This document shows, in pieces, positions 1-64,000 of a DNA stretch of 64,000 nt. The translations under genes and the position numbers were made by a program. Source of the stretch: Gammaproteobacteria bacterium (lineage in GTDB: Bacteria > Pseudomonadota > Gammaproteobacteria > Xanthomonadales > Wenzhouxiangellaceae). Each line of letters starts with the position of its first letter. The first letter of the stretch is position 1. The stretch covers positions 186,001-250,000 of the forward strand of contig JAJFKX010000020.1 of the NCBI GenBank assembly GCA_021772985.1, read 5' to 3'. The notes below the pieces were generated by a model. It did no database searches and was not told the DNA's origin. It saw only the letters and a list, made by a program, of their open reading frames with translations.

Positions 1-719
1 ATAACAGGTGAATTCAGGCAGCTATTAAACTCCTTCTATACAAATGATGAGGAGAATCCAAGTTGAGTAGAACATGTACACCCATGACTCTAACCCTTGC
101 TGAATACTTTCAAGGCTTTGGATATGTGGGTGTCTTGAATTGCCTCCCGTTAGTCTTTCAAGCTGGAACGCCGGTATCCGATGGCATGATCAAAGCCAGT
201 CGCCAAAATCCAGTGGGTTGAGTATGGCTACTCAAAATCTTACCACGTCTGCAATCAGCATTATCTATATCCACGAACCAGCTGGTGATTACGAGGATCA
301 GCAAAGCTCACCATCCGCAAACCTGATTGACGGTGTTTTTACCATTCCCGACCACATCGATACACTGACATTACAAGACAAACTCTCCCAACGCCTGAAC
401 CAGCTCTACGCCGCCACCAATCCATCAGAAGATCAAAACGCCACCATCAGCAGTGAGCAATACAGTATGGATATTGCGGACACTGGTGGCAGAAGCTAGC
501 GGTATTGCTGATGAGCTGCACAACCGGTGTTGTTCGCAAGAGTGAAATGAAAAGTTGGATTCAGATGCGTATAGGAGCTGGTCGTGGTCATGACCGTTCC
601 TACGTTATGGTCCTATTGGCCCCATGTTGTCAGATTGGTTTTAGGCAGACAAACATTCTTGAAACCAATGGCTCACAACACAATCTACTCAAGATCAACA
701 CCTGATTTGGAGTGACTGC
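1..719. other. Stretch without a supported gene
   Basis: No recognisable gene lies before the GST start. An open frame at 140-499 (119 codons from its first ATG, or about 91 from an ATG at 224) gives a low-complexity acidic product with no motif I know. A short frame with a TTG start at 63, behind a GGAG, ends near 220. Neither has convincing codon structure or a homologue I recognise. The region could be regulatory, the 3' end of something outside the window, or a decayed gene. Confidence 0.4.
140..499 (+). CDS. Doubtful hypothetical ORF
   Basis: This is an open frame of 119 codons. A later in-frame ATG at 224 would give about 91 residues rich in Ser, Asp, Gln and Thr, without signal peptide, membrane helix or known motif. 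No clear Shine-Dalgarno sequence precedes either start. It is listed only because it is the longest frame in the first 700 bases. It may be a relic or chance, and no function is proposed. Confidence 0.15.
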   Translation: MPPVSLSSWNAGIRWHDQSQSPKSSGLSMATQNLTTSAISIIYIHEPAGDYEDQQSSPSANLIDGVFTIPDHIDTLTLQDKLSQRLNQLYAATNPSEDQNATISSEQYSMDIADTGGRS

Positions 720-1373
720 ATGACCACTGTTTACGGAATCCCGGTATCACCTTTTGTGCGTAAAGTACTGTTTGTATTGGAACACTACAGTGTTGAGCAT
801 CAACTTGAACCCGTCATTCCTTTCGACTTGCCGGCTGATTTTCATAAGCTGAGCCCGCTGGGCAAAATACCGGCTTATCAGGATGATGAGGTCACCCTGG
901 CTGATTCCTCGATCATTTGTGCGTATCTGGATGATAGGCACGGTGGGTCAGCACAGCCATCGGTTTATCCGCAGGGCCGTGTAAACCGTGCCCGGGCGCA
1001 GTGGTTTGAGGAAGTGGGTGATACCAAGCTGGTTGAATTGTTGGGTGGAGGTATTTTTCTTGAACGGGTGGTTAAACCTAAATTCATGAATGAGCCAACC
1101 GATCATGGTGTGGTGGAAGAAACGATCAATGTCAGCCTGCCACCGGTTCTTGATTATCTGGAAACACAGGTTACTGAAAGCGGTTTTCTGTTCGGAGAAG
1201 ACATAATGTTGGCTGACGTGAGTCTAGCCGGCCCGTTTGTAAATGCTATGTATGCCCAATATCAGGTTGATGCCGAGCGTTGGCCGAAACTGGCTGGCTA
1301 TATTCAACGGGTTCTGGCAACACCGGCCTTACAAATCCGCATGGCCGCTGAAAAAGCTATCATGGCCGGTTAA
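720..1373 (+). CDS. Glutathione S-transferase family protein
   Basis: This 217-residue protein has the two-part GST layout. An N-terminal thioredoxin-fold domain (about 1-80) has a Ser-Pro-Phe-Val-Arg start of helix 1 near residues 10-14, the loop GKIPAY with the cis-proline at 51, and the Asp-Ser-Ser (62-64) that in this family contacts the gamma-glutamyl part of glutathione. An all-helical domain follows (about 90-217). The family conjugates glutathione to electrophiles or reduces peroxides in the cytoplasm, and the substrate cannot be told from sequence. A GGAG lies 7 bases before the ATG. It is a single gene, convergent with the next pair. Confidence 0.88.
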   Translation: MTTVYGIPVSPFVRKVLFVLEHYSVEHQLEPVIPFDLPADFHKLSPLGKIPAYQDDEVTLADSSIICAYLDDRHGGSAQPSVYPQGRVNRARAQWFEEVGDTKLVELLGGGIFLERVVKPKFMNEPTDHGVVEETINVSLPPVLDYLETQVTESGFLFGEDIMLADVSLAGPFVNAMYAQYQVDAERWPKLAGYIQRVLATPALQIRMAAEKAIMAG

Positions 1374-1512
1374 TAACAGTCGGGCTGTAAACGAAATAGC
1401 AAAAACAAGCACCAGGGCTCTAAGTCAAACAGGAAATGAGGTATTTGCTTCGTTTCTCTGGTGCCAGACGTGTGCTCGTTGATGATCTGCTGATTTCTGC
1501 ACCTGGTAATTA

Positions 1513-2193
1513 TTAAATCGGCGGTTCAGTGCTGATACCCGGTTCATCATCCAGCGCTTCGATGCTGAGCATTTCAAACCGCCAGCCGGATTCATCCTTT
1601 CCTGCCATGGGCCAGTAAATATTGCCGAATTGGGCCAATTCATCAAATTCTGTGTAAATGTCCCTGCTTTCTGTTCCGCCGTGCCGGGTAGGAGTACCGC
1701 CTTCGTTGATCATCATCCAGCCGATAAACTGTTCAGCATCATAAAACTCCAGACTGCCGTCTGCACCGATGGCCAGACGTAAGTCGGGTGAGCGGTTGGC
1801 CAGCAGGAAAACCTTTCGGTACAGCGACCGCCGCCAGCTCATCAATTCATTGGCGTGCCGCTCGGCACTGAAGTCATTGACCTCACCCCGCAGCATCGAC
1901 CAGCCGCCCTGTTCGGTATAAGCACGCATTCGGTTCATATCGTGGTTGTTGATTTTCACAATATGCTTGGGCGAACCGGTGAAATACCAATACTCCTGGA
2001 TATAAGGCAGGCGGGCTTGGGGGTGGTGATTAATCGCCGTGTTGTGTACGGCCTGCACATTCTTCCAGGCTGCTTCACCACCCAGAGCGGCCAACAGTTT
2101 TTCGCCCAGCTTGGCCGGTTCACTGCCGGCAGCGGTATTGGCCACTAGGGCAAGCATGATCAGCCATGCCGATTTCTTTAAGAATCCTGTCAT
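1513..2193 (-). CDS. Secreted protein, LolA-like fold suspected (paralogue B)
   Basis: About 226 residues with an N-terminal Sec signal peptide ending near an Ala-x-Ala, then a mature part with many Trp and Tyr residues. The mature start (EKLLAALGGEAAW) closely parallels the neighbouring gene upstream, so the two are tandem duplicates. The beta-rich pattern resembles periplasmic lipoprotein-carrier folds (LolA/DUF4292-like), but this is a guess from pattern. I chose the ATG at 2193 rather than the one at 2211 because GGAGGT sits 7 bases before it. The upstream paralogue stops just before, so the pair is co-transcribed. Function unknown. Confidence 0.7.
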   Translation of the reverse strand: MTGFLKKSAWLIMLALVANTAAGSEPAKLGEKLLAALGGEAAWKNVQAVHNTAINHHPQARLPYIQEYWYFTGSPKHIVKINNHDMNRMRAYTEQGGWSMLRGEVNDFSAERHANELMSWRRSLYRKVFLLANRSPDLRLAIGADGSLEFYDAEQFIGWMMINEGGTPTRHGGTESRDIYTEFDELAQFGNIYWPMAGKDESGWRFEMLSIEALDDEPGISTEPPI

Positions 2194-2212
2194 TGTTGGA
2201 ACCTCCGTCATT

Positions 2213-2902
2213 TTAATTATTCTGTGGAGCGGTGAACGAAATGGTATGCGGTTCCATCATCAGCTGGTAATCCACCATTACAACGCGCCAGTCATCACCC
2301 GGTTCAATGGCTTCCGACCACAGTGTGACATCACCGTATTGCAATGGCTTGCCCAGGAAATGAGTATCGGTATGGCGGTCTTCTCTGCCATAGGCCACCG
2401 GGGTTCCATGCGGATCGGTGGCAATCCAGACCACTCGTTTATCGTCCAGGAAAATATCAATCACCCCATCGCGCCACTCGGTCCTGACGGCCGGGTCATT
2501 GCTGGCCAGCAGATGGAACACCCGCGTTGGTATGCCGGGCCAGAATGAATTCCAACCTGCAACCTGTTCTGCAGACCAATCTGAGTGCTCGCCATTTCTG
2601 ACGGTCCAGCCCTGATCGACATTCAGTGCACGGGACTGTCGGAGACCATTGCCTTCTGCAGACTCCATAATTCGGGGTGAGGTAAAGTCAACCCAATAAT
2701 GACGCAGCACGGGCAATTCATACTGGTCTGAATGAAGGATTTCACTCATGGTGAAGCCCTGAGCTTTAGACCAAACCTCTCTGCCACCTACGGCTTTCAG
2801 CAGTTTTTCAACCTCAGTATTGACCTCAACTTGTTGAGCAGGCGAGGGAGGTGACAGGCAGGTCAAGCTCGCAAGCGCAATAACGGCAACTGAAATTCGC
2901 AC
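2213..2902 (-). CDS. Secreted protein, LolA-like fold suspected (paralogue A)
   Basis: 229 residues starting at GTG, supported by AGGAGG six bases upstream. It has a short signal peptide (about 1-22), then a mature domain opening with a Leu-Leu-Lys-Ala-Val-Gly-Gly motif and a nearby Trp, as in the next gene. Both proteins share the order of conserved segments: a Tyr-Trp around residue 65, a Gly-Trp-x-x-Arg-x-Gly segment near 100, and a segment mentioning a His-Gly or Gly-Thr-Pro turn near 165. This suggests a periplasmic or outer-membrane-facing lipid-binding-like fold. It is first in a two-gene unit. No function is assigned. Confidence 0.7.
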   Translation of the reverse strand: MRISVAVIALASLTCLSPPSPAQQVEVNTEVEKLLKAVGGREVWSKAQGFTMSEILHSDQYELPVLRHYWVDFTSPRIMESAEGNGLRQSRALNVDQGWTVRNGEHSDWSAEQVAGWNSFWPGIPTRVFHLLASNDPAVRTEWRDGVIDIFLDDKRVVWIATDPHGTPVAYGREDRHTDTHFLGKPLQYGDVTLWSEAIEPGDDWRVVMVDYQLMMEPHTISFTAPQNN

Positions 2903-2962
2903 AATTGGCCTCCTGTTAAATGCAACAAATCAAATGTCGGCAGAATACCAAGGTGTGGTGGT

Positions 2963-3859
2963 TTAAGATTGCGAATTTTGAGCCGGGTCGAACTTGAATA
3001 ACCTCAGGCAGGCACGCCGGAATGCGCGATAGTCACGGTAACCGGCAGCTCGGGCTGCCCGTTGGGGCAGGGCGCCTCCGCGAATGTCTCCAATCGCTCG
3101 CTTCAATCTGACCTTGCGTTGATATGCACCTGGAGAAATACCGAAGGTTTCAGTGAAAAGCCTCAAGAAATAGTACTTGGACAGGCACGCGGTGTTGGCA
3201 AAGTCATCAAGGTCGGTGGTGTCACCTGTTGAATCATCAATCTGCTCCTTGGCTTTCAGCAGGCGCCGCATCAGTTCATCTCTTGTAGTGGTTTTTGTGG
3301 CTGACCTCAGTTTCGAAAATGGAGCATAACTATGAAGATTCCGCACCGCTTCAATCATTAACTGTTGCGAAGCTTCTCGAGTGTCTGTCTGACATTCATC
3401 ATCCAATCTATTCATCAGTTTTGACAATGCGACCAGTGATCCGCGATTAGCCCTGAAGGGAATCTGGGGCAACCCAGTAACCGAGTTGTAGTCAACATCT
3501 TCCTGGTAATGCTCGGCACCTGGTTGTAAAGCGGCTTCCAGCAGCCTTGATCTTTCATGCCCTGGGAAAAAGATGGACACGGATTCGGTTTCTCTAAATA
3601 TTCGGCTGGAATAGTGTTGCCCTGCGTTAACCAACAGAAACTGGCCGGGCCGCAGCAGCACACAGCGACGGCCTATCCGATACTCTTCCTCCCCTGAAAG
3701 AACCAGTTTGAGGGATAGTGATCCGCCATGTTCCGGAAGTTCGGTGTTGCTGGTTTTGAATCGAAACAGGGTGGGTGCAGGCAGATGTTTTTCATAAAAG
3801 TCATCCACCTCTGGTTGAGCAAATTTCCGCGTGGGGCTGTTCCAGCTGATGATACGCAT
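2963..3859 (-). CDS. AraC-family transcriptional regulator
   Basis: 298 residues. The N-terminal part (about 30-130) looks like a cupin-type ligand-binding domain, with a Gly-Gly-Ser-Leu-Ser-Leu strand and a Pro-Gly-Gln-Phe turn. The C-terminal 100 residues contain two helix-turn-helix units: the first includes LSKYYFLRLFTETFGISPG, the second AARAAGYRDYRAFRRA. This is the standard arrangement of AraC/XylS activators. It probably controls neighbouring genes, either the secreted pair downstream (60 bp away) or the NTF2-like gene, but no operator is evident. The start is the first ATG and the Shine-Dalgarno sequence is weak. Confidence 0.88.
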   Translation of the reverse strand: MRIISWNSPTRKFAQPEVDDFYEKHLPAPTLFRFKTSNTELPEHGGSLSLKLVLSGEEEYRIGRRCVLLRPGQFLLVNAGQHYSSRIFRETESVSIFFPGHERSRLLEAALQPGAEHYQEDVDYNSVTGLPQIPFRANRGSLVALSKLMNRLDDECQTDTREASQQLMIEAVRNLHSYAPFSKLRSATKTTTRDELMRRLLKAKEQIDDSTGDTTDLDDFANTACLSKYYFLRLFTETFGISPGAYQRKVRLKRAIGDIRGGALPQRAARAAGYRDYRAFRRACLRLFKFDPAQNSQS

Positions 3860-4189
3860 GCCTGGAGACTAACATGCGGTGTTGAAAATAGATCAACCCA
3901 ATCCGCGCACTGCGATTAATGGAAGCCGGTGTGCGTTGAAATGCTTTGGCGTTTATCTGTGTGTAATTATCTTGGTCAGGGTAAGACATAGTGTATTCAG
4001 ACACCCATAAGGTCTACATTAGTCTGGATGTTATTCAGGCAGGGGAGAATGGGTGCTCAAAGTATTCGTCATCAGCAGTTGTATGTTTTTATGGGCAACC
4101 TTCAGAATTCTTCATTTTTATTTCATGCGCCAAGCCACAAGAATACCCGGCGTAGGAAATACTTTTGGTGGTGCTGGCTATTGCTTAAG
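3860..4189. other. Intergenic region upstream of the AraC regulator
   Basis: This 330-base gap separates the AraC gene from the NTF2-like gene, both on the minus strand. It should hold the regulator's promoter and the 3' end of the NTF2-like transcript. I see no convincing -35/-10 pair, hairpin with T-run, or small gene. Confidence 0.4.
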
Positions 4190-4657
4190 TCAGTCATTCC
4201 TCGAGGTTGATGAAATCTCCGCCGACAACAGGAGCCACTCGCCGTTTTCCTTGACCCAGGTATTCAAGACAAAGCCGGAGAAACCTTCGACCGGCCCCTC
4301 GGGCCCAACAAAGGTCTCGGTTGTCTTGAATCGAATGATGGCAAGGTCGTCTGTGGTGTCGACAGCGACCATGTCAATATCACGCTGGGCAACCCGCATG
4401 CCATAGTCCCACCACTGCTCGAGGCTGTTTACAAACTTATTTCGCCCCTCATAAATTTCACCTATCGCCCAGCGCGAATACTCAGGGTGAAGAAGCCGCT
4501 CATAGACCTTCCAACCCTCACCGTCTACCAGGGTCGAAGCGGAAAGTTCATCTACACTTTTGCGCAACTCAGCATCGGTGATGTCTGGTGCTGCAAACGC
4601 AGTGTTCGCTAGGATAACGATTACGCTGCTAAAGACGATAACTATTAATGCGCGCAT
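4190..4657 (-). CDS. Secreted SnoaL/DUF4440-like (NTF2 fold) protein
   Basis: 155 residues when started at the ATG at 4657, which has AGGAG six bases upstream. The frame stays open for 33 more codons, but those lack a ribosome site and would hide the signal peptide. Residues 1-21 form a Sec signal ending in Ala-Phe-Ala-Ala. The mature part has the NTF2-like pattern: N-terminal helices, a Trp-x-x-Gly motif, a strand with aspartates (VDTTDDLAIIRFKTTE), and a closing strand with a Trp-x-x-x-Asn-Gly-Glu-Trp-Leu-Leu-Leu-Ser-Ala-Glu type segment. Such proteins bind or turn over small molecules, and the ligand is unknown. Confidence 0.75.
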   Translation of the reverse strand: MRALIVIVFSSVIVILANTAFAAPDITDAELRKSVDELSASTLVDGEGWKVYERLLHPEYSRWAIGEIYEGRNKFVNSLEQWWDYGMRVAQRDIDMVAVDTTDDLAIIRFKTTETFVGPEGPVEGFSGFVLNTWVKENGEWLLLSAEISSTSRND

Positions 4658-4886
4658 GTGGTACTCCTTAATTGTTGTGGCTGGTGTTGCAGGCCGAAAA
4701 ACTTTGAGTGACAAAACGGCATAAACGAGTATAAAGCTGCCATTGCCTGGTTTCACTTGAAGCTCGCAATTGTCTAATCTCAGGCCAATTTTCTATTGAT
4801 TGGTGCATCAAATAATCACTTTAATGTCATTAAGACATGACTTCACGCACGCGACTTTTGCTTAAATAAGTAATAAATTTAAAGCA

Positions 4887-5279
4887 ATGCAATGCCCACA
4901 CGATCATTCAGCACTGGAATATCGCCAAAAGGAAAATGTGGTGGGGCATGTTTGCAAAGCATGCCAAGGCATTTTTCTGACTGCGAAAGGAGTGAAATGG
5001 TTCAAGCTGAACTATGAAACCGATGTTCTTGCTGCGATACCCAAAGATTGCCTGGTGGTGAAGTCTGCTATTTGTTGCCCAAACTGTAACTCGACAATGT
5101 CATTGGTCAATGTTGATGGCATTGAAATTGATGTGTGCAAGCACTGCACCGGAATTTGGTTTGACCTGGATGAGGTTGCGAAAATAATTGAAAGGTACGG
5201 TAGCAATAAGGGACAAGAAAAGGAAGGTTGGGATGTGCTTGGTGACGTATTGTCATGGCTCATCGGGATTGGCTTGTGA
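4887..5279 (+). CDS. Double zinc-ribbon (zf-TFIIB type) protein
   Basis: 130 residues. Paired CxxC knuckles stand at Cys23/Cys26, Cys64/Cys67 and Cys84/Cys87, with a further Cys3 and nearby His/Asp. The second ribbon ends in CTGIWFDLDE, the hallmark of the zf-TFIIB family (Pfam PF13453), in which a C-x-x-C-x-G-x-W-x-D motif precedes an acidic helix. The C-terminus is a hydrophobic segment (about 112-130). The protein presumably binds zinc, but its role is unknown. No clear Shine-Dalgarno sequence precedes the ATG. A hairpin with a T-run follows the gene. Confidence 0.8.
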   Translation: MQCPHDHSALEYRQKENVVGHVCKACQGIFLTAKGVKWFKLNYETDVLAAIPKDCLVVKSAICCPNCNSTMSLVNVDGIEIDVCKHCTGIWFDLDEVAKIIERYGSNKGQEKEGWDVLGDVLSWLIGIGL

Positions 5280-5316
5280 ATGTATGCTGCCGAGAAATTC
5301 AATAGCCCGCTAGTTT

Positions 5317-5340
5317 GATAGCTATTGCTATCGCGTTTTT
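5317..5340 (+). terminator. Rho-independent terminator candidate
   Basis: GATAGC-TATT-GCTATC forms a 6-bp stem with a 4-base loop, followed by GCG and five Ts. It lies 37 bases after the stop of the zinc-ribbon gene and ends that transcript before the next gene. Confidence 0.5.
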
Positions 5341-5419
5341 CCCAGTGTGCATCGCAGATGGATGTTTTGTTGCGGATTTGCCAATTACAATCAAGCCCAG
5401 TTGATAATCAGGTGTCGAT

Positions 5420-6517
5420 ATGCGGGTAATCAGAGTATTGGTTTTATCGGTGATATCACTTTGTGTAGTGGCTCCGGCAGCTGAAGAAGCTGACGATATA
5501 ATGGCTTTTGTTGCTGATCATCAGGCAATCAGCAGCTTGGAAAGCATTACCGCTGTGGCCAATGTCACCACTCCAGACGGTCGCCAGTATCCGGTTGAGA
5601 CCACTTACTGGCACCCGTTGAAAGCATTTTTCACCCGAAACGAAACCGACAATTTCTCCACGTTGGGAATCTGGGGCAAGTACAACTGGCACTTCAATGG
5701 TGAACGGCAGCAAGAGGTTGGTGAAGGTTCTGCTGAGTTTGTCTTACTGCACCAGTTTCATGCCGCGTTGATTCACTTTACCCGGCTGTTTGATGAAATA
5801 ACCGAGCCGGTAGTGGTTCAGCTGGACGGTTGTGCATGTTTGCAAATGGACGCTAAACGAGTGGCCAATGATCATACGTTTTACTTTGAGCAACAAACTG
5901 GCCGTCCCTACATGTGGGCGATCCATCGTGATGATCAACCTGATGTGCGGATTTTTTATTCCGATTGGAGAACGGTTGACGGCATGATGCTGCCGTTTGT
6001 CCTGAATATCCAGGATGCTGCTGATCCGTGGCTGTACGAGTTCACTGAAGTGCGGGTCAATAATACGCCGGCTGATGCGCATTATCCGCCATTCAGTACC
6101 CTGACTGATGAACAGCAATTACTCAAATTGCATCAGGATTTTGTTGATGTGCACCTGCTTGGGCGCACTGTGACCGAGCAGCCTGCTGCACAGGCATCGA
6201 CGTATACAGTGGCTTACCAGGGCGAAATCTTTACGTCGGAAGGCAGTGACTTCAGCGAATTTTACCAACGCATATTCAGCACCCGCGATTATTTCAGCTA
6301 TAACGATCTGATCCGCCCGGTGGTAAAAGTGTCCGATGACGGCACGCTTGGCTGGATTATTGTGCAGATTCAGGCTGATGGGGTGCGCTTTGATGAACAA
6401 CGGCAGCCGGCCGGTCCGCTGGAGTTCACCAGTGCCTGGGTGTCGTTGTATGAAAAAAACGATGGTGAGTGGCGGATGGCTGGAAATGTATCGAATTTTA
6501 AGCCTGACATGCAGTAA
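5420..6517 (+). CDS. Secreted two-domain protein (LolA-like plus NTF2-like)
   Basis: 365 residues with a signal peptide (about 1-21). The first part (about 25-225) is a beta-rich domain resembling the lipoprotein-carrier-like domain of the minus-strand pair at 1.5-2.9 kb, with tyrosine/tryptophan-rich strands and a Cys-Ala-Cys pair near 139. The second part (about 230-365) looks like an NTF2/SnoaL-type domain: an initial helix, a central FTSEGSDFSEF stretch, and a final strand ending in Gly-Glu-Trp-Arg-Met-Ala-Gly-Asn-Val. It therefore joins in one chain two domain types encoded separately nearby. Periplasmic location is likely. The function is unknown. Confidence 0.65.
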   Translation: MRVIRVLVLSVISLCVVAPAAEEADDIMAFVADHQAISSLESITAVANVTTPDGRQYPVETTYWHPLKAFFTRNETDNFSTLGIWGKYNWHFNGERQQEVGEGSAEFVLLHQFHAALIHFTRLFDEITEPVVVQLDGCACLQMDAKRVANDHTFYFEQQTGRPYMWAIHRDDQPDVRIFYSDWRTVDGMMLPFVLNIQDAADPWLYEFTEVRVNNTPADAHYPPFSTLTDEQQLLKLHQDFVDVHLLGRTVTEQPAAQASTYTVAYQGEIFTSEGSDFSEFYQRIFSTRDYFSYNDLIRPVVKVSDDGTLGWIIVQIQADGVRFDEQRQPAGPLEFTSAWVSLYEKNDGEWRMAGNVSNFKPDMQ

Positions 6518-6734
6518 ACGGGCATCCTCAAAGTCTAATTGACCATTTCATTTGGCATGTCGGATCACTCATATCTGAATTGTATTTCGCAAATGACAGC
6601 ATAGGTAAGTAATAGTACTGATTTAAAAAAATATCATCTGCACTGATATGTAATTCACACTCTGGTTGTTATTTTTTTTCGTTAAATAATTCAGCGAAAG
6701 CCATGCAGCAAAGTTTGATCGAGGAGGGATTACA

Positions 6735-8192
6735 ATGTTCATCAGGTGCAAACTTCACTGGCCAGTCATTTCAGCTTGCTTAATGGTGCTGGGTGGTTGT
6801 TCGACGACTTTTACGGGTTTCAGTCCAACTGTAGGCAGGGTTTGTGATGAAGTGCGCATTAGCCGGGAAGGTGGGCACCGTTGTGGAGAACATGTCGTTG
6901 AATTCAATGGCGTTCGGTCATTGGATGCGCACCTGGAACCGCGACCCGGTAGCGACGTTATTGCAGTAGTACCGCCCGGCGCGACCACCGGCCAGTTGAC
7001 AGTGCGCCAGCGAGGCACCCTGGGTTGCATAGTGGTGGGCCAGCTGGATAGCTCATTGTATGAGTTGGGTGAGTTTACAGTTACAGGATCACCGGCACCG
7101 CCGGCTATTTCCTCTTTTAATGCAGTGCCAGCAGAAATTAATGAAGGTGAATCCAGTACCTTGCAATGGGCGGTTAGCGGGGCTGCCACACGCCTTGAGC
7201 TGAGCAGTTCCGGAAGCGGAATGATAGATGTAACCGGTGCAAGCAATTATGCAGTCGCGCCGGATGCCAGCAGGGACTATCGGTTAACAGCATATAACGA
7301 CTGTGTCACAGATACGGATTCAGTAACAGTATTGGTGAATGAAACCCAGGGCCCACCAGAAATTTCAGATGTTGATGCCGGTTTTCCGGGTGATTCGGTA
7401 GATGTTGATGGTGACAATCTGCGTTACCGCCCGCGGGATGGCTTGCCTTATGTTGAATCGGCCATGATTTTTGCACAGGGTGCTACCACTTATGCGCCAG
7501 TGATAGATAGCAGCCCAAGTGTGAGCCGGTTGAACGGTGAATTGCCGGCAGCCATCAGCCCGGGAGTGGCCAGGGTGCTTGCCCGGGTGGGGGTAATGGA
7601 AAGCGAGCCATTCGAGTTTACCGTGGCGGGTCGGGAAAATGGTGCATTTGCTGCGGTGAGTTTATCAACTGGAGGTAGCCGTACCTGCACCAGTGGTAGT
7701 ATCGTGCGCACCCTGGAAATTGCCGGAGATGGTGAAGAACGCACGGCCACTTTTGCAGAAGGTAGCAGTCGTTTATGGCGAGAGTCATTTACCCTGGGTA
7801 TCAGCAATACAGGCGCTGGATTTTCCGGCGAATGCATGCATGGTGTCATTGTTGGGCAGAACACTTCCCGTGATGACAACAAATTTACTTTACAGGTACG
7901 CGATTTTGATGACAGACGCACGCGGGTGAATGAGCCAACCCTTGGTCAGGGTGTACAGGTGTTGTTCAGTCCGGATGACAGTGTGGTGTTGTATAAAGCA
8001 CAGGATGACTTCAGGGGAGTCGGTTTTGCGGTATTGCATCTTTACGATATGCGTGGGCACAGAGCGATTCCTGACCCGGGCAGCGGGACCGGCTGTACCG
8101 CTTGTAACAGTCTTACTGCCAGGGTGATTGATTATCGTGAAGTGGAGATTACCTTCAGCGGTGATGGTTATGGTCCATACCGGATTGAATGA
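6735..8192 (+). CDS. Lipoprotein with IPT/TIG-like and Ig-like domains
   Basis: 485 residues. The signal peptide ends in Leu-Gly-Gly-Cys with the lipid-modified cysteine at 22. Residues 27-115 resemble an IPT/TIG domain, a fold that presents a binding surface. Residues 120-200 match the common bacterial Ig-like repeat (start PAISSFNAVPAEINEGESS, end in Thr-Val-Leu-Val). The remaining 280 residues are beta-rich with Cys pairs (Cys-Thr-Ala-Cys near 456) and no family I recognise. It probably sits in the outer membrane, facing either side. A strong GAGGAGGG lies 6 bases before the ATG. It is a single gene. Confidence 0.75.
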   Translation: MFIRCKLHWPVISACLMVLGGCSTTFTGFSPTVGRVCDEVRISREGGHRCGEHVVEFNGVRSLDAHLEPRPGSDVIAVVPPGATTGQLTVRQRGTLGCIVVGQLDSSLYELGEFTVTGSPAPPAISSFNAVPAEINEGESSTLQWAVSGAATRLELSSSGSGMIDVTGASNYAVAPDASRDYRLTAYNDCVTDTDSVTVLVNETQGPPEISDVDAGFPGDSVDVDGDNLRYRPRDGLPYVESAMIFAQGATTYAPVIDSSPSVSRLNGELPAAISPGVARVLARVGVMESEPFEFTVAGRENGAFAAVSLSTGGSRTCTSGSIVRTLEIAGDGEERTATFAEGSSRLWRESFTLGISNTGAGFSGECMHGVIVGQNTSRDDNKFTLQVRDFDDRRTRVNEPTLGQGVQVLFSPDDSVVLYKAQDDFRGVGFAVLHLYDMRGHRAIPDPGSGTGCTACNSLTARVIDYREVEITFSGDGYGPYRIE

Positions 8193-8377
8193 TCTGCTGA
8201 CAGCTTGAATAGTACCTATTTCAAATTAAATACAGTATTTGGCCAAGTTGCAGTAGTTTGAGCTAACAGCCTGGTATGCTACCGGCTTTTGGCAACATAT
8301 TTGCACTTCTATGAAACTCATCGTACTTTTTGTGCTCTTAACATGCATCGATCAATAAGAATAAGTGAACATAGTCT

Positions 8378-9292
8378 ATGGGGCCATTAAATCGTAGAGC
8401 ATTTTTGCAGTTGTCGAGCAGTGTGTTGGTTTCCGGTGCAGTCAATGCGGCCATACCAGCAGTCAGCCCATTACAAAAAGCCATTCCATCCAGTGGTGAA
8501 CTGATTCCGGTGATTGGCATGGGTAGTTGGATCACCTTCAATGTAGGCAATTCAGTAACCCAGCGTAAGGCCCGCAGTCAGGTTTTGGATGAATTCTTTA
8601 ATGCCGGTGGCCGGGTAATAGATTCGTCACCCATGTATGGTTCTGCTGAAGATGTGCTCGGCTATTGTTTGCATGAGCTGGACCGGCAGCAGGATGCATT
8701 TGCCACCACCAAAGTCTGGACATCCAGCACCCAGCAGGGCCGGGTACAGTTTGAGGATTCCAAAAGGCTGTGGCAATTGCCCAGGTTTTCCGTTTATCTG
8801 GTGCATAACCTGAATAACTGGAGAGGGCATTTGCCTTATTTGCAGGAGCTGAAACAATCCGGTCAGATCAAATACCTTGGTCTATCTACATCGCATGGCA
8901 GAAGGCATAGCGATGTGGAAGATATTTTGAATACTCAGCTCATTGATTTTGTTCAACTAACTTATAACGCTGCGGATCGTGAAGTAGAACAGCGACTGCT
9001 ACCGCTGGCGCAGGAAAAAGGTGTTGCAGTCATGGTAAACCGGCCGTTTCAGACTGGCCGCTTGATCAACCGCGTTAAACGAGAACTTTTTCCTGAATGG
9101 GGTGCAGCCATGGGTTGTGATAACTGGCCGGAACTGTTGCTTAAATTTGTTATATCTCACCCTGCGGTTAACTGTGCAATTCCGGCAACTTCACAGGTTG
9201 AACATATGCGGGAAAACATGGGAGCCAATTATGGACGGTTACTGGCTGACTATGAAAGAAAGCGGATTGCGGATGCAATAAGAGACCTTTGA
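8378..9292 (+). CDS. Tat-exported aldo/keto reductase
   Basis: 304 residues. The N-terminus carries a twin-arginine signal, Asn-Arg-Arg-Ala-Phe-Leu (5-10), followed by a hydrophobic stretch to about residue 28. The rest is an aldo/keto reductase TIM barrel with the expected tetrad: Asp82 (VIDSS), Tyr87 (MYGS), Lys112 (TTKVW) and His143 (YLVHN). The family uses NADPH to reduce carbonyls. An exported version would need cofactor folded in before Tat transport, which fits a twin-arginine signal. The next gene starts inside its stop codon (TGATG), so the two are translationally coupled. Confidence 0.85.
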   Translation: MGPLNRRAFLQLSSSVLVSGAVNAAIPAVSPLQKAIPSSGELIPVIGMGSWITFNVGNSVTQRKARSQVLDEFFNAGGRVIDSSPMYGSAEDVLGYCLHELDRQQDAFATTKVWTSSTQQGRVQFEDSKRLWQLPRFSVYLVHNLNNWRGHLPYLQELKQSGQIKYLGLSTSHGRRHSDVEDILNTQLIDFVQLTYNAADREVEQRLLPLAQEKGVAVMVNRPFQTGRLINRVKRELFPEWGAAMGCDNWPELLLKFVISHPAVNCAIPATSQVEHMRENMGANYGRLLADYERKRIADAIRDL

Positions 9293-9999
9293 TGGGTGAT
9301 CTGTTCAGTTATTCCTTATCGGATTTTGTGGTTTATTCAGCGCCTACGTTGTTTGCGATGACCGAAGATATGAATAGGGCGCTTTATCCATTGCTGATTT
9401 TGCTAGCGGTGTTGTTTGCTGTGATGGCATGGTTGGGCTGGCGAAAAAGTCGACACTTCATACCGGTGGCATTATTCGGGCATGCACTGATGTGTTGCCT
9501 GGTTGCCTGGCTGTATTTTGGCGATTATTACGCCAGCCTGGATTGGGCGGCGGTGTATTATTCCCGACTGTTTTACGCTTTGACGGTGTTGTTGGCAATC
9601 AGTGCACTATGGCAATGGCGTTCACGCTCTGGATTATCAGACTTTCGACCATCGTTGTTGTTGGGCGTCGTTTATGCATTAACTGCACTGTTTATTCTGC
9701 CAATACTGGGCTGGTATGACGGCAGATCGTTGACGGAAACCGCATTACCCGGTTTGACACCGCATGCCATTATGCTTTCACTGACCGGCGTACTGTTATT
9801 AAGCGATAACTACCTGCTGAAAATGTTGTTGCTCGGGCCTTTGATCTGGGGTGGAGTGACCTTGATTTCCTCATGGCCATTGGGGTTATTACAAGGTCAA
9901 GTGGTATTACCGTTGGTAATACTGGCCATTATCACAACAATAGTCAGCCGGATAGCCTATAAGTCTCACAGAGCACTGCGTATTTATCGACCACGCTAA
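9292..9999 (+). CDS. Seven-helix integral membrane protein
   Basis: About 235 residues, almost entirely hydrophobic, with about seven predicted membrane helices. No known motif is visible. The ATG at 9292 shares its A with the TGA of the aldo/keto reductase gene, so both are made together. A TTG one codon earlier is also open but needless. The coupling hints that the membrane protein anchors or serves the exported reductase. It converges with the alpha/beta hydrolase gene, only 30 bp away. Confidence 0.7.
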   Translation: MGDLFSYSLSDFVVYSAPTLFAMTEDMNRALYPLLILLAVLFAVMAWLGWRKSRHFIPVALFGHALMCCLVAWLYFGDYYASLDWAAVYYSRLFYALTVLLAISALWQWRSRSGLSDFRPSLLLGVVYALTALFILPILGWYDGRSLTETALPGLTPHAIMLSLTGVLLLSDNYLLKMLLLGPLIWGGVTLISSWPLGLLQGQVVLPLVILAIITTIVSRIAYKSHRALRIYRPR

Positions 10000-10029
10000 G
10001 CTCTCAACTAATATTAATAGTAGGTACGA

Positions 10030-11052
10030 TTAATTGTTATCTGGGAATTGTTCACCTAACCAATCCGTTATCACCTTCCAGATTGTCGGATCAGTTGAAA
10101 CACCATACCCATGGCCTGCTTCTGCAACTCGCAGATGGTGGTCTCGACCGACAAAAGTGACAATTCGGCTGCCGGAAGCTGTATTGGTTGCGAGCTGCTG
10201 ATTCCAATCAGCGATGGTCAAATCAAGAGGTATTAAATGATCAGCACCACCGAGCAGAACCAGAACCGGAATGTTGATGTTGGTGGTTGATTGTGCCGGG
10301 TCATAATCAGCCACCCATTGCCATTTGGGGCGAAAAGTTTCCGAGATCAGTACATTTGCTATGCCCAGTTGCTGGTACCAGTCTGTGCTTTTGACAGGCT
10401 CAATATGCCGATCTAGTTCGGCCCGTGTGGTTTTTCCGGAAAGGTAATCAAAATACAAATCCACCAATGTCATAGCAGTGTTTTGCTCTGCGGTCGTGAA
10501 CGATGAAACATTATGGCGGTAGTTGTAAATCTCAGCCTCACGGGGAGAGGAACCACCCCCAGAGACCGCAACGACGAAATCCGGTTGGCCACCAATATCA
10601 ATGCTACGTGTAGCAACCCAGTTTCCCTGGCTATGACCCCATAAGCCGATGTGGCTAAGTGATGCCATGCCGCGTAATACAGACATGGCTGCAATCGCGT
10701 CACCGGCAAGTTCACTCAATGAGGTTTTTGTCCAATCACCTTCTGAGTCGCCAGAACCTCTTTTATCAAAAACCAGAGCAGTAATACCGGCTTGTACAAG
10801 TTGTTCTGCTGCAGGTCGGATAATGCGCCTTTCTGCAGGGCCGGAACCCGGCAGCATAACAACGCCTATGCCATTGGCATTTTCAGGTTGCAATAAGCTG
10901 GCGGCAAGTTTAATCCCGTCACTTTCAATGATGAGATTTTCTGCTGCACTGCTGCTGGTCTGTGATGCGGATGCAACTGTACTGATGGGCTGAAAATAAG
11001 CAATAAATGCTAACCAGGTGATAGATAAAATAGTTTTACTGAGTAGTTTCAT
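10030..11052 (-). CDS. Secreted alpha/beta hydrolase
   Basis: 340 residues with a signal peptide (about 1-29). The alpha/beta-hydrolase core shows the oxyanion loop Leu-Pro-Gly-Ser-Gly-Pro (67-72), the nucleophile elbow Gly-His-Ser-Gln-Gly with Ser141, a likely acid in LGGADHLIP, and a His in AEAGHGYG near the end. This matches dienelactone-hydrolase/serine-aminopeptidase-type esterases or peptidases of the periplasm. The AraC-type regulator gene ends 3 bp upstream, so the two form an operon and the regulator may control it. The substrate is unknown. Confidence 0.85.
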   Translation of the reverse strand: MKLLSKTILSITWLAFIAYFQPISTVASASQTSSSAAENLIIESDGIKLAASLLQPENANGIGVVMLPGSGPAERRIIRPAAEQLVQAGITALVFDKRGSGDSEGDWTKTSLSELAGDAIAAMSVLRGMASLSHIGLWGHSQGNWVATRSIDIGGQPDFVVAVSGGGSSPREAEIYNYRHNVSSFTTAEQNTAMTLVDLYFDYLSGKTTRAELDRHIEPVKSTDWYQQLGIANVLISETFRPKWQWVADYDPAQSTTNINIPVLVLLGGADHLIPLDLTIADWNQQLATNTASGSRIVTFVGRDHHLRVAEAGHGYGVSTDPTIWKVITDWLGEQFPDNN

Positions 11053-11055
11053 TAC

Positions 11056-11811
11056 TTAATTAGACAGTATTTCCGATGCCGAATCTTGAACAATTGTCGC
11101 CATCAGCTTTTGCCAGTATCTTGGTGTGGAACCCAGATAATGACGCCATACTCTGTTGAAGTGTGGCTGATCGGCAAACCCAGCTGTCATAGCTGCCATT
11201 GCCAGTGTTTCACCTGCCATGATCAAATCTGCAGCATGTTCAAGCTTCACTATCATTTTGTATTGCTCTGGTGATAAACCATAAGCTTGTTTAAACCGTT
11301 TGCTCAAAGATGCACGATGCACACCTGCCCAAGCTGCGAGCTTTCCGATGGTAATGGTTTTGTTATGTCGCCTGATAGTGGAGTGTGTTTCCTGCAGCCA
11401 GTCAGCTGGCGCCTCATAATCACTCTCCCTGATTGCAAAACGCAAGCCTGAAGCAGCTTCATGTTGTGCAATTTTTCGTCGTGCAGGGTTGCTGGAGCCC
11501 AGTGCATCTGTAAGCCGTGATGTTTTTTCCCGGAGTCGTTCAGCTGAAAACCGGTAAGCAGCGTGAATACAGATGTGTTGGGCCCATTCAATCACCGCAC
11601 ATTGCATACCCTCGGTGCCTGCCTCAATTAAATGCGTGGTTCCGGCTGGATAAAGCAAAACTTCGCCGCTGCAGGCGGGCGGGCTGTTGTTGCGCCACTC
11701 GCGATCAGATAATTCACCTGACAGGATCAAACAGGTGTGTGATTGGCTATGAGCATGCAATGGAAGCAAGCCCGGCGGGCATTGTTCAATGTCTATTGAA
11801 ACTGTTGTCAC
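11056..11811 (-). CDS. AraC-family transcriptional regulator
   Basis: 251 residues from a GTG start. The N-terminal 100 residues are cupin-like, opening with a Leu-Pro-Leu-His-Ala-His-Ser-Gln-Ser-His metal/ligand strand and a Leu-Tyr-Pro-Ala-Gly turn. The C-terminal part has the double helix-turn-helix of AraC proteins (WAGVHRASLSKRFKQAYGLS, then MTAGFADQPHFNRVWRHYLG). The gene reads directly into the alpha/beta hydrolase gene (3-bp gap), and the serine hydrolase gene ends 83 bp upstream of its start. It most likely regulates the hydrolase. A role in the LodA block is possible but unsupported. Confidence 0.88.
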   Translation of the reverse strand: MTTVSIDIEQCPPGLLPLHAHSQSHTCLILSGELSDREWRNNSPPACSGEVLLYPAGTTHLIEAGTEGMQCAVIEWAQHICIHAAYRFSAERLREKTSRLTDALGSSNPARRKIAQHEAASGLRFAIRESDYEAPADWLQETHSTIRRHNKTITIGKLAAWAGVHRASLSKRFKQAYGLSPEQYKMIVKLEHAADLIMAGETLAMAAMTAGFADQPHFNRVWRHYLGSTPRYWQKLMATIVQDSASEILSN

Positions 11812-11894
11812 AAAGGTATTTTATCCACGCATTTGTTGAAAGCATCGAGCATTTTAATTCATATCATACAATCCAGATGTATGCGCAGCTTTAT

Positions 11895-13364
11895 TCAATA
11901 GCCCCAGCAGCCATCCAACTGCTGGATAAAACAAAAAGAATCTACTACGCCTTGAGGGTAAAACAACTGACGGATTTTCAACATGACTGGTTCATTGACA
12001 CTGCTTTGATTGGCTAGCACAACTGCGCTGTAATCGGTTCCCGAATATATTTCCAGGTCAGCATCTGCGCCGGGCAAGTCTCCGGCATGCCCCCATATGC
12101 CCGGGCCACGCCACAAAAGCGTCCCAAACCCGTAATCTACAGCGCCCAGTTCAGGCTTTGGCGTGCTGAGTAACCGCACCGTATCAGGCTTCAGTAGTTG
12201 GCCGCTTTTTAATGCATTAATGAATTGCTGCAAGTCCTGTACGGTTGAATAAAGCCCGCCGACTGAACCACCTGAGATTGTATGCAAAAAGGGATTGGCC
12301 ATGGAAACGAATTGGTTGTTTGTAAATTTAGGTTCATAGCCGATAGCCAGTGCATCCACCGGTTGTTTTAATTCAAATCTGGCAGTGCTCGCCATACCCG
12401 CAGGGGCGAATAGGTAAAGTTGCAGATAGTCTTCATAACGCATGCCTGTCGTTGCCTCAATCACATCACCCAAGATGCCGTAGCCATAATTGCTGTAGGC
12501 AAAATCCGTGCCTGGTAAGAATGCCGGTTTTTCAACCTCATCGATGATGCCTGAGGTATGGGACAGCAGGTGCTTGAGCTGAATTTGTCTGGCAGTCTGG
12601 CTATCTGAAAATTCCAGTAATAAATTTGCCAGACTAGCGTCGAGGTTTAGCCTGTCTGCTTCTACCAATTGCATTACAGCCACTGAAGTAAACAATTTAT
12701 TTAAGGAGGCCAGGTTAAAAGCGGTTGATGGAGCAGCTTGTAATTCGATTTCTTTATTGGCCAGGCCATAGCTTTCCTCTACGATCGGCTTGCCTTTCCG
12801 TGCGACCAGTACACTACCACTGAATGCACCATAGTCGGCAAGCCTCTGTAGATAACGTTTCAATTCAGTTGCTCGTTGTGCGTCATCAGAAAATTCGGTG
12901 GGTTTCACAGCGGAGTGTATGGCAAAACGCACTCGTATTTTTGCAACACTATCCAGTGCTGGTTGAGACATTTCCAAACTGACTGAGTCAATCGCATCAG
13001 TGAGTTGGTTGTGATAATAACCCACCGCTATGGCCTGGCCTTCTGTACATATTTTTTCAAGCTGATGTTGCGGGCTACGCGTTATCAGCAAGCCCAGATC
13101 AAGTAATGCTAATTTCTTACTGAAATTCTCATCCAGGCTGCCTGGCCAAGCACTGTCCAATTGTTTAAGTACCAAGTTGATATCTTTTTTTATAACACCC
13201 TGCATCAATTGCTGTAGGGTTTTTGATGCTTGATTGGGTGTTGCTATACAGCTGCTAGTGACGGCTTGCGAGAGATTGCTGAAAAGCAGTAAGACGGTAG
13301 TGATAAATAGGTAACGAACGATTAACAGATGCACGGTATAACCCTGATATTTGGCTGCAAACAT
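11895..13364 (-). CDS. Serine hydrolase, beta-lactamase/class C PBP-like
   Basis: 489 residues. A long hydrophobic leader (about 12-35) suggests export. Residues 40-170 are an unassigned helical region. From about 175 the beta-lactamase-like fold begins, with Ser220-Leu-Asn-Lys223 (SxxK nucleophile motif) and Tyr290-Ser-Asn292 (YxN motif). A His-Ala-Gly-Asp-Leu near residue 440 stands in for the KTG/HxG strand. Such proteins are carboxypeptidases, esterases or D-amino-acid amidases rather than antibiotic resistance enzymes. A GTG ten codons in is an alternative start. The gene lies 62 bp after lodB and is probably the last gene of that operon. Confidence 0.82.
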   Translation of the reverse strand: MFAAKYQGYTVHLLIVRYLFITTVLLLFSNLSQAVTSSCIATPNQASKTLQQLMQGVIKKDINLVLKQLDSAWPGSLDENFSKKLALLDLGLLITRSPQHQLEKICTEGQAIAVGYYHNQLTDAIDSVSLEMSQPALDSVAKIRVRFAIHSAVKPTEFSDDAQRATELKRYLQRLADYGAFSGSVLVARKGKPIVEESYGLANKEIELQAAPSTAFNLASLNKLFTSVAVMQLVEADRLNLDASLANLLLEFSDSQTARQIQLKHLLSHTSGIIDEVEKPAFLPGTDFAYSNYGYGILGDVIEATTGMRYEDYLQLYLFAPAGMASTARFELKQPVDALAIGYEPKFTNNQFVSMANPFLHTISGGSVGGLYSTVQDLQQFINALKSGQLLKPDTVRLLSTPKPELGAVDYGFGTLLWRGPGIWGHAGDLPGADADLEIYSGTDYSAVVLANQSSVNEPVMLKIRQLFYPQGVVDSFCFIQQLDGCWGY

Positions 13365-13426
13365 GGGTTTGATGCTGCAGCAGTGGTTATCGTTTAATGC
13401 AAATTAAGCTTTGCGCGGTTGTCTAA

Positions 13427-14560
13427 CTAATTGATCTTGGCAGGGGCAATTTGCTGGTGGTTGGAGATGCGGCGTTGCCAGAATATATGGTCGAGCCAGC
13501 GCTGTTCCATCGCGTAATAACTCTTTCGTTCAGTCAGATATTGGCTGTATACACCTTGGGTCCAGTTTGCATATTCATCAGCTGGGTTATCCACTGTATA
13601 TTTTCCGGCTTGCGCCACGATATGCTGCACAGCCATTTCGGCGCCTTGCAGGCCTCTCCAGATTCCCTGAGACGACAATGGATCAAAAGACATGGCGGAA
13701 TCACCGATTGCTACCCATTGCTGTCCTTGTACCTCTTTAGCCACTGTACTTTGTGCAGGTTCGGTAAAAAATGACAAACAATACTGCTGTATGTTGTTGT
13801 TACATTCCTGCTTAACTTTATCCGCGATAAATTTAGTGGTTGCCAATTGTTTTAGAAAACCCTTGTTATGCCCACAATTGCGAAACGCAGGCAGATCCAT
13901 ATCGCTGAAAAACATCACGATACGGGTATTACCGGGAGCACTGGTGCTGTACCACCAGCCGCTGCTTTGTGCTTCTATTAAGGTGCGGTGATCCTGGTTA
14001 ATCGAATGTGTTTGAAAAACAGCAATGCGAGCAGCTAACTTGTCATCAGTTTGTGTCCTGATATTTTGCTGGCGCATAAACGCTCGGGCAATGCCGCTGG
14101 CATCGATCACAAAATCGGCCTTCAGGTGTCGCTCAGTCTGTTTGCTTTGCAATTGTAATTGCCACTGGTTATTTGCAAATTGACTGTAGCGAAGTTTGTA
14201 ATCATCAATTACATCAACTCCGTACTGTTTGGCTTTGTCTAATAATTGCCGTTGAAATTTCACCCGGTCCAGGTGCCAGCCCTGACCATGAGGCGAAAAG
14301 ATAAAGTCCAAGTCGACCAGTTGTTCCGAGCCGAACGCACTTTGGTTACCAGGGCAGGTGAGATGTGAGCCTTGTTGGATTAATTCGCTTATGCCCAGCC
14401 GCTGTAGCAGGGTATTAGCGACTGGAGGCAGGGTTTCACCTGCCTTGTATTGATGTTGGCTTTGACGATGTACAACAGTGACCTTAAAACCATGGCGAGC
14501 CAGCAGGTAAGCTGCAGTTGCCCCTGCTGGACCGCCACCGATAATGGCAATGGATTGCAT
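13427..14560 (-). CDS. LodB-like flavoprotein (CTQ maturation partner)
   Basis: 377 residues. An N-terminal Gly-Gly-Gly-Pro-Ala-Gly dinucleotide-binding turn lies within residues 1-30, and a second FAD motif near 285 reads Gly-Asp-Ser-Ala-Met-Ser-Phe-Asp-Pro-Leu-Ser-Ser-Gln-Gly. This is the fold of tryptophan-halogenase-like monooxygenases, to which LodB and GoxB belong. In Marinomonas mediterranea LodB is needed to make the cysteine tryptophylquinone of LodA. The position here, 15 bp after a LodA-like gene on the same strand, makes that assignment firm. The protein has no signal peptide and should act in the cytoplasm. Confidence 0.85.
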   Translation of the reverse strand: MQSIAIIGGGPAGATAAYLLARHGFKVTVVHRQSQHQYKAGETLPPVANTLLQRLGISELIQQGSHLTCPGNQSAFGSEQLVDLDFIFSPHGQGWHLDRVKFQRQLLDKAKQYGVDVIDDYKLRYSQFANNQWQLQLQSKQTERHLKADFVIDASGIARAFMRQQNIRTQTDDKLAARIAVFQTHSINQDHRTLIEAQSSGWWYSTSAPGNTRIVMFFSDMDLPAFRNCGHNKGFLKQLATTKFIADKVKQECNNNIQQYCLSFFTEPAQSTVAKEVQGQQWVAIGDSAMSFDPLSSQGIWRGLQGAEMAVQHIVAQAGKYTVDNPADEYANWTQGVYSQYLTERKSYYAMEQRWLDHIFWQRRISNHQQIAPAKIN

Positions 14561-14575
14561 ATTAACTGCAGCCTG

Positions 14576-17500
14576 TTAGCCGGAAGCCTGCAATAACCAT
14601 AGCTGCTGCAAAGCACTCGAAGCGGCATCAGTTTTAACACTGTTATCAGCTTGTACGCTCAATAATTCCAAGTTAATGCTGCTGGTTAAAGTAAAGTGGC
14701 CTGGATAGCCTGAAGCTGTGTATTGCCATAGTTGGCTGTCATCTTGCGGTACTTTTTGAGGGGCCAGACTGATATTGCCGGTGGCAAAGTCCACTGTGAG
14801 CACATCTTTACTGACAGGGTCCTGGATAAACAGAAAGCCCGCTGAACTGGCGCTGGCGATTAAATACCATTGCTGAGATTTATCGGATGTATTAATTGAC
14901 TGGGAAGTCAGGGTTCCATCGTTGTTTGACAATGCTTTATTGTTGCTGATCTGTGCAGCATTAATGCTGGTCAAAATCGAGGGTTGATCCAATACTGTAT
15001 TGCGTTCGGTTTCTTCAAATACCTGCTGACCCTGATCTATCAACCCGGCAACCGGTGTCACCAGGCCCAATTCTTTCCAGGTATCAACCATCACACTGTA
15101 ACCACCTTCATAATCAGAAATAGAATCAGACTGCGGTGGTATTTGGTTGCTCCGAAACCAGGGTATTTGGGTCAGCACAGGTGGGCTGTCAGTGTTGCGT
15201 TCAACCACGATATCCGGACGCAGTGCCGGCCACCATGAGATATTGCAAGACCAGAAATCGCCTTGCCATGGAATTGACATATAAGCTGCGATTGAACCTG
15301 GCGCTGTTGCTTGAGTGAAGCGAAATGGCTCGGCAAAAAATACTGATTCATGCATTAAATAAGTTAATTCAATCCCTGGATGGAAGCCACCGCCCACGGT
15401 TGGTTGCAAGGCGGCAAAATCCAATTGGTCGGGAATCGGAATATCCTGCCATTGTTGCTGGCCAGGGTCGCCTGGAACAAAATTACCGTTAACCCATTGC
15501 TGGAATTTTTCCAGTTGATGATTGGTCAGAGCCAACCACTGGTTGGGGTAGATAGTACCGTTGGTGTTATTTTCCGCGGGAGAACCACCATTACCGAACA
15601 GCCTGGGCATTAAATCAGCGCGTTGCTGTTGGTTACCAGCGGTAATGCCGGCTGGTGCTGCTGCTGGCGGCGGAGGTACGGTTACCGGTGTGGTGGGTGA
15701 TTGCTCGGTATAAACCGCTTGTGCCGGTGGTCTGATAAAACTGAACACAAACTGTCGCGAAATCAACTCACTTGAAGATTCCGGATTGGCCAGTGTGCTC
15801 AGGTAAGCCGGGTCTAAAAAGTCGCCTGATGTGCCTGGTCGGTGGCCATGAAAAGCTCGCTCATTGGTCCATGCGTAATCGGTTACAGTGCGCAAAATTG
15901 GATAGATATCACGATAAAAATTGACTGGAATGGCAGTACCTATCGCCGGTGCACCGACCCCGCTGTCATAAATAGATTGCAATTCAAACTCAGTCCCGTT
16001 ATCAGAAACCAACAAGTCTGCGCCTGAGCTGTTACCTACAGCATAATAAAGCTGTCCATTAAACGCGGTGATGGATACGCCTATACCTTCGGCGGCCGGT
16101 GTCTGACTGATTACGGCAAAAGTGAATGTTGATCCATCCTCAGAGCTTCCCAGGTAGGGCAAACCATCAGTACCTAAAAATCCGCAATATAATTTACCGG
16201 CATATACCGTTAGCGATAATGCACTGCCGGCAATGCCAGAGGCAGGCAACGGTATGCTATTGAAGGAAAAATTGCCGGGTGTGCCGTCTATGGAACTGGC
16301 GATCAGCAATTCAGCATTAGCTTGATTTGTGTTGATTGCATAATACAAAGCCCCATTAAATGCGCTAATAGCGGGGCTGGAGTAGATATCAATTGATGGA
16401 AGGTCAGCAATGTTTAAAGCGGTAAAACTGAACGTCCCATCTGGATTGGATATCCCGATATAAGGTGTGCCGTTGTTGTTTACAGCGTAATACAATTGAT
16501 TATTCAATGCCGCTACTGCAGGTGAAGCCTGTGTGGCAGGCGCACTGGTAAGCTGAGTAAAAATGTAGTCTGTTCCACTATTGGCATAGCCAAGATATGA
16601 TTGATAGTCGCCGTTACTGGTAGCCGCTATGTAGTTCTTTTCCTGAAAATAAGCTACTGCCGGGGAAAAACCGGTTTCGAATTCTGTGGAAACAGTAATA
16701 AAGTTTAAGTTGCCGGCATTTCCAGTACTGGATGTAGCAAGTTCGATGTGGTTGTTACTGGAACGGGCAAAATACATCGGGCCCTGGCCGGTATACGGGT
16801 CTGCTGCAGGGAACAAATCCAGCTGTAAGTCGAGCAACGAAACCACATTGTAGGAAGCCGGGGCATAATGTGGAGGCGCTACTGCAACCCATCCCCGCTG
16901 TCCGGCATTATCACCTGTACTGAATAAAAGATTGCCATCAGTATCAGCAACCACAGCATTGATTGAGCCTCCACAGGTATCGTCATACCAACCGGGGTTA
17001 TTAAAATAGGAATTGCCGTTGTATTCCGGGTTGGGTTCTTCCGCCTGCGATACCACTACTTTGGAAATCACGACTTTAGGTGTTGTGCAGGATTCTGAGA
17101 TACCTTTGCCGCCAACAAAAACCAGGCGTCCCTGAGTATCGGTATACAAATTGCCCAGACTGACAGTTGCTGGTGTGTAGCTGACGGGTATATCGCTGGT
17201 TGAGTTTTGAGGTGGATCGTATTTCAGGCGATTGGATAAGCGACTGTTTGAATCCTGAATATCAAAAATGGTGCTACCGCTGCCTTCAGTGTCCAACAGT
17301 TCTATTGGCCCCTGGCTGATGCCTGCAATGGTTTTTTGGCCGGGATCGATAATCAGCTTATCGCGTTGTTCCGGTGGCAACCCAGCTTGAATGGTGGAAT
17401 TGCGTAGATCATTCGGACTAAAGGCATATTGCCCCTGAAAAGCATAGTTGGCTGCTTTCATGTTGGTAACGTGAACCTGCCATTGAAGGTTGGCGGTTTG

Positions 17501-17749
17501 ACCATTAACGCTTGAACCGTCGGTGATCTCACCGATGAGATTACCGTCACTGTCATAACCGAATACCCGAAAGCGCTGCGCTTGTGGTTTGATGGCGCCA
17601 CTGCTGTCCTTGTACTGGTTATTGTCAGGGTTAGGAATCACCCCTGGGGTTTCCGGGCCAAGAAAATATTTGTCACTATTACCGACACGCCCCATGCCAA
17701 TACCGGGTGAAACTTTAATTGAAGCTACATTGGTTAATGTGTTAGTCAT
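14576..17749 (-). CDS. LodA-like CTQ quinoprotein with propeller insert and ricin-like tail
   Basis: 1057 residues, against roughly 700-800 for known LodA/GoxA. The N-terminus (SPGIGMGRVGNSDKYFLGPE, 14-33) and a later Asp-Ile-Tyr-Pro-Ile-Leu are family marks. Asp831 and Cys835 (Asp-Phe-Trp-Ser-Cys) match the LodA residues recalled as Asp512 and Cys516, followed by Trp-Trp-Pro-Ala-x-Arg-Pro-Asp. Trp891 (Val-Asp-Thr-Trp-Lys-Glu-Leu-Gly) is the likely partner of Cys835 in cysteine tryptophylquinone. Residues about 313-607 are an insert of propeller-like repeats, and about 920-1057 a ricin-like domain. The family oxidises amine or alpha-carbon groups of amino acids, making ammonia and hydrogen peroxide. 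There is no Sec signal, as in LodA. GAGGG precedes the ATG. Confidence 0.85.
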   Translation of the reverse strand: MTNTLTNVASIKVSPGIGMGRVGNSDKYFLGPETPGVIPNPDNNQYKDSSGAIKPQAQRFRVFGYDSDGNLIGEITDGSSVNGQTANLQWQVHVTNMKAANYAFQGQYAFSPNDLRNSTIQAGLPPEQRDKLIIDPGQKTIAGISQGPIELLDTEGSGSTIFDIQDSNSRLSNRLKYDPPQNSTSDIPVSYTPATVSLGNLYTDTQGRLVFVGGKGISESCTTPKVVISKVVVSQAEEPNPEYNGNSYFNNPGWYDDTCGGSINAVVADTDGNLLFSTGDNAGQRGWVAVAPPHYAPASYNVVSLLDLQLDLFPAADPYTGQGPMYFARSSNNHIELATSSTGNAGNLNFITVSTEFETGFSPAVAYFQEKNYIAATSNGDYQSYLGYANSGTDYIFTQLTSAPATQASPAVAALNNQLYYAVNNNGTPYIGISNPDGTFSFTALNIADLPSIDIYSSPAISAFNGALYYAINTNQANAELLIASSIDGTPGNFSFNSIPLPASGIAGSALSLTVYAGKLYCGFLGTDGLPYLGSSEDGSTFTFAVISQTPAAEGIGVSITAFNGQLYYAVGNSSGADLLVSDNGTEFELQSIYDSGVGAPAIGTAIPVNFYRDIYPILRTVTDYAWTNERAFHGHRPGTSGDFLDPAYLSTLANPESSSELISRQFVFSFIRPPAQAVYTEQSPTTPVTVPPPPAAAPAGITAGNQQQRADLMPRLFGNGGSPAENNTNGTIYPNQWLALTNHQLEKFQQWVNGNFVPGDPGQQQWQDIPIPDQLDFAALQPTVGGGFHPGIELTYLMHESVFFAEPFRFTQATAPGSIAAYMSIPWQGDFWSCNISWWPALRPDIVVERNTDSPPVLTQIPWFRSNQIPPQSDSISDYEGGYSVMVDTWKELGLVTPVAGLIDQGQQVFEETERNTVLDQPSILTSINAAQISNNKALSNNDGTLTSQSINTSDKSQQWYLIASASSAGFLFIQDPVSKDVLTVDFATGNISLAPQKVPQDDSQLWQYTASGYPGHFTLTSSINLELLSVQADNSVKTDAASSALQQLWLLQASG
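15929..16813 (-). repeat. Propeller-like repeat insert within the LodA-like gene
   Basis: This segment encodes about 295 residues absent from ordinary LodA proteins. Five or six degenerate units of 45-55 residues can be seen. Each has a Ser-Pro-Ala-Val/Ile-Ala start, then Asn-x-x-Leu-Tyr-Tyr-Ala, then a Gly-x-x-Tyr/Leu-x-Gly/Ala-Ser and a closing Phe-x-Phe. The pattern resembles blades of a beta-propeller. It lies between the family segments Val-Val-Ser-Leu-Leu-Asp and Asp-Ile-Tyr-Pro-Ile-Leu, so the quinoprotein core is interrupted but intact on both sides. Confidence 0.6.
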
Positions 17750-17805
17750 CGCATTTCCCTCAAATTATCTGATTACTGTTTGTTAAGCTCTCCGACTGGC
17801 ATGGT

Positions 17806-19644
17806 TTACTGGTCACCAGCGGAACTGGCTGCAGCTTGCTCTGGATACCATTCGCCTGCTGCCGTTGTTTTGAGCAGTGGCTGATTAATGGCATCAGGTT
17901 CACCGTCAAACGGCGCATTTTGGGTAATGAAGCTGAAATCTGAAGCGATCAAAGTTGAAGGGGCAGGAGCAGGTTGTCCTGCGATTACTGCCGGACCAAC
18001 CTGAGCATTGCCGTGGCAACCTTTACAGCCACCTCCGGTAAATGCGGTATGGCCCTTGCGCAGGTTGGTATTGGTTGGATCAATGGTGCCGTTATTATTA
18101 TCCAGCGTGCCGCTGAAACTGCGCAATACTTCGTTGGTTTCGGTGGTTATATTGGCCAGAAAGTAGTCGGTTGCTTCAGTATCTGAAGGGTCGGTTGCAG
18201 AACCCTGCACCCCAATCAGTTTGTAATACAGCCAGACGGAATCTGAAATACCACTGGCCGCCAGTAACTGACGCAGTTGTAAATGCACCTGACTGGTGAC
18301 TGCATTGGTTTCATCTGAAATGGGATGTGCTCTGGAGGTAACGGTTTGCTTATCTGGGTTAATCGGTGGGGTTGCATTGCGGTTGTAATAAAACAGGCTG
18401 CTATTGGGTAAACCTGAATTTAGATTATCGACCTGCTCAAAGGTGGCAAATACAAAAGTCGGATAGTTGGTGGTCTTATGAATAATGTGTAAACCAGTTA
18501 AACCATAAGGCAAGCTGTTTGAAGTGGGCGTGGCATCAATGGTTTCGTAGCAAAATGCCTCCGTATTGCTGGGGTCTGGATTACGATAACGGATGATGGG
18601 TGCGGTTAAGTACCGGCCGCTGTTATATTCGTCCAAGGTCAATTGCCGCCAGGTGGCTTTAACCAGGATGGTCCCTTCAGAGCCATTTTGATCATTCACT
18701 CCGGGTGGGAAGCAAATAATTGGATCAGTAGATACAGGGCAGGGTGCAACACCACCTTCGCCCAGGTTACGGACTGTATTGTAGGTGTTTTCCTGGGCGG
18801 TGGTTCTGTTGGTTTTCTGGTAGTAATTGTTGTCGACGATATAGTCAAACATCACCGCATTGGCTTTTGCTTCATAAATAAACCGGCGCGGTTGTTTGGG
18901 CAAACCCATATATAACGGGGTGTTTGCCGGCGGTGCACTGCCTGGATCGTTAGGGTCAGCGTCGGTAAACAGCGTGCATAAGTTAATTTCACTGGTTTCG
19001 TCCAGGTTATTGAACAAATGGATATCACTCAGGGTGGACGAAGTATTCACTGCCCAGCTGCCGGTGGCAGGGTTATATGCGCCACACTGCGGAATAGAGC
19101 CGCCATCAACACCGCGATAAGTGTATTGCGGAACCGCATTAAAGCTGGTTGGATAATTGGGATAGTTACCACTGGTATCGGCCATCGGATAGACTTCTAC
19201 GCGGTGTTTGTAAGTTTGCCACACCAACTGTCCGCTGCTATCAGGTTGGGCAAAATCAGCCGCTGTTTTGCTGGTATCCGGTTGGCCGCGGTTGGGTGTG
19301 GTGCTGGTATAATTGGATGGCCAGTTAAGTGCAATAAATTCCTGCCAGGCAAAGTTCGCTAATGCAGTCTGTTGTTGGCTGCTGTCCTCAACCGGCGCTG
19401 GTGCGTCATGCGGTACCTGGTAGGCAGTGCTGGCAAAGAATACTGGTATTGCAGCGTCATCGGTATTGGTGTTCTCGGAATTCTCATCGGTTTCTACCAG
19501 TGCTTCCACATCTGGTTCAGGGCTGACGGGATTATCGGTTGAAGCGTTGTCATTGGTGTTGCAGCCACTGATGATAATACTGGTTGTTAGCAACAATAAA
19601 GCTATCAGCCTGGTCAGCAAAGAGTAATTGAAGTAAGAATGCAT
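17806..19644 (-). CDS. CxxCH (c-type haem motif) lipoprotein
   Basis: 612 residues. The signal peptide ends in Ile-Ile-Ser-Gly-Cys with lipidated Cys28. A long Ser/Thr/Asn/Asp-rich linker follows, then a large domain with Asn-Phe-Ala-Trp-Gln-Glu-Phe-Ile-Ala-Leu-Asn-Trp-Pro near 94-106. One c-type haem motif, Cys-Lys-Gly-Cys-His (540-544), stands near the C-terminus. No methionine follows it, so a Met sixth ligand would have to come from upstream. Several Cys pairs may form disulphides. AGGAGGG lies five bases before the ATG. It is the first gene of a block with lodA (56-bp gap) and lodB, and may pass electrons from, or anchor, the quinoprotein. Confidence 0.7.
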   Translation of the reverse strand: MHSYFNYSLLTRLIALLLLTTSIIISGCNTNDNASTDNPVSPEPDVEALVETDENSENTNTDDAAIPVFFASTAYQVPHDAPAPVEDSSQQQTALANFAWQEFIALNWPSNYTSTTPNRGQPDTSKTAADFAQPDSSGQLVWQTYKHRVEVYPMADTSGNYPNYPTSFNAVPQYTYRGVDGGSIPQCGAYNPATGSWAVNTSSTLSDIHLFNNLDETSEINLCTLFTDADPNDPGSAPPANTPLYMGLPKQPRRFIYEAKANAVMFDYIVDNNYYQKTNRTTAQENTYNTVRNLGEGGVAPCPVSTDPIICFPPGVNDQNGSEGTILVKATWRQLTLDEYNSGRYLTAPIIRYRNPDPSNTEAFCYETIDATPTSNSLPYGLTGLHIIHKTTNYPTFVFATFEQVDNLNSGLPNSSLFYYNRNATPPINPDKQTVTSRAHPISDETNAVTSQVHLQLRQLLAASGISDSVWLYYKLIGVQGSATDPSDTEATDYFLANITTETNEVLRSFSGTLDNNNGTIDPTNTNLRKGHTAFTGGGCKGCHGNAQVGPAVIAGQPAPAPSTLIASDFSFITQNAPFDGEPDAINQPLLKTTAAGEWYPEQAAASSAGDQ

Positions 19645-20055
19645 GGCGCCCTCCTGTTTTTCACGTTATGCCGGGTTACGGTCTTTAAGGTGAATAAACA
19701 GCGGCTACATTCGGATGCGATAATGGGATAGCTGGTCGTGCAGTGCATGTTTAAAGCAACTGCACCTTCCCCCGTTATGTTAATCGGCCGAAAGTATCAG
19801 CGTATTCCCCCTATTGATATATCCCATACTAACTGTCTTAGTTATTATGAGCTTTTTATTCTGCCCGAATTTGTCAAAGATTTCCACAGCGGCAAATTAA
19901 ACAAAGATAATATTGCTATGTCAGCGATACCAGGGGCTTTAAACGGCAGCAATGAAATGAGTATCCAATAACCGGACTGCATAAGTGGTTTAACCGCTGC
20001 TCAGGTATAAGCATATGAATTATATTGGCATGCTAATTGAATCAGAGACGTATAT
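19645..20055. other. Divergent promoter region of the quinoprotein block
   Basis: 411 bases between the CxxCH lipoprotein gene (minus) and the M1-type peptidase gene (plus). A ribosome site AGGAGGG belongs to the minus gene. A 77-codon plus-strand frame at 19738-19971 has no supporting features. The inverted repeat at 19738-19765 is the only striking structure. I could not place a convincing -35/-10 pair for either gene. Confidence 0.45.
19738..19765. promoter_or_regulatory. Inverted repeat, operator candidate
   Basis: GTGCAGT and ACTGCAC form a perfect 7-bp inverted repeat separated by 14 bases, giving half-site centres 21 bases apart, two helical turns. It lies about 95-120 bases upstream of the first gene of the quinoprotein block. 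This is the geometry of a dimeric regulator site. No regulator is identified. Confidence 0.35.
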
Positions 20056-21312
20056 ATGACGTACAAGGTATACTTTTTTTGGGTTACGGTATTAATACTG
20101 CAATGGGGGGCTGCACTGGCTCAGTCGCCACCACCTGAAGCAGATTATCACTATACCGGTTCGCTGGAGATCAACCCCGATACTGGCTACATTAAAGCGG
20201 ACTGGCGGATTACCGTTTACGACAGTGAAGCGACAGAGATCAGTTTTTTACTGCGTGACACACTTGGTGAGATCAACATTTCCGGCCCAGGGGTAAGATC
20301 TGCTACAACTGAGCGGCAATCTGGTTTTCAAGATTTTTGGGCACTGCAGATTGATCTGGCCTCGCCATCAGAACAACGGATCGTCCAGATAGCCTATGCG
20401 GGCGTGTTATTGCCTGAGCCGATGGAAAACCGCATCAACAGCATTACACCGGAGCGGGTGGAATTAAATGTGGATTCGTTCTGGTTTCCGATTGACGCAG
20501 GCTTTGCGAAAACTCTTACGGTCGATTTATTTGTCAAGATAGGCACAGGCTGGCAAGCAGTGACCACTGGTGAGGCGGTTGTTGCTGATGCTGGAATCAA
20601 GCTAAATAATACTGATCCACGGCTGGATATTACCTTTATGCTAGCTAGGGATTTTCATATGACCACAGCGCAGGGGTTCGAAATATATGATGTGCGCGAC
20701 CGGTTTGAAGGCACTGATAAATTGGTGGCGACTGCACAACGGTGCCGTAACTTTCTGAATGAACGTTTTGGAGTGCAAGACCCATTACCGGTCTCAAAGC
20801 TGTTGATCACCGGGCGTCCTTCCAGTGGCTATGCGCGTGAAAATTATATTGTATTCACCGATATTGCTGAAACAGAGCCAGCGCCGTTGATGCGTTTTGT
20901 TTGCCATGAGTTTGCTCATTATTGGAGTGGTGGAGCTAAGTTCGACACAGTCGATAATTGGCTTAACGAGGCGTTTGCAGAGTATCTGGGCACCATGGCA
21001 GTGAGAGAGTACCTGGGGCTGCCGGCCTATCAGCAAATGCTGGTCGCATTTGCAGCACAAATAGCCGACCAGGATTTGCCGCATATCTGGAAGCAGGGAG
21101 ACACGGCAAGAGGCCCGTATGCAGTGCAATATCGTAAGGCGCCTTTGGTACTGGCAAAACTGGAAGAACGGATTGGTGCTGAACAGTTCCTTGAATTTAT
21201 CCAAGCCTGGTTCGTTAGCTCAGAAAAGTCTACCGAAACCTTATTGAAAGTGCTCGAGCAGGTGGCCGGGTTAGAGCAAAAGAATGCTTTTGAACAAGCA
21301 CTGGCCGAGTGA
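20056..21312 (+). CDS. Short M1-type zinc metallopeptidase, secreted
   Basis: 418 residues with a signal peptide ending in Ala-Leu-Ala-Gln (about 1-23). A beta-rich N-terminal domain (to about 190) is followed by a gluzincin catalytic domain: His-Glu-Phe-Ala-His (284-288) and a third zinc ligand Glu305 in Trp-Leu-Asn-Glu-Ala-Phe-Ala-Glu-Tyr. An Arg-Glu-Asn segment near 258 occupies the place of the M1 GxMEN exopeptidase motif. The gap between His288 and Glu305 is 16 residues, against 18 in typical M1 enzymes, and the long C-terminal helical domain is absent. It is likely a periplasmic aminopeptidase-like enzyme. Confidence 0.78.
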   Translation: MTYKVYFFWVTVLILQWGAALAQSPPPEADYHYTGSLEINPDTGYIKADWRITVYDSEATEISFLLRDTLGEINISGPGVRSATTERQSGFQDFWALQIDLASPSEQRIVQIAYAGVLLPEPMENRINSITPERVELNVDSFWFPIDAGFAKTLTVDLFVKIGTGWQAVTTGEAVVADAGIKLNNTDPRLDITFMLARDFHMTTAQGFEIYDVRDRFEGTDKLVATAQRCRNFLNERFGVQDPLPVSKLLITGRPSSGYARENYIVFTDIAETEPAPLMRFVCHEFAHYWSGGAKFDTVDNWLNEAFAEYLGTMAVREYLGLPAYQQMLVAFAAQIADQDLPHIWKQGDTARGPYAVQYRKAPLVLAKLEERIGAEQFLEFIQAWFVSSEKSTETLLKVLEQVAGLEQKNAFEQALAE

Positions 21313-21325
21313 GTCCATATTGGTG

Positions 21326-21345
21326 GCCAGCCAAGCGATGCTGGC
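21326..21345. terminator. Hairpin between convergent genes
   Basis: GCCAGC-CAAGCGAT-GCTGGC gives a 6-bp GC-rich stem between the stops of two convergent genes. It lacks a clear T-run on either strand, so termination is only inferred. Confidence 0.3.
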
Positions 21346-21359
21346 GATTATGCGATGGA

Positions 21360-22889
21360 TCAAAACTGGTGTTTATCCTTTAAGTCGCTAATACCTATGG
21401 CATAAACAGAGCCGTTCAGGTTGCCAACAAAGACATGCTCTGGTCCGATAGCGGCAGCAGAGGCAAAGCCCCACATGGCCGGGTTACCGGATTGCTCAAC
21501 AACTAACTGCCACAGACCAGTACCCGTATGCAGATCAATGGCATAAAACCCAGCCTGATGGTCAACAATATAATCCGCTACGCCAACAGCACCAATAAAT
21601 ACCGCACGCTGATTAACAGCAGGTTGTGCCCAAGCCGAACCACCGGTATCAAACTGCCATTGCAACTCTCCATCAGCAGTGCGAAAGGCGGATAATAGTT
21701 GCGCATCCGAGGAGCCGATAAAAACTGTACCGGTATTAATCACAGGTGACGATTCCACCCATGAGAACCAATAATAACGGTTCCACTCCAGGTCACCGTC
21801 AGCCAAGCTCAGGCCCAAAATGTCATAACTTCTGCTGCCGATAATCACCAGGCCCTCGGCAATAGCCGGAGATGAAGTAACCGCAGCGCCGGTATCATAT
21901 TTCCATAACAAAGACCCGCTATCGGCATTTAAGGCATACACCTTGCCATCATGGCTGCCGGTCACCACCTGGCTGCCTGATACAGCGGGAGTGGTGGTGA
22001 TTATAGATTGTGTGGCAAAAGACCAATTAACCGCACCAGTTTGCTCATTCAGTGCATACAAACTGCCATCAGCACTGCCAGTGTAGATTTGGCCATTCTG
22101 TACAATCGCTGCAGATGCATAATAATCATACTGAAAGCCTGGCTCGTCGGGTGATAAACGTGGTTTCAGATTGAGTTGCAGGCGGCTTTTCCAGGCTTCA
22201 TTGCCAGTATCAATATCCAAGCGATAAAGGTAACCATTGTCTGATTGCACCAATAGGTTACCGTTGGCAATAACCGGGCGGGCACGTATCGCAGCACCGG
22301 TATCAAAGCGCCAGACTTCAGCGCCTGTGCTTGCCTCGACAGCATATACATGGCCATCATCACTGCCAAAGTATATGTGTCTATCGTGATAGGCAATGCC
22401 GCCCCAAACAGCGCCACCGGTAGCGAAAGCCCAGGCAGGTTGAACCTGCGGAAGCGGCTGTTGCTGCAAGTTAAGCGGTGGTACCGTTGGTACCTTGTGA
22501 AAAGTCATTGGAATATCATGTACAGGAACTATTGATGGAGGCAGAAAACCACTGAAGCTTTGGTTATCCAAACTCAAAGTAAAAGTGACGGGACCTATTT
22601 GTAATTGACGGCCATCGTGGGTGACATTACCCACAGGTATGTCTGCAGCATTGATATCGAGTAATGACAGTCTGGCTTCAAACTGACCTTCCTGATTACG
22701 TTCTATTTCAAATGCAACATGGCCGACGGTGTCGGCATATATCGGCTCTGCATACCAGCTTCCAGCCAACTCGACTGGTTGGATGGGAGTGGTGTTTTGA
22801 CTGGATGTGTTATCTGCATCATTCTGTTTTGAGCAGGCAATACAGACCAAACAACTCAGCAGGATTATTTGACGGCAGATAACTGTCAT
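21360..22889 (-). CDS. PQQ-like (BamB-type) propeller lipoprotein
   Basis: 509 residues. The signal peptide ends in Val-Cys-Ile-Ala-Cys with lipid Cys19. A beta-rich region (30-130) precedes an eight-bladed propeller formed by repeats of the type Ala-x-x-Gly-x-x-x-Trp-x-Phe-x-Thr-Gly and Val-Tyr-Ala-Leu-Asn, for example near 150, 190, 280 and 330. This is the quinoprotein-alcohol-dehydrogenase-like superfamily as found in BamB, but no residues binding PQQ or calcium are evident. It probably acts as a scaffold on the outer membrane. It is convergent with the peptidase gene and about 2 kb from the LodA block. Confidence 0.78.
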   Translation of the reverse strand: MTVICRQIILLSCLVCIACSKQNDADNTSSQNTTPIQPVELAGSWYAEPIYADTVGHVAFEIERNQEGQFEARLSLLDINAADIPVGNVTHDGRQLQIGPVTFTLSLDNQSFSGFLPPSIVPVHDIPMTFHKVPTVPPLNLQQQPLPQVQPAWAFATGGAVWGGIAYHDRHIYFGSDDGHVYAVEASTGAEVWRFDTGAAIRARPVIANGNLLVQSDNGYLYRLDIDTGNEAWKSRLQLNLKPRLSPDEPGFQYDYYASAAIVQNGQIYTGSADGSLYALNEQTGAVNWSFATQSIITTTPAVSGSQVVTGSHDGKVYALNADSGSLLWKYDTGAAVTSSPAIAEGLVIIGSRSYDILGLSLADGDLEWNRYYWFSWVESSPVINTGTVFIGSSDAQLLSAFRTADGELQWQFDTGGSAWAQPAVNQRAVFIGAVGVADYIVDHQAGFYAIDLHTGTGLWQLVVEQSGNPAMWGFASAAAIGPEHVFVGNLNGSVYAIGISDLKDKHQF

Positions 22890-23065
22890 AAATGCATACC
22901 TATTAACAAATGCTTACTTTAGCTGGCAAGGCGGTTATAACAAGCCAAAAATCGCTGCCCCGGCTGTTATATACGACGTTTGCAACCAGCTCTGCACCAG
23001 CTTATCCAATACCCAAATCACATCGGGCATTGAAATCAGCTCTGAAGACAAGCATTTATGTGTGA

Positions 23066-24928
23066 TTGATTACCCGGGATTCATGCTTGTCCAGCGCATT
23101 GCCAATTTCAGATAAAAACAAACCAATAAACAGCTTTTTCAGCGTGTTTCGTTATAGCCGCAGAGCGCTGGAGCTGGTTTGGACCACCAGTCGCCTATTG
23201 ACTATGGTGCTGGCATTGCTGACCTTGGTTGCCGGTGTGTTGCCGGCGGCTATCGCGTATGTGGGGGCGCTGATTGTTGATGCTGTTGTGACAGCAGCAG
23301 AGGTCTATTCGACTACCGGCGAGATGGCTACTGAGCCCGTATTGATATGGGTGGCGGTGGAAGCGGCATTGGTGATGGTAGTGGCCGCTGCGCAACGTGG
23401 CATTTCCGTTTGTCAGTCGCTGTTGCGAGCCCAACTGGGTCAGCGGGTCAATGTGATGATTCTGGATAAGGCGCTGACACTGGAGCTTGTGCAATTTGAA
23501 GATTCGGAATTTTATGACAAATTGACCCGTGCGCGGCGGGAGGCTTCCAGCCGGCCACTATCGCTGGTAATGCGTACTTTCGGATTGGGTCAGAATGCAA
23601 TTTCCATAGCCAGTTTCGGTGCTTTGCTGTTTCAGTTTTCACCCTGGGCACTGCTGTTGTTAGTGCTGGCAGGCATGCCTGCGTTTTTCGCTGAAGCCAA
23701 GTTTTCCGGCGATGCTTTCCGGTTATTTCGCTGGCGTTCACCGGAAACACGGATGCAAATGTACCTGGAAACGGTATTGACCAGGGAAGATCATGCCAAA
23801 GAGGTCAAATTATTTGGCTTGGGTTCCAAAATACTGGAGCGTTATCGCGCGATATTCGATCTTTTATACACCAAAGACCGTGATCTGACCTTACGGCGTG
23901 ATGGTTGGGGGTTTGTGCTGGGTCTGATTGGTACTCTGACGCTGTATTTTGCCTATGCCTGGATCGCATTGAGTACCGTGGCAGGGCAAATAACACTGGG
24001 CCAGATGACCATGTATTTAATGCTGTTCCGGCAAGGCCAGTCAGCGGTATCAGCGATTTTGTCGGCTATCAGCGGCATGTATGAAGATAACCTTTATCTT
24101 TCTACGCTTTATGAATACCTGGAAACGCCGGTGAAACCTGTGACCGGGCATTTACTGGCAGGTCCAATGCCGGGTGATGGGATACGGTTTGAAAATGTCA
24201 GTTTTAACTACCCGGATACCGAACAACCGGCACTCATTAATATCGATTTGCATATCCTTCCCGGGGAATCACTGGCTTTGGTTGGTGAAAACGGGGCCGG
24301 CAAAACCACACTGATCAAGTTGTTAAGCCGTCTATACGCGCCTTCTACCGGCCGGATTTTATTGGATGGCGGCGATCTGGCAGATTGGGATGAGTTGGCG
24401 CTGAGACAACGAATAGGTGTTATTTTTCAGGATTTCACCCGTTATCATTTAACCGCCGGTGAAAATATTGGGGCCGGTGATGTGCGTTATTTTGAGGATC
24501 AACAGCGTTGGCGCGAAGCCAGTGACAAGGGCATGGCCAGTCCGATTATTGATCAGCTTCCGGAAGGTTACCAGACGCAATTGGGCAAATGGTTTTTAAA
24601 GGGCCGGGAGCTTTCCGGTGGACAATGGCAGAAAATAGCACTGGCACGGGCATTTATGCGCAGCGAGGCGGATATTCTGGTGTTGGATGAGCCTACGGCT
24701 GCCATGGACGCTGCTGCCGAAGCAAGTATTTTTGAGCATTTCCGCAGTTTGACCAAACAACGCATTGCCATTTTGATATCACACCGTTTTTCAACCGTGC
24801 GAATGGCCGACCATATTGTGGTAATCGAGCATGGTAGGATCATTGAACGTGGTAGCCACGAGCAGTTGATGCAACAGCAGGGTCATTATGCGCATTTATT
24901 TTCTTTGCAGGCGCGCGGTTATCGTTAA
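23066..24928 (+). CDS. ABC exporter with fused membrane and ATPase domains
   Basis: About 620 residues. Residues 30-340 hold about six membrane helices of a type I exporter. The nucleotide-binding domain has Walker A Gly-Glu-Asn-Gly-Ala-Gly-Lys-Thr (about 406-413), the signature Leu-Ser-Gly-Gly-Gln (about 515), Walker B Ile-Leu-Val-Leu-Asp-Glu-Pro-Thr, and the His of the H-loop in Leu-Ile-Ser-His-Arg. The start is uncertain: the frame opens with TTG at 23066 and another TTG lies seven codons later. No ATG occurs before the first membrane helix. As a half-transporter it should act as a homodimer. The substrate is unknown, and the gene stands alone. Confidence 0.85.
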   Translation: MITRDSCLSSALPISDKNKPINSFFSVFRYSRRALELVWTTSRLLTMVLALLTLVAGVLPAAIAYVGALIVDAVVTAAEVYSTTGEMATEPVLIWVAVEAALVMVVAAAQRGISVCQSLLRAQLGQRVNVMILDKALTLELVQFEDSEFYDKLTRARREASSRPLSLVMRTFGLGQNAISIASFGALLFQFSPWALLLLVLAGMPAFFAEAKFSGDAFRLFRWRSPETRMQMYLETVLTREDHAKEVKLFGLGSKILERYRAIFDLLYTKDRDLTLRRDGWGFVLGLIGTLTLYFAYAWIALSTVAGQITLGQMTMYLMLFRQGQSAVSAILSAISGMYEDNLYLSTLYEYLETPVKPVTGHLLAGPMPGDGIRFENVSFNYPDTEQPALINIDLHILPGESLALVGENGAGKTTLIKLLSRLYAPSTGRILLDGGDLADWDELALRQRIGVIFQDFTRYHLTAGENIGAGDVRYFEDQQRWREASDKGMASPIIDQLPEGYQTQLGKWFLKGRELSGGQWQKIALARAFMRSEADILVLDEPTAAMDAAAEASIFEHFRSLTKQRIAILISHRFSTVRMADHIVVIEHGRIIERGSHEQLMQQQGHYAHLFSLQARGYR

Positions 24929-25161
24929 TATTTCAAGCCCATTTATACCGTCGGTAATTCAGTGTTGATCCGGCCGGCCGCCGACCTTACTCAATTTATT
25001 GGGAGCGCCGTTGGAGTGAGAGCGGGGAGATTGTATCTACAGCATAATTCAAATTATTACTCCAGCAGGAAATAAATAAGACCCAACCCGTTCAGACACT
25101 TACGAACAAGAGTACAGTGTTGGTGTAAATCTCCTGATAGGCAAAGTTGAAAGCCATAACC

Positions 25162-26427
25162 ATGACCACGCCGGCACCCCAAAAACCAAGTAAGCACTTA
25201 CGGATGACAGACATTCGAAGCATTGCGCAATTGGCAACACAGGCTACTACCGGTGTGATCCGTATTGTCGAAGGCGTGCATCAATCTGTGTGGAGCACAT
25301 TGGGTGTTTCAGGCGGTCAGGCACCGGGGCAAACCGGCGGTATAACGGGTCTGGTCTATAAGTGTGTTCATGCAGTCACCAAGTTGGTAGGGAAAGGTGT
25401 TGATACAGCATTAGCCCAATTGCAACCATTACTTGAATCAGCAGAAAAGGCCGAGCCCGGGACACCACAACGTGAAGCGGTTGTGGCTGCGCTGAATGGC
25501 GTGATGGGTGATCGGCTGGCGGCCACTGACAACGCATTTGCAACCCCCATGAGCCTGCGTTATCAGGGGCACAGGTTGAATTGGCCTATGTCTGAATCCC
25601 TCGGCAATCCCTCGGGGAAATTAATGTTGATGATTCATGGCTTGTGTCTGAACGACCTGCAATGGCAGGCGCAGCACCGCCGGCAACCCTTCAACCATGC
25701 TGAAGTACTGGCTACAAAGCTGGACTATAACCCGGTTTACCTGCATTACAATTCCGGCTTGCATGTTTCACAAAATGGTCGTCAATTGGCAGCCCAGCTT
25801 GAACAGTTGGTCGAAAACTGGTCGGGTTCGATTGATGAACTCAGTGTAATAGCTCACAGCATGGGCGGCCTGCTGATCCGAAGTGCTTGCTATTATGCCA
25901 AGCAACAAGGTCTAAGTTGGCCTGGTGTATTAAAAAATATCGTGTTTTTGGGCACCCCGCACCATGGAGCACCACTGGAAAGGGCGGGTAATTGGCTGGA
26001 CGTGATTTTGGGTAGCACCCCCTATACTGCACCTTTCGCCAGACTTGTTCAGCTGCGCAGCGCCGGAATTACCGACCTGCGATACGGTTATCTGCTTGAT
26101 CAGGACTGGCATGCTCAGAATCGTTTTCAGCGTGCACCGGATAACCGCAGGATTGTGCCATTACCTGAAGCTGTGAACTGTTACGTAGTAGCAGCAACCA
26201 CAGCAGATAAAGCAACTGCTGTCAGTAGCCATTTGTCAGGTGACGGTTTGGTGCCCTTACACAGCGCGCTGGCCCTGGATAGAGACGGGGGTGAAAGCAG
26301 ATTATTTAGCAAGTCGTCCCAATGGATTGTTTACCGTACCAAGCATATGGCTCTGTTAAACAGCCCTGAAGTCAATGCGCAAATATTGAAGTGGTTGGCT
26401 CCAGCTAACTATTCAGACATGGGTTAA
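25162..26427 (+). CDS. Lipase-like alpha/beta hydrolase (PGAP1/esterase type)
   Basis: About 421 residues from the ATG at 25162; an in-frame TTG at 25147 is less likely. The first 120 residues are helical, without a signal peptide. The hydrolase core has Met-Ile-His-Gly-Leu-Cys (oxyanion loop), the nucleophile elbow Ala-His-Ser-Met-Gly-Gly with Ser near 233, and Leu-Gly-Thr-Pro-His-His-Gly, typical of lipases that act on long-chain esters or remodel lipid anchors. A closing His lies in Arg-Thr-Lys-His-Met-Ala-Leu-Leu-Asn. It is a likely cytoplasmic or membrane-associated esterase. The 3' end overlaps the convergent cyclophilin gene by four bases. Confidence 0.8.
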   Translation: MTTPAPQKPSKHLRMTDIRSIAQLATQATTGVIRIVEGVHQSVWSTLGVSGGQAPGQTGGITGLVYKCVHAVTKLVGKGVDTALAQLQPLLESAEKAEPGTPQREAVVAALNGVMGDRLAATDNAFATPMSLRYQGHRLNWPMSESLGNPSGKLMLMIHGLCLNDLQWQAQHRRQPFNHAEVLATKLDYNPVYLHYNSGLHVSQNGRQLAAQLEQLVENWSGSIDELSVIAHSMGGLLIRSACYYAKQQGLSWPGVLKNIVFLGTPHHGAPLERAGNWLDVILGSTPYTAPFARLVQLRSAGITDLRYGYLLDQDWHAQNRFQRAPDNRRIVPLPEAVNCYVVAATTADKATAVSSHLSGDGLVPLHSALALDRDGGESRLFSKSSQWIVYRTKHMALLNSPEVNAQILKWLAPANYSDMG

Positions 26428-27296
26428 TCAACCTTTACTGCGATCGGAACCTGACAAACATCCAGTACCGCGGGCGGACGGTGATGGAAAAATTCGTGGC
26501 TACGATGGCGGCGGTTATTAAGCAGTTCGGCAAATGCTGAGTGATTGGTGTTGGTCACACTGATTGCCAAACGCTGCTCAACCGGTAGGTCTGCAGCTAT
26601 TTTGGCCTGGACCATTGGCGTTTGGTCGTGCTCATTTTCAATGATGCCGTTGGCATCACTGGAGCCACGGTTAATCTGTTGCACAATATCCATGCCGTTA
26701 ATAACACGGCCGAAAACGGTTAAATTTCGATCCAGGTAACGGGGAGCTTGACCGATCACAATATAAAAATCTGTGCTGCCGCTTTCAGGGGTGTTATCTC
26801 TGGCCATTGCCACAACACCAGGACAATGGGTTAACCAGGCTGTATTGTTCTCAGCATCTCTTGCAGCGGGAAAACCACTAATAAAACCAGTTTCTGGAGC
26901 AAATAAATCGTTAGCCTGGGCGCTGACAAAATTCAATTCAGCAGCGCTACGTTCAAACTCTGCTGGAAGTGTTGGTTGAGTTAATTCGCGATCCAAATCA
27001 CTGCCGTCGCCTCCCTGGGCGACAAAACCGTCAATGACACGGTAAAAATGCAGGCCATGGTAAAACTTTTCGCGAACCAGACGTTTAAACTGAGTGACGG
27101 TTTTTGGGGCGAACACTGGATTAAGCTCAATCACTATCCGGCCTTCTGGGGTATCCAGGTAAACGGTATTCTCAGCAGCAGGCTGGCGCCATTCACTGGC
27201 TTTATCAACATCACTGTGAACAGTGGTGGAAAATAATATCGCCACGAAAATAGCAAACAAGCTGATGGGGTTTGTGGGTTTTGGGTGTAAATGCAT
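26424..27296 (-). CDS. Cyclophilin-type peptidyl-prolyl isomerase, exported
   Basis: About 290 residues when started at the ATG at 27296, which places a clean signal peptide (about 1-28) at the N-terminus; the frame is open for 49 more codons. The cyclophilin domain begins with Val-Tyr-Leu-Asp-Thr-Pro-Glu-Gly and includes Phe-Tyr-His-Gly-Leu-His-Phe-Tyr-Arg-Val-Ile-Asp-Gly-Phe, with the catalytic Arg, then Gly-Gly-Asp-Gly. The segment Val-Phe-Gly-Arg-Val-Ile-Asn-Gly-Met is also conserved. It catalyses proline isomerisation during periplasmic folding. The last 30 residues extend past the usual domain. Confidence 0.88.
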   Translation of the reverse strand: MHLHPKPTNPISLFAIFVAILFSTTVHSDVDKASEWRQPAAENTVYLDTPEGRIVIELNPVFAPKTVTQFKRLVREKFYHGLHFYRVIDGFVAQGGDGSDLDRELTQPTLPAEFERSAAELNFVSAQANDLFAPETGFISGFPAARDAENNTAWLTHCPGVVAMARDNTPESGSTDFYIVIGQAPRYLDRNLTVFGRVINGMDIVQQINRGSSDANGIIENEHDQTPMVQAKIAADLPVEQRLAISVTNTNHSAFAELLNNRRHRSHEFFHHRPPAVLDVCQVPIAVKVD

Positions 27297-27668
27297 TAAT
27301 GTTTTCCGGGCAAGTGAAACAGTGGTCAAGCTGCAATCGATCTTATCAGCATTTGATATTGCTGCGGTGATACGAATGTAGTGGCAGGTTTTCCCAGAAG
27401 TTTTTGTTATTCCAGCAAGGCCCAACACAAAGCGGGTAAACAAGCCTTTAAAACTGGCGAAGCCTGGTGTTTCAGGGTCAGTTCGGTGCTGTGTTTACTG
27501 ACTTTAGCGTTCAGATGAACCTGGATAAGCGGCTTCTGATATAAAATCGACCCTAGAAAATAAATTAATAATAAACTATAACTATCTGATAATAAATAAT
27601 ATGCATTTAATTTAGCTATGCGATTATTGATCTGTTAGCATAAGAGCAGCAATCGCGGGGAGTTATGC
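27297..27668. other. Divergent AT-rich promoter region
   Basis: 372 bases between the cyclophilin gene (minus) and the CocE-type hydrolase gene (plus). The half near the plus gene (27540-27640) is very rich in A and T. A TATAAA at 27540 is the nearest thing to a -10 element but lacks a good -35. No small gene or hairpin terminator is seen. Confidence 0.4.
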
Positions 27669-29438
27669 ATGTTATTAGCAATTCGGACTTTTCTGTGTGG
27701 GTTCTGGTTGATCAGTGGTGGTGTCGTTATCGCTGATGCTGGACGTGAGCCAACTGATGTCAATTATCAATGGGGGGTGAAAATCCCCATGCGTGATGGT
27801 GTTGAGCTGAATGCGACCATTTACAGGCCGGCAAGCTGGCACGGGCTGAAATTACCCAGCATCGTTACGATCACGCCCTATATCAGTGATCGTTATCATG
27901 CAGATGCACAATATTTTGCCCGGCATGGCTATGCTTTTTTGGTGGTGGATACCCGTGGGCGAGGCAACAGCGAAGGAAATTTTGTACCTATGCGGGTGCA
28001 CGACGGACTGGACGGCCATGACATTGTTGAGTGGGTTGCTGAGCAGTTTTGGTCAAATGGCAAGGTTGCCTTGCGTGGTGGTTCCTACGGTGGTTATAAC
28101 CAATGGGCCACGGCACGAAATTTTCCGGAACACCTGAGCAATATCGTGCCAATAGCTTCAGCATTTCCGGGCATCGACTTTCCGATGAATTACAATGTGG
28201 CCTATCCATACGGCATCCAATGGACAACACTGACCAGTGGACGCACGCCCAACGGCCGGACCTTTGGTGATGAAGATTTCTGGCAGCGCAAGTTTCTCGA
28301 GTATCACACCTCCGGAATGGCGTTTGCGGAACTGGATAAACTGGTGGGTAACACCAGTACGGCATTTGCGCAATGGCAGCAACATCCTACCCAGGATGCT
28401 TATTGGGCAGCTGCAGTGCCCACCAATGATGAATTTTCACGTATCAATTTACCGACACTGACCATTACCGGTTACTACGATGGTGACCAGCCCGGTGCGA
28501 TGGAATATTACCGGCGGCATATGCAGTTTGGTTTAAGCGATGCACGGGTTCGGCATTTTTTGATACTTGGGCCATGGAACCACAGTGGCACCCGTATCCC
28601 GGTGCAGGAGTTCGGTGGAGTTAAGTTCGGTGACGCGATGATGTTCGATGCTTTTGCCTTGGATAAAGCCTGGTATGACTGGATTATGGGCGGTGGGTCG
28701 AAGCCTGAATTTATCAAAGACCGGGTGACTTATTTTGTTGCTGGTAACAACGAATGGAAATCTGCTCCATCGCTGGAGTCAATTTCAGACCAAACACTGG
28801 CGTTACGGCTGGGTTCGGACTTTTTTACCCATACGGCATTTCATTCCGGTAATTTGCTAGAGCAGCAAACCGGTTCGGTTACCCAGACACAGTATGTATA
28901 TGATCCCCTGGATACCACCTGGGCATCTAAACAGCAGGCTGACGATTACCTTATCGATCAGGTCGAAGTGATGTCTACAGATGGAACCGGCTTGGTTTAT
29001 CACAGTGAAGCTTTCACCGAGGCCACCGAAATTACCGGTTATATCCGTTTAGAGGCTTACCTGGAACTGGATGTGCCGGACACTGACATTAACGTCACGT
29101 TGTATGAAATAAAAGCTGATGGCAGCAGTATTGCTTTAACCGGTGAAACCCAGCGTGCCAGATACCGTGAGTCGTTAGCCGAGGAAACACTCATTGTGCC
29201 CGGTGAGGTGAATCAGTTCACTTTTGAGCGGTTTTATTTTTTCTCACGTCTGATAGCAAAAGGCAGTCGCTTGCGGTTATTTATTCGCCCCTCCAATGGT
29301 CTGTATAACCAGCGTAATTACAACTCCGGTAAACCGGTCAGCTTTGAATCCAAAGCAGATGCGCGAACAGCAACAGTGAAACTGCATCACAGTGAGCGAT
29401 ATCCAAGCAAGTTAATATTACCGGTAGTGAGCAGGTAA
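27669..29438 (+). CDS. CocE/NonD-family hydrolase, secreted
   Basis: 589 residues with a signal peptide (about 1-24). The alpha/beta-hydrolase part shows Asp-Thr-Arg-Gly-Arg-Gly-x-Ser near 98 and the nucleophile elbow Gly-Gly-Ser-Tyr-Gly-Gly with Ser139. A His in Leu-Gly-Pro-Trp-Asn-His-Ser-Gly completes the usual triad region. The last 200 residues form the jelly-roll C-terminal domain (PepX_C) of the family. Members are cocaine esterases, glutaryl-7-ACA acylases and X-Pro dipeptidyl peptidases; which reaction applies here is unknown. A GGGGAG precedes the ATG at 27669. Confidence 0.88.
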   Translation: MLLAIRTFLCGFWLISGGVVIADAGREPTDVNYQWGVKIPMRDGVELNATIYRPASWHGLKLPSIVTITPYISDRYHADAQYFARHGYAFLVVDTRGRGNSEGNFVPMRVHDGLDGHDIVEWVAEQFWSNGKVALRGGSYGGYNQWATARNFPEHLSNIVPIASAFPGIDFPMNYNVAYPYGIQWTTLTSGRTPNGRTFGDEDFWQRKFLEYHTSGMAFAELDKLVGNTSTAFAQWQQHPTQDAYWAAAVPTNDEFSRINLPTLTITGYYDGDQPGAMEYYRRHMQFGLSDARVRHFLILGPWNHSGTRIPVQEFGGVKFGDAMMFDAFALDKAWYDWIMGGGSKPEFIKDRVTYFVAGNNEWKSAPSLESISDQTLALRLGSDFFTHTAFHSGNLLEQQTGSVTQTQYVYDPLDTTWASKQQADDYLIDQVEVMSTDGTGLVYHSEAFTEATEITGYIRLEAYLELDVPDTDINVTLYEIKADGSSIALTGETQRARYRESLAEETLIVPGEVNQFTFERFYFFSRLIAKGSRLRLFIRPSNGLYNQRNYNSGKPVSFESKADARTATVKLHHSERYPSKLILPVVSR

Positions 29439-29840
29439 TAAGTTTTCATACTGCATAGGGTTTTATGCAAAGACTTGATTGAGAAAATTCCCGATGCATT
29501 ATTATGTTGCTGATTGGGCTGAATCTGATGCACATCACTGCGCCAGTACCAGAAATTTTTCTGGCCCAGGCAACCTAGCCTAGGGTGGCATAAACGCAAT
29601 GCATCTCAGTAGCTTAAAATTAAGCATAAATGCTGCTATGCGAAGAGTGGTCTGCAGCTAACCATTCGAATGCTTAGTTGCTCGCGCCCTTGCTGTGAGT
29701 ACAAGTGTGTACCGTAGTTTCTTTTTATCGCATTGATTATGAAAAGCGTTACTTAGGGAGGCCTGTTGAACCAAGATTGCCAACAATCTCATGCAGTTTT
29801 CGGCTAGTTATATCACCAAAGAGCAATTAAACGGCATTAT
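29439..29840. other. Intergenic region between convergent genes
   Basis: 402 bases between the CocE-type hydrolase (plus) and the TolB/TPR gene (minus). A weak 6-bp hairpin, TGCATA-gggttt-TATGCA, lies at 29452-29469, just after the hydrolase stop. I see no gene, RNA or repeat in the rest. Confidence 0.4.
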
Positions 29841-32054
29841 TCAGTTTGTACCCACACTGTTGTAGGTGGCTGCGATCAGTGTGGCCCAATCACCACTGGC
29901 CTCAGCCCGATGGGCACGTTCACGCATTAATGCTATGTCAGCTTCGATTTCAGCTTGAATCGACTTGAACCTGGGGTTATCACGAATCGAATCGAGATAG
30001 GGGTGTTGGTCCAGTGTCCAGGAGCTGAAGGCTAAGGAGCTACGAAAACCCTCATCAACCACTTTTCGGAATGCCTCGAGAGCTTCCTGATGGCGGTCTA
30101 ACAAGGCCAGAACCTGCACCTCACGGATGCCTTCGCCGGTGATGCCCAGCCTGGGAAGTGATTGGACCACAGGCAGGGTGGTCTCCAACAATCGACGGGC
30201 ACGATCATATTCACCTTGTTGCTGGAGCAGGTAAGCAAATTTGACTGCGTGCTGATCATTGAGGTCGGTGATAGTTGGGATGTCATTGCTTACCAATGTC
30301 GGGTCAGCGCGCAAGCAGTATTCCAGCGACAAGTCGAGATCTCCGGTCATTAATGCGATATCGGAGGTCAAGCCATTGATAAAATTCGGCACGGTTGTTT
30401 TATCATTGTAAGCGTCGATCATGATAGTTAAAGCGGTAAAAAAGTCTTGCTGAATCATCTGCGCAAACGCTTGAAAAACACCAAACAGCGGATGCCCAGG
30501 CGGCACGGTTTCAATCAGTTTTAGTGCTTTGTCATGGTCACCAAATTCGACCAGTAGACGTAACTGGTTCTGACCCAATACAGGGTCGCTGCTAAGTTCT
30601 CGGGCTTTAACTGCCCATGCCAAAGCTTCATCAAGCCGCCCCAGTGATTCAAGGTGCTCTGAGATATTGGCGTACAAGGTTGGCCAGTCGGGGTGGATTT
30701 CCAAGGCTGCCAACCATTGGCTCAAGGCCTCATCATAACGGCCCTGTTTGGAGTAAAGCACGGCAATATTTGTATATGGAATGCGGCCAATAGGGTCAAA
30801 TTCCAGCGATCGTTTGTTGAGTGCAATGGCGTCATCATAACGGTATTGATTTTCCCGCAGACTTGCCAGCCACATATAGGCGCGCGCATGGCTTGGATTT
30901 AATTCGATAGCACGTTGCAAAGCGGCTTCTGCCTCAGCATAAGCATTGTCATTGAGATCTAGCTGACCGAGCTGCGTTTTTAACAAGCCCAGCGAAGCAT
31001 AGCCATCGGCAAGTTGATCGTCTAGCGAAAGTGCCGTATCCAGTGCTTGCTGAGCTGCAGGTATGGCTTCGTCCCATGAGATGGCGTTATGGTTAATTAC
31101 CAGCAACTGGAATGCATCTGCCAGGCCAGCGTAAGCCTGGGCATATTGGGGATCCAACGTGATCGCTTGTTGGAATTGCTGGCGAGCGGTCAACAGGTCT
31201 TCCAGTTGACGTGTATGCAGATTGCGCCGGCCAGCGGTATATAGTCGATAAGCTTCCAGGTTTTCAGTGGGTATGTTGGCCAATCGGGCCTTTTCTTGTG
31301 GGCTCAGTGTTGCTCTCAATGCGGTGGCTATTTCTGCGGAAATTTCACTTTGAATGGCAAAAATATTTCTGGTGCTGAGTGCTCTATCGTAGGTTTTAGC
31401 CCACAAATGTTTATCGGTTTTGGCATCAATAAGCTGAACATTGATACGTACACTGTTGCCGGAGCGTTGTACCGCACCTTCAAGTATCGTAGCCACACCG
31501 AGTTCTTCGCCTACCTGGCGCAGGTTTTTGGTTGTGTCACGGTAATCCATGACCGAGGTTCGTGAGATTACTTTTAATGAATCAACATTGGCCAGGCGAG
31601 TTAGCAGGTCATCATGGATGCCATCAGTGAAAACTGCATTTTCAGGGTCGGTGCTGCGGCTGGTAAAGGGTAACACAGCAATTGATTGGCCAATGCCTTG
31701 ATTACGCAGGCCGGTGACATTCAAAGTGACCGATATCCCTAAAGCGATTGCCAGTAGGGTAATGATGAATAAATTAAATTTACGGCCACTTGAGGCGCTT
31801 TCCGGCGTGCTGCGGTCGAGATCTTTTTCGCGTTTGACTCCATCGGGAGTGACTTCAAAGATCCAGGCAAAAATCAGGGCGGCTATAAAGCCGGCAATAA
31901 CAACCAGTACATATGCTCTAAACAACCATTCTGGTGCACCAAATGTAGGCATCAACACAGAACCGGCCTCGATAAGTATCCAGGCACCCACAGCGTAAGC
32001 CGTGGCGACTCTTAAAACATTACGTTGCTGTAATTCTCGAATCAGTTTGTGCAT
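29841..32054 (-). CDS. TolB/FlgO-like and TPR membrane protein
   Basis: 737 residues. Two N-terminal membrane helices (about 17-70) and a third (about 93-112) are followed by a domain (about 120-240) starting Ser-Ile-Ala-Val-Leu-Pro-Phe, with Gly-Val-Ala-Thr-Ile-Leu-Glu-Gly-Ala-Val-Gln-Arg. This is the TolB N-terminal/FlgO-like domain common before TPR arrays. About eight or more TPR units fill 260-650, with clear Ala-Tyr-Ala-Gly-Leu-Ala and Ala-Leu-x-x-Ala motifs. Related proteins often carry a winged-helix or cyclase domain; none is present here. It probably serves as a membrane scaffold or sensor facing the periplasm. Confidence 0.8.
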   Translation of the reverse strand: MHKLIRELQQRNVLRVATAYAVGAWILIEAGSVLMPTFGAPEWLFRAYVLVVIAGFIAALIFAWIFEVTPDGVKREKDLDRSTPESASSGRKFNLFIITLLAIALGISVTLNVTGLRNQGIGQSIAVLPFTSRSTDPENAVFTDGIHDDLLTRLANVDSLKVISRTSVMDYRDTTKNLRQVGEELGVATILEGAVQRSGNSVRINVQLIDAKTDKHLWAKTYDRALSTRNIFAIQSEISAEIATALRATLSPQEKARLANIPTENLEAYRLYTAGRRNLHTRQLEDLLTARQQFQQAITLDPQYAQAYAGLADAFQLLVINHNAISWDEAIPAAQQALDTALSLDDQLADGYASLGLLKTQLGQLDLNDNAYAEAEAALQRAIELNPSHARAYMWLASLRENQYRYDDAIALNKRSLEFDPIGRIPYTNIAVLYSKQGRYDEALSQWLAALEIHPDWPTLYANISEHLESLGRLDEALAWAVKARELSSDPVLGQNQLRLLVEFGDHDKALKLIETVPPGHPLFGVFQAFAQMIQQDFFTALTIMIDAYNDKTTVPNFINGLTSDIALMTGDLDLSLEYCLRADPTLVSNDIPTITDLNDQHAVKFAYLLQQQGEYDRARRLLETTLPVVQSLPRLGITGEGIREVQVLALLDRHQEALEAFRKVVDEGFRSSLAFSSWTLDQHPYLDSIRDNPRFKSIQAEIEADIALMRERAHRAEASGDWATLIAATYNSVGTN

Positions 32055-32312
32055 ATCGGTATGTGCTTGTTTGTGCGCTGTATTTTTATGTTTAGATTCG
32101 CCTGTTATCGCATTACATAATAATTACCACCGAGCCTTGGTATGAAATTAAGCTACCAACTGATATCCATCATATGGTGACTTTGTCCTATTTTTCATAT
32201 GGCTATTTTCCCAATTCAGATTTATCGCCAAAATAAACACCGGTTAAATCCGCCAGCAGTTGGATTATTATCTGCCGTTGGTTAATAAATGGCGTTGGTA
32301 TGCAATCCAAAA

Positions 32313-34490
32313 TTAATCACCAGGGTGATAAGTTCGTGATGCACGTGCCAGCACATCCTCCTGGTAATAGGCTACATCTTTGAATTGCCGGTCAACATAA
32401 CGTTGCGCCTGATCATCAAAGTGTGGTGATTCCGGATCGCTGCTTTGGCCGCCTGCCAGCAGTGTCTTGGCTGTAACTTTATCGCCGAATTCAACCACTG
32501 CCACAAAACTGTTACCGGAAGTGCCGTATAAACGTTTGGTGTTTTCTGTACTGCGTGCACCAAATGATGCCAGTGCGCCCCAACGCCCTGATGCCATGCC
32601 GACCGGCAGGCTGGGTTGGGAATCATCAAATGCGTGCACAATATCGCCATTGATGCGCTGATAACGGTTAACTTCACCCCAGGGAATATTCCAGCGTCCA
32701 AAGTCCATGTTCAATTGATGCAAGCTTTGAGAAAAGATTTCCAGCCGTTCCTTATGCGAAGAAGCATCACCAAAATAATTGATCAGCTGCATCCCCTTCA
32801 ATCCGGCTGGATTTTGTCCATTGATGCTGTAATTCAACCCATAAAAATGGGCCAGGGTCATGGCTATAGAATCTGCTGATACTTTGTAGTCCCAGCCACG
32901 TAAATATTCAATGGCTTTATCAAGCGCGTCTGAATGCTGTTCCGGGAATTGATCATATGCGTCTAGTAAACCACTGATTAATAATTCAAACCCGGGCAGA
33001 GCAGGGTCATATGCCAGCTCAATCAGCCCGTCCAGGTTCAAATTGTTGACCTCAGAGAGAACCCGTACAGCGTGAATGCCGCGGAAATTTTCAGGGTCCG
33101 GGGCCATGTAAGCGGGATAATCTTCCGGTTTTGGGCTGTACTCCAGAGCGGCAGTGAATGGGGTCGAATTGCAGTTCTGTAACCAGCCATTTCCCGGGTT
33201 GAGCAAACTAATCGATTCATCCACTGTATGCAGGCCGTTCCAATCGGTAGCAGGGTTACTGCCATCCACCGGTTGGGAATAATCAAAACCGGGGTCACGT
33301 TTGGGTATGAAGTTGCCATGAAAGTAACCGATATTACCGCTGGAATCGGCAAATACTGTGTTATTGGATGAATTGGTGCGGATATTCATCATTTCACGGA
33401 ACTGATCATAATCTGCCAGTTTGGTGCGGGTATAAGATTGCCGTAAGGCATTGACTGGGTCCCAATTTATTTTGGTCACAGCCCATTTGCCGTCAACAGT
33501 ATGGGTAATCGGACCATGGTGAGTGTGATACATCGGAAAGGTGCGTTCTGACAGTTTTTCCCCATCCGCATATTTCAATGTTACTTCGCTGACTTTCACG
33601 GGTAACAAGTCGTCCCCATAACGGTACATCAACTGCCCGTTTTGCTCGCTGATATCCTCTATAAACTCATCAATAAAATCCACATAGGTGGAAGTGTGCA
33701 TCCAGCCGGTATTTTCATTGAAGCCCTGATAAACAAAAAACTGACCCCAGGTAACAGCGCCATAAGCATTTAAGCCCTGTTCACTGACGACATGCACTTC
33801 ACCACGAAAAAAGAATGAGGTATGCGGATTGATCAATAACATGGCATTGCCGGATTCTGTCAGTTTTCCGGCAATCGCAAAACCATTTGAACCACTTGGT
33901 TCTTCATAAGGGTCAATAGCTTGTGTTATATGGTTAATGTAATTTTTTTCGTAGAAACGCTTGATCCTGTCAAGTGGAATTTGTTCAATGTCGCCACCAA
34001 TTGACCCCTCACTGAAAAACATCGGCATCCATGGTTCAAAGTGGCTCAACAGTTTCGGTTTTACTTCCGGATGGGTCAGCAGGTAATAGTTCAAACCATC
34101 TGCAAACGCATCGCACAGTTCCTTTAACCAATCCGGTGCCGATTGGTAGGCGGCTGTTGCTTCTTCCATGCTCATATACAGTCGTGCTCTGAGGTCGCTG
34201 TACAGAGCCTGTTCACCTTCGACTTCCGCTAGTCGTCCAATGGCCCAGATGTAATTGCGTTCAATGCGATTGAAATCATCTTCACTTTGCGCATAAAGCA
34301 GACCAAATACTGCATCGGCATCGGTTTTTCCATAAATATGCGGCACACCATAGTCATCCCGAATAATGGTTACATTTTGGGCTCTGGCTGTCAGGCGTTC
34401 GAGTTCGGTTTGCTGTGGTGGTTGACAGCTTTGTAAAAAGATTAGAACTGCCAGGATAATCAGAAATTTCAAGGTAATGTTTAGCGACAT
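32313..34490 (-). CDS. Penicillin acylase-family lipoprotein
   Basis: About 725 residues from the ATG at 34490 (a TTG lies one codon upstream). The signal peptide ends in Leu-Gln-Ser-Cys. The chain then follows the N-terminal nucleophile acylase layout: an alpha part with Val-Thr-Ile-Ile-Arg-Asp-Asp-Tyr-Gly-Val-Pro-His-Ile-Tyr, a linker, and the self-cleavage site before Ser at about 201 in Gly-Ser-Asn-Gly-Phe-Ala-Ile, which becomes the nucleophile of the beta part. The family cleaves amide bonds of penicillins, N-acyl-homoserine lactones or other acyl-amides. Here it is membrane-anchored. The true substrate is unknown, and the gene stands alone. Confidence 0.87.
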   Translation of the reverse strand: MSLNITLKFLIILAVLIFLQSCQPPQQTELERLTARAQNVTIIRDDYGVPHIYGKTDADAVFGLLYAQSEDDFNRIERNYIWAIGRLAEVEGEQALYSDLRARLYMSMEEATAAYQSAPDWLKELCDAFADGLNYYLLTHPEVKPKLLSHFEPWMPMFFSEGSIGGDIEQIPLDRIKRFYEKNYINHITQAIDPYEEPSGSNGFAIAGKLTESGNAMLLINPHTSFFFRGEVHVVSEQGLNAYGAVTWGQFFVYQGFNENTGWMHTSTYVDFIDEFIEDISEQNGQLMYRYGDDLLPVKVSEVTLKYADGEKLSERTFPMYHTHHGPITHTVDGKWAVTKINWDPVNALRQSYTRTKLADYDQFREMMNIRTNSSNNTVFADSSGNIGYFHGNFIPKRDPGFDYSQPVDGSNPATDWNGLHTVDESISLLNPGNGWLQNCNSTPFTAALEYSPKPEDYPAYMAPDPENFRGIHAVRVLSEVNNLNLDGLIELAYDPALPGFELLISGLLDAYDQFPEQHSDALDKAIEYLRGWDYKVSADSIAMTLAHFYGLNYSINGQNPAGLKGMQLINYFGDASSHKERLEIFSQSLHQLNMDFGRWNIPWGEVNRYQRINGDIVHAFDDSQPSLPVGMASGRWGALASFGARSTENTKRLYGTSGNSFVAVVEFGDKVTAKTLLAGGQSSDPESPHFDDQAQRYVDRQFKDVAYYQEDVLARASRTYHPGD

Positions 34491-34690
34491 CAAATGTACT
34501 CGTCGGATTGCCTTAGCAAGTATTAGAATCGGCTGGTTGATGCCAATTCTACATTGTCAGAGCTTACGCCGTGTTGATTGTGAGCGACCAGTTGGTGTCT
34601 GTCGATAAAATTTCATGAAACTGTGACACTGCTGATTGCAGTCCCGGCCGGGAAGTGCCAGCAATTTTTGTATGGCTAAACAATAAGCGG

Positions 34691-35323
34691 CTAAGGCTGG
34701 TAAGTACGTTGTGTTAAGGCTGTAACCGTGCCAGTAGCGATCAGGCATGTTCCACTTGCTTGATTGATCCGACGTTTAATCGATGGGTTTCGAGTTGATC
34801 TGCCGATCAGTACAGCAAAATTAGCATAAATCAGCACACTGATGACGGTCAGAATTAAAAACACTCCGGTTAGCAGCATTAATTGCAAGACAGCATCACC
34901 GGCTGGACGTATGAACTGAGGTAAAAAGGCGATAAAAAAGACAATGCTTTTGGGGTTCAGAGCGGTGGTTACAAAGGCATTTCGAAACAGCCTCCAAGGG
35001 TTATGCCTGGGTGCAGCAGTTGTGGTCGAATCGGTCGGCTTAGATCGCCATAGAGTGATACCCAGATAGATAAGATATAACGCCCCGACCCACTTGAATA
35101 GAGCAAACCATTCGGCTGAGGTTGCCAGTAATACGCCTAAGCCAAGCATCGATAGTGTCATCGCAACAAGATCACCCAGGAATACACCTGTAGCCAATGG
35201 AATGACGGCGCGTTTTCCATGCACCATTGATTGACTTATCACCAGCATCACGGTAGGCCCGGGGATAAACAGGATAATGGTTGCTGCCGCAGCAAAGGCC
35301 AGCAGAGTTTGCAGCTCTATCAT
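34691..35323 (-). CDS. LysE-family amino-acid exporter
   Basis: 210 residues with about six membrane helices. The N-terminal pattern Leu-Phe-Ile-Pro-Gly-Pro-Thr-Val-Met-Leu-Val, followed by Gly-Val-Phe-Leu-Gly-Asp, and the central Gly-Ala-Leu-Tyr-Leu-Ile-Tyr-Leu-Gly, are hallmarks of the LysE/RhtB superfamily. A basic loop and Ala-Leu-Asn-Pro-Lys near 120 also match. These inner-membrane proteins export amino acids such as homoserine, threonine or lysine. It is a single gene, about 130 bp from the small membrane-protein gene upstream. Confidence 0.88.
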   Translation of the reverse strand: MIELQTLLAFAAAATIILFIPGPTVMLVISQSMVHGKRAVIPLATGVFLGDLVAMTLSMLGLGVLLATSAEWFALFKWVGALYLIYLGITLWRSKPTDSTTTAAPRHNPWRLFRNAFVTTALNPKSIVFFIAFLPQFIRPAGDAVLQLMLLTGVFLILTVISVLIYANFAVLIGRSTRNPSIKRRINQASGTCLIATGTVTALTQRTYQP

Positions 35324-35452
35324 GGTTATGCTTGCCTAATAGTTATGCTGAAGTATCGGTTCGATTACGCCGACGATGTTAATGGCCCCAGGCGCGCAAC
35401 CGCAAAACTTGCTTAACAGCCAAACGCGCCTGAGAATTGCGGTTGCGAATGC

Positions 35453-35866
35453 CTATTGCTGCGGTGGTTTGCACATAAATGCAACAACGATCCCAAGCAT
35501 AACGACCAGGGCTCCATCGAACAGCATTTGTTTAACCACAAGCATACCTGGAAGGGGCTGGACAACATAGTAAATCATGTATGTCGGAATAGCCGTCAGC
35601 AATGCAATTGCGATGCCGTAGCGTAAACCTTGCGGCAACCATTCGCTTTGCTTAACACCACGCATATATATCCACACAAATGCGCCTGCTGCGATGATGT
35701 GAGCCAGCAGCATAAAGTGAAAATATTCTTGTGATGCTTCTTCCGGTCGGAATAATTGGGGCAAACTGGCATATTCATCGTATATCAGCACTCCATGTAC
35801 CAAAAAGCTGCCGCCCATCCAGGCAATGAATACAACCAGCCAGCCAATAAAAAATTGCTTGTTCAT
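35453..35866 (-). CDS. Small four-helix membrane protein
   Basis: 137 residues from the ATG at 35866; a GTG five codons upstream lies on the GGAG that serves this ATG. Four hydrophobic helices are visible, with Gly-Gly-Ser-Phe-Leu-Val-His-Gly in the first. Tyr, Trp and Pro are common near the membrane edges. I do not recognise the family. It is divergent from the WS/DGAT gene. Confidence 0.65.
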   Translation of the reverse strand: MNKQFFIGWLVVFIAWMGGSFLVHGVLIYDEYASLPQLFRPEEASQEYFHFMLLAHIIAAGAFVWIYMRGVKQSEWLPQGLRYGIAIALLTAIPTYMIYYVVQPLPGMLVVKQMLFDGALVVMLGIVVAFMCKPPQQ

Positions 35867-36202
35867 TATTTGTTTCTCCACAATATGTTGTGTTCCCCGT
35901 GTTTTCTACACTACTACGCAAAACCAGTCATTTCAAAGTGGGGGTCGGATAACTGCTGTATTTTGCCTGGCAACTGTTAAAACCCGCTATGCATGGTTGC
36001 TGCTGGATATCCTGGTACACAAAGTCAGGTATTACGGTAATACGGATAAATAATCCATCATTGAGCTGTCATTCTAAGCACACTTTCGGAGCCGTTGTGT
36101 ACCGGTTTTAATTCAAAACAGTTATCGGTGCCGGGTTTTAACTTGCAACTGCAAGTCCACTACGGCAATCTGCACGATTAAGTATTTTGTAATACAGATA
36201 AG
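35867..36202. other. Divergent promoter region upstream of the WS/DGAT gene
   Basis: 336 bases between the small membrane-protein gene (minus) and the WS/DGAT gene (plus). It includes the palindrome at 36029-36043. No convincing gene is present; two short plus-strand frames (35756-36053) have no features. Confidence 0.4.
36029..36043. promoter_or_regulatory. 15-base palindrome, operator candidate
   Basis: GTATTAC-G-GTAATAC is a perfect 7-bp inverted repeat around one central base, about 160 bases upstream of the WS/DGAT ATG and the same distance from the divergent small membrane-protein gene. Its compact symmetry fits a TetR- or GntR-type site. No regulator is nearby. Confidence 0.35.
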
Positions 36203-37990
36203 ATGAGCGCTAAACGCCACCCAATATCCAAAGTTGATACCGCCTGGTTGCGGATGGAGCAGCCGACCAACCTGATGATGATCACCGGAGTGATTGGTCT
36301 GGGTGATGATGTCAACTTTGCTCAATTGGTGGAAACCATAACGATGCGATTCCTGGCATTCCCCAGGTTTCGGCATAAAGCTGTGACCGGAGCACGCGGC
36401 AGCTTTTGGGAATTTGATGAAGATTTTGACATCCTGGCGCATGTTCGCCGTGCGGCGCTGCCTGGAAAAGCAGATAAGCATGAATTGCAGGAGTTTGTCA
36501 GTGAACTGGCCAGTACACCATTGGACCAGTCCAAACCCTTGTGGCAGTTCCACATAGTTGAAAATTACCTCGAAGGCCCGGTGTTGGTCAGCAGAATTCA
36601 TCATTGTTATGCTGACGGGATTGCACTGATTCAGGTTTTGCTCAGCCTGACTGATCCAACCCCTGAACCACGCGAAAGTGCGCATTCACCCAATACCTGG
36701 AAATCCAGGCGCACTGCTGAATCCAATATTTTCAAGCGTTTTCTGGAGCCCGCACGCGATGGACTGGGAGCGGCTACCCATTGGGGGCAGAAGATTGTTG
36801 AAGAGGCAATGGGGATATTGCGGGATCCTGAACAGGCTGGCTTTTATGCTAATGAAGCCACCGGGTTTGCTGAGGAATTGGCTACTGCGTTAATGTTGAA
36901 AGATGATCCACAAACGCGTTTTCGTGGACGTTTGGGGGTGCGCAAGCGGGTTGCCTGGACTGCGCCCTTGCCATTGTATGAAGTTAAAGCAGTGGGCCGT
37001 GCACTTGGTTGCACAGTGAATGATGTGCTGATTGCCAGTGCTACCGGGGCCCTGCACAATTATCTGCTCAGCTGTGGAGAAGACCCGACCGGCCTGGAAA
37101 TCAGGGCTACAGTACCGGTTAACCTACGTCCTCTGGAACACGCCAAAGATCTCGGAAACCATTTCGGCCTGGTCTTTTTGCCATTGCCGATTGGTGAGCA
37201 CAACCCACTCAAGCGCCTGGTATTGGTGCATGAGCACATGGAGGAACTCAAGCAATCGCGTCAGGCAGCAGTAGCTTTTGGACTGCTGGCGGCACTTGGT
37301 ATGGGGCCGCAGGCATTGCAGAAGCCGATGCTGGATATGATGAGCCGCAAAGCCAGTACGGTATTAACCAATGTGCCGGGACCACGCAAATCACTGTTTA
37401 TCGCCGGTACCGAGATCCGCGAGATGATGTTCTGGGTGCCTCAGAATGGCACCATAGGTATGGGCATCAGTATCTTGAGCTATAACCAACAGGTTTACAT
37501 GGGGCTGATTACCGACCGTAAATTGGTGCCTGACCCGGAAGTGATTATCAGCCGCTTTAAATCAGAGTTTGAAAAGTTGCTGTATCTGGCGATGCAACTT
37601 CCGGATGGTGAAGTGGTGATTGATGATGCGCATGATTGGCTGATCGGACAATTGGATGGTGCGCTAGAGAGCCCTGAAGCGACGCCTGAAATCACCGTTG
37701 CCGGGCAGTTGCAGGGAAAATCACCGACCAAAGAAAAGCCGGTTAACAGGGTTAGATCAGGCAAGCGTAAGGCAAGTAAAACACCCGTCCGCAAAACGCA
37801 ATCGAGTCGCAGACTTTCAAAAGTGATGAAAAAACCTGCGGTTAAGAAAATCAGAACAACAAAAAACAGTCATGCCGTGCCTTTGCCTAAAGCCAAACAG
37901 CAACCAAGCTCAGCGGCTGCCAAACCGGCTTACCAGCCGGCCTGGAAAACTGCAGGCAAAAAAACCAGCAAAAAAGTTATTCGTAAATAA
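36203..37990 (+). CDS. WS/DGAT-family O-acyltransferase with basic tail
   Basis: 595 residues. The catalytic motif His-His-Cys-Tyr-Ala-Asp-Gly (133-139) is the HHxxxDG of wax ester synthase/diacylglycerol acyltransferases. Further family marks are Asn-Asp-Val-Leu-Ile-Ala near 280, Asn-Val-Pro-Gly-Pro near 395 and Gly-Ile-Ser-Ile-Leu-Ser-Tyr near 423. These enzymes join fatty acyl-CoA to a fatty alcohol or diacylglycerol to make storage lipid at the inner membrane. The core ends near 480. About 90 further residues are rich in Lys, Arg, Ala and Pro and look like a histone-H1-type disordered tail, which is unusual. The Shine-Dalgarno sequence is weak. Confidence 0.9.
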   Translation: MSAKRHPISKVDTAWLRMEQPTNLMMITGVIGLGDDVNFAQLVETITMRFLAFPRFRHKAVTGARGSFWEFDEDFDILAHVRRAALPGKADKHELQEFVSELASTPLDQSKPLWQFHIVENYLEGPVLVSRIHHCYADGIALIQVLLSLTDPTPEPRESAHSPNTWKSRRTAESNIFKRFLEPARDGLGAATHWGQKIVEEAMGILRDPEQAGFYANEATGFAEELATALMLKDDPQTRFRGRLGVRKRVAWTAPLPLYEVKAVGRALGCTVNDVLIASATGALHNYLLSCGEDPTGLEIRATVPVNLRPLEHAKDLGNHFGLVFLPLPIGEHNPLKRLVLVHEHMEELKQSRQAAVAFGLLAALGMGPQALQKPMLDMMSRKASTVLTNVPGPRKSLFIAGTEIREMMFWVPQNGTIGMGISILSYNQQVYMGLITDRKLVPDPEVIISRFKSEFEKLLYLAMQLPDGEVVIDDAHDWLIGQLDGALESPEATPEITVAGQLQGKSPTKEKPVNRVRSGKRKASKTPVRKTQSSRRLSKVMKKPAVKKIRTTKNSHAVPLPKAKQQPSSAAAKPAYQPAWKTAGKKTSKKVIRK

Positions 37991-38031
37991 CCGAGTTAGG
38001 TATTGCGACGATAGTTGGCACAAATATCAAC

Positions 38032-40908
38032 TTACTGCTGCGTTTCAAACCCATCCACTAACAACTCTTCACTGGCTGGGCAAGCCTGGACTGCGACATC
38101 ATCGATAAACCAGCCATCATTGGCACGACCTTGTGATCCATCGGTGCCCAGGTGGAAACGAAAGCGTACGGTTTCACCCTGGTAGTTTGATAAATCTACA
38201 ATTGAACGGACAAAGTTCTCCGGGTCGGCGCACCAGGCGGTTAGCGCCGAGAGGGGATTACCGCTGGAGTTGACGTCACCGTCATAAGGGTCGGTTAACA
38301 GTTGTGCGTTAACGATTTGAGTCCAGTTGAGACCATCATCGATGCTGATCTCGAGTATGCCGGCATCCCAACAACCGCCACCTACAGCGTCTTCCAGGGT
38401 TTGACTGTTTTGATAAGCAAGCACCATCGGCAATTGGCCAACCGGCAAAGTGATGGCGGGGGAAACCAGTTGTTGATCGGAAACACTATCCAGGTCTTCC
38501 GCAAACCAGGCGAAACTGCCGCTGGTGATTTCCAACCCCGAACGCTGCCAGGTGTCCTGGGTGCCGCTGTGGGTCCAGCCGTTATCACCGTTTTCAATAT
38601 TATCGGAAAATAACGTCATCGGGGTGACACCAATCGGGCAGTCTCCCGGGGCCGGCTCGGTCATGAAATTGAAGGTTGGTGAAACAATACTGTTGCCGCA
38701 GCTATTGGTTGCGGTAACTCGCCAGTAATGCCGGGTATTGGAAGCCAGACTCAGGTCTGGTGAGGCCATTGTGGAGGTAACCGTGGTGGAAAAAACGATG
38801 TTATTGAAGTCAAAATCGGTGGCAACTTCAAGGTTGTAGGTTTCGGTATTACTACCTGACCAAGTGAATAAGGGTTGTAACTCAACATTATTTTGCGCAT
38901 TGCCTGGGCTGCTTAAAGCTGGCTGTACCGGCACATCGGCAAACGTAATCAGGTTCAAATCGAGACTACGATCATCTGCCCCGACCGCAGTGCCTTCAAC
39001 CTGAAATATGAAGTTGCTGGTACCCAGTCCGGCTGTGTTATTAATGGTCAGTTGGCTGCTGCCCGGCAGCATGGGGACCGGGTTGGGAACAAAGCCGACG
39101 GTCGCTGGTGCTGGTAAATTCAGCACGGCTAAGTCAACCGGTTGATCAAATTCAGCAATCGAACCCACAGTCAGGTTATACACAGCCGGATCACCTGCAC
39201 AAATCGACTGGCCTGCATCTTCTACACCCAGGCTGAATGCAGGTGAACCGCACTCATTAAACCGGAAAGCGCCTATGCGTAACTGCCAATTGCCACCATT
39301 AGTGACGAAATACTCATTGGTATACCAGAATGTGCAATCGTCCACCGGGTCGACATTCAGGGAAGAGTAATCGCCCCAGCGGCTGCTGGTGGTTTGTGAG
39401 CCGGTACCTTCAACAATACTGCCTTCACCCTGGGGGAAGGTGCCCAGTGGGTCACTGGCTAATCTGCCACTGTATCTTAGGCTGGGGAATACGCTGTTGT
39501 CATCGGAAGCACTATAACCAAGGGCAATATTACCTGCGGAATCCATCGCTGCAGAACCCATCCAACGGTGGATGCCATCACTGGATCCAGGTGAATAGGT
39601 GCCTTCCTGATGAATAACGGGGTTGCCGCCTGGCAACCTTAATTCCCACCAGCGAGTACCGGCAACTTGATTTGGCCCTTCAACTGACTGGCTGGTGACC
39701 AGCGATTCGTGGATGCCAAAATTGCGATATGCCAAGCGGTGAATCGGGCGTTGCCGGTAAGACAAAATATCGACTAAATTGCCGGTATCAGGTTGCGGAA
39801 TGCAACTGCGCCCACCTCCTGGACAGGGGAAAATTGTATCAAAAGCGGCAATCGGAATAGTGTCAGTCAAAGTAAAACTGGAAGCCGGTGGGTTATCAAA
39901 ATCAGCGACAAAACGCCAGAAAGTCAACGCGTCCTGAGTGGCTCCATAAGGTCCGCCATCATCCATGCTGCCGACAAAATATTGAGGGCTGCCGTTCGGT
40001 GGTAAATTGAAGCCGTCTAAATCGGCGGGCAGCAATCCGTCGCCGGTGTTGTCTGCGCCAACCACAGTGGGGGAAACAAAAAATGAAATGATGGTTGGGT
40101 TGGGGTTGCCTGCAATCAGTTCATCACGATCAAGTGCAAACGCGCCAATGCCCTGAAAAGGACCGCCAAGCCCGGCAAAATCGCGGGTGCTGATGTAATA
40201 AGCATCGGACCACACACCATATTTGGGGTAGTCTGGGAAATTGGTTCCATTATCTATCGCATAGCGGAAGTAGCTGCCGGTCGGATCAGGTGAGGTGGAA
40301 ATTGCGACGCAGTTGAAAAAGGTCGGCCCAGAGGCAGTAAACTGGCTGAGTATCCAGCGATCGGCAAGCTGGTCATGGAGTACTATCGGGTCTCCGCTAT
40401 TATCGTTTTCGCAGTCACCACCAAAACCGGCCCAGACAGTATTGTTATTGGTTGGTCCCATTACCGATGTGCCGGTTTTATCGAATATTTCAAAAACCAG
40501 ATTACTCATTACTACATAATGATTGGGGCCAACATCACCAACCGGGTCAGGCGGTGAGGGTGTGCCGGTATTATCGCTGCGCATCGGGCCGTCAAAGCTA
40601 ATGGTTGGTGCTGGAATGCTGCCAAAGCCAAGTCGGGTTTGGGCAACGGCGTCAGGTGTTTGCGGGCTTTGCTGAGCTTTTTGTGTTGCATTACCGGGTG
40701 GGTCAATAATCAAACCACCATTACTTCCCTGTGGCGCAGTCAATCTGGGTGGAATATCCCGCAACGGTGGCGATACATCAAATTTTACAATGGCATGTAC
40801 ACCTCTATAAACAGCTGCCTGTTGATTTTGATCAGCTGCAAATAAGCTTAAACAGAATACTGTGCACAGTGACAATATAAGGATCTGAGAACTGTATTTG
40901 CCAATCAT
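38032..40908 (-). CDS. Large secreted protein with C-terminal DGFE motif
   Basis: 958 residues with a signal peptide (about 1-25). Most of the chain (90-560) is a beta-rich domain mentioning Asp-Pro-Val-Gly-Asp-Val-Gly-Pro-Asn-His-Tyr, of unknown function. A fibronectin-like stretch near 680-750 follows. Then comes a carbohydrate-binding-like domain (about 765-940) with Asp-Asn-Ile-Glu-Asn-Gly, Thr-Trp-Gln-Arg and Gly-Trp-Phe-Ile-Asp-Asp-Val, as in choice-of-anchor or MAM-like modules. The end, Leu-Leu-Val-Asp-Gly-Phe-Glu, is the short C-terminal motif frequent in exported proteins of marine gammaproteobacteria. It is probably cell-surface or secreted. Confidence 0.75.
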   Translation of the reverse strand: MIGKYSSQILILSLCTVFCLSLFAADQNQQAAVYRGVHAIVKFDVSPPLRDIPPRLTAPQGSNGGLIIDPPGNATQKAQQSPQTPDAVAQTRLGFGSIPAPTISFDGPMRSDNTGTPSPPDPVGDVGPNHYVVMSNLVFEIFDKTGTSVMGPTNNNTVWAGFGGDCENDNSGDPIVLHDQLADRWILSQFTASGPTFFNCVAISTSPDPTGSYFRYAIDNGTNFPDYPKYGVWSDAYYISTRDFAGLGGPFQGIGAFALDRDELIAGNPNPTIISFFVSPTVVGADNTGDGLLPADLDGFNLPPNGSPQYFVGSMDDGGPYGATQDALTFWRFVADFDNPPASSFTLTDTIPIAAFDTIFPCPGGGRSCIPQPDTGNLVDILSYRQRPIHRLAYRNFGIHESLVTSQSVEGPNQVAGTRWWELRLPGGNPVIHQEGTYSPGSSDGIHRWMGSAAMDSAGNIALGYSASDDNSVFPSLRYSGRLASDPLGTFPQGEGSIVEGTGSQTTSSRWGDYSSLNVDPVDDCTFWYTNEYFVTNGGNWQLRIGAFRFNECGSPAFSLGVEDAGQSICAGDPAVYNLTVGSIAEFDQPVDLAVLNLPAPATVGFVPNPVPMLPGSSQLTINNTAGLGTSNFIFQVEGTAVGADDRSLDLNLITFADVPVQPALSSPGNAQNNVELQPLFTWSGSNTETYNLEVATDFDFNNIVFSTTVTSTMASPDLSLASNTRHYWRVTATNSCGNSIVSPTFNFMTEPAPGDCPIGVTPMTLFSDNIENGDNGWTHSGTQDTWQRSGLEITSGSFAWFAEDLDSVSDQQLVSPAITLPVGQLPMVLAYQNSQTLEDAVGGGCWDAGILEISIDDGLNWTQIVNAQLLTDPYDGDVNSSGNPLSALTAWCADPENFVRSIVDLSNYQGETVRFRFHLGTDGSQGRANDGWFIDDVAVQACPASEELLVDGFETQQ

Positions 40909-40966
40909 AGTGCTTCTCTGTCTGTTATCTTTTGATGCTCATTAACTGTTGCCTCAACCAAACAAT

Positions 40967-43324
40967 TTAGCCTGCCAGTTTTAGCCAGGTATCGACCACG
41001 GTATCCGGGTTCAACGACATGCTTTCGATACCCTGATCCAGCAGCCATTGGGCCAGATCAAGGTGATCTGATGGGCCCTGGCCACAAATGCCGATGTACT
41101 TGTTGTGCCGTTTGCAGGCAGTAATCGCCATCGCCAGCAATTTCTTGACAGCCGGGTCACGCTCATCGAACCGATGTGCAACCAGACCGGAGTCACGATC
41201 CAGACCAAGGGTCAATTGGGTCATGTCGTTGGAGCCAATTGAAAAGCCATCAAAGTATTGCAAAAACTCATCTGCAAGCAGCGCATTTGAAGGTAGTTCA
41301 CACATCATGATGATCTTCAGGCCATTTTCTCCTCGCTGCAGGCCAAACTCACTCATTACGTCGATGACTTCCCGAGCTTCATCCAGGGTTCGCACGAACG
41401 GTACCATTGCCCAGACATTGGTCAGGCCCAGGGTATTACGAACCTTTAACAGTGCCTTGCATTCCAATTCAAAGCTGGGTTTGAAATCATCATCAACATA
41501 ACGCGCAGCACCACGATAGCCCAGCATTGGGTTTTCTTCGTCAGGTTCATAGCGGTCACCACCCAGCAGATTGGCATATTCATTCGATTTAAAATCAGAA
41601 AGCCGCACAATTACCGGCTGTGGGTTAAACGCAGCTGCAATGGTCGCGATACCTTCCGCCAGGCGATCGATGTAATAGCTGATCGGATCAGCGTAACCGG
41701 CGATCCGGTCAATAATTTGTTGTTGTAAACCGGCAGGTTGTTGATCAAATTCGAGCAAAGCCCGTGGATGAATCCCGATCATGCGGTTGATGATGAACTC
41801 CAATCGTGCCAGGCCAACACCGGCGTTGGGTATTTGAGCAAAGTCGAAAGCCCGATCCGGATTACCGACATTCATCATTATTTTCAAAGGTGGCTCGGGC
41901 ATGTCGCCCAAATCGCTGGTAACCACATCAAAGTCCAGCAGGCCGGCATAAATAAAGCCAGTATCGCCTTCTGCACAGGAAACGGTAACTTCCTGCCCAT
42001 TTTCAATAAGCTTGGTGGCATTACCGCAACCCACTACAGCCGGAATACCCAGCTCGCGGGCGATGATTGCTGCGTGACAGGTGCGCCCACCCCGGTTGGT
42101 GACGATAGCCGCAGCTTTTTTCATTACCGGTTCCCAGTCCGGGTCGGTCATATCGGTTATCAATACATCACCAGCCTGGACCTGGTGCATCGCATTAATA
42201 TTAGCAACCACACGTGCAACGCCTTTGCCGATTCGTTGACCGATACTCCGTCCTTCGACCAGCAGCACGCCTTTTTGTCGTAATGAGTATCGCTCGGTGG
42301 TAGTGCTGGAACGGCTTTTGACGGTTTCCGGACGGGCTTGAACGATATACAGCTGGTTGGTCAAACCATCTTTGGCCCATTCGATGTCCATTGGTCGGCC
42401 ATAATGCTGTTCAATGGTTAAGGCCTGCCGTGCCAGCTCTTCAGCTTCCTGATCATTGATTGAAAATTGTCGGCATAAATCTTCCGGAGTGGGTTCGATA
42501 TCGGTGCCGCCACCATCGGTGTCATTCAAATACACCATCCGTTCAGCTTTGCTGCCCAGGTTGCGGCGTAATACAGCCGGCCGGCCGGTGCGTAAATTTG
42601 CTTTATAGAGGTAAAACTCGTCAGGATTAACCGCACCTTGCACCACAGTTTCGCCGAGCCCGTAGGCAGAAGTGATAAACACCACTTCACGAAAACCCGA
42701 TTCGGTATCCAAGGTGAACATTACACCGCTGGCCCCAACATCGCTGCGCACCATAATCTGTATTCCAGCAGACAATGCGACCAATTCATGTTCAAACCCT
42801 TGATGAACCCGATAAGCGATTGCCCGGTCATTGTAGAGTGAGGCAAATACCTCATGAATATGCAGCAGTACTGATTCCAGCCCGCGAACATTTAAAAATG
42901 TTTCTTGCTGGCCGGCAAAAGAAGCGTCCGGTAAGTCCTCAGCAGTGGCTGAACTGCGAACAGCTACTGCCGGTTCGCTACCATGCATAGCCACCAATTG
43001 TTGCCAGGCATTCCTGATGGCTGTATTCAGGTCAGCCGGGAACGGCGTGTCCATAATCCATTGACGGATTTGCTGACCGGCATTGGTCAATGCGTTGACA
43101 TCTTCAACGTCCAGGCCAAACAGATGATCCTGGATGCGCTGGTCCAGGCCGGATTGCGCTAAAAATTGCCGGAAGGCATCAGCAGTGGTGGCAAATCCAC
43201 CAGGTACCGAAACGCCTAAACCACTGAGGTTGCTGATCATCTCGCCCAAACTGGCATTTTTGCCGCCGACTCGGGGCAGGTCATCCATGCCCAGTTCATG
43301 CAGCCACAGGATATACTCGCTCAT
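40967..43324 (-). CDS. ppsA: Phosphoenolpyruvate synthase
   Basis: 785 residues from the ATG at 43324, close to the 792 of E. coli PpsA; an upstream in-frame start is rejected. The N-terminal nucleotide-binding domain opens with [11 protein letters not shown]. The swivelling domain has the phosphorylated His in Gly-Gly-Arg-Thr-Cys-His-Ala-Ala-Ile. The C-terminal barrel has Gly-Ser-Asn-Asp-Met-Thr-Gln-Leu and the catalytic Cys in Gly-Ile-Cys-Gly-Gln-Gly. The enzyme turns pyruvate and ATP into phosphoenolpyruvate, AMP and phosphate, for gluconeogenesis. It is divergent from ppsR, whose product controls it. No Shine-Dalgarno sequence is evident. Confidence 0.95.
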
Positions 43325-43362
43325 AATAGAATAAGGTTGGATAAAACCAAGTATTGTAACCA

Positions 43363-44181
43363 ATGTTGAAACGCACTGTTTTCTTTATTTCCGATGGCAC
43401 CGCGATAACAGCTGAAACACTGGGGCACAGTTTATTAACCCAGTTTGCAGGTTTAAGCATTAACCAGATTCGGGTACCTTTTGTGGATAACAAAGTCAAA
43501 GTGCGCAAGGTTATCAAAGCAGCTGAGCAGGCCGCACTCAGTGATCAACACCCGCCGGTTATTTTCAATACCATTGTGGATCAAGAGCTGTCAGGAATGC
43601 TGGCGGAAGCCAATGGTCACATCATCGATTTATTCGGCATGTTTATGGGGCCCTTAGAGCAGGCACTCGGGGTTAAACGATCACCACTTGTGGGTATGGC
43701 TCATGGGATGCATGACATTGCCAGCTATGAACATCGGATGGAAGCCACCAATTATGCTTTGACGCACGATGATGGCATGAGTATCCGGTTTGCCGATGCC
43801 GAATTAATCCTGGTCGGCGTGTCTCGCTCAGGTAAAACACCTACCTGTTTGTACATGGCCTTACATTTTGGTGTAAGGGCTGCCAATTACCCTTTGACTG
43901 ATGACGATTTAGATGACGGCCGGTTACCGGCTTGTCTTCGAAAACATAAAAAGAAGCTTTACGGGCTTACCATAACCCCGGAAAGATTAGCTGAAATTAG
44001 GGAAACACGGCGACCGGAAAGCCGCTATGCTTCCGCCAGGCAATGTCGCTATGAAGTGGCAACCGCAGAAGCCTTATTGCGTGGTGAAGGTGTTTCTATC
44101 ATCAGCACCACACATGCTTCCATTGAGGAAATTGCCAGTCGAATATTAAATGACCTGGGGTTGCAAAAGCAGCTGTTTTAA
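43363..44181 (+). CDS. ppsR: PEP synthase regulatory kinase/pyrophosphorylase
   Basis: 272 residues, matching the DUF299 family. The N-terminus reads [13 protein letters not shown], and a P-loop Gly-Val-Ser-Arg-Ser-Gly-Lys-Thr spans 152-159. PpsR uses ADP to phosphorylate a Thr of PpsA, shutting it off, and reverses this by phosphorolysis. The divergent start codons of ppsA and ppsR are only 38 bases apart, so both promoters overlap each other or the neighbouring coding sequences. A 10-bp hairpin follows the gene. Confidence 0.95.
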
Positions 44182-44229
44182 TCCTGCAACCATCTATAAC
44201 CTAACGGGCAGTTATAACATCGATTACTG

Positions 44230-44253
44230 CGGGTTCAGCAATGGCTGAACCCG
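44230..44253. terminator. Hairpin terminator between convergent genes
   Basis: CGGGTTCAGC-AATG-GCTGAACCCG is a perfect 10-bp stem with a 4-base loop, between the stops of ppsR and the M16 peptidase gene. It could end transcription from both sides. No strong T-run follows. Confidence 0.5.
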
Positions 44254-44299
44254 GTATCATCATATTCAGAGACTGCCTGCCCTGATCAAGGATTATTGC

Positions 44300-47047
44300 T
44301 TAGTTGGTCAGCTGCCCGTCTGCGTTCAGATATTGGATATTGCCTATATTCAATTCAGCCAGACCAGCATCGATCTGGCTGCGATCGCCAACGATTACCC
44401 ATAACAATTGATCTGGATGCAATATTTCTCGTGCTTTGCTGTGGACTTGACCTAACTGCACTGTCCGATAATTCCGAGCCAGGGTTTGGATATAATCGTC
44501 CGGTCGATTGTAGATATGGTTATTTTGCAGTGAGCCGAGAACAGCACCTGCGGTTTCATACTGACCAGGCAGGCTGTTGGTGCGGTTGTTGATAACTTTT
44601 TGCAATTCTTCATCGGTGGCAGGTGCAGAGGTCAGGTAGTTGTTCAGCTCACGTTGAATTTCGATAATCGATTCTTTGGTTTTATCGGTTTGTACCGGTG
44701 CATAGACAAACCAAGGGCGTTGTCCTTTGGCATTTTGTATGAAGGTAGATGCACCATAAGCCCAGCCTTTGTCTTCACGCAGGTTCATATTGATACGTGA
44801 AGTGAAGTCACCACCAATAATGTCATTCATCGCGTTAATTACCAGGTTCTCTGTATCACCGCTAGGTGGCACCAACTGGCCGCCAAGAATCACGGTTTGC
44901 AATGCACCTGGTTGATCAATTACATAGACCAGCGCCTGCTCAGGCGCCGGTACCTGTTCAATGCGTTTGTTTGGCAGGGGAGTGGTTGGTGCTTGCCAGT
45001 TGCCAAAATGCCGGTTTAACACCTCGGTGATTTGTTCCAGGCTGGTATCGCCCACCACAAACACAGTGCCATTATCCGGCCGCAACCAGTTACGGTGAAA
45101 ATCCTGTACTGCACTCTGGGTGATGCTGCTGATCGATTCAGGTGTGCCCGAACCGGTAAAAGGAATCCCATAGGCGTGTTCATTGCCGTATAACAGTGGT
45201 GGCAGAGTACGCAACGCCAGCCCGACAGGCTGGGCTTTTTCCTGCTGGATCTGAGCCAGCCAGCGCTTGCGTAATAAATCGATATCGTTATTGCGAAATG
45301 CAGGGTTACGGATAATATCGGCAAACAGCTCAACAGAGTCATTCAGTTCGCTGGTCAATGCAGACAGACTGACCTGGGTTGTATCCAGGTTGCTGCCGGC
45401 AGAAATCTGTGCTCCCAGCAATTCGGAAGAGCTGCTGATTTCCAGGGCAGAAAGCTCTGCGGTGCCTTCATCAAGCATTGCAGCAGCAAAACTGGCCATG
45501 CCTAGGGTTCCGTTTGCATCGGCTGCATAACCAGCGTCAAATACGATAGAAATCTGCACCACAGGAACTGCATCCCGGTGGGCAAAAATTACTTGCATGC
45601 CATTGCGTAATTCGCCTTGTTGAATGGCTGGAAATTCAAGGTCAGGCAAGAGACCAGCCTCAGGTAACCGGCTGCGGTCAGCGTTGGTTTCTATGCTTGA
45701 ATATTGGGCAAAGGGTAATACCGATATTTGATGATAACCACTATTCAGCCAGGCTTGTGTGACATCGCGTAGATCGACAGCTGTGGCAGTATTGATACGT
45801 GCCAGGCTGGTCTTGAAAAATCCGGGGTCATTAGCGTACAGCTCCCCTTGAGCCAGCGTTACCGCTTTGCCGCCAAAGCCACCAACTTGTTCCAGACCAC
45901 GGATGAGGCTGGCGTTGATACGGATTTTTGCCCGTTTGAGCTCTTCATCGGTTGGACCATCCTGTATAAACCGCTCGATTTCATTATCGATTATGGTCAA
46001 TACCTCAGCTTCTTCAGCTGCTGGTTGCAAAGTGACTCGAACTTCAAATAAGCTGGCCAGCTGATGACGTTCAACAGAGGCAGATGCGCTGGTCGCCAAC
46101 TGCAGATCTTGCACCAGTTTTTGATAAAGTCTTGAGCTTTTCCCTCCCCCCAGGATGGTTGCAGCCAATGATAGCTGAGCGAGTTCGGCACTGCTACGTC
46201 CGGGCACAGCCCAGTTCCGGTAAATACGAGTCTGCGGAACCTGATCGTGCATGGTTTCGCTGACATTTTCTGTTAACCGTGGGACCCAGTCTTCCCGGCG
46301 GGTCAGGGGTGGTCCGGCATCAATGTCGCCAAAATATTTTTCCACCAGTGGGCGGGCGGTAATGGCATTGATATCACCAGCCAGAACCAATACCGTATTG
46401 GCAGCACCATAATAGGTTTTAAACCATGTTTGCACATCTTCCAGGCTGGCTGCATTAAGGTCATCCATCGATCCGATAGTATCCCAGCGATAGGGGTGCC
46501 CTGCTGGGAATAAACCTTCCAACACTCGGTAATTAACCAAACCGTAAGGCTGGTTGTCTCCTTGCCGCTTCTCATTTTGAACAACCCCTCGTTGTTCATC
46601 CAGTTTGGCCTGGTCAATTGCGCCCAATAAGTGTCCCATCCGGTCAGATTCCATCCACAATGCCATTTCCAGCGCAGGCGTGGGTACTGTTTCAAAATAA
46701 TTGGTACGGTCAAACCAGGTGGTGCCGTTGATGCCGGTTGCACCGACCTGCTCAAAAGGAATGAAGTATTCGTCGTTATAGTTTTCTGAACCATTGAACA
46801 TCAGGTGTTCAAATAAGTGCGCGAAGCCGGTTTTGCCGGGCTTTTCATCTTTTGAGCCTACGTGATACCAGATTCCAACGGCGACTATCGGGGCTTTTCG
46901 GTCTTCATGAACAATCACCCGTAAGCCATTATCGAGGGTGAACTTTTCATATTGAATTTCGATCTCTGGTGTTTGAGCAAGGCATGCACTGCCATACACG
47001 AGAGCTGATAAAATCAGCATTTTCTTGAGTAAAAACAAATTCTTCAT
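44300..47047 (-). CDS. M16-family zinc peptidase (two-domain)
   Basis: 915 residues with a signal peptide (about 1-24). The first M16 half has the inverted zinc motif His77-Leu-Phe-Glu80-His81 followed by Leu-Met-Phe-Asn-Gly, with a downstream Glu in the Arg-Gly-Val-Val-Gln-Asn-Glu segment. The second half (about 470-890) is the inactive M16 repeat, so the chain forms the full clamshell. Members degrade small peptides in the periplasm. AGAAGGA lies before the ATG. It is a single gene. Confidence 0.9.
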   Translation of the reverse strand: MKNLFLLKKMLILSALVYGSACLAQTPEIEIQYEKFTLDNGLRVIVHEDRKAPIVAVGIWYHVGSKDEKPGKTGFAHLFEHLMFNGSENYNDEYFIPFEQVGATGINGTTWFDRTNYFETVPTPALEMALWMESDRMGHLLGAIDQAKLDEQRGVVQNEKRQGDNQPYGLVNYRVLEGLFPAGHPYRWDTIGSMDDLNAASLEDVQTWFKTYYGAANTVLVLAGDINAITARPLVEKYFGDIDAGPPLTRREDWVPRLTENVSETMHDQVPQTRIYRNWAVPGRSSAELAQLSLAATILGGGKSSRLYQKLVQDLQLATSASASVERHQLASLFEVRVTLQPAAEEAEVLTIIDNEIERFIQDGPTDEELKRAKIRINASLIRGLEQVGGFGGKAVTLAQGELYANDPGFFKTSLARINTATAVDLRDVTQAWLNSGYHQISVLPFAQYSSIETNADRSRLPEAGLLPDLEFPAIQQGELRNGMQVIFAHRDAVPVVQISIVFDAGYAADANGTLGMASFAAAMLDEGTAELSALEISSSSELLGAQISAGSNLDTTQVSLSALTSELNDSVELFADIIRNPAFRNNDIDLLRKRWLAQIQQEKAQPVGLALRTLPPLLYGNEHAYGIPFTGSGTPESISSITQSAVQDFHRNWLRPDNGTVFVVGDTSLEQITEVLNRHFGNWQAPTTPLPNKRIEQVPAPEQALVYVIDQPGALQTVILGGQLVPPSGDTENLVINAMNDIIGGDFTSRINMNLREDKGWAYGASTFIQNAKGQRPWFVYAPVQTDKTKESIIEIQRELNNYLTSAPATDEELQKVINNRTNSLPGQYETAGAVLGSLQNNHIYNRPDDYIQTLARNYRTVQLGQVHSKAREILHPDQLLWVIVGDRSQIDAGLAELNIGNIQYLNADGQLTN

Positions 47048-47110
47048 GCTTTTCCTTCTGGTTTTACTTGCAGTTTACCGGCTAACATTACATTCTAGCG
47101 GCTTAAAGTA

Positions 47111-47818
47111 TTGAACACAGACCCATTAGTCATGCAATTGCAACGTCATAACTTATTTAGTGTGCCCATCTGGAAGAGCAGCATATCGCTGCTTGAACAG
47201 CAGGCGGACAGTTTGCGCGAGCAGATTTTTAAATGGTGGGAGCAGGGGCACTTTAAAAAGCACAATAACGGCTATGGTTACCAGACACCAAGCAATTTGT
47301 TTGACCAGCAATACCTGGAGCAATTACCAGCGTTAAGAGTATTAAGACAAGCATTTGCGGATCGGGTCACAAAGATACTGCAACAACGTGAAAACCATAC
47401 CGTGCATCTGCCTGCACAACAGTATGCTTATATGGCATGGGTGCTGGTGCAAACCAACGAAGAATGGGTCAATGGCAGCTGGCATGATCATGCGCCGGCA
47501 TTGATCAGTGGTTGCTATTACTTACAGCAGCCGGAGACAGATAACGAACAGGAAGGAGCATTAGCGTTTCAAAGACCTGGTGCAGTCGATACATTTGTCG
47601 AGCACGTGCAATATGTCAAGCCCCGGCAAGGCGATTTCATTTTATTTCCTTCATATCTTTCACATCGCCCACAACCTTGCCCATCAGCTCAGTCATTGCG
47701 TATTTCCATCAATATGGATGCTTATGTACACTGGATGCATTGGGATGAGGTCGGCAAACCTGCAATACATCCGGATCGGTATCGTCAAATGCTCGAGCAA
47801 AGTTTAGGAATTGAATAG
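47111..47818 (+). CDS. TIGR02466-type 2OG-Fe(II) oxygenase-like protein
   Basis: 235 residues. The motif Asn-Gly-Ser-Trp-His-Asp-His-Ala-Pro-Ala-Leu-Ile-Ser-Gly (about 120-133) and the later Phe-Pro-Ser-Tyr-Leu-Ser-His-Arg-Pro (about 179-187) are the HxD and distal His of the double-stranded beta-helix oxygenases in the TIGR02466 family. They probably bind iron and use 2-oxoglutarate; the substrate is unknown. The first residues read as TTG-started, with a later in-frame ATG at residue 8. The next gene starts inside its stop codon (TAGTG), so the two are translationally coupled. Confidence 0.82.
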   Translation: MNTDPLVMQLQRHNLFSVPIWKSSISLLEQQADSLREQIFKWWEQGHFKKHNNGYGYQTPSNLFDQQYLEQLPALRVLRQAFADRVTKILQQRENHTVHLPAQQYAYMAWVLVQTNEEWVNGSWHDHAPALISGCYYLQQPETDNEQEGALAFQRPGAVDTFVEHVQYVKPRQGDFILFPSYLSHRPQPCPSAQSLRISINMDAYVHWMHWDEVGKPAIHPDRYRQMLEQSLGIE

Positions 47819-48627
47819 TGCGATTGAGGGATAAAGCAAAATTGAGCAGCTGCGAATTGCGATATTCCTATTGGGTATCTCTGCTTACGCTAATGATGGT
47901 TGTGGTCAGTGGCTGTGGACCACTGCTTAAGGATGAGTCTGAAGGAGAGCTGCCGGCGGAAATTAGTGATCGCTCGATTCTGCCCGAACCGGTTGCCCCG
48001 GATGAACCTGTTGTGGTCATTGAACCGCCACCGTCACCGAGACCCAAACCCGCACCACGGTACATATTGGAAGGGCGGTTGGATTTAACTGCTGATAATG
48101 TAAATATTCTGGAAGGCAGCTCCATGAATCATGCGGTTGTCTACTTTGAGCCTCACATTAAAGCTGCCAAGGGTCAGCCGGGTCAGTATGAAGTTCGGGC
48201 CGTTGAGAAATTGTTCACACCTGCAGTACTGGTGATCCCAGTGGGTAGTGAAGTTGCGTTTTTGAATCAAGACGAAATTCTGCACAATGTTTTTTCAGTG
48301 TCATCCGCCGCAGAATTTGATTTGGGCTTTTATGGTCAGGGGGAATCACGCTCATATACTTTTTATCAGCCAGGCAGAGTGCAGGTAAATTGTAGTGTGC
48401 ACCACTCAATGAGCGTCGATATTCTGGTATTGGATACGGCTTTTTTTGCACAACCCGACGATCAGGGTAATTTTATTATCGGCAATCTGCCGGCTGGGGA
48501 TGGAGACTTAAAAATCTGGCATCCACAGGCAGCTATTGATAGTTACACGTTATCTATTCCTGTTGTTGATGAACAGGCGTTTGCACTCAAATTAACCAAG
48601 CCGCGTGTCCCTTTCACGAATGAATAA
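47818..48627 (+). CDS. Cupredoxin-domain lipoprotein
   Basis: 269 residues from a GTG start overlapping the previous stop by one base. The signal ends in Val-Val-Ser-Gly-Cys with lipid Cys33, followed by a Pro-rich linker (55-82). The cupredoxin domain (about 84-205) has the type 1 copper ligands: His156 (Ile-Leu-His-Asn-Val-Phe), Cys192, His195 or His196, and Met198 in Asn-Cys-Ser-Val-His-His-Ser-Met. A C-terminal stretch resembles the carbohydrate-fold tail of methylamine-utilisation (MauL-like) proteins. It should be a periplasmic electron carrier or copper sensor. The kinase gene begins 47 bases downstream. Confidence 0.82.
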   Translation: MRLRDKAKLSSCELRYSYWVSLLTLMMVVVSGCGPLLKDESEGELPAEISDRSILPEPVAPDEPVVVIEPPPSPRPKPAPRYILEGRLDLTADNVNILEGSSMNHAVVYFEPHIKAAKGQPGQYEVRAVEKLFTPAVLVIPVGSEVAFLNQDEILHNVFSVSSAAEFDLGFYGQGESRSYTFYQPGRVQVNCSVHHSMSVDILVLDTAFFAQPDDQGNFIIGNLPAGDGDLKIWHPQAAIDSYTLSIPVVDEQAFALKLTKPRVPFTNE

Positions 48628-48674
48628 ACCAGCAAAACCAGGTTTCGTAACGACCTTGATCTACTGATAGTGTT

Positions 48675-50696
48675 ATGAATTTAGCTACCAGACTTTTTGT
48701 TACCTTTGCCGTACTGCTGGCATTATCGGTTGGCGCTGCCATTGGGCTCACTTATTGGCTTGGGCGCAGTACTGTAACCAACCAGATTGACAGTGCTTTT
48801 ATTACCAACCAGTCGGTGCAACGGTATTTTTTGGAGCAGGAAACACGCGAATTAGCATTGGTTTCTGAGTTGATTGTCGCTGATCGTGCTTTTGTGGCTT
48901 ACGTGTCTGAAGCATTGAGTGTTGGCGAGCAGCAGAGCCTGGACATCCGTTCGGTAACTGACTTATTGAATGCCCGGATTACTGAGTATGGCTTCGATTT
49001 TGCGGTAATCCTGAGTCCGGATGGAATGGTCCAGGTGGAAACCGGCAATCTGGTTTCATTGGCTGTTGATTTATCAGCTAAAACAGTTGTTGCAGATGCG
49101 CTGCAATCGTTGGCTATCCAAAGCGGTTTATGGATAGAACAGAATCAGGTTTTACAAGTAGCCGTGGTGCCGTTACGGACTGGTCGAACGATCCAGGCAT
49201 ATTTGCTGACTGGTAACCGGGTTACCAGTGAATTTGTAGCTGATTTAGCACGTATTTCCGGGACTGAACTGGCCTATGCGTCACTCCAAAATGATGGTGC
49301 CCACATTGCTACTACCACATTAAGAATCAGTGAGAGTGATGCATTGGCGGCCTTTTTATCTATTGATCAAGAAGTATCGGATAAATTGAACAGCGGAGAG
49401 GTGACTGAACCCAGAGCAGTCAAGCTGGGCGGGCAAAACTGGATACTCCGAATTGTTCCTTTGACCAACACCGGGAATCAGGCGATGTTGATATCATTGG
49501 TTCCAGAGGCGGAATTATTTAAGACCTTTCAGGATGTGGCCAATGTGTTGATCATTGCCGGTTTGGTTTCGATCATGTTGGCGTTGGTTGTTTCGGTGAC
49601 CGCTTCCAGGCGATTATTGCAACCCATTGAAACCCTGGTTGGGGTTGCTGAAGACGCAACCCGTGGCGAGTATCACAGTCATATAGATGTCGCAGGCAGT
49701 ACTGAGTTACGGCGTTTGGAACGGGCATTCAATAGAATGGTTTCTGACCTGCGTGAACAGCAGGCAGCGGATTTGTATTTTGAAGACTTGTCTCAGAGGC
49801 ACATTATCAACCAGCGTGTCAGTGAAACACGAGAAAATCTCAGTAGCCCATTTGATGACATGCAGACCTTTCCTCCAGGCAAATTATTGGGTAACCGCTT
49901 TGAGATACTTAAGTTGATCGGGAAGGGTGGTATGGGTGTGGTCTATGAGGCAATTGATCGCGAATTGGATGATATTGTCGCAATTAAGACTTTACGCCCG
50001 GAGCTGGCTAATGATGAGGATAAAATTGACCGATTGAAATCTGAAATCCGATTGGCTCGCCGGATTGCACATCCAAATATTGTACGGACATTTGAATTCG
50101 CACAAGCTGAAGGTTTCCCATTGATTTCCATGGAGTATGTGCGCGGCGTTACTTTAGAAGATGCTATTCGCCAATCCGGACGGGTGAATTATTACGCATG
50201 CCTGAGGCTTGCTTTGCAAATTTGTGACGGTGTAGCAGCGGCTCATCGTGTTGGGGTGCTGCATCGTGATCTAAAGCCAGGCAATGTAATGATTACCCAT
50301 CGCGCCAAGGTGATGGATTTTGGCATTGCACATCCAACTGTGATGCAGCATGATCAGGGTGTTGATGAGGCGCCTGTAACGATCGAAGGTACGCCGGCTT
50401 ATTTGGCCCCTGAACAATTACGTGGCGAAGTTGCAGATGAGCGATCAGATATTTATTCTCTGGGTATTTTGTTAACCGAAATGTTTACCGGTAAAGTGCC
50501 GCACACCAATACCGATACACGTACAATTTTCAAATCACACTTAAGCAATACTTTGGTGCTGCCTTCGCAGCTATGGTCAGGTATCCCGCAGATGTTGGAA
50601 GCTATTATTTTACAGTGCCTGGAATTGTCTCCGGATGACAGGTGGCAATCTGTAACTGATTTGCGAGAAGCAATTAATTTATTTCGAGTTGCTTAA
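48675..50696 (+). CDS. Transmembrane receptor Ser/Thr protein kinase with HAMP
   Basis: 673 residues. The order is a membrane helix (about 8-30), a periplasmic sensor (about 35-285), a second helix (about 290-312), a HAMP linker (about 313-367), and a Hanks-type kinase (about 408-670). The kinase is complete: Gly-Lys-Gly-Gly-Met-Gly loop, Lys438, His-Arg-Asp532-Leu-Lys-Pro-Gly-Asn, and Asp548-Phe-Gly. It should sense a periplasmic signal and phosphorylate cytoplasmic targets. A sensor-HAMP front is usual on histidine kinases and rare on Ser/Thr kinases. The neighbouring cupredoxin lipoprotein is the obvious candidate signal partner. It is the last gene of a three-gene unit. Confidence 0.9.
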   Translation: MNLATRLFVTFAVLLALSVGAAIGLTYWLGRSTVTNQIDSAFITNQSVQRYFLEQETRELALVSELIVADRAFVAYVSEALSVGEQQSLDIRSVTDLLNARITEYGFDFAVILSPDGMVQVETGNLVSLAVDLSAKTVVADALQSLAIQSGLWIEQNQVLQVAVVPLRTGRTIQAYLLTGNRVTSEFVADLARISGTELAYASLQNDGAHIATTTLRISESDALAAFLSIDQEVSDKLNSGEVTEPRAVKLGGQNWILRIVPLTNTGNQAMLISLVPEAELFKTFQDVANVLIIAGLVSIMLALVVSVTASRRLLQPIETLVGVAEDATRGEYHSHIDVAGSTELRRLERAFNRMVSDLREQQAADLYFEDLSQRHIINQRVSETRENLSSPFDDMQTFPPGKLLGNRFEILKLIGKGGMGVVYEAIDRELDDIVAIKTLRPELANDEDKIDRLKSEIRLARRIAHPNIVRTFEFAQAEGFPLISMEYVRGVTLEDAIRQSGRVNYYACLRLALQICDGVAAAHRVGVLHRDLKPGNVMITHRAKVMDFGIAHPTVMQHDQGVDEAPVTIEGTPAYLAPEQLRGEVADERSDIYSLGILLTEMFTGKVPHTNTDTRTIFKSHLSNTLVLPSQLWSGIPQMLEAIILQCLELSPDDRWQSVTDLREAINLFRVA

Positions 50697-50823
50697 TTTT
50701 GATTCCAAGCTGAATTTATCGAATTAAATATAGTATAAGGTCAAGCTAGTTGATGGTTTGGTTACGCTTTGCTAGAATTTTTATATTTCAGGTATTTTTA
50801 ATTATTTAAAGTAAATTAATAGC

Positions 50824-50853
50824 AAACACGGGGCGTTGTACAACGCCCCGTGT
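50824..50853. terminator. 30-base perfect palindrome between convergent genes
   Basis: AACACGGGGCGTTG-TA-CAACGCCCCGTGTT reads the same on both strands over all 30 bases, allowing a 14-bp GC-rich stem. It sits between the stops of the kinase gene and the small secreted-protein gene and most likely terminates both. There is no T-run on the plus strand. Confidence 0.6.
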
Positions 50854-50889
50854 TGTGCTTAAAAGTTAAGTCGCTAATTAATGTTGTTA

Positions 50890-51498
50890 TTATTCCACTG
50901 AAATTATCCAACAACGACCACCAGGGCCAGTTTCAACGTGAACAGAGCCACCAGGGCCTATTATCCAGCAACTATCACCATGCAGACCTATGCCTATGAT
51001 ATCGTTTCTATTATTGGCACGCACCTCAACATCAACCGGGTTTTGAGCCGAATTTATGCCTGTAGCAGGTTCGAACAGCATGGTTTCAATTCTCATCCGA
51101 GTTCTTTGAACCACAGCGCCGTTTTTGTCTATAAGTAAGCCAACCGCACCCAATGTTGGGTCCAGTTCAAGCCTGAATGTATAAAAGCCTTGGCTTAAAC
51201 TGAAGCTGGAATTGGCTGATGGCGCAAAATACAATAGTCCAAGATCGGTGCCTGTGAAAAAATCCAAATCCAGCATTTCGGTTTGAAATGATGCAAAAGC
51301 CACGGTGCCTTGAGAAGTGGAAGTCACTTCCATAGCTGCCGGACTAATGCGGGGATCTTGCTGAGACAACAATGAGATCGCGTTACTATTAGATTGCTGA
51401 AAGTCTTCAATGACACCAAATTGGGATTGGGCCGAAGCTGTGCTTGCAAAGCCAAATGCAAAAATTAAAGACGTAAAGATAAATAAAAGATGTTTCAT
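50890..51498 (-). CDS. Small secreted protein of unknown function
   Basis: 202 residues with a signal peptide (about 1-23, ending Ala-Ser-Ala). The mature part has no family I recognise. It is Ser-, Gln- and Phe-rich at first, then beta-rich. The tail holds Cys177 and Cys196, each followed by Trp-Ile-Ile, and two Gly-Pro-Gly-Gly turns between them, suggesting a disulphide-closed loop. AGGAGG lies six bases before the ATG. A near-consensus sigma-70 promoter and a palindrome precede it. The gene is bounded by palindromes and AT-rich spacer, and stands alone. Confidence 0.65.
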   Translation of the reverse strand: MKHLLFIFTSLIFAFGFASTASAQSQFGVIEDFQQSNSNAISLLSQQDPRISPAAMEVTSTSQGTVAFASFQTEMLDLDFFTGTDLGLLYFAPSANSSFSLSQGFYTFRLELDPTLGAVGLLIDKNGAVVQRTRMRIETMLFEPATGINSAQNPVDVEVRANNRNDIIGIGLHGDSCWIIGPGGSVHVETGPGGRCWIISVE

Positions 51499-51521
51499 GA
51501 TAGCCCTCCTTAGCTAATATT

Positions 51522-51539
51522 ATGTCCATTCATGGACAT
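51522..51539. promoter_or_regulatory. Palindrome at the expected transcription start
   Basis: ATGTCCAT-TC-ATGGACAT is a perfect 8-bp inverted repeat with a two-base centre. It begins five bases downstream of the -10 element of the minus-strand promoter, over the expected +1. It could be an operator or the 5' hairpin of the leader. Confidence 0.5.
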
Positions 51540-51543
51540 TTTT

Positions 51544-51572
51544 AGAGTAGCATTGAGAAAAGAGAATGTCAA
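51544..51572 (-). promoter_or_regulatory. Sigma-70-type promoter of the small secreted-protein gene
   Basis: On the minus strand TTGACA (51572-51567) is followed by a 17-base spacer and TACTCT (51549-51544). The -35 is perfect and the spacing ideal; the -10 keeps the key T, A and final T. Transcription should start near 51537. Confidence 0.6.
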
Positions 51573-51763
51573 AGATTAAAATGTAATAAAAAATATATCA
51601 AAAGTGTTTATATATTTTAAGGGTTAAGTAATAAAATTATTATATTTATGGAAGCCATGTTTACCTATTAAATATTAATTAACGATTTAATTTAATACTT
51701 AAAAATATGCTATTTTGCTGATAAAACATATTATGAATATTGTAAGTAATAATTATAATTTTC

Positions 51764-52549
51764 TTATGGTGTTTCTAACGGCATGTCTTGAAAGCTTTCG
51801 GGCGAGCTAATTAAGATCAAGAGCCCCAGACCGGCACTGTCAAAATACTCTATGCGTTCAGGTTGTATGCGCCGTTGTTGGTCTAGTTTGAGTGTTCGCC
51901 AAAGTCGGCTGGTATTACTGTCAGATTGTTCAGGAAATGTCGAGGTAAGCAATAGTGGCGTTCTATGCGTTAGTTGCAGATTGAGGTAGCCGATGGTGTC
52001 GGTGGTGACGCGGATTTGCCCATCAAATTCAAAATGAGGGCCCAGGCTGAGACTGTCATCGGCGCTCAGTGGCTGGTCATCATGCAGCCGCCTCAAACTG
52101 CCCTGACCCTCAGTCTGCTGCCAGTGGAAATAGCCGACGCGTTGGTAACTGTCGGTAATCTGCTGCCAGGCATTGGCCATTACTTCAGTTGCAAAAGTTT
52201 CACTGAAAAAAGGCTCTGTCAGGTTTTCAGTTTCATCAAGGCGTGGGAATAACGGTTCTGCAGGGGGGGGCGGTGGCAGAGGTTCCGCCGCGGTTAACAG
52301 TGCAGGCAATGCAGGCAGGTCGCGGTAATCATCCAGATCAGCGCGATCACGAAATGCTTCATCCGGCTGCAAATGGATAAAAACAATAACTTCAACCTGC
52401 CAGTCGACTTCAATAACAGGCTCAGACTCCACTTGATCAATGGCTTGCTGATTAAATTGTGCACTGGTGGGTACAGCCAGCAACATCCAGCTTAAGACAG
52501 CAATAAACAGATAGTTTCGATACACAGTATTTATAAACGCGGTTAACAT
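51764..52549 (-). CDS. csiV: CsiV-family protein
   Basis: 261 residues with a signal peptide (about 1-30). The mature part begins with Trp-Gln-Val-Glu-Val-Ile-Val-Phe near 50, then an acidic and Pro-rich stretch, and ends in a region with Gly-Tyr-Phe-His-Trp-Gln-Gln and a paired-strand segment on Arg-Ile. This fits CsiV (DUF2057-like/PF10972), an exported protein often encoded next to mfd in gammaproteobacteria. The stop of mfd is 11 bases upstream, so the two are co-transcribed. The role is poorly known. Confidence 0.75.
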   Translation of the reverse strand: MLTAFINTVYRNYLFIAVLSWMLLAVPTSAQFNQQAIDQVESEPVIEVDWQVEVIVFIHLQPDEAFRDRADLDDYRDLPALPALLTAAEPLPPPPPAEPLFPRLDETENLTEPFFSETFATEVMANAWQQITDSYQRVGYFHWQQTEGQGSLRRLHDDQPLSADDSLSLGPHFEFDGQIRVTTDTIGYLNLQLTHRTPLLLTSTFPEQSDSNTSRLWRTLKLDQQRRIQPERIEYFDSAGLGLLILISSPESFQDMPLETP

Positions 52550-52560
52550 AAAGCAAAACT

Positions 52561-55500
52561 CTATTGTTTTTTGGGTCGTAATTTCAACAATAATTCGCGT
52601 AGATAGTGTAGCCTTTTTTGATCGGATTCAATTTTTGCCCGAAGACTAAGGCGCTCGCTGCCACGCAACACAAACTCATCAGGTGCAGTTTGCACCATCT
52701 GAATCAATGCCGCAGTATTAATGTTTGGTTGATCAGAAAAGTCCAGCCAACCGCCGGCTTGACTTACTTCAACACGGTTAATTCCCATTTCAGTTGCCTG
52801 CAGTTTAATGCTGGCGATGGAGAATAAGTTTTTAGCTGCCTGAGGCAGCAAGCCAAACCGGTCAATCATTTCAATTTGTAATTGACGCAATGCTTCTTGA
52901 TCATATGCGGCACTGATTCTTTTGTACAAGGTTAAACGGCTATGAATATCCGGCAAATAGTTTTCCGGGATCATCGCCGGCAAATGTAACTGAACTTCAC
53001 TGCCATGATGCAATGGGGTTTCCAGATCAGGTTCGCGACCGGATTTTAGTGCTTCAACAGCCCGCTCCAGCAATGCCAGGTGCAATTCGAAACCCAGGGC
53101 TTCAATTTGCCCGCTCTGCTCTTCACCCAATAACTCACCAGCGCCGCGTATCTCCATATCATGGCTGGCCAGAGTGAATCCCGCACCTAAATCTTCCAAC
53201 TCGGCTAGTGCCTCCAGCCGTTTTTGCGCATCGCGGGTGATATTGTTCCAGTCGGGTATCAGCAGGTAGGCAAAGGCACGGTGGTGTGATCGGCCAACAC
53301 GTCCACGCAGTTGATGTAACTGAGCCAGTCCGAAATGATCAGCGTTGTTAATGATGATGGTATTGGCGCTGGGTACATCAATGCCGTTTTCGATGATGGT
53401 GGTAGCGACCAGAACATGATGCTTGCGGGCATAGAACTCACGCATTACCTGAGCCATGTTGTTTCCAGGCATCTGTCCGTGGGCGACGGCGATTGAAATA
53501 TCCGGGAACAGTTTACCAAGCTGTGCAGCCATGGCCTGAATGGTGCGCACTTCATTGTGCAGGAAATATACTTGCCCGCCGCGTTGTAATTCGCGATCAA
53601 CAGCATCATGAATAAGGCTATCGTCCCATTGGCTTATGCTGGTTTTTATCGCCATACGACGTGCCGGTGGGGTGGCAATAATAGATAAGTCCCTGATTCC
53701 TGATAATGCCATCCCAAGCGTTCTGGGAATAGGGGTGGCAGTTAGGGTCAGCAGATCAACGGCTGCCCGAATCGCTTTGAGCTGTTCTTTTTGTCGCACC
53801 CCAAAGCGCTGTTCTTCATCAATGATGATAAGCCCCAGGTTTTTAAAATCCACACCTCGTTGTAACAACCGATGAGTGCCGATAACAATATCAAGCTTGC
53901 CGTTTTTCAGGTTCTCCAGTATCTGTCCGGCTTCTCCGGCGTTACGCAGTCTTGAGAGCATCGCTATGTTGATCGGCCAATCAGCAAATCGATCACGGAA
54001 CAAATTAAAATGCTGACGGACCAGTAAAGTAGTTGGGGCTAACAAGACTACTTGACGACCACTGCTGGCAGCCAGAAATGCGGCCCGCAAGGCAACTTCA
54101 GTTTTACCAAAGCCAACATCGCCGCATACCACCCGGTCCATCACTTTGGTGGACGTCATATCAGCAATGACTGCTTCAATAGCAGACTGCTGGTCGGGTG
54201 TTTCCTCGTAAGCAAAGTCAGCCGAAAACTCGGCATACATTTTACGATCCAGGTTGAATTGATAACCTATTGCAGCTTCCCTGCGAGCGTAAATGTCGAG
54301 TAGTTCCGCAGCTGCATCACGGATTTTTCGTATCGCTTTGCGTTTGGTTTTAGTCCAGCGATCGTTGCCCAGCTTATGCAGCGGAGCATTTTCTATACTG
54401 CCCCCTGCATACCGGCTGATCAGGTTCAAATCGCTGACCGGAACATACAGTTTATCGCCTTCAGCGTACTCCAGTGTCAAAAACTCACCCGTCAGCCCGG
54501 CGACCTCCAGCACAGTAAGACCCTGGTAACGGCCCACACCATGTTGTTCATGTACTACCGGTGCACCAACGTTCAGGTCGGTCAGGTTACGGATGATACT
54601 GGCACTGTCACGTTCGCTGATACGCTTTTGCCGTTGCCGCAGGCGCCCGGCAAACAACTGCGACTCAGTCAGGATAAGCAGTTGCTCAGAATGCAATAAT
54701 AGGCCATCACTGACCGGTAGTACCGCCAAAGCTAGCGGTATTTGCTCAGCAGCCCGGAATGCGTGCCAATCGTTTAGAAGTTTAGGTTGAATCGAAAATG
54801 CCTGTAAGGTTTCCAGCAGCACTTCGCGACGGCCGGGACTGTCGGCCGCCAGCAAAATTCGGCCTGGGTAGTTACGTATGTAGTTGGCAAAAGCATCTTG
54901 ATCGGCTTGCTCATGCAAGGGCAGTACTGGTGGAGGCAGGCAGTTAAAATGGATGGTTTTTGCTGAGGCTGAGAGTGGTTGACCAGCATCAGGTGTGTCT
55001 AGCCAGATAGTATTGTTGCGCGTCAGGCGTTGCTGCAGGTCATCCAGAGAATGATACAGCTCTTGAGGTTCCAGAATTGGCCTGGCCAAGTCATAGCGGC
55101 GTTGTTCAAAACGTGATGCTACCGCTTCCAGATAATCCGAGGCTGCACTAAAACAGTTCTGTTCAGAAATAATTCGAGGATTATTGCCAAGATAATCAAA
55201 CAAACTGGCGGTCTGTTCAAAAAACAAAGGCAAGTAGTATTCCAGGCCTTGAGGATGTCTGCCTGCACGTAAATCCTGGTACAGATTGCAATTGCGAACA
55301 TCAATAGCAAAACGGTTGCGAAAAGCCCTTCGAAAATCATCTATAGCAGTCTGGTTAAAAGGGTATTCCCGCCCAGGTAACAAGTTTATATGCTGGATTT
55401 GCCGGCTGGATCGCTGGGTTTCCGGGTCAAAATAACGGATTGTGTCGATTTCATTATCCAGCCATTCCAAGCGAAGTGGCTGGCTGGTTCCGGCCGGGAA

Positions 55501-56058
55501 AACATCCAACAGGCCACCACGCAGGGCGTATTGGCCAGACTGGTAAACAGTTTCAGTATTCTCGTAACCTGCATCGGCTAACTGCTGCTGAAACGTGGTC
55601 CTGTCCAAGACATCACCAGTGCGCAAAATCAGGCTGCGTCCCTGGATATAACTGATCGGCGCCAAACGTTGCAATACTGTGCTGATGGGCACCACCAGCA
55701 GCCCTCGCTGTAGCTTGGGCAGGGTGGCCATGGCCTTTAGCCGCTGTGACAATATATCCGGGTGTGGGGAGAACAGATCATAGGGGAGCGTTTCCCAATC
55801 GGGGAAATGGGCAACGGGTAATTGCTGATCATCACGTAGCAGCAATAAGTCCTGTTCCAGGCTCTGTGCTTGCTGTGGTGTGGCAGTAATGGCTACGGTC
55901 AGCCCCTGGTGCTGTCTTGCTATTGCGGCTATTGCCAGCGCATTGGCTGGCCCATGCAGCCCTTGCCAAAGCATTGGAGACTCTGTTCTGGGAGGCGCCA
56001 GTGGCGAATAACAGTTTGTGCCCTGCTTATCAGCGGGCGTTAGGCGTGCTGCGCACAT
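52561..56058 (-). CDS. mfd: Transcription-repair coupling factor
   Basis: 1165 residues, close to the 1148 of E. coli Mfd. The UvrB-homology N-terminus (to about 350) has Asp-Trp-Glu-Thr-Leu-Pro-Tyr-Asp. The RNA-polymerase-interacting domain has Gly-Gln-Pro/Ala-Pro-Val-Val-His-Glu-Gln-His-Gly-Val-Gly-Arg-Tyr near 505. The RecG-like motor has Walker A Gly-Asp-Val-Gly-Phe-Gly-Lys-Thr, Walker B Asp-Glu-Glu-Gln and Gln-Leu-Arg-Gly-Arg-Val-Gly-Arg. It removes stalled RNA polymerase at DNA damage and recruits UvrA. It follows nhaC by 8 bases and precedes csiV by 11. Confidence 0.96.
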   Translation of the reverse strand: MCAARLTPADKQGTNCYSPLAPPRTESPMLWQGLHGPANALAIAAIARQHQGLTVAITATPQQAQSLEQDLLLLRDDQQLPVAHFPDWETLPYDLFSPHPDILSQRLKAMATLPKLQRGLLVVPISTVLQRLAPISYIQGRSLILRTGDVLDRTTFQQQLADAGYENTETVYQSGQYALRGGLLDVFPAGTSQPLRLEWLDNEIDTIRYFDPETQRSSRQIQHINLLPGREYPFNQTAIDDFRRAFRNRFAIDVRNCNLYQDLRAGRHPQGLEYYLPLFFEQTASLFDYLGNNPRIISEQNCFSAASDYLEAVASRFEQRRYDLARPILEPQELYHSLDDLQQRLTRNNTIWLDTPDAGQPLSASAKTIHFNCLPPPVLPLHEQADQDAFANYIRNYPGRILLAADSPGRREVLLETLQAFSIQPKLLNDWHAFRAAEQIPLALAVLPVSDGLLLHSEQLLILTESQLFAGRLRQRQKRISERDSASIIRNLTDLNVGAPVVHEQHGVGRYQGLTVLEVAGLTGEFLTLEYAEGDKLYVPVSDLNLISRYAGGSIENAPLHKLGNDRWTKTKRKAIRKIRDAAAELLDIYARREAAIGYQFNLDRKMYAEFSADFAYEETPDQQSAIEAVIADMTSTKVMDRVVCGDVGFGKTEVALRAAFLAASSGRQVVLLAPTTLLVRQHFNLFRDRFADWPINIAMLSRLRNAGEAGQILENLKNGKLDIVIGTHRLLQRGVDFKNLGLIIIDEEQRFGVRQKEQLKAIRAAVDLLTLTATPIPRTLGMALSGIRDLSIIATPPARRMAIKTSISQWDDSLIHDAVDRELQRGGQVYFLHNEVRTIQAMAAQLGKLFPDISIAVAHGQMPGNNMAQVMREFYARKHHVLVATTIIENGIDVPSANTIIINNADHFGLAQLHQLRGRVGRSHHRAFAYLLIPDWNNITRDAQKRLEALAELEDLGAGFTLASHDMEIRGAGELLGEEQSGQIEALGFELHLALLERAVEALKSGREPDLETPLHHGSEVQLHLPAMIPENYLPDIHSRLTLYKRISAAYDQEALRQLQIEMIDRFGLLPQAAKNLFSIASIKLQATEMGINRVEVSQAGGWLDFSDQPNINTAALIQMVQTAPDEFVLRGSERLSLRAKIESDQKRLHYLRELLLKLRPKKQ

Positions 56059-56066
56059 AGGATCGC

Positions 56067-57773
56067 TCAGCTGACGGGATCTGCGTCAGGGTCATCCAGA
56101 TTTGGCTGGAAGTTGACCACCGGCTTACCATAAATCATCAAAAATCCCCAAAGCACAAAGATGGCAAGTATCAGGCATAGCCACCATGCTACCCCGAACC
56201 CGCTGGGAATGAGACAGATCAGGATAGCTGCAGAACCGGTTAGTGCAGCGTAAGGTAGCTGTGTACGCACATGCTCTATATGATCGCAGCGGGAGGCCAT
56301 TGAAGATAAGATGGTAGTGTCCGAAATCGGTGAACAATGGTCACCCCATACTGCACCGCCGAGCACTGCCGCTATCGCTGCATACAGTACAGCAGCATTA
56401 TCCGGCGAAACACCTTGAACAGCCAGCATCGCCCATGCCAATGGCACCACCAAAGGCAGTAGAATGCCCATTGCTCCCCAACTGGAGCCTGTTGCGAAGG
56501 CTGTACCTGCGGCAATCAAAAAAACCAAAGTCGGCAATAAACCAACCGGTATCGATTCTCCAATCAAATCAACCAGGTAAGCGGCAGTACCCAATGTTTC
56601 TGTAATGCTGCCTAATGACCAGGCCAGGACCAGGATGATCATGGCAAACAACATGCTGCGAACTCCCTTGAACCAGGCTTGCACGGTTTCTTCCATATCC
56701 AGAATCCGCTGCCCCATGGACAGTAACGCTGCAACCAGCACACCAATTAATGACCCCCACATCAGCGCCTGGTAAGAATCTGCATTACCAATAATTTCTC
56801 GCAGTTTGATAGGGGTCTCAGGGTCTTCCGGCTGGCCACTGACCCACAAGCCATAAAGCACGGTAATAACCAGTGCCAAAATTGGCAGTATGGCATTTCG
56901 GGCACGGCACTTTTCCAGGCTGGCGGAAACTTCCAATTCGGTTTCTTTGCTATCGCTGTGCTTGTTTTCGGGAGCAACCACACCAGTATCGCGGGCGCGT
57001 TTTTCAGCCTGATACATAGGGCCGAAATCACGGCCCATAAAACACACCATTAATACAAAAATCAGTGCCAGTAACGGGTAAAAACTGTACGGGATTGTAT
57101 TTAGGAATACCCAATAGGCTTGCTCATTAAAACCTGGTAATTTATCAATAGCACCCTGAATTAAACCAACTTCATATCCTATCCAGGTAGTAATCAATGC
57201 GATACATGAAACCGGGGCAGCGGTAGAGTCAACAATATAGGCTAATTTTTCACGGGAAATACGCATTTTGTCAGTCAAAGGCCGCATGCTGTTGCCTACT
57301 ACCAGAGTATTGGCGTAGTCATCAAAAAATATGGCCAAACCCATGCACCAGGTTGTCACCATGGCCCGTCTGGCATCACTGGCCCAGCCGATTACCCGAT
57401 TAACAACGCCCAGCATTCCACCATTGGCAGAAATTATCCCAACCATGCCGCCGACCATCATGGAAAACAAAATGATCGCGACATGATCCCGGTCAGCCAT
57501 GGCACTCAGCACGTGTACCTGCAAAGTATCCAATAAACCCTGCCATCCGGCAGTCAGGGTTTTACCTGCTACTATCCAGCTTCCCAGCCAGATACCTATA
57601 AACAATGCGGGAATTACCCGTTTCAAAAGCAATGCCAGAGCAATCGCCAGCAGTGGCGGAAGAATAGACCAGACACCATGATGAGCAGCGGTTTCCACTG
57701 CTTCATTCTGGGCCATTAATGGCATACAAAATAAGCCGCCGATAATCAGTAAGTAAATAAAACGAATGCTCAT
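56067..57773 (-). CDS. nhaC: NhaC-type Na+/H+ antiporter
   Basis: About 568 residues from the ATG at 57773; a GTG four codons upstream (57785) overlaps the previous stop and is possible. About a dozen membrane helices follow an N-terminal signal-like helix. Family marks include Ile-Ile-Ser-Ala-Asn-Gly-Gly-Met near 115, Phe-Asp-Asp-Tyr-Ala-Asn-Thr near 155 and Trp-Gly-Asp-His-Cys-Ser-Pro-Ile-Ser-Asp near 480. It is an inner-membrane sodium/proton exchanger, fitting a saline habitat. It is coupled to the DUF349 gene. Confidence 0.85.
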   Translation of the reverse strand: MSIRFIYLLIIGGLFCMPLMAQNEAVETAAHHGVWSILPPLLAIALALLLKRVIPALFIGIWLGSWIVAGKTLTAGWQGLLDTLQVHVLSAMADRDHVAIILFSMMVGGMVGIISANGGMLGVVNRVIGWASDARRAMVTTWCMGLAIFFDDYANTLVVGNSMRPLTDKMRISREKLAYIVDSTAAPVSCIALITTWIGYEVGLIQGAIDKLPGFNEQAYWVFLNTIPYSFYPLLALIFVLMVCFMGRDFGPMYQAEKRARDTGVVAPENKHSDSKETELEVSASLEKCRARNAILPILALVITVLYGLWVSGQPEDPETPIKLREIIGNADSYQALMWGSLIGVLVAALLSMGQRILDMEETVQAWFKGVRSMLFAMIILVLAWSLGSITETLGTAAYLVDLIGESIPVGLLPTLVFLIAAGTAFATGSSWGAMGILLPLVVPLAWAMLAVQGVSPDNAAVLYAAIAAVLGGAVWGDHCSPISDTTILSSMASRCDHIEHVRTQLPYAALTGSAAILICLIPSGFGVAWWLCLILAIFVLWGFLMIYGKPVVNFQPNLDDPDADPVS

Positions 57774-57777
57774 AAAT

Positions 57778-60417
57778 TTATGCACCTGACAGTTTCTGCG
57801 CTGCTGTCAGCGCCTTATGAAAACGAGAGTTTAGCTGTTGATGGTTATTCGGAGATAATGGGAAATTGGCGTACCAGCGTCGCTCCAGACCTGCCAGCTC
57901 TACCGATAATTCCTGTTGCTCCTCACGCTGTGACATTCGGTCTGCCAAACGGGCCACCTGATATTGCATTCTTGCATCGCGATCTTCGGCAGGAGAGGGC
58001 AGTCCGGAAAGGAATTCAGCAGTGATGCACATTGTGCGTGCTTCAGTGTCATGTTTTTCCAACCTCGATGCCAGTTCATCATTGGAAAGATCAATTAACG
58101 CTGATAATTGTTGCTCGGCGTCAGTATCGATTGCTGTCTTGCCGGATTTGAGCATTATTGTTAAGTTCTGCTGAAGCTTGTTGGCTTGCTCAGCGATGGA
58201 TTGTTGTTGCAAGCTGTGCTGCTTCGCATGCCATTCTTTCAGGCGTTTGTTAAACCGTTCAATGGCACTCTGGAAGCGTTGCTTTAAGCGCTTATCGAAT
58301 ACTTCCTGTTCCGGCCAGCGTTCCCTGACGCCATCAACTTTGCCTGCGTTGGCCTGTAGCTGCTGGTCCTCAGCCGCTGCCAGATTTTCCAGTTCTTCGC
58401 ACAATCCGGTTTGATATGCATGTTGTTCATTTCGTTCTGCTTGTTGTTCGACGCGTTGTTGCTGCTGGTTTTCGAACAATGGATCCATCGGGGCGCGAAA
58501 GGCTTCCCACAACGCCTGGTCAATTTTTCTTGAAGTGGGGCCAACCCGTTGCCATTGCTGCTGCAGTTGCTTGGCCATTTGAATCGCTTCCTGACGGTCA
58601 GCCAGGTGTTGTAATTGCTCGGCTTGCCGGATTAGCTTGCGTTTGCCGGCTTCAGCTTCGCTAAAGCTTTCAGTTAGCCGCACACTGATACTATCCATTA
58701 ACTTGCGGATGACATCGGCGGTTTGTTTTCGTTGTTTATGTGGTAAGCCGGAAAGTTCCCGGAATAATTTGCCTAAAATGCGTTTATGTTTAATCAGTTC
58801 CTGAGCCCCCGGGCTTGCCTGGCTCAGCATTTGGTTGGTATTGTCCAGCAGCGTTTCGATTACTGCATAGCGTTCTTGTTGTACCTTGCGGCGATTATCC
58901 ATAAATGGGCGAGCCTGGCCCATAGCCCTTCCACAGACACCTTTAAACTGGCGAGCCAGTGAATGATCCTTGGCCAACGGCCGCATGCCGTGTTTTACTT
59001 CCTGCTGTTCCAGGTGTTGCCAAGTATTCCGTGCGTCACGCACCAGGGTTAACAATGCATCTGGGTTCAGTTCATCTTCAATGGCCTTTTCCAGAGTTTT
59101 GATCAAGCGTATTCGTTGTTCGTTGTCAGACCAACGCTGCCAGCGCCGTAACTCGCCTAATTGCTGGTCAATGGCATGCAGGCGTTCAACAACTTTGCGG
59201 TGAGGCCTGTCAGGTAAATCTTCACGCAGTGCTTTGAGTTTGTTGGTGGCTGCTTCAAGTTGTCCATCCTCAGCAGCGGTGTTGACATTGTCAATTCGCT
59301 GCTCGATAGCGGCACGCCTGGCCGTCCGTTGTTGTTCTGTGTCAGCTTGTTGTTGTTCGTATTTGATTAAGCGGTTGCGCAAGTTTTCCTGTAAACGTTG
59401 ATCAGCAGCACTGGCTGCGTTTAGTCTGCTCCAGGAGGTGCGCCAGCTTTGTCGCCAGTTTTCCACCGTTGCCGGCTTGGGATTGCTTAACAGCATCTCT
59501 CCCAAAGCTGTGGCCAGGTGTTGCAGTGAATGATCGGCTTCTGCTTCAACCTGGATCTGTTGCCGGTCAGTTTCGTGTTCTGGCTGTTTCGGCTGCTCAC
59601 TGGCATAAACACCGCTGGCAGTTCGCTTTAATATTGCATAGGTATTGCTGTAGCGTTGCTGCAACTGCTCATTAATCCCTGACAAGGTGTTCCAAAGTTG
59701 CTGAACTTCGAGGAGTTGTTCATTCAGGTTATTCTCACCTGGTTGGTTCTGGTTATGGCCTTTTAGCAATGTTTCCAGTTGCTGACACAGTTGTAAAGCT
59801 TGTTCATCACCAAAACTATGCCCGGGTTTTGCCGGTTGTAAGCTTTCCAGTTTTTGTTGTACCAACCTGTACAGTTTTTTATCAGTCTTACGTAAGGTTT
59901 TGGCAATGCGTTCCAAGGTTGAAATTTTTTGGATTTGATCTAAAGCCTGGGATTGCAATTCAGGTTCGCTTTGCTGCAATAACCAATCTCCTAGGAAACC
60001 TGCCCGTTTTACCTGTTTGATAGCCTGCAGGCGTAAATCACGATGCCCAGCGTGTTGGGCTATTGATTCGATTTTTGTTGCCGATAATGTCCCGTCATGC
60101 AGTAACTCAACAGCTATCGGGGATACCTGCTGCATGCTTTTATCGGTTTTTATATGGCAAAGCATTTGAATTAACCGTTCTGTAGCAAGTTGCTTATTAC
60201 TGGAATCATCATCCAGTAACCGACATTGGTTTAGTGTCTGGATATCGGTTATTCGCTGCAGCGCAGCGCGCCTGACGTTTGCATTGATATCTTGTCGTGC
60301 AATGTTGGTCAATTCGGCGATTAATTCCTGATCGTGCAGGTGTGCAACCGCATCTGCACGGGTGGTGGCATCACGGCTTTGCCATACAGGTCCGAATAAG
60401 GTCGTACGTATTCCCAC
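57778..60417 (-). CDS. DUF349-domain coiled-coil protein
   Basis: 879 residues from a GTG start that gives the family-like opening Leu-Phe-Gly-Pro-Val-Trp-Gln-Ser-Arg-Asp. It is dominated by charged, Gln-rich helices with repeating Trp pairs typical of DUF349 units, for example Trp-Gln-Arg-Val-Gly near 625. The first 150 residues resemble HEAT-like helices. The function is unknown; related proteins are cytoplasmic. A hairpin-plus-T-run terminator lies 21 bases before the start, so this gene begins a new transcript: DUF349-nhaC-mfd-csiV. Confidence 0.85.
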   Translation of the reverse strand: MGIRTTLFGPVWQSRDATTRADAVAHLHDQELIAELTNIARQDINANVRRAALQRITDIQTLNQCRLLDDDSSNKQLATERLIQMLCHIKTDKSMQQVSPIAVELLHDGTLSATKIESIAQHAGHRDLRLQAIKQVKRAGFLGDWLLQQSEPELQSQALDQIQKISTLERIAKTLRKTDKKLYRLVQQKLESLQPAKPGHSFGDEQALQLCQQLETLLKGHNQNQPGENNLNEQLLEVQQLWNTLSGINEQLQQRYSNTYAILKRTASGVYASEQPKQPEHETDRQQIQVEAEADHSLQHLATALGEMLLSNPKPATVENWRQSWRTSWSRLNAASAADQRLQENLRNRLIKYEQQQADTEQQRTARRAAIEQRIDNVNTAAEDGQLEAATNKLKALREDLPDRPHRKVVERLHAIDQQLGELRRWQRWSDNEQRIRLIKTLEKAIEDELNPDALLTLVRDARNTWQHLEQQEVKHGMRPLAKDHSLARQFKGVCGRAMGQARPFMDNRRKVQQERYAVIETLLDNTNQMLSQASPGAQELIKHKRILGKLFRELSGLPHKQRKQTADVIRKLMDSISVRLTESFSEAEAGKRKLIRQAEQLQHLADRQEAIQMAKQLQQQWQRVGPTSRKIDQALWEAFRAPMDPLFENQQQQRVEQQAERNEQHAYQTGLCEELENLAAAEDQQLQANAGKVDGVRERWPEQEVFDKRLKQRFQSAIERFNKRLKEWHAKQHSLQQQSIAEQANKLQQNLTIMLKSGKTAIDTDAEQQLSALIDLSNDELASRLEKHDTEARTMCITAEFLSGLPSPAEDRDARMQYQVARLADRMSQREEQQELSVELAGLERRWYANFPLSPNNHQQLNSRFHKALTAAQKLSGA

Positions 60418-60437
60418 GTTATAGTAAACAGAATGTT

Positions 60438-60462
60438 AAAAAAGTGATTGTCGACAATTCAC
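60438..60462 (-). terminator. Rho-independent terminator of the MBL-hydrolase gene
   Basis: On the minus strand GTGAATTG-TCGA-CAATCAC folds to a 7-bp stem with a one-base bulge, then six Ts. It lies 25 bases after the MBL-hydrolase stop. Confidence 0.6.
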
Positions 60463-60486
60463 GACAGAATTGCCAGTAACTGACTA

Positions 60487-61404
60487 TCAATGTTTAACAT
60501 TCAGCGGGTAACAGGCTAGATCAGTAGCAATATTTACCGGCCCTTTATAGGCCTGCCGGATAAGCTGTAAATGTCGCTCAAGTTGACGCTCGGCACGTCG
60601 CATAACATGACTTAGCACCAATTGTTTCGGTTGAATACTGGCAGCCAGTAGACCTATTTCACTGGGCCGGGCATGTAATCGTGCCAGACGATCTGAAGCA
60701 GTTTCAGGAATAGCCAAATGCAACACCAAAAGATCACTGCCTTTAGCAAGTTCGATGAAACGTGGGTTGTCTGCACTCATGTCACCAGGGATAGCAATGC
60801 GTCGATTACCGATAACGGCCACATATCCAATTGCCGGTACAATTGAATGTTCAACGCCTACCGCCGATATCTCTAAGTCCATGGATTTGAACCAGCTCTT
60901 CGCATATTCTCTGCGAGGAATTTCGGTAACATTGATGGCAAATTTGCCATTGCTGCCATCGCTAACCCAGGCCAGGTAACGATGACTGGCATCCTCTGAT
61001 AAGAAGGTGTTTTTAAAGTATTGGTTAATAGAAGGAAACAATCGGGAGCCATCCGGCCCGAGCAAGGCCAGCGGCCGCTGGCGCTGGCTGAAGAAGCCGG
61101 ATTTGATCAGCGCGGGGAAATCACCAATGTGATCTACATGGGTATGTGTAATCGCAACCGCATCCAGAGTTTCGATGCGGGCGCCACTTTCAGCCAGCCG
61201 CAAAATACTGCCGCCACCAATATCCACCAGCACACGTGCTCGTCCATTTTGCCAAATCAGATAGCTGGTGCTGGCGCGAGTATCATCTGCAATCGGACCG
61301 CCTGAACCGAGTACCTGCAGGGCAATGCCGTCACTGTTGCACTGCATTGCATCACTGTTACCAGTAAATGCTAATAACAGCAGGTAGCCTAAATTTCTAA
61401 GCAT
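60487..61404 (-). CDS. Secreted metallo-beta-lactamase-fold hydrolase
   Basis: 305 residues with a signal peptide (about 1-19). The metal motif His87-Thr-His89-Val-Asp91-His92 is complete. A strand with Leu-Gly-Ser-Gly-Gly-Pro precedes it, and a Pro-Gly-Asp-Met-Ser (about 213) and a late His in Leu-Ser-His-Val-Met-Arg supply the remaining ligands. It resembles the tRNase Z/phosphodiesterase-like branch rather than true beta-lactamases. The periplasmic substrate is unknown. It follows the small membrane-protein gene by about 25 bases. Confidence 0.85.
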   Translation of the reverse strand: MLRNLGYLLLLAFTGNSDAMQCNSDGIALQVLGSGGPIADDTRASTSYLIWQNGRARVLVDIGGGSILRLAESGARIETLDAVAITHTHVDHIGDFPALIKSGFFSQRQRPLALLGPDGSRLFPSINQYFKNTFLSEDASHRYLAWVSDGSNGKFAINVTEIPRREYAKSWFKSMDLEISAVGVEHSIVPAIGYVAVIGNRRIAIPGDMSADNPRFIELAKGSDLLVLHLAIPETASDRLARLHARPSEIGLLAASIQPKQLVLSHVMRRAERQLERHLQLIRQAYKGPVNIATDLACYPLNVKH

Positions 61405-61429
61405 CAGGTTGCTGTATCAACAGTAATTA

Positions 61430-61588
61430 TTACTGCCTGGGATCCTTGCCTCTGAATAAGCGTAGCCAAAAAATACATTCGGCCAGCATACCCAGGATCA
61501 GTAAGCCAGTTGCAGCCAGTGTTGCGCCGGCTACATACAGTGCTATTGCTATAGCCAGGCAGAGCAGTGTGATGAGGTGTCTTTGCAT
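61430..61588 (-). CDS. Small two-helix membrane protein
   Basis: 52 residues from the ATG at 61588; a TTG at 61636 would add 16 residues and overlap the MAPEG gene. Two hydrophobic helices (about 4-21 and 23-40) are followed by a basic tail, Arg-Leu-Phe-Arg-Gly-Lys. No family is known. Its place between MAPEG and MBL genes on one strand supports it as real. Confidence 0.55.
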   Translation of the reverse strand: MQRHLITLLCLAIAIALYVAGATLAATGLLILGMLAECIFWLRLFRGKDPRQ

Positions 61589-61613
61589 CAATGAATCCGG
61601 ATATTGGTATAGT

Positions 61614-62003
61614 TCAGGCTTGGATAAAGATAACAATTGCCCATACTGATGCCACCAATGTCAGCACAGCGGTGCCGGCCGCGCCAATCAATCTTCCGGC
61701 TCCCGACATGGTGTCGGCTTTTAAGCCCATTGCATGCGCTATCCGGCAAACGACCAGACTGGCACCCATGATGTGCATAGTCATAGCAGTTACACCACCC
61801 ATTTCCAGCAAGCCGAGCAAGATCAGTGCTAATGGCACATACTCAACAAAATTGGCATGCCGGCGCATCGCCAACAGCATTTCCTGGTTTTCTCCATGAC
61901 CGATGGAAATACCGGTTTTGCCGCGCAGGCTGCCAGCCTGGTATGAGAGTCCTAATGATATCAACCCCAAAATTCCCGCGTATAGCGTGGTAATGACAGG
62001 CAT
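61614..62003 (-). CDS. MAPEG-family membrane protein
   Basis: 129 residues with four membrane helices. The segment Arg-Arg-His-Ala-Asn-Phe-Val-Glu-Tyr-Val-Pro-Leu (about 47-58) matches the Arg-x-x-x-Asn-x-x-Glu of the MAPEG glutathione-dependent enzymes, which include E. coli YecN. It may act in glutathione or peroxide chemistry at the inner membrane. AGGAGA lies before the ATG. It is first in a three-gene unit. Confidence 0.85.
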   Translation of the reverse strand: MPVITTLYAGILGLISLGLSYQAGSLRGKTGISIGHGENQEMLLAMRRHANFVEYVPLALILLGLLEMGGVTAMTMHIMGASLVVCRIAHAMGLKADTMSGAGRLIGAAGTAVLTLVASVWAIVIFIQA

Positions 62004-62083
62004 ATTAATTTTCTCCTGTTGTTTGTTTAGCTATCTTAACTTATTGGTGAACAACCTATTTATAGTAGATTTTCCATCAGTAT

Positions 62084-62671
62084 TCATGTTGTTGCTTGGG
62101 TGGTTACTGTTGCCGGATTCAGCATTGACTTGCGCCAGCTAAGTAAACCCATAATGGAGAGTACCAAAAATGCGGTATACAGACCTGAAGTCAGGTGTAA
62201 ATCCTTGTACCAGTAAATACCGATGGCCACCACATCAACAATAATCCAGAAAAACCAGGATTCAAGTTTCTTCCTGGCCATCAGCCATTGTGCAATGACA
62301 CTGGCAACGGTAGTGAATGCATCGCCATAGGGCACAGCAGCATCAGTCAGTGCAGACATCGAGTATCCCCATGTTATGGTGCCGATAATGGTGATCGTCG
62401 GCCAGGTGTATTTCCAGTGCTGTTGTAACCGTGTTACCGGTAACTGGTTGCGATCTTTCCCACCATGCAGCCAGTAATACCAGCCATAAATATTCATGCC
62501 GACATAAAATATGTGCAAAATCAGATCGGAATACAACTTGACCTGATAGAAGATGAAAATATACAGCGTCACCTGTATCAGCCCGGCAGGCCAGCACCAG
62601 ATATTTTGCTTGACCACCAGCCAGACACATAGCAGACCAAAGACAACTGCGATTGCTTCAATGATGGTCAC
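62084..62671 (-). CDS. pnuC: Nicotinamide riboside transporter
   Basis: 195 residues from a GTG start, about seven membrane helices, and the PnuC marks Asn-Ile-Trp-Cys-Trp-Pro near 22-27, Tyr-x-x-Met-Asn-Ile-Tyr-Gly-Trp-Tyr-Tyr-Trp near 56-67, and Glu-Ser-Trp-Phe-Trp-Ile-x-x-Asp-Val near 137-146. PnuC brings in nicotinamide riboside for NAD synthesis. It follows the esterase gene by 25 bases. No riboswitch motif is seen upstream. Confidence 0.9.
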   Translation of the reverse strand: MTIIEAIAVVFGLLCVWLVVKQNIWCWPAGLIQVTLYIFIFYQVKLYSDLILHIFYVGMNIYGWYYWLHGGKDRNQLPVTRLQQHWKYTWPTITIIGTITWGYSMSALTDAAVPYGDAFTTVASVIAQWLMARKKLESWFFWIIVDVVAIGIYWYKDLHLTSGLYTAFLVLSIMGLLSWRKSMLNPATVTTQATT

Positions 62672-62696
62672 ACTGCAGCCCTAATCAGGGTCACCA

Positions 62697-63539
62697 CTAT
62701 TGAGCAGCGTGGTGCGCTGGGAAAAGCCATTGTAAACCTTGACGGAAGGCAACCGGCGCTGCCGAAAAATGATTGTGCCCAGGCGGTTCCTGAATTTGTA
62801 GTGCCCATGGGTTCTGGCGGCTGCGAAAGGCTTCGATCCAATTTCTGGCAGGTTCTTTGAAGCGAGGATCATCCAGCTCAGCTGAGCTGACAAAAACCCG
62901 TCGCTGTGGCGCCGGCGGCGTTACTGGTGGTGTGTTCAGATAAAATGCCAAATTACGATGCAGCGCTGGATTACTGGCGATATACCCCCAAAACAACTGC
63001 GGGCAGGTAAGCAAAGTGTTTAAAACAAATTGCCCCCCCAGTGATTGACCGAACAGAATACGACGTTGAGGATCAGCTGCATAGTGTTGCTGAATCAGCG
63101 GAAAAAGGTGTTGTTTGAATACTGTTTGAAACTTTTCCGCTCCGCCATAATGCTCAGCCTGGTCAGAAGGCGCAGTAAAGTCATGACTTCGCATATTACC
63201 CTGCTGCCAGTCATCGCTGCCGTATGCAATGCCGACAACAATCATTTCCGGTATTTCATCGGCTAGTCTAAGGTAACGATAATATGCGCCTAACAATGGA
63301 AAGGTAATTCCACCGTCCAGCAGATAAATCACCGGGTAATTGCCGCTGGCACTATAATTTTCCGGCAGGCGTACAAATAAATAATAGATTTGATTTGTAT
63401 CTTCAACAGTCACTGTGTGGGACTCTACGTTGCCAAGTCCCTGCAACTTTGAAAAGGCGTTATCAGTCGCAAATGCTGGCTGATACATCAGCAACAGTAA
63501 TAATATTGAAACGAAGTGTGTAGCGCGGATCTTATTCAT
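62697..63539 (-). CDS. Secreted esterase (alpha/beta hydrolase-fold)
   Basis: 280 residues with a signal peptide (about 1-25). The nucleophile elbow is Gly-Gln-Ser166-Leu-Gly-Gly, with a Tyr-Pro-Val-Ile-Tyr-Leu-Leu-Asp-Gly strand before it and a His in Pro-Gly-His-Asn-His-Phe. This is the esterase-D/IroE-like group, which includes siderophore esterases. No siderophore genes are nearby. It sits between an amidohydrolase and pnuC. Confidence 0.82.
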   Translation of the reverse strand: MNKIRATHFVSILLLLLMYQPAFATDNAFSKLQGLGNVESHTVTVEDTNQIYYLFVRLPENYSASGNYPVIYLLDGGITFPLLGAYYRYLRLADEIPEMIVVGIAYGSDDWQQGNMRSHDFTAPSDQAEHYGGAEKFQTVFKQHLFPLIQQHYAADPQRRILFGQSLGGQFVLNTLLTCPQLFWGYIASNPALHRNLAFYLNTPPVTPPAPQRRVFVSSAELDDPRFKEPARNWIEAFRSRQNPWALQIQEPPGHNHFSAAPVAFRQGLQWLFPAHHAAQ

Positions 63540-63542
63540 AAG

Positions 63543-64000
63543 CTAAGGTTGTTTGATGATTTGTCCGTTTTGGATTATCAGTTCGACATTGCGCAGATCG
63601 GAAATATCCGCCACCGGGTTGCCGCTGACTGCGATCAGGTCTGCTTTGTAACCGGCGGCGATGTGGCCGATCTCAGTTTGCAGGTGTAATAACCTAGCGT
63701 TGACTGAAGTGGCAGCCTGTAATGCCTGTAATGGAGTAAGCCCATATTGAACCAGTAGTTCCAGTTCCCAGGCATTATCTCCATGATCAAATACGCCGAC
63801 ATCAGAGCCGTTGCATATGATTACGCCGGCATCTATGGCATGACGCATTTGTGTTTGTTTGATCTGAATTCGTGGCGGGGTAGTTTGTGGGTTGCCATCC
63901 CAGCCCTGATAGCGTGAAACCGCTTCTACCGCACCCAGTGTAGGGCAAAGTACAACGCCTGCCTGAGCCATCAACTGGTAGGTGGTCAGAGTACCGCCAT
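63543..64000 (-). CDS. Amidohydrolase-family protein (5' part outside window)
   Basis: About 152 residues of the C-terminal end, open through the window edge. The segment Gly-Ser-Asp-Val-Gly-Val-Phe-Asp-His-Gly matches the metal-binding Asp region of imidazolonepropionase-like amidohydrolases. Pro-Leu-Gln-Ala-Leu-Gln-Ala-Ala-Thr and Gly-Tyr-Lys-Ala-Asp-Leu-Ile-Ala-Val close the barrel and composite domain. An apparent internal start is not the true one. It leads the esterase-pnuC group. Confidence 0.82.
   Translation of the reverse strand, partial: GGTLTTYQLMAQAGVVLCPTLGAVEAVSRYQGWDGNPQTTPPRIQIKQTQMRHAIDAGVIICNGSDVGVFDHGDNAWELELLVQYGLTPLQALQAATSVNARLLHLQTEIGHIAAGYKADLIAVSGNPVADISDLRNVELIIQNGQIIKQP

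What the first reader, a model, noticed from the sequence alone, without database searches (positions are those of the whole stretch)
47111..50696. Cupredoxin lipoprotein paired with a receptor Ser/Thr kinase
An oxygenase-like gene, a type 1 copper lipoprotein (ligands His156, Cys192, His195/196, Met198) and a kinase with a periplasmic sensor lie in tandem, the first two overlapping by one base. The kinase could read copper or redox state through the cupredoxin.
Basis: partly seen in the sequence, partly recalled or inferred. Interest (0 to 1): 0.62.

Follow-up and report, generated by a model that had tools for sequence, protein, structure and literature searches.

The report
Copper protein paired with exchangeable receptors
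A bacterial blue-copper-type protein is usually encoded next to one type of membrane receptor whose inner, signal-sending half differs from species to species, so the copper protein is probably the part that tells the receptor when to fire.

Summary
Confirmed: a 2OG-Fe(II) oxygenase, a cupredoxin lipoprotein and a transmembrane Ser/Thr kinase lie in tandem at 47111-50696. The oxygenase is a bystander, beside the cupredoxin in this genus only. Cupredoxin and receptor are a unit far beyond it: 26 of 30 strong cupredoxin hits in 369 class genomes, and 30 of 38 in 299 phylum genomes, have this receptor within 3 kb; 24 of 29 strong receptor hits have the cupredoxin. Weaker receptor hits mostly lack it (6 of 22 have it). 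Cut-offs were set after seeing the lists. The kinase is not the constant part: of 77 linked receptors, 39 end in GGDEF-EAL, 25 in a Ser/Thr kinase, 6 in a class III cyclase, 5 in a histidine kinase, 2 after HAMP. All four copper ligands are kept in 77 of 81 linked cupredoxins. Many loci add a probable outer-membrane barrel (54 of 80) and a truncated globin (27 of 80). Best reading: the cupredoxin docks on the double-Cache ectodomain and gates it by copper or redox state. Partnership is well supported; docking and the copper/redox signal are inferred. No description found in open-licence papers.

The parts
47111..47818 (+). 2OG-Fe(II) oxygenase (PF13759; TIGR02466 below cut-off); genus-level neighbour, not part of the conserved unit
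47818..48627 (+). Cupredoxin lipoprotein gene (269 aa, GTG start)
47914..47916 (+). Lipobox Cys33 codon (VSGC); next residue is Gly
47917..48066 (+). 50-residue Pro-rich linker (13 Pro)
48067..48432 (+). Cupredoxin domain, residues about 84-205; boundaries approximate
48283..48285 (+). Copper ligand His156
48391..48411 (+). Copper loop Cys192-x2-His195-x2-Met198 (amicyanin-like spacing; that comparison is recalled)
48433..48624 (+). C-terminal beta-sandwich, weakly CarboxypepD_reg-like
48675..50696 (+). Receptor Ser/Thr kinase (673 aa)
48756..49529 (+). Periplasmic double-Cache-type ectodomain (residues 28-285)
   Evidence: dCache_3 or CHASE4 Pfam hits in homologues
49605..49757 (+). HAMP domain (residues 311-361)
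49899..50648 (+). Ser/Thr kinase domain (residues 409-658), catalytic motifs present

Best explanation
The cupredoxin is a dedicated periplasmic co-receptor. SHOWN: it is encoded next to a receptor of one architecture (TM, double-Cache-type ectodomain, TM, HAMP) in the window's class, in other classes of the phylum and in Verrucomicrobia, while the receptor's cytoplasmic output is exchanged. INFERRED: the folded copper domain docks on the ectodomain; whether it is copper-loaded, or Cu(I) or Cu(II), changes the docking or the shape of the ectodomain; the change passes through TM2 and HAMP to the output, here Ser/Thr phosphorylation. In the window the cupredoxin has a lipobox and a 50-residue Pro-rich tether that could reach the receptor from the outer membrane. 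Copper or electrons would come from outside through the neighbouring barrel, globin or MauG-type peroxidase where those genes are present; none is adjacent in the window.
For: Linkage: 18 of 24 family hits, 26 of 30 class hits at E <= 1.2e-28, 30 of 38 phylum hits at E <= 1.3e-33, 24 of 29 receptor hits at E <= 4.7e-22; each class and phylum count includes the window's own pair. In 72 of 80 linked loci the receptor follows the cupredoxin on the same strand within 160 bp. Five output classes over 77 receptors, 8 output changes as the fewest on the cupredoxin tree. Cupredoxin distances track the ectodomain (Pearson r 0.83) better than the HAMP end (0.59) in 48 pairs. Ligands intact in 77 of 81 linked cupredoxins. 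No Cys, His or Met column above 40% in 48 receptor ectodomains, so no conserved metal site in the receptor itself. The pair is also on annotated plasmids of Caballeronia, Comamonas and Novosphingobium (ectodomain confirmed).
Against: No physical interaction, copper binding or signalling is shown. The distance correlation is not corrected for species relatedness, the HAMP stretch is short, and among Ser/Thr kinase pairs the difference is small (Spearman 0.89 against 0.83). Ligands are also kept in 21 of 21 unlinked cupredoxins, so their retention is not special to the pair; four linked ones (L088, L090, L091, L131) lost one ligand and keep the receptor. Strong cupredoxins without the receptor: G275:C456, G390, G358, G259 in the class list; L098, L106 (contig edge), L111, L113, L114, L123, G390, G149 in the phylum list. 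Six family hits (L020-L025) have none, L022, L024 and L025 being checked only in short flanks. Below the class cut-off only 5 of 12 fetched cupredoxins are linked. Receptors without a cupredoxin: G354:C174, G275:C349, G275:C424, G410:C6, G189:C59 (contig edge), and 16 of the 22 weaker hits. Search models were built from linked seeds, and cut-offs were set after seeing the lists. Globin and MauG neighbours also fit an electron-transfer chain.
Confidence: 0.53

Rival explanations
1. The cupredoxin is an electron carrier of a periplasmic redox chain (with the globin, the MauG-type peroxidase or an outer-membrane conduit). The receptor senses a small molecule of the same process and is merely co-regulated.
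For: CCP_MauG gene between cupredoxin and receptor in L121 (4.6e-57) and a related ORF in L122; truncated globin in 27 of 80 linked loci; L113 keeps cupredoxin, DUF3034-like and globin-like genes without the receptor; Cache domains commonly bind small molecules (recalled).
Against: Receptor pairing is more constant than any redox partner: 26 of 30 class hits, against 27 of 80 linked loci for globin and 3 of 80 for CCP_MauG. No such partner was found next to the window pair. A shared small ligand does not by itself explain pairing through five output classes.
Confidence: 0.26
2. The cupredoxin fold is a structural co-receptor and copper is incidental; another ligand or envelope stress is the signal, as with RcsF or DbfQ.
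For: Ligand losses in L088, L090, L091 and L131 with linkage kept; tethered lipoprotein form with Pro-rich linker in the window and some others.
Against: All four ligands are kept in 77 of 81 linked cupredoxins, across the output classes and in Verrucomicrobia too.
Confidence: 0.13
3. The cupredoxin buffers or delivers copper and the receptor gates copper homeostasis without contact.
For: Type 1-like site; exported protein.
Against: No copper-export gene was noticed among the recurrent neighbour clusters of the first 54 pairs (read by eye, not a family search). Type 1 sites are usually electron-transfer sites (recalled).
Confidence: 0.06
4. Chance adjacency in one genome.
For: None for cupredoxin and receptor; the oxygenase is such a lineage neighbour.
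Against: Linkage in family, class and phylum samples.
Confidence: 0.01

Closest known systems
Type 1 cupredoxins: amicyanin, pseudoazurin, plastocyanin (PF00127)
   Same: Fold and His/Cys/His/Met ligand set
   Different: Extra C-terminal beta-sandwich, in some a lipobox plus long linker; encoded with a receptor; only marginal Pfam and NCBIfam scores. Public annotation calls several relatives 'methylamine utilization protein'.
DbfQ-DbfRS (Vibrio cholerae)
   Same: Small periplasmic protein encoded beside the receptor; there it binds the sensor domain directly (PMC12714742, abstract and outline seen)
   Different: Not described as a metalloprotein in the abstract; its partner is a histidine kinase
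RcsF-IgaA-Rcs
   Same: Outer-membrane lipoprotein with Pro-rich linker that works with barrels and signals to the inner-membrane protein IgaA (PMC7917084, passages seen)
   Different: Unrelated fold and no copper (recalled); one fixed pathway
CHASE4 GGDEF-EAL receptors of P. aeruginosa (PA14_37690)
   Same: CHASE4-type periplasmic sensor on GGDEF-EAL; copper binding reported (PMC13277305, 12 passages seen)
   Different: There copper binds the CHASE4 domain itself, with a suggested contribution of His39; 'cupredoxin' and 'adjacent gene' do not occur in the main text. Here the receptors have no conserved Cys, His or Met.
VtrA/VtrC-type co-component systems
   Same: Periplasmic heterodimeric receptor found through domain and operon organisation (PMC9214523, start of abstract seen in a search listing)
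   Different: Different folds; no metal centre known to me (recalled)

Membership tests
Type 1 cupredoxin | Cupredoxin beta-barrel fold | tested here: met
   Model pLDDT 95.3, Foldseek to pseudoazurin and amicyanin
Type 1 cupredoxin | His, Cys, His, Met ligands | tested here: met
Type 1 cupredoxin | Binds copper, blue absorption | not testable with these tools
   Needs purified protein
Amicyanin (methylamine pathway) | NCBIfam equivalog score 110.2 bits | tested here: not met
   16.7 bits
Receptor Ser/Thr kinase (Hanks type) | Kinase domain with HRD and DFG motifs behind a TM-flanked ectodomain | tested here: met
CHASE4 domain (PF05228) | Score above gathering threshold | tested here: not met
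   Window 17.3 against 26.2 bits
dCache_3 (PF14827) | Match to the family in the window protein | tested here: not met
   No match listed for the window protein; 35 of 51 receptors match; Foldseek hits are ectodomains recalled as Cache-type
TIGR02466 oxygenase | Curated cut-off 62.5 bits | tested here: not met
   45.8 bits; PF13759 is above its cut-off
DbfQ-like periplasmic modulators | Direct binding to the sensor domain | not testable with these tools
   No complex modelling on hand

The most novel reading that the evidence does not exclude
A trans-envelope 'electron or copper receptor': an outer-membrane barrel (with a globin or MauG-type peroxidase in some lineages) feeds copper or electrons to a blue-copper protein, whose metal state is the ligand read by a double-Cache receptor. 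The pair is a portable input module plugged into c-di-GMP, cyclic-nucleotide, His-kinase or Ser/Thr-kinase outputs.
Probability: 0.3. Interest if true: 0.85.

Novelty: new variant of a known kind. Interest (0 to 1): 0.62.

Why it matters
Blue-copper proteins are known as electron carriers. If they also serve as dedicated co-receptors, a widespread set of genes now labelled 'methylamine utilization protein' gains a testable role, and many orphan GGDEF-EAL, cyclase and kinase receptors gain a candidate input. The exchange of outputs behind one input pair is a natural experiment in receptor modularity, and the members that lost a ligand allow a test of whether copper itself is the signal.

Tried and rejected
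Oxygenase as part of the unit: rejected.

Kinase as the conserved partner: rejected; the output changes.

Direct copper binding by the receptor: no conserved Cys, His or Met in the ectodomain.

DUF3034 elsewhere in the window's own genome: one match to 35 positions in a 51-aa frame (24.8 bits, 25.4 with its neighbours against a cut-off of 25); not accepted as a gene. The globin and the other barrels were not searched for in that genome.

A strict lipobox scan found 9 of 81 linked cupredoxins but missed some that look like lipoproteins by eye (for example L033), so no frequency of lipidation is claimed.

Long-ORF gene picking in GC-rich loci gave antisense ORFs, so neighbour counts rest on homology searches. 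That the four barrel-like neighbour families are barrels is inferred by eye from signal peptides and C-terminal strands and one sub-threshold MtrB_PioB match; not modelled.

Rows left out: from the output counts L030, L032, L035, L073 (cut, overlapping or split ORFs); from the 48-row tree and alignments also L027, L031, L038 (near-copies) and everything fetched. Near-copies L026/L027, L029-L032 and L037/L038 remain in the 80.

Plasmids: 51 records matched one GGDEF-EAL-type cupredoxin; I opened 3, all 3 with the pair; the other 48 were not examined.

A read-through fusion of cupredoxin and receptor for complex modelling was considered after and not submitted.

Literature: 10 searches, open-licence PMC only. 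Nine bear on the pairing; one search was for RcsF. I saw listings (10 of 28 papers, 18 of 19) and opened three papers in part. No listed title or abstract start reports the pairing; most listed papers were not opened and subscription papers are not held.

Full report
OBSERVATION. The three ORFs are present at the stated coordinates and strand with the one-base overlap. Domain searches give a 2OG-Fe(II) oxygenase, a cupredoxin just under the Pfam cut-off, and a HAMP plus Ser/Thr kinase receptor. The copper ligands are His156, Cys192, His195 and Met198; His196 is not conserved. AlphaFold models are confident (cupredoxin pLDDT 95.3; receptor residues 1-385 pLDDT 90.9). Foldseek places the first among Cu nitrite reductase, pseudoazurin, amicyanin and plastocyanin, the second among ectodomains of chemoreceptors and kinases (query-normalised TM of the listed hits 0.26-0.56).

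LINKAGE, CUPREDOXIN SIDE. In 43 family genomes, 20 have the cupredoxin, 24 hits in all. Eighteen hits have the receptor next door. The other six (L020-L025) have none in flanks of up to 1.5 kb; three of their loci were fetched longer (L050-L052) and show none. The L050-L052 proteins share a variant motif, so I take them for a paralogue group, not placed on a tree; four of the six genomes also hold a linked copy. In 369 class genomes, 30 hits reach E <= 1.2e-28. Twenty-six, the window's included, have the receptor within 3 kb; G275:C456, G390, G358 and G259 do not. Of 12 weaker class hits that were fetched (L081-L092; L083 holds two), 5 loci are linked and 7 are not. In 299 phylum genomes, 38 hits reach E <= 1.3e-33. 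Seven were in the class sample (5 linked; G390 and G149 not). All 31 new ones were fetched and 25 are linked, so 30 of 38. The six others are L098, L106 (at a contig edge), L111, L113, L114 and L123.

LINKAGE, RECEPTOR SIDE. One search lists hits of the receptor model in the same 369 genomes; the list was cut and few candidates per genome were scored. Counting by hand the hits that span the ectodomain (query start <= 175, end >= 350): of 29 at E <= 4.7e-22, 24 (the window's included) have a cupredoxin hit within 4 kb. The misses are G354:C174, G275:C349, G275:C424, G410:C6 and G189:C59; the last starts near a contig edge, and that genome's cupredoxin also lies at one. Of the 22 weaker such hits, 5 have one and a sixth (G376); 16 have none found. 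So the pairing belongs to this receptor subfamily, not to all double-Cache receptors. The models were built from linked seeds (of the class sample only the window is a seed of A1 and A2; A5 includes class loci), and cut-offs were chosen after seeing the lists. By chance a given receptor would lie within a few kb of the cupredoxin well under 1% of the time (my estimate, about one hit per 3-4 Mb).

ARCHITECTURE. Over 80 linked loci (54, 26; near-copies included, window counted apart), 72 have the receptor directly downstream on the same strand within 160 bp (median coordinate gap 3, stop codon not counted). The other eight: a 1.8-kb gap with foreign-looking ORFs (L056), receptor upstream with a gap of 0.8-0.9 kb (L064, L068, L070; a barrel-like ORF fills it in L068 and L070), two divergent pairs (L077, L082), and two with a gene between (L121, L122). 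In L121 that gene is a di-haem CCP_MauG peroxidase (4.6e-57).

OUTPUTS. Pfam on 51 linked receptors: Ser/Thr kinase 25, GGDEF and EAL 17, class III cyclase 4, HATPase 3; the remaining 2 are the Dokdonella proteins L026 and L027, which end after HAMP (by subtraction). Of 30 further receptors, 26 are linked: GGDEF-EAL 22, cyclase 2, hybrid histidine kinase 2; unlinked L125-L128 make up the rest, 2 GGDEF-EAL and 2 cyclases (split by subtraction). Total 77: 39, 25, 6, 5, 2. On the quick cupredoxin tree of 48 rows outputs cluster but need 8 changes at the fewest; 21 of 45 inner branches are unsupported, so the number is soft. GGDEF-EAL, cyclase and histidine kinase mix within one 18-row clade with SH-aLRT 98. 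Cupredoxin distances correlate with ectodomain distances (r 0.83) more than with the HAMP end (0.59); within GGDEF-EAL pairs Spearman 0.86 against 0.42, within Ser/Thr kinase pairs 0.89 against 0.83. Shared species history is not removed.

COPPER. All four ligands are kept in 77 of 81 linked cupredoxins (window included) and in 21 of 21 unlinked ones. The four losses are L088 and L131 (Met to Ser), L090 (Met to Asn) and L091 (second His). L088, L090 and L091 form a 99% clade with L089, which keeps all four; L131 is not on the tree. So retention is not special to linked members, and in this corner the pairing outlives a full type 1 site. Receptor ectodomains have no conserved Cys, His or Met.

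THIRD GENES. Among 80 linked loci: DUF3034 in 28; truncated globin in 27, all 27 also with DUF3034; three other probable barrel families in 14, 7 and 5. The four barrel sets do not overlap, 54 of 80 in all; CCP_MauG in 3 (two DUF3034, three globin and one CCP_MauG members confirmed by Pfam). Annotated plasmids show the cassette: DUF3034, group 1 truncated hemoglobin, 'methylamine utilization protein', EAL protein in Caballeronia sp. SBC2; globin and DUF3034 divergent from cupredoxin and EAL protein in Novosphingobium sp. EMRT-2; a DUF4394 gene, cupredoxin and EAL protein in Comamonas aquatica. All three EAL proteins carry this ectodomain. None of the neighbour families was found at L033, the genus mate; the window's flanking ORFs show none either.

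MECHANISM. Step 1, export of the cupredoxin, with a lipobox here: sequence. Step 2, type 1 copper: ligand set and fold, binding inferred. Step 3, docking on the ectodomain: inferred from linkage through output exchange. Step 4, copper or redox dependence: inferred, weakest. Step 5, HAMP to kinase: general knowledge of HAMP receptors (recalled). The tether recalls RcsF (PMC7917084, passages); an adjacent periplasmic protein that binds a sensor domain has precedent in DbfQ (PMC12714742, abstract).

KNOWN OR NEW. Cupredoxin, Cache receptor and each output are known kinds. None of the listings of nine searches of open-licence papers shows a report of the pairing; most listed papers were not opened. 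The nearest is copper binding by a CHASE4 domain itself (PMC13277305, passages). I rate it a new variant of a known kind.

Noticed in passing
window 14579-17749 (-): 1057-aa LodA-like L-lysine epsilon-oxidase (LodA_N 1.8e-46); the neighbouring ORF 17809-19644 has no Pfam match at 0.001.
   Followed up: no
window 50890-51498 (-): 202-aa secreted-looking protein without a Pfam or NCBIfam match; a similar-looking ORF sits in the same place in the genus mate (L033 4107-4700).
   Followed up: no
window 38035-40908 (-): 958-aa protein with only a weak InhA-like MAM match near its C-terminus (2.2e-5, below cut-off).
   Followed up: no
L088, L090, L091, L131: Cupredoxins that lost one copper ligand but keep a GGDEF-EAL receptor.
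   Followed up: partly
L121 4184-5194, L122 5901-6236: MauG-type di-haem peroxidase (in L122 a short related ORF) between cupredoxin and receptor, with a PAS hybrid histidine kinase as output.
   Followed up: partly
L026 and L027 6607-7731: Dokdonella receptors that end after HAMP with no output domain, still followed by DUF3034 and a globin.
   Followed up: partly
L113 4958-6960: Cupredoxin followed by DUF3034-like and globin-like ORFs (read by eye) but no such receptor adjacent; a GGDEF-EAL protein without this ectodomain match lies about 3 kb away.
   Followed up: partly
L071 5376-6877: Unlinked cupredoxin preceded by a protein that looks like a PiuC-type 2OG-Fe(II) oxygenase (recalled resemblance, not searched) and followed by a barrel-like ORF.
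   Followed up: no
L056 4420-5834: ORFs on the other strand between cupredoxin and receptor that look like type III CRISPR Cas10 pieces (recalled resemblance).
   Followed up: no
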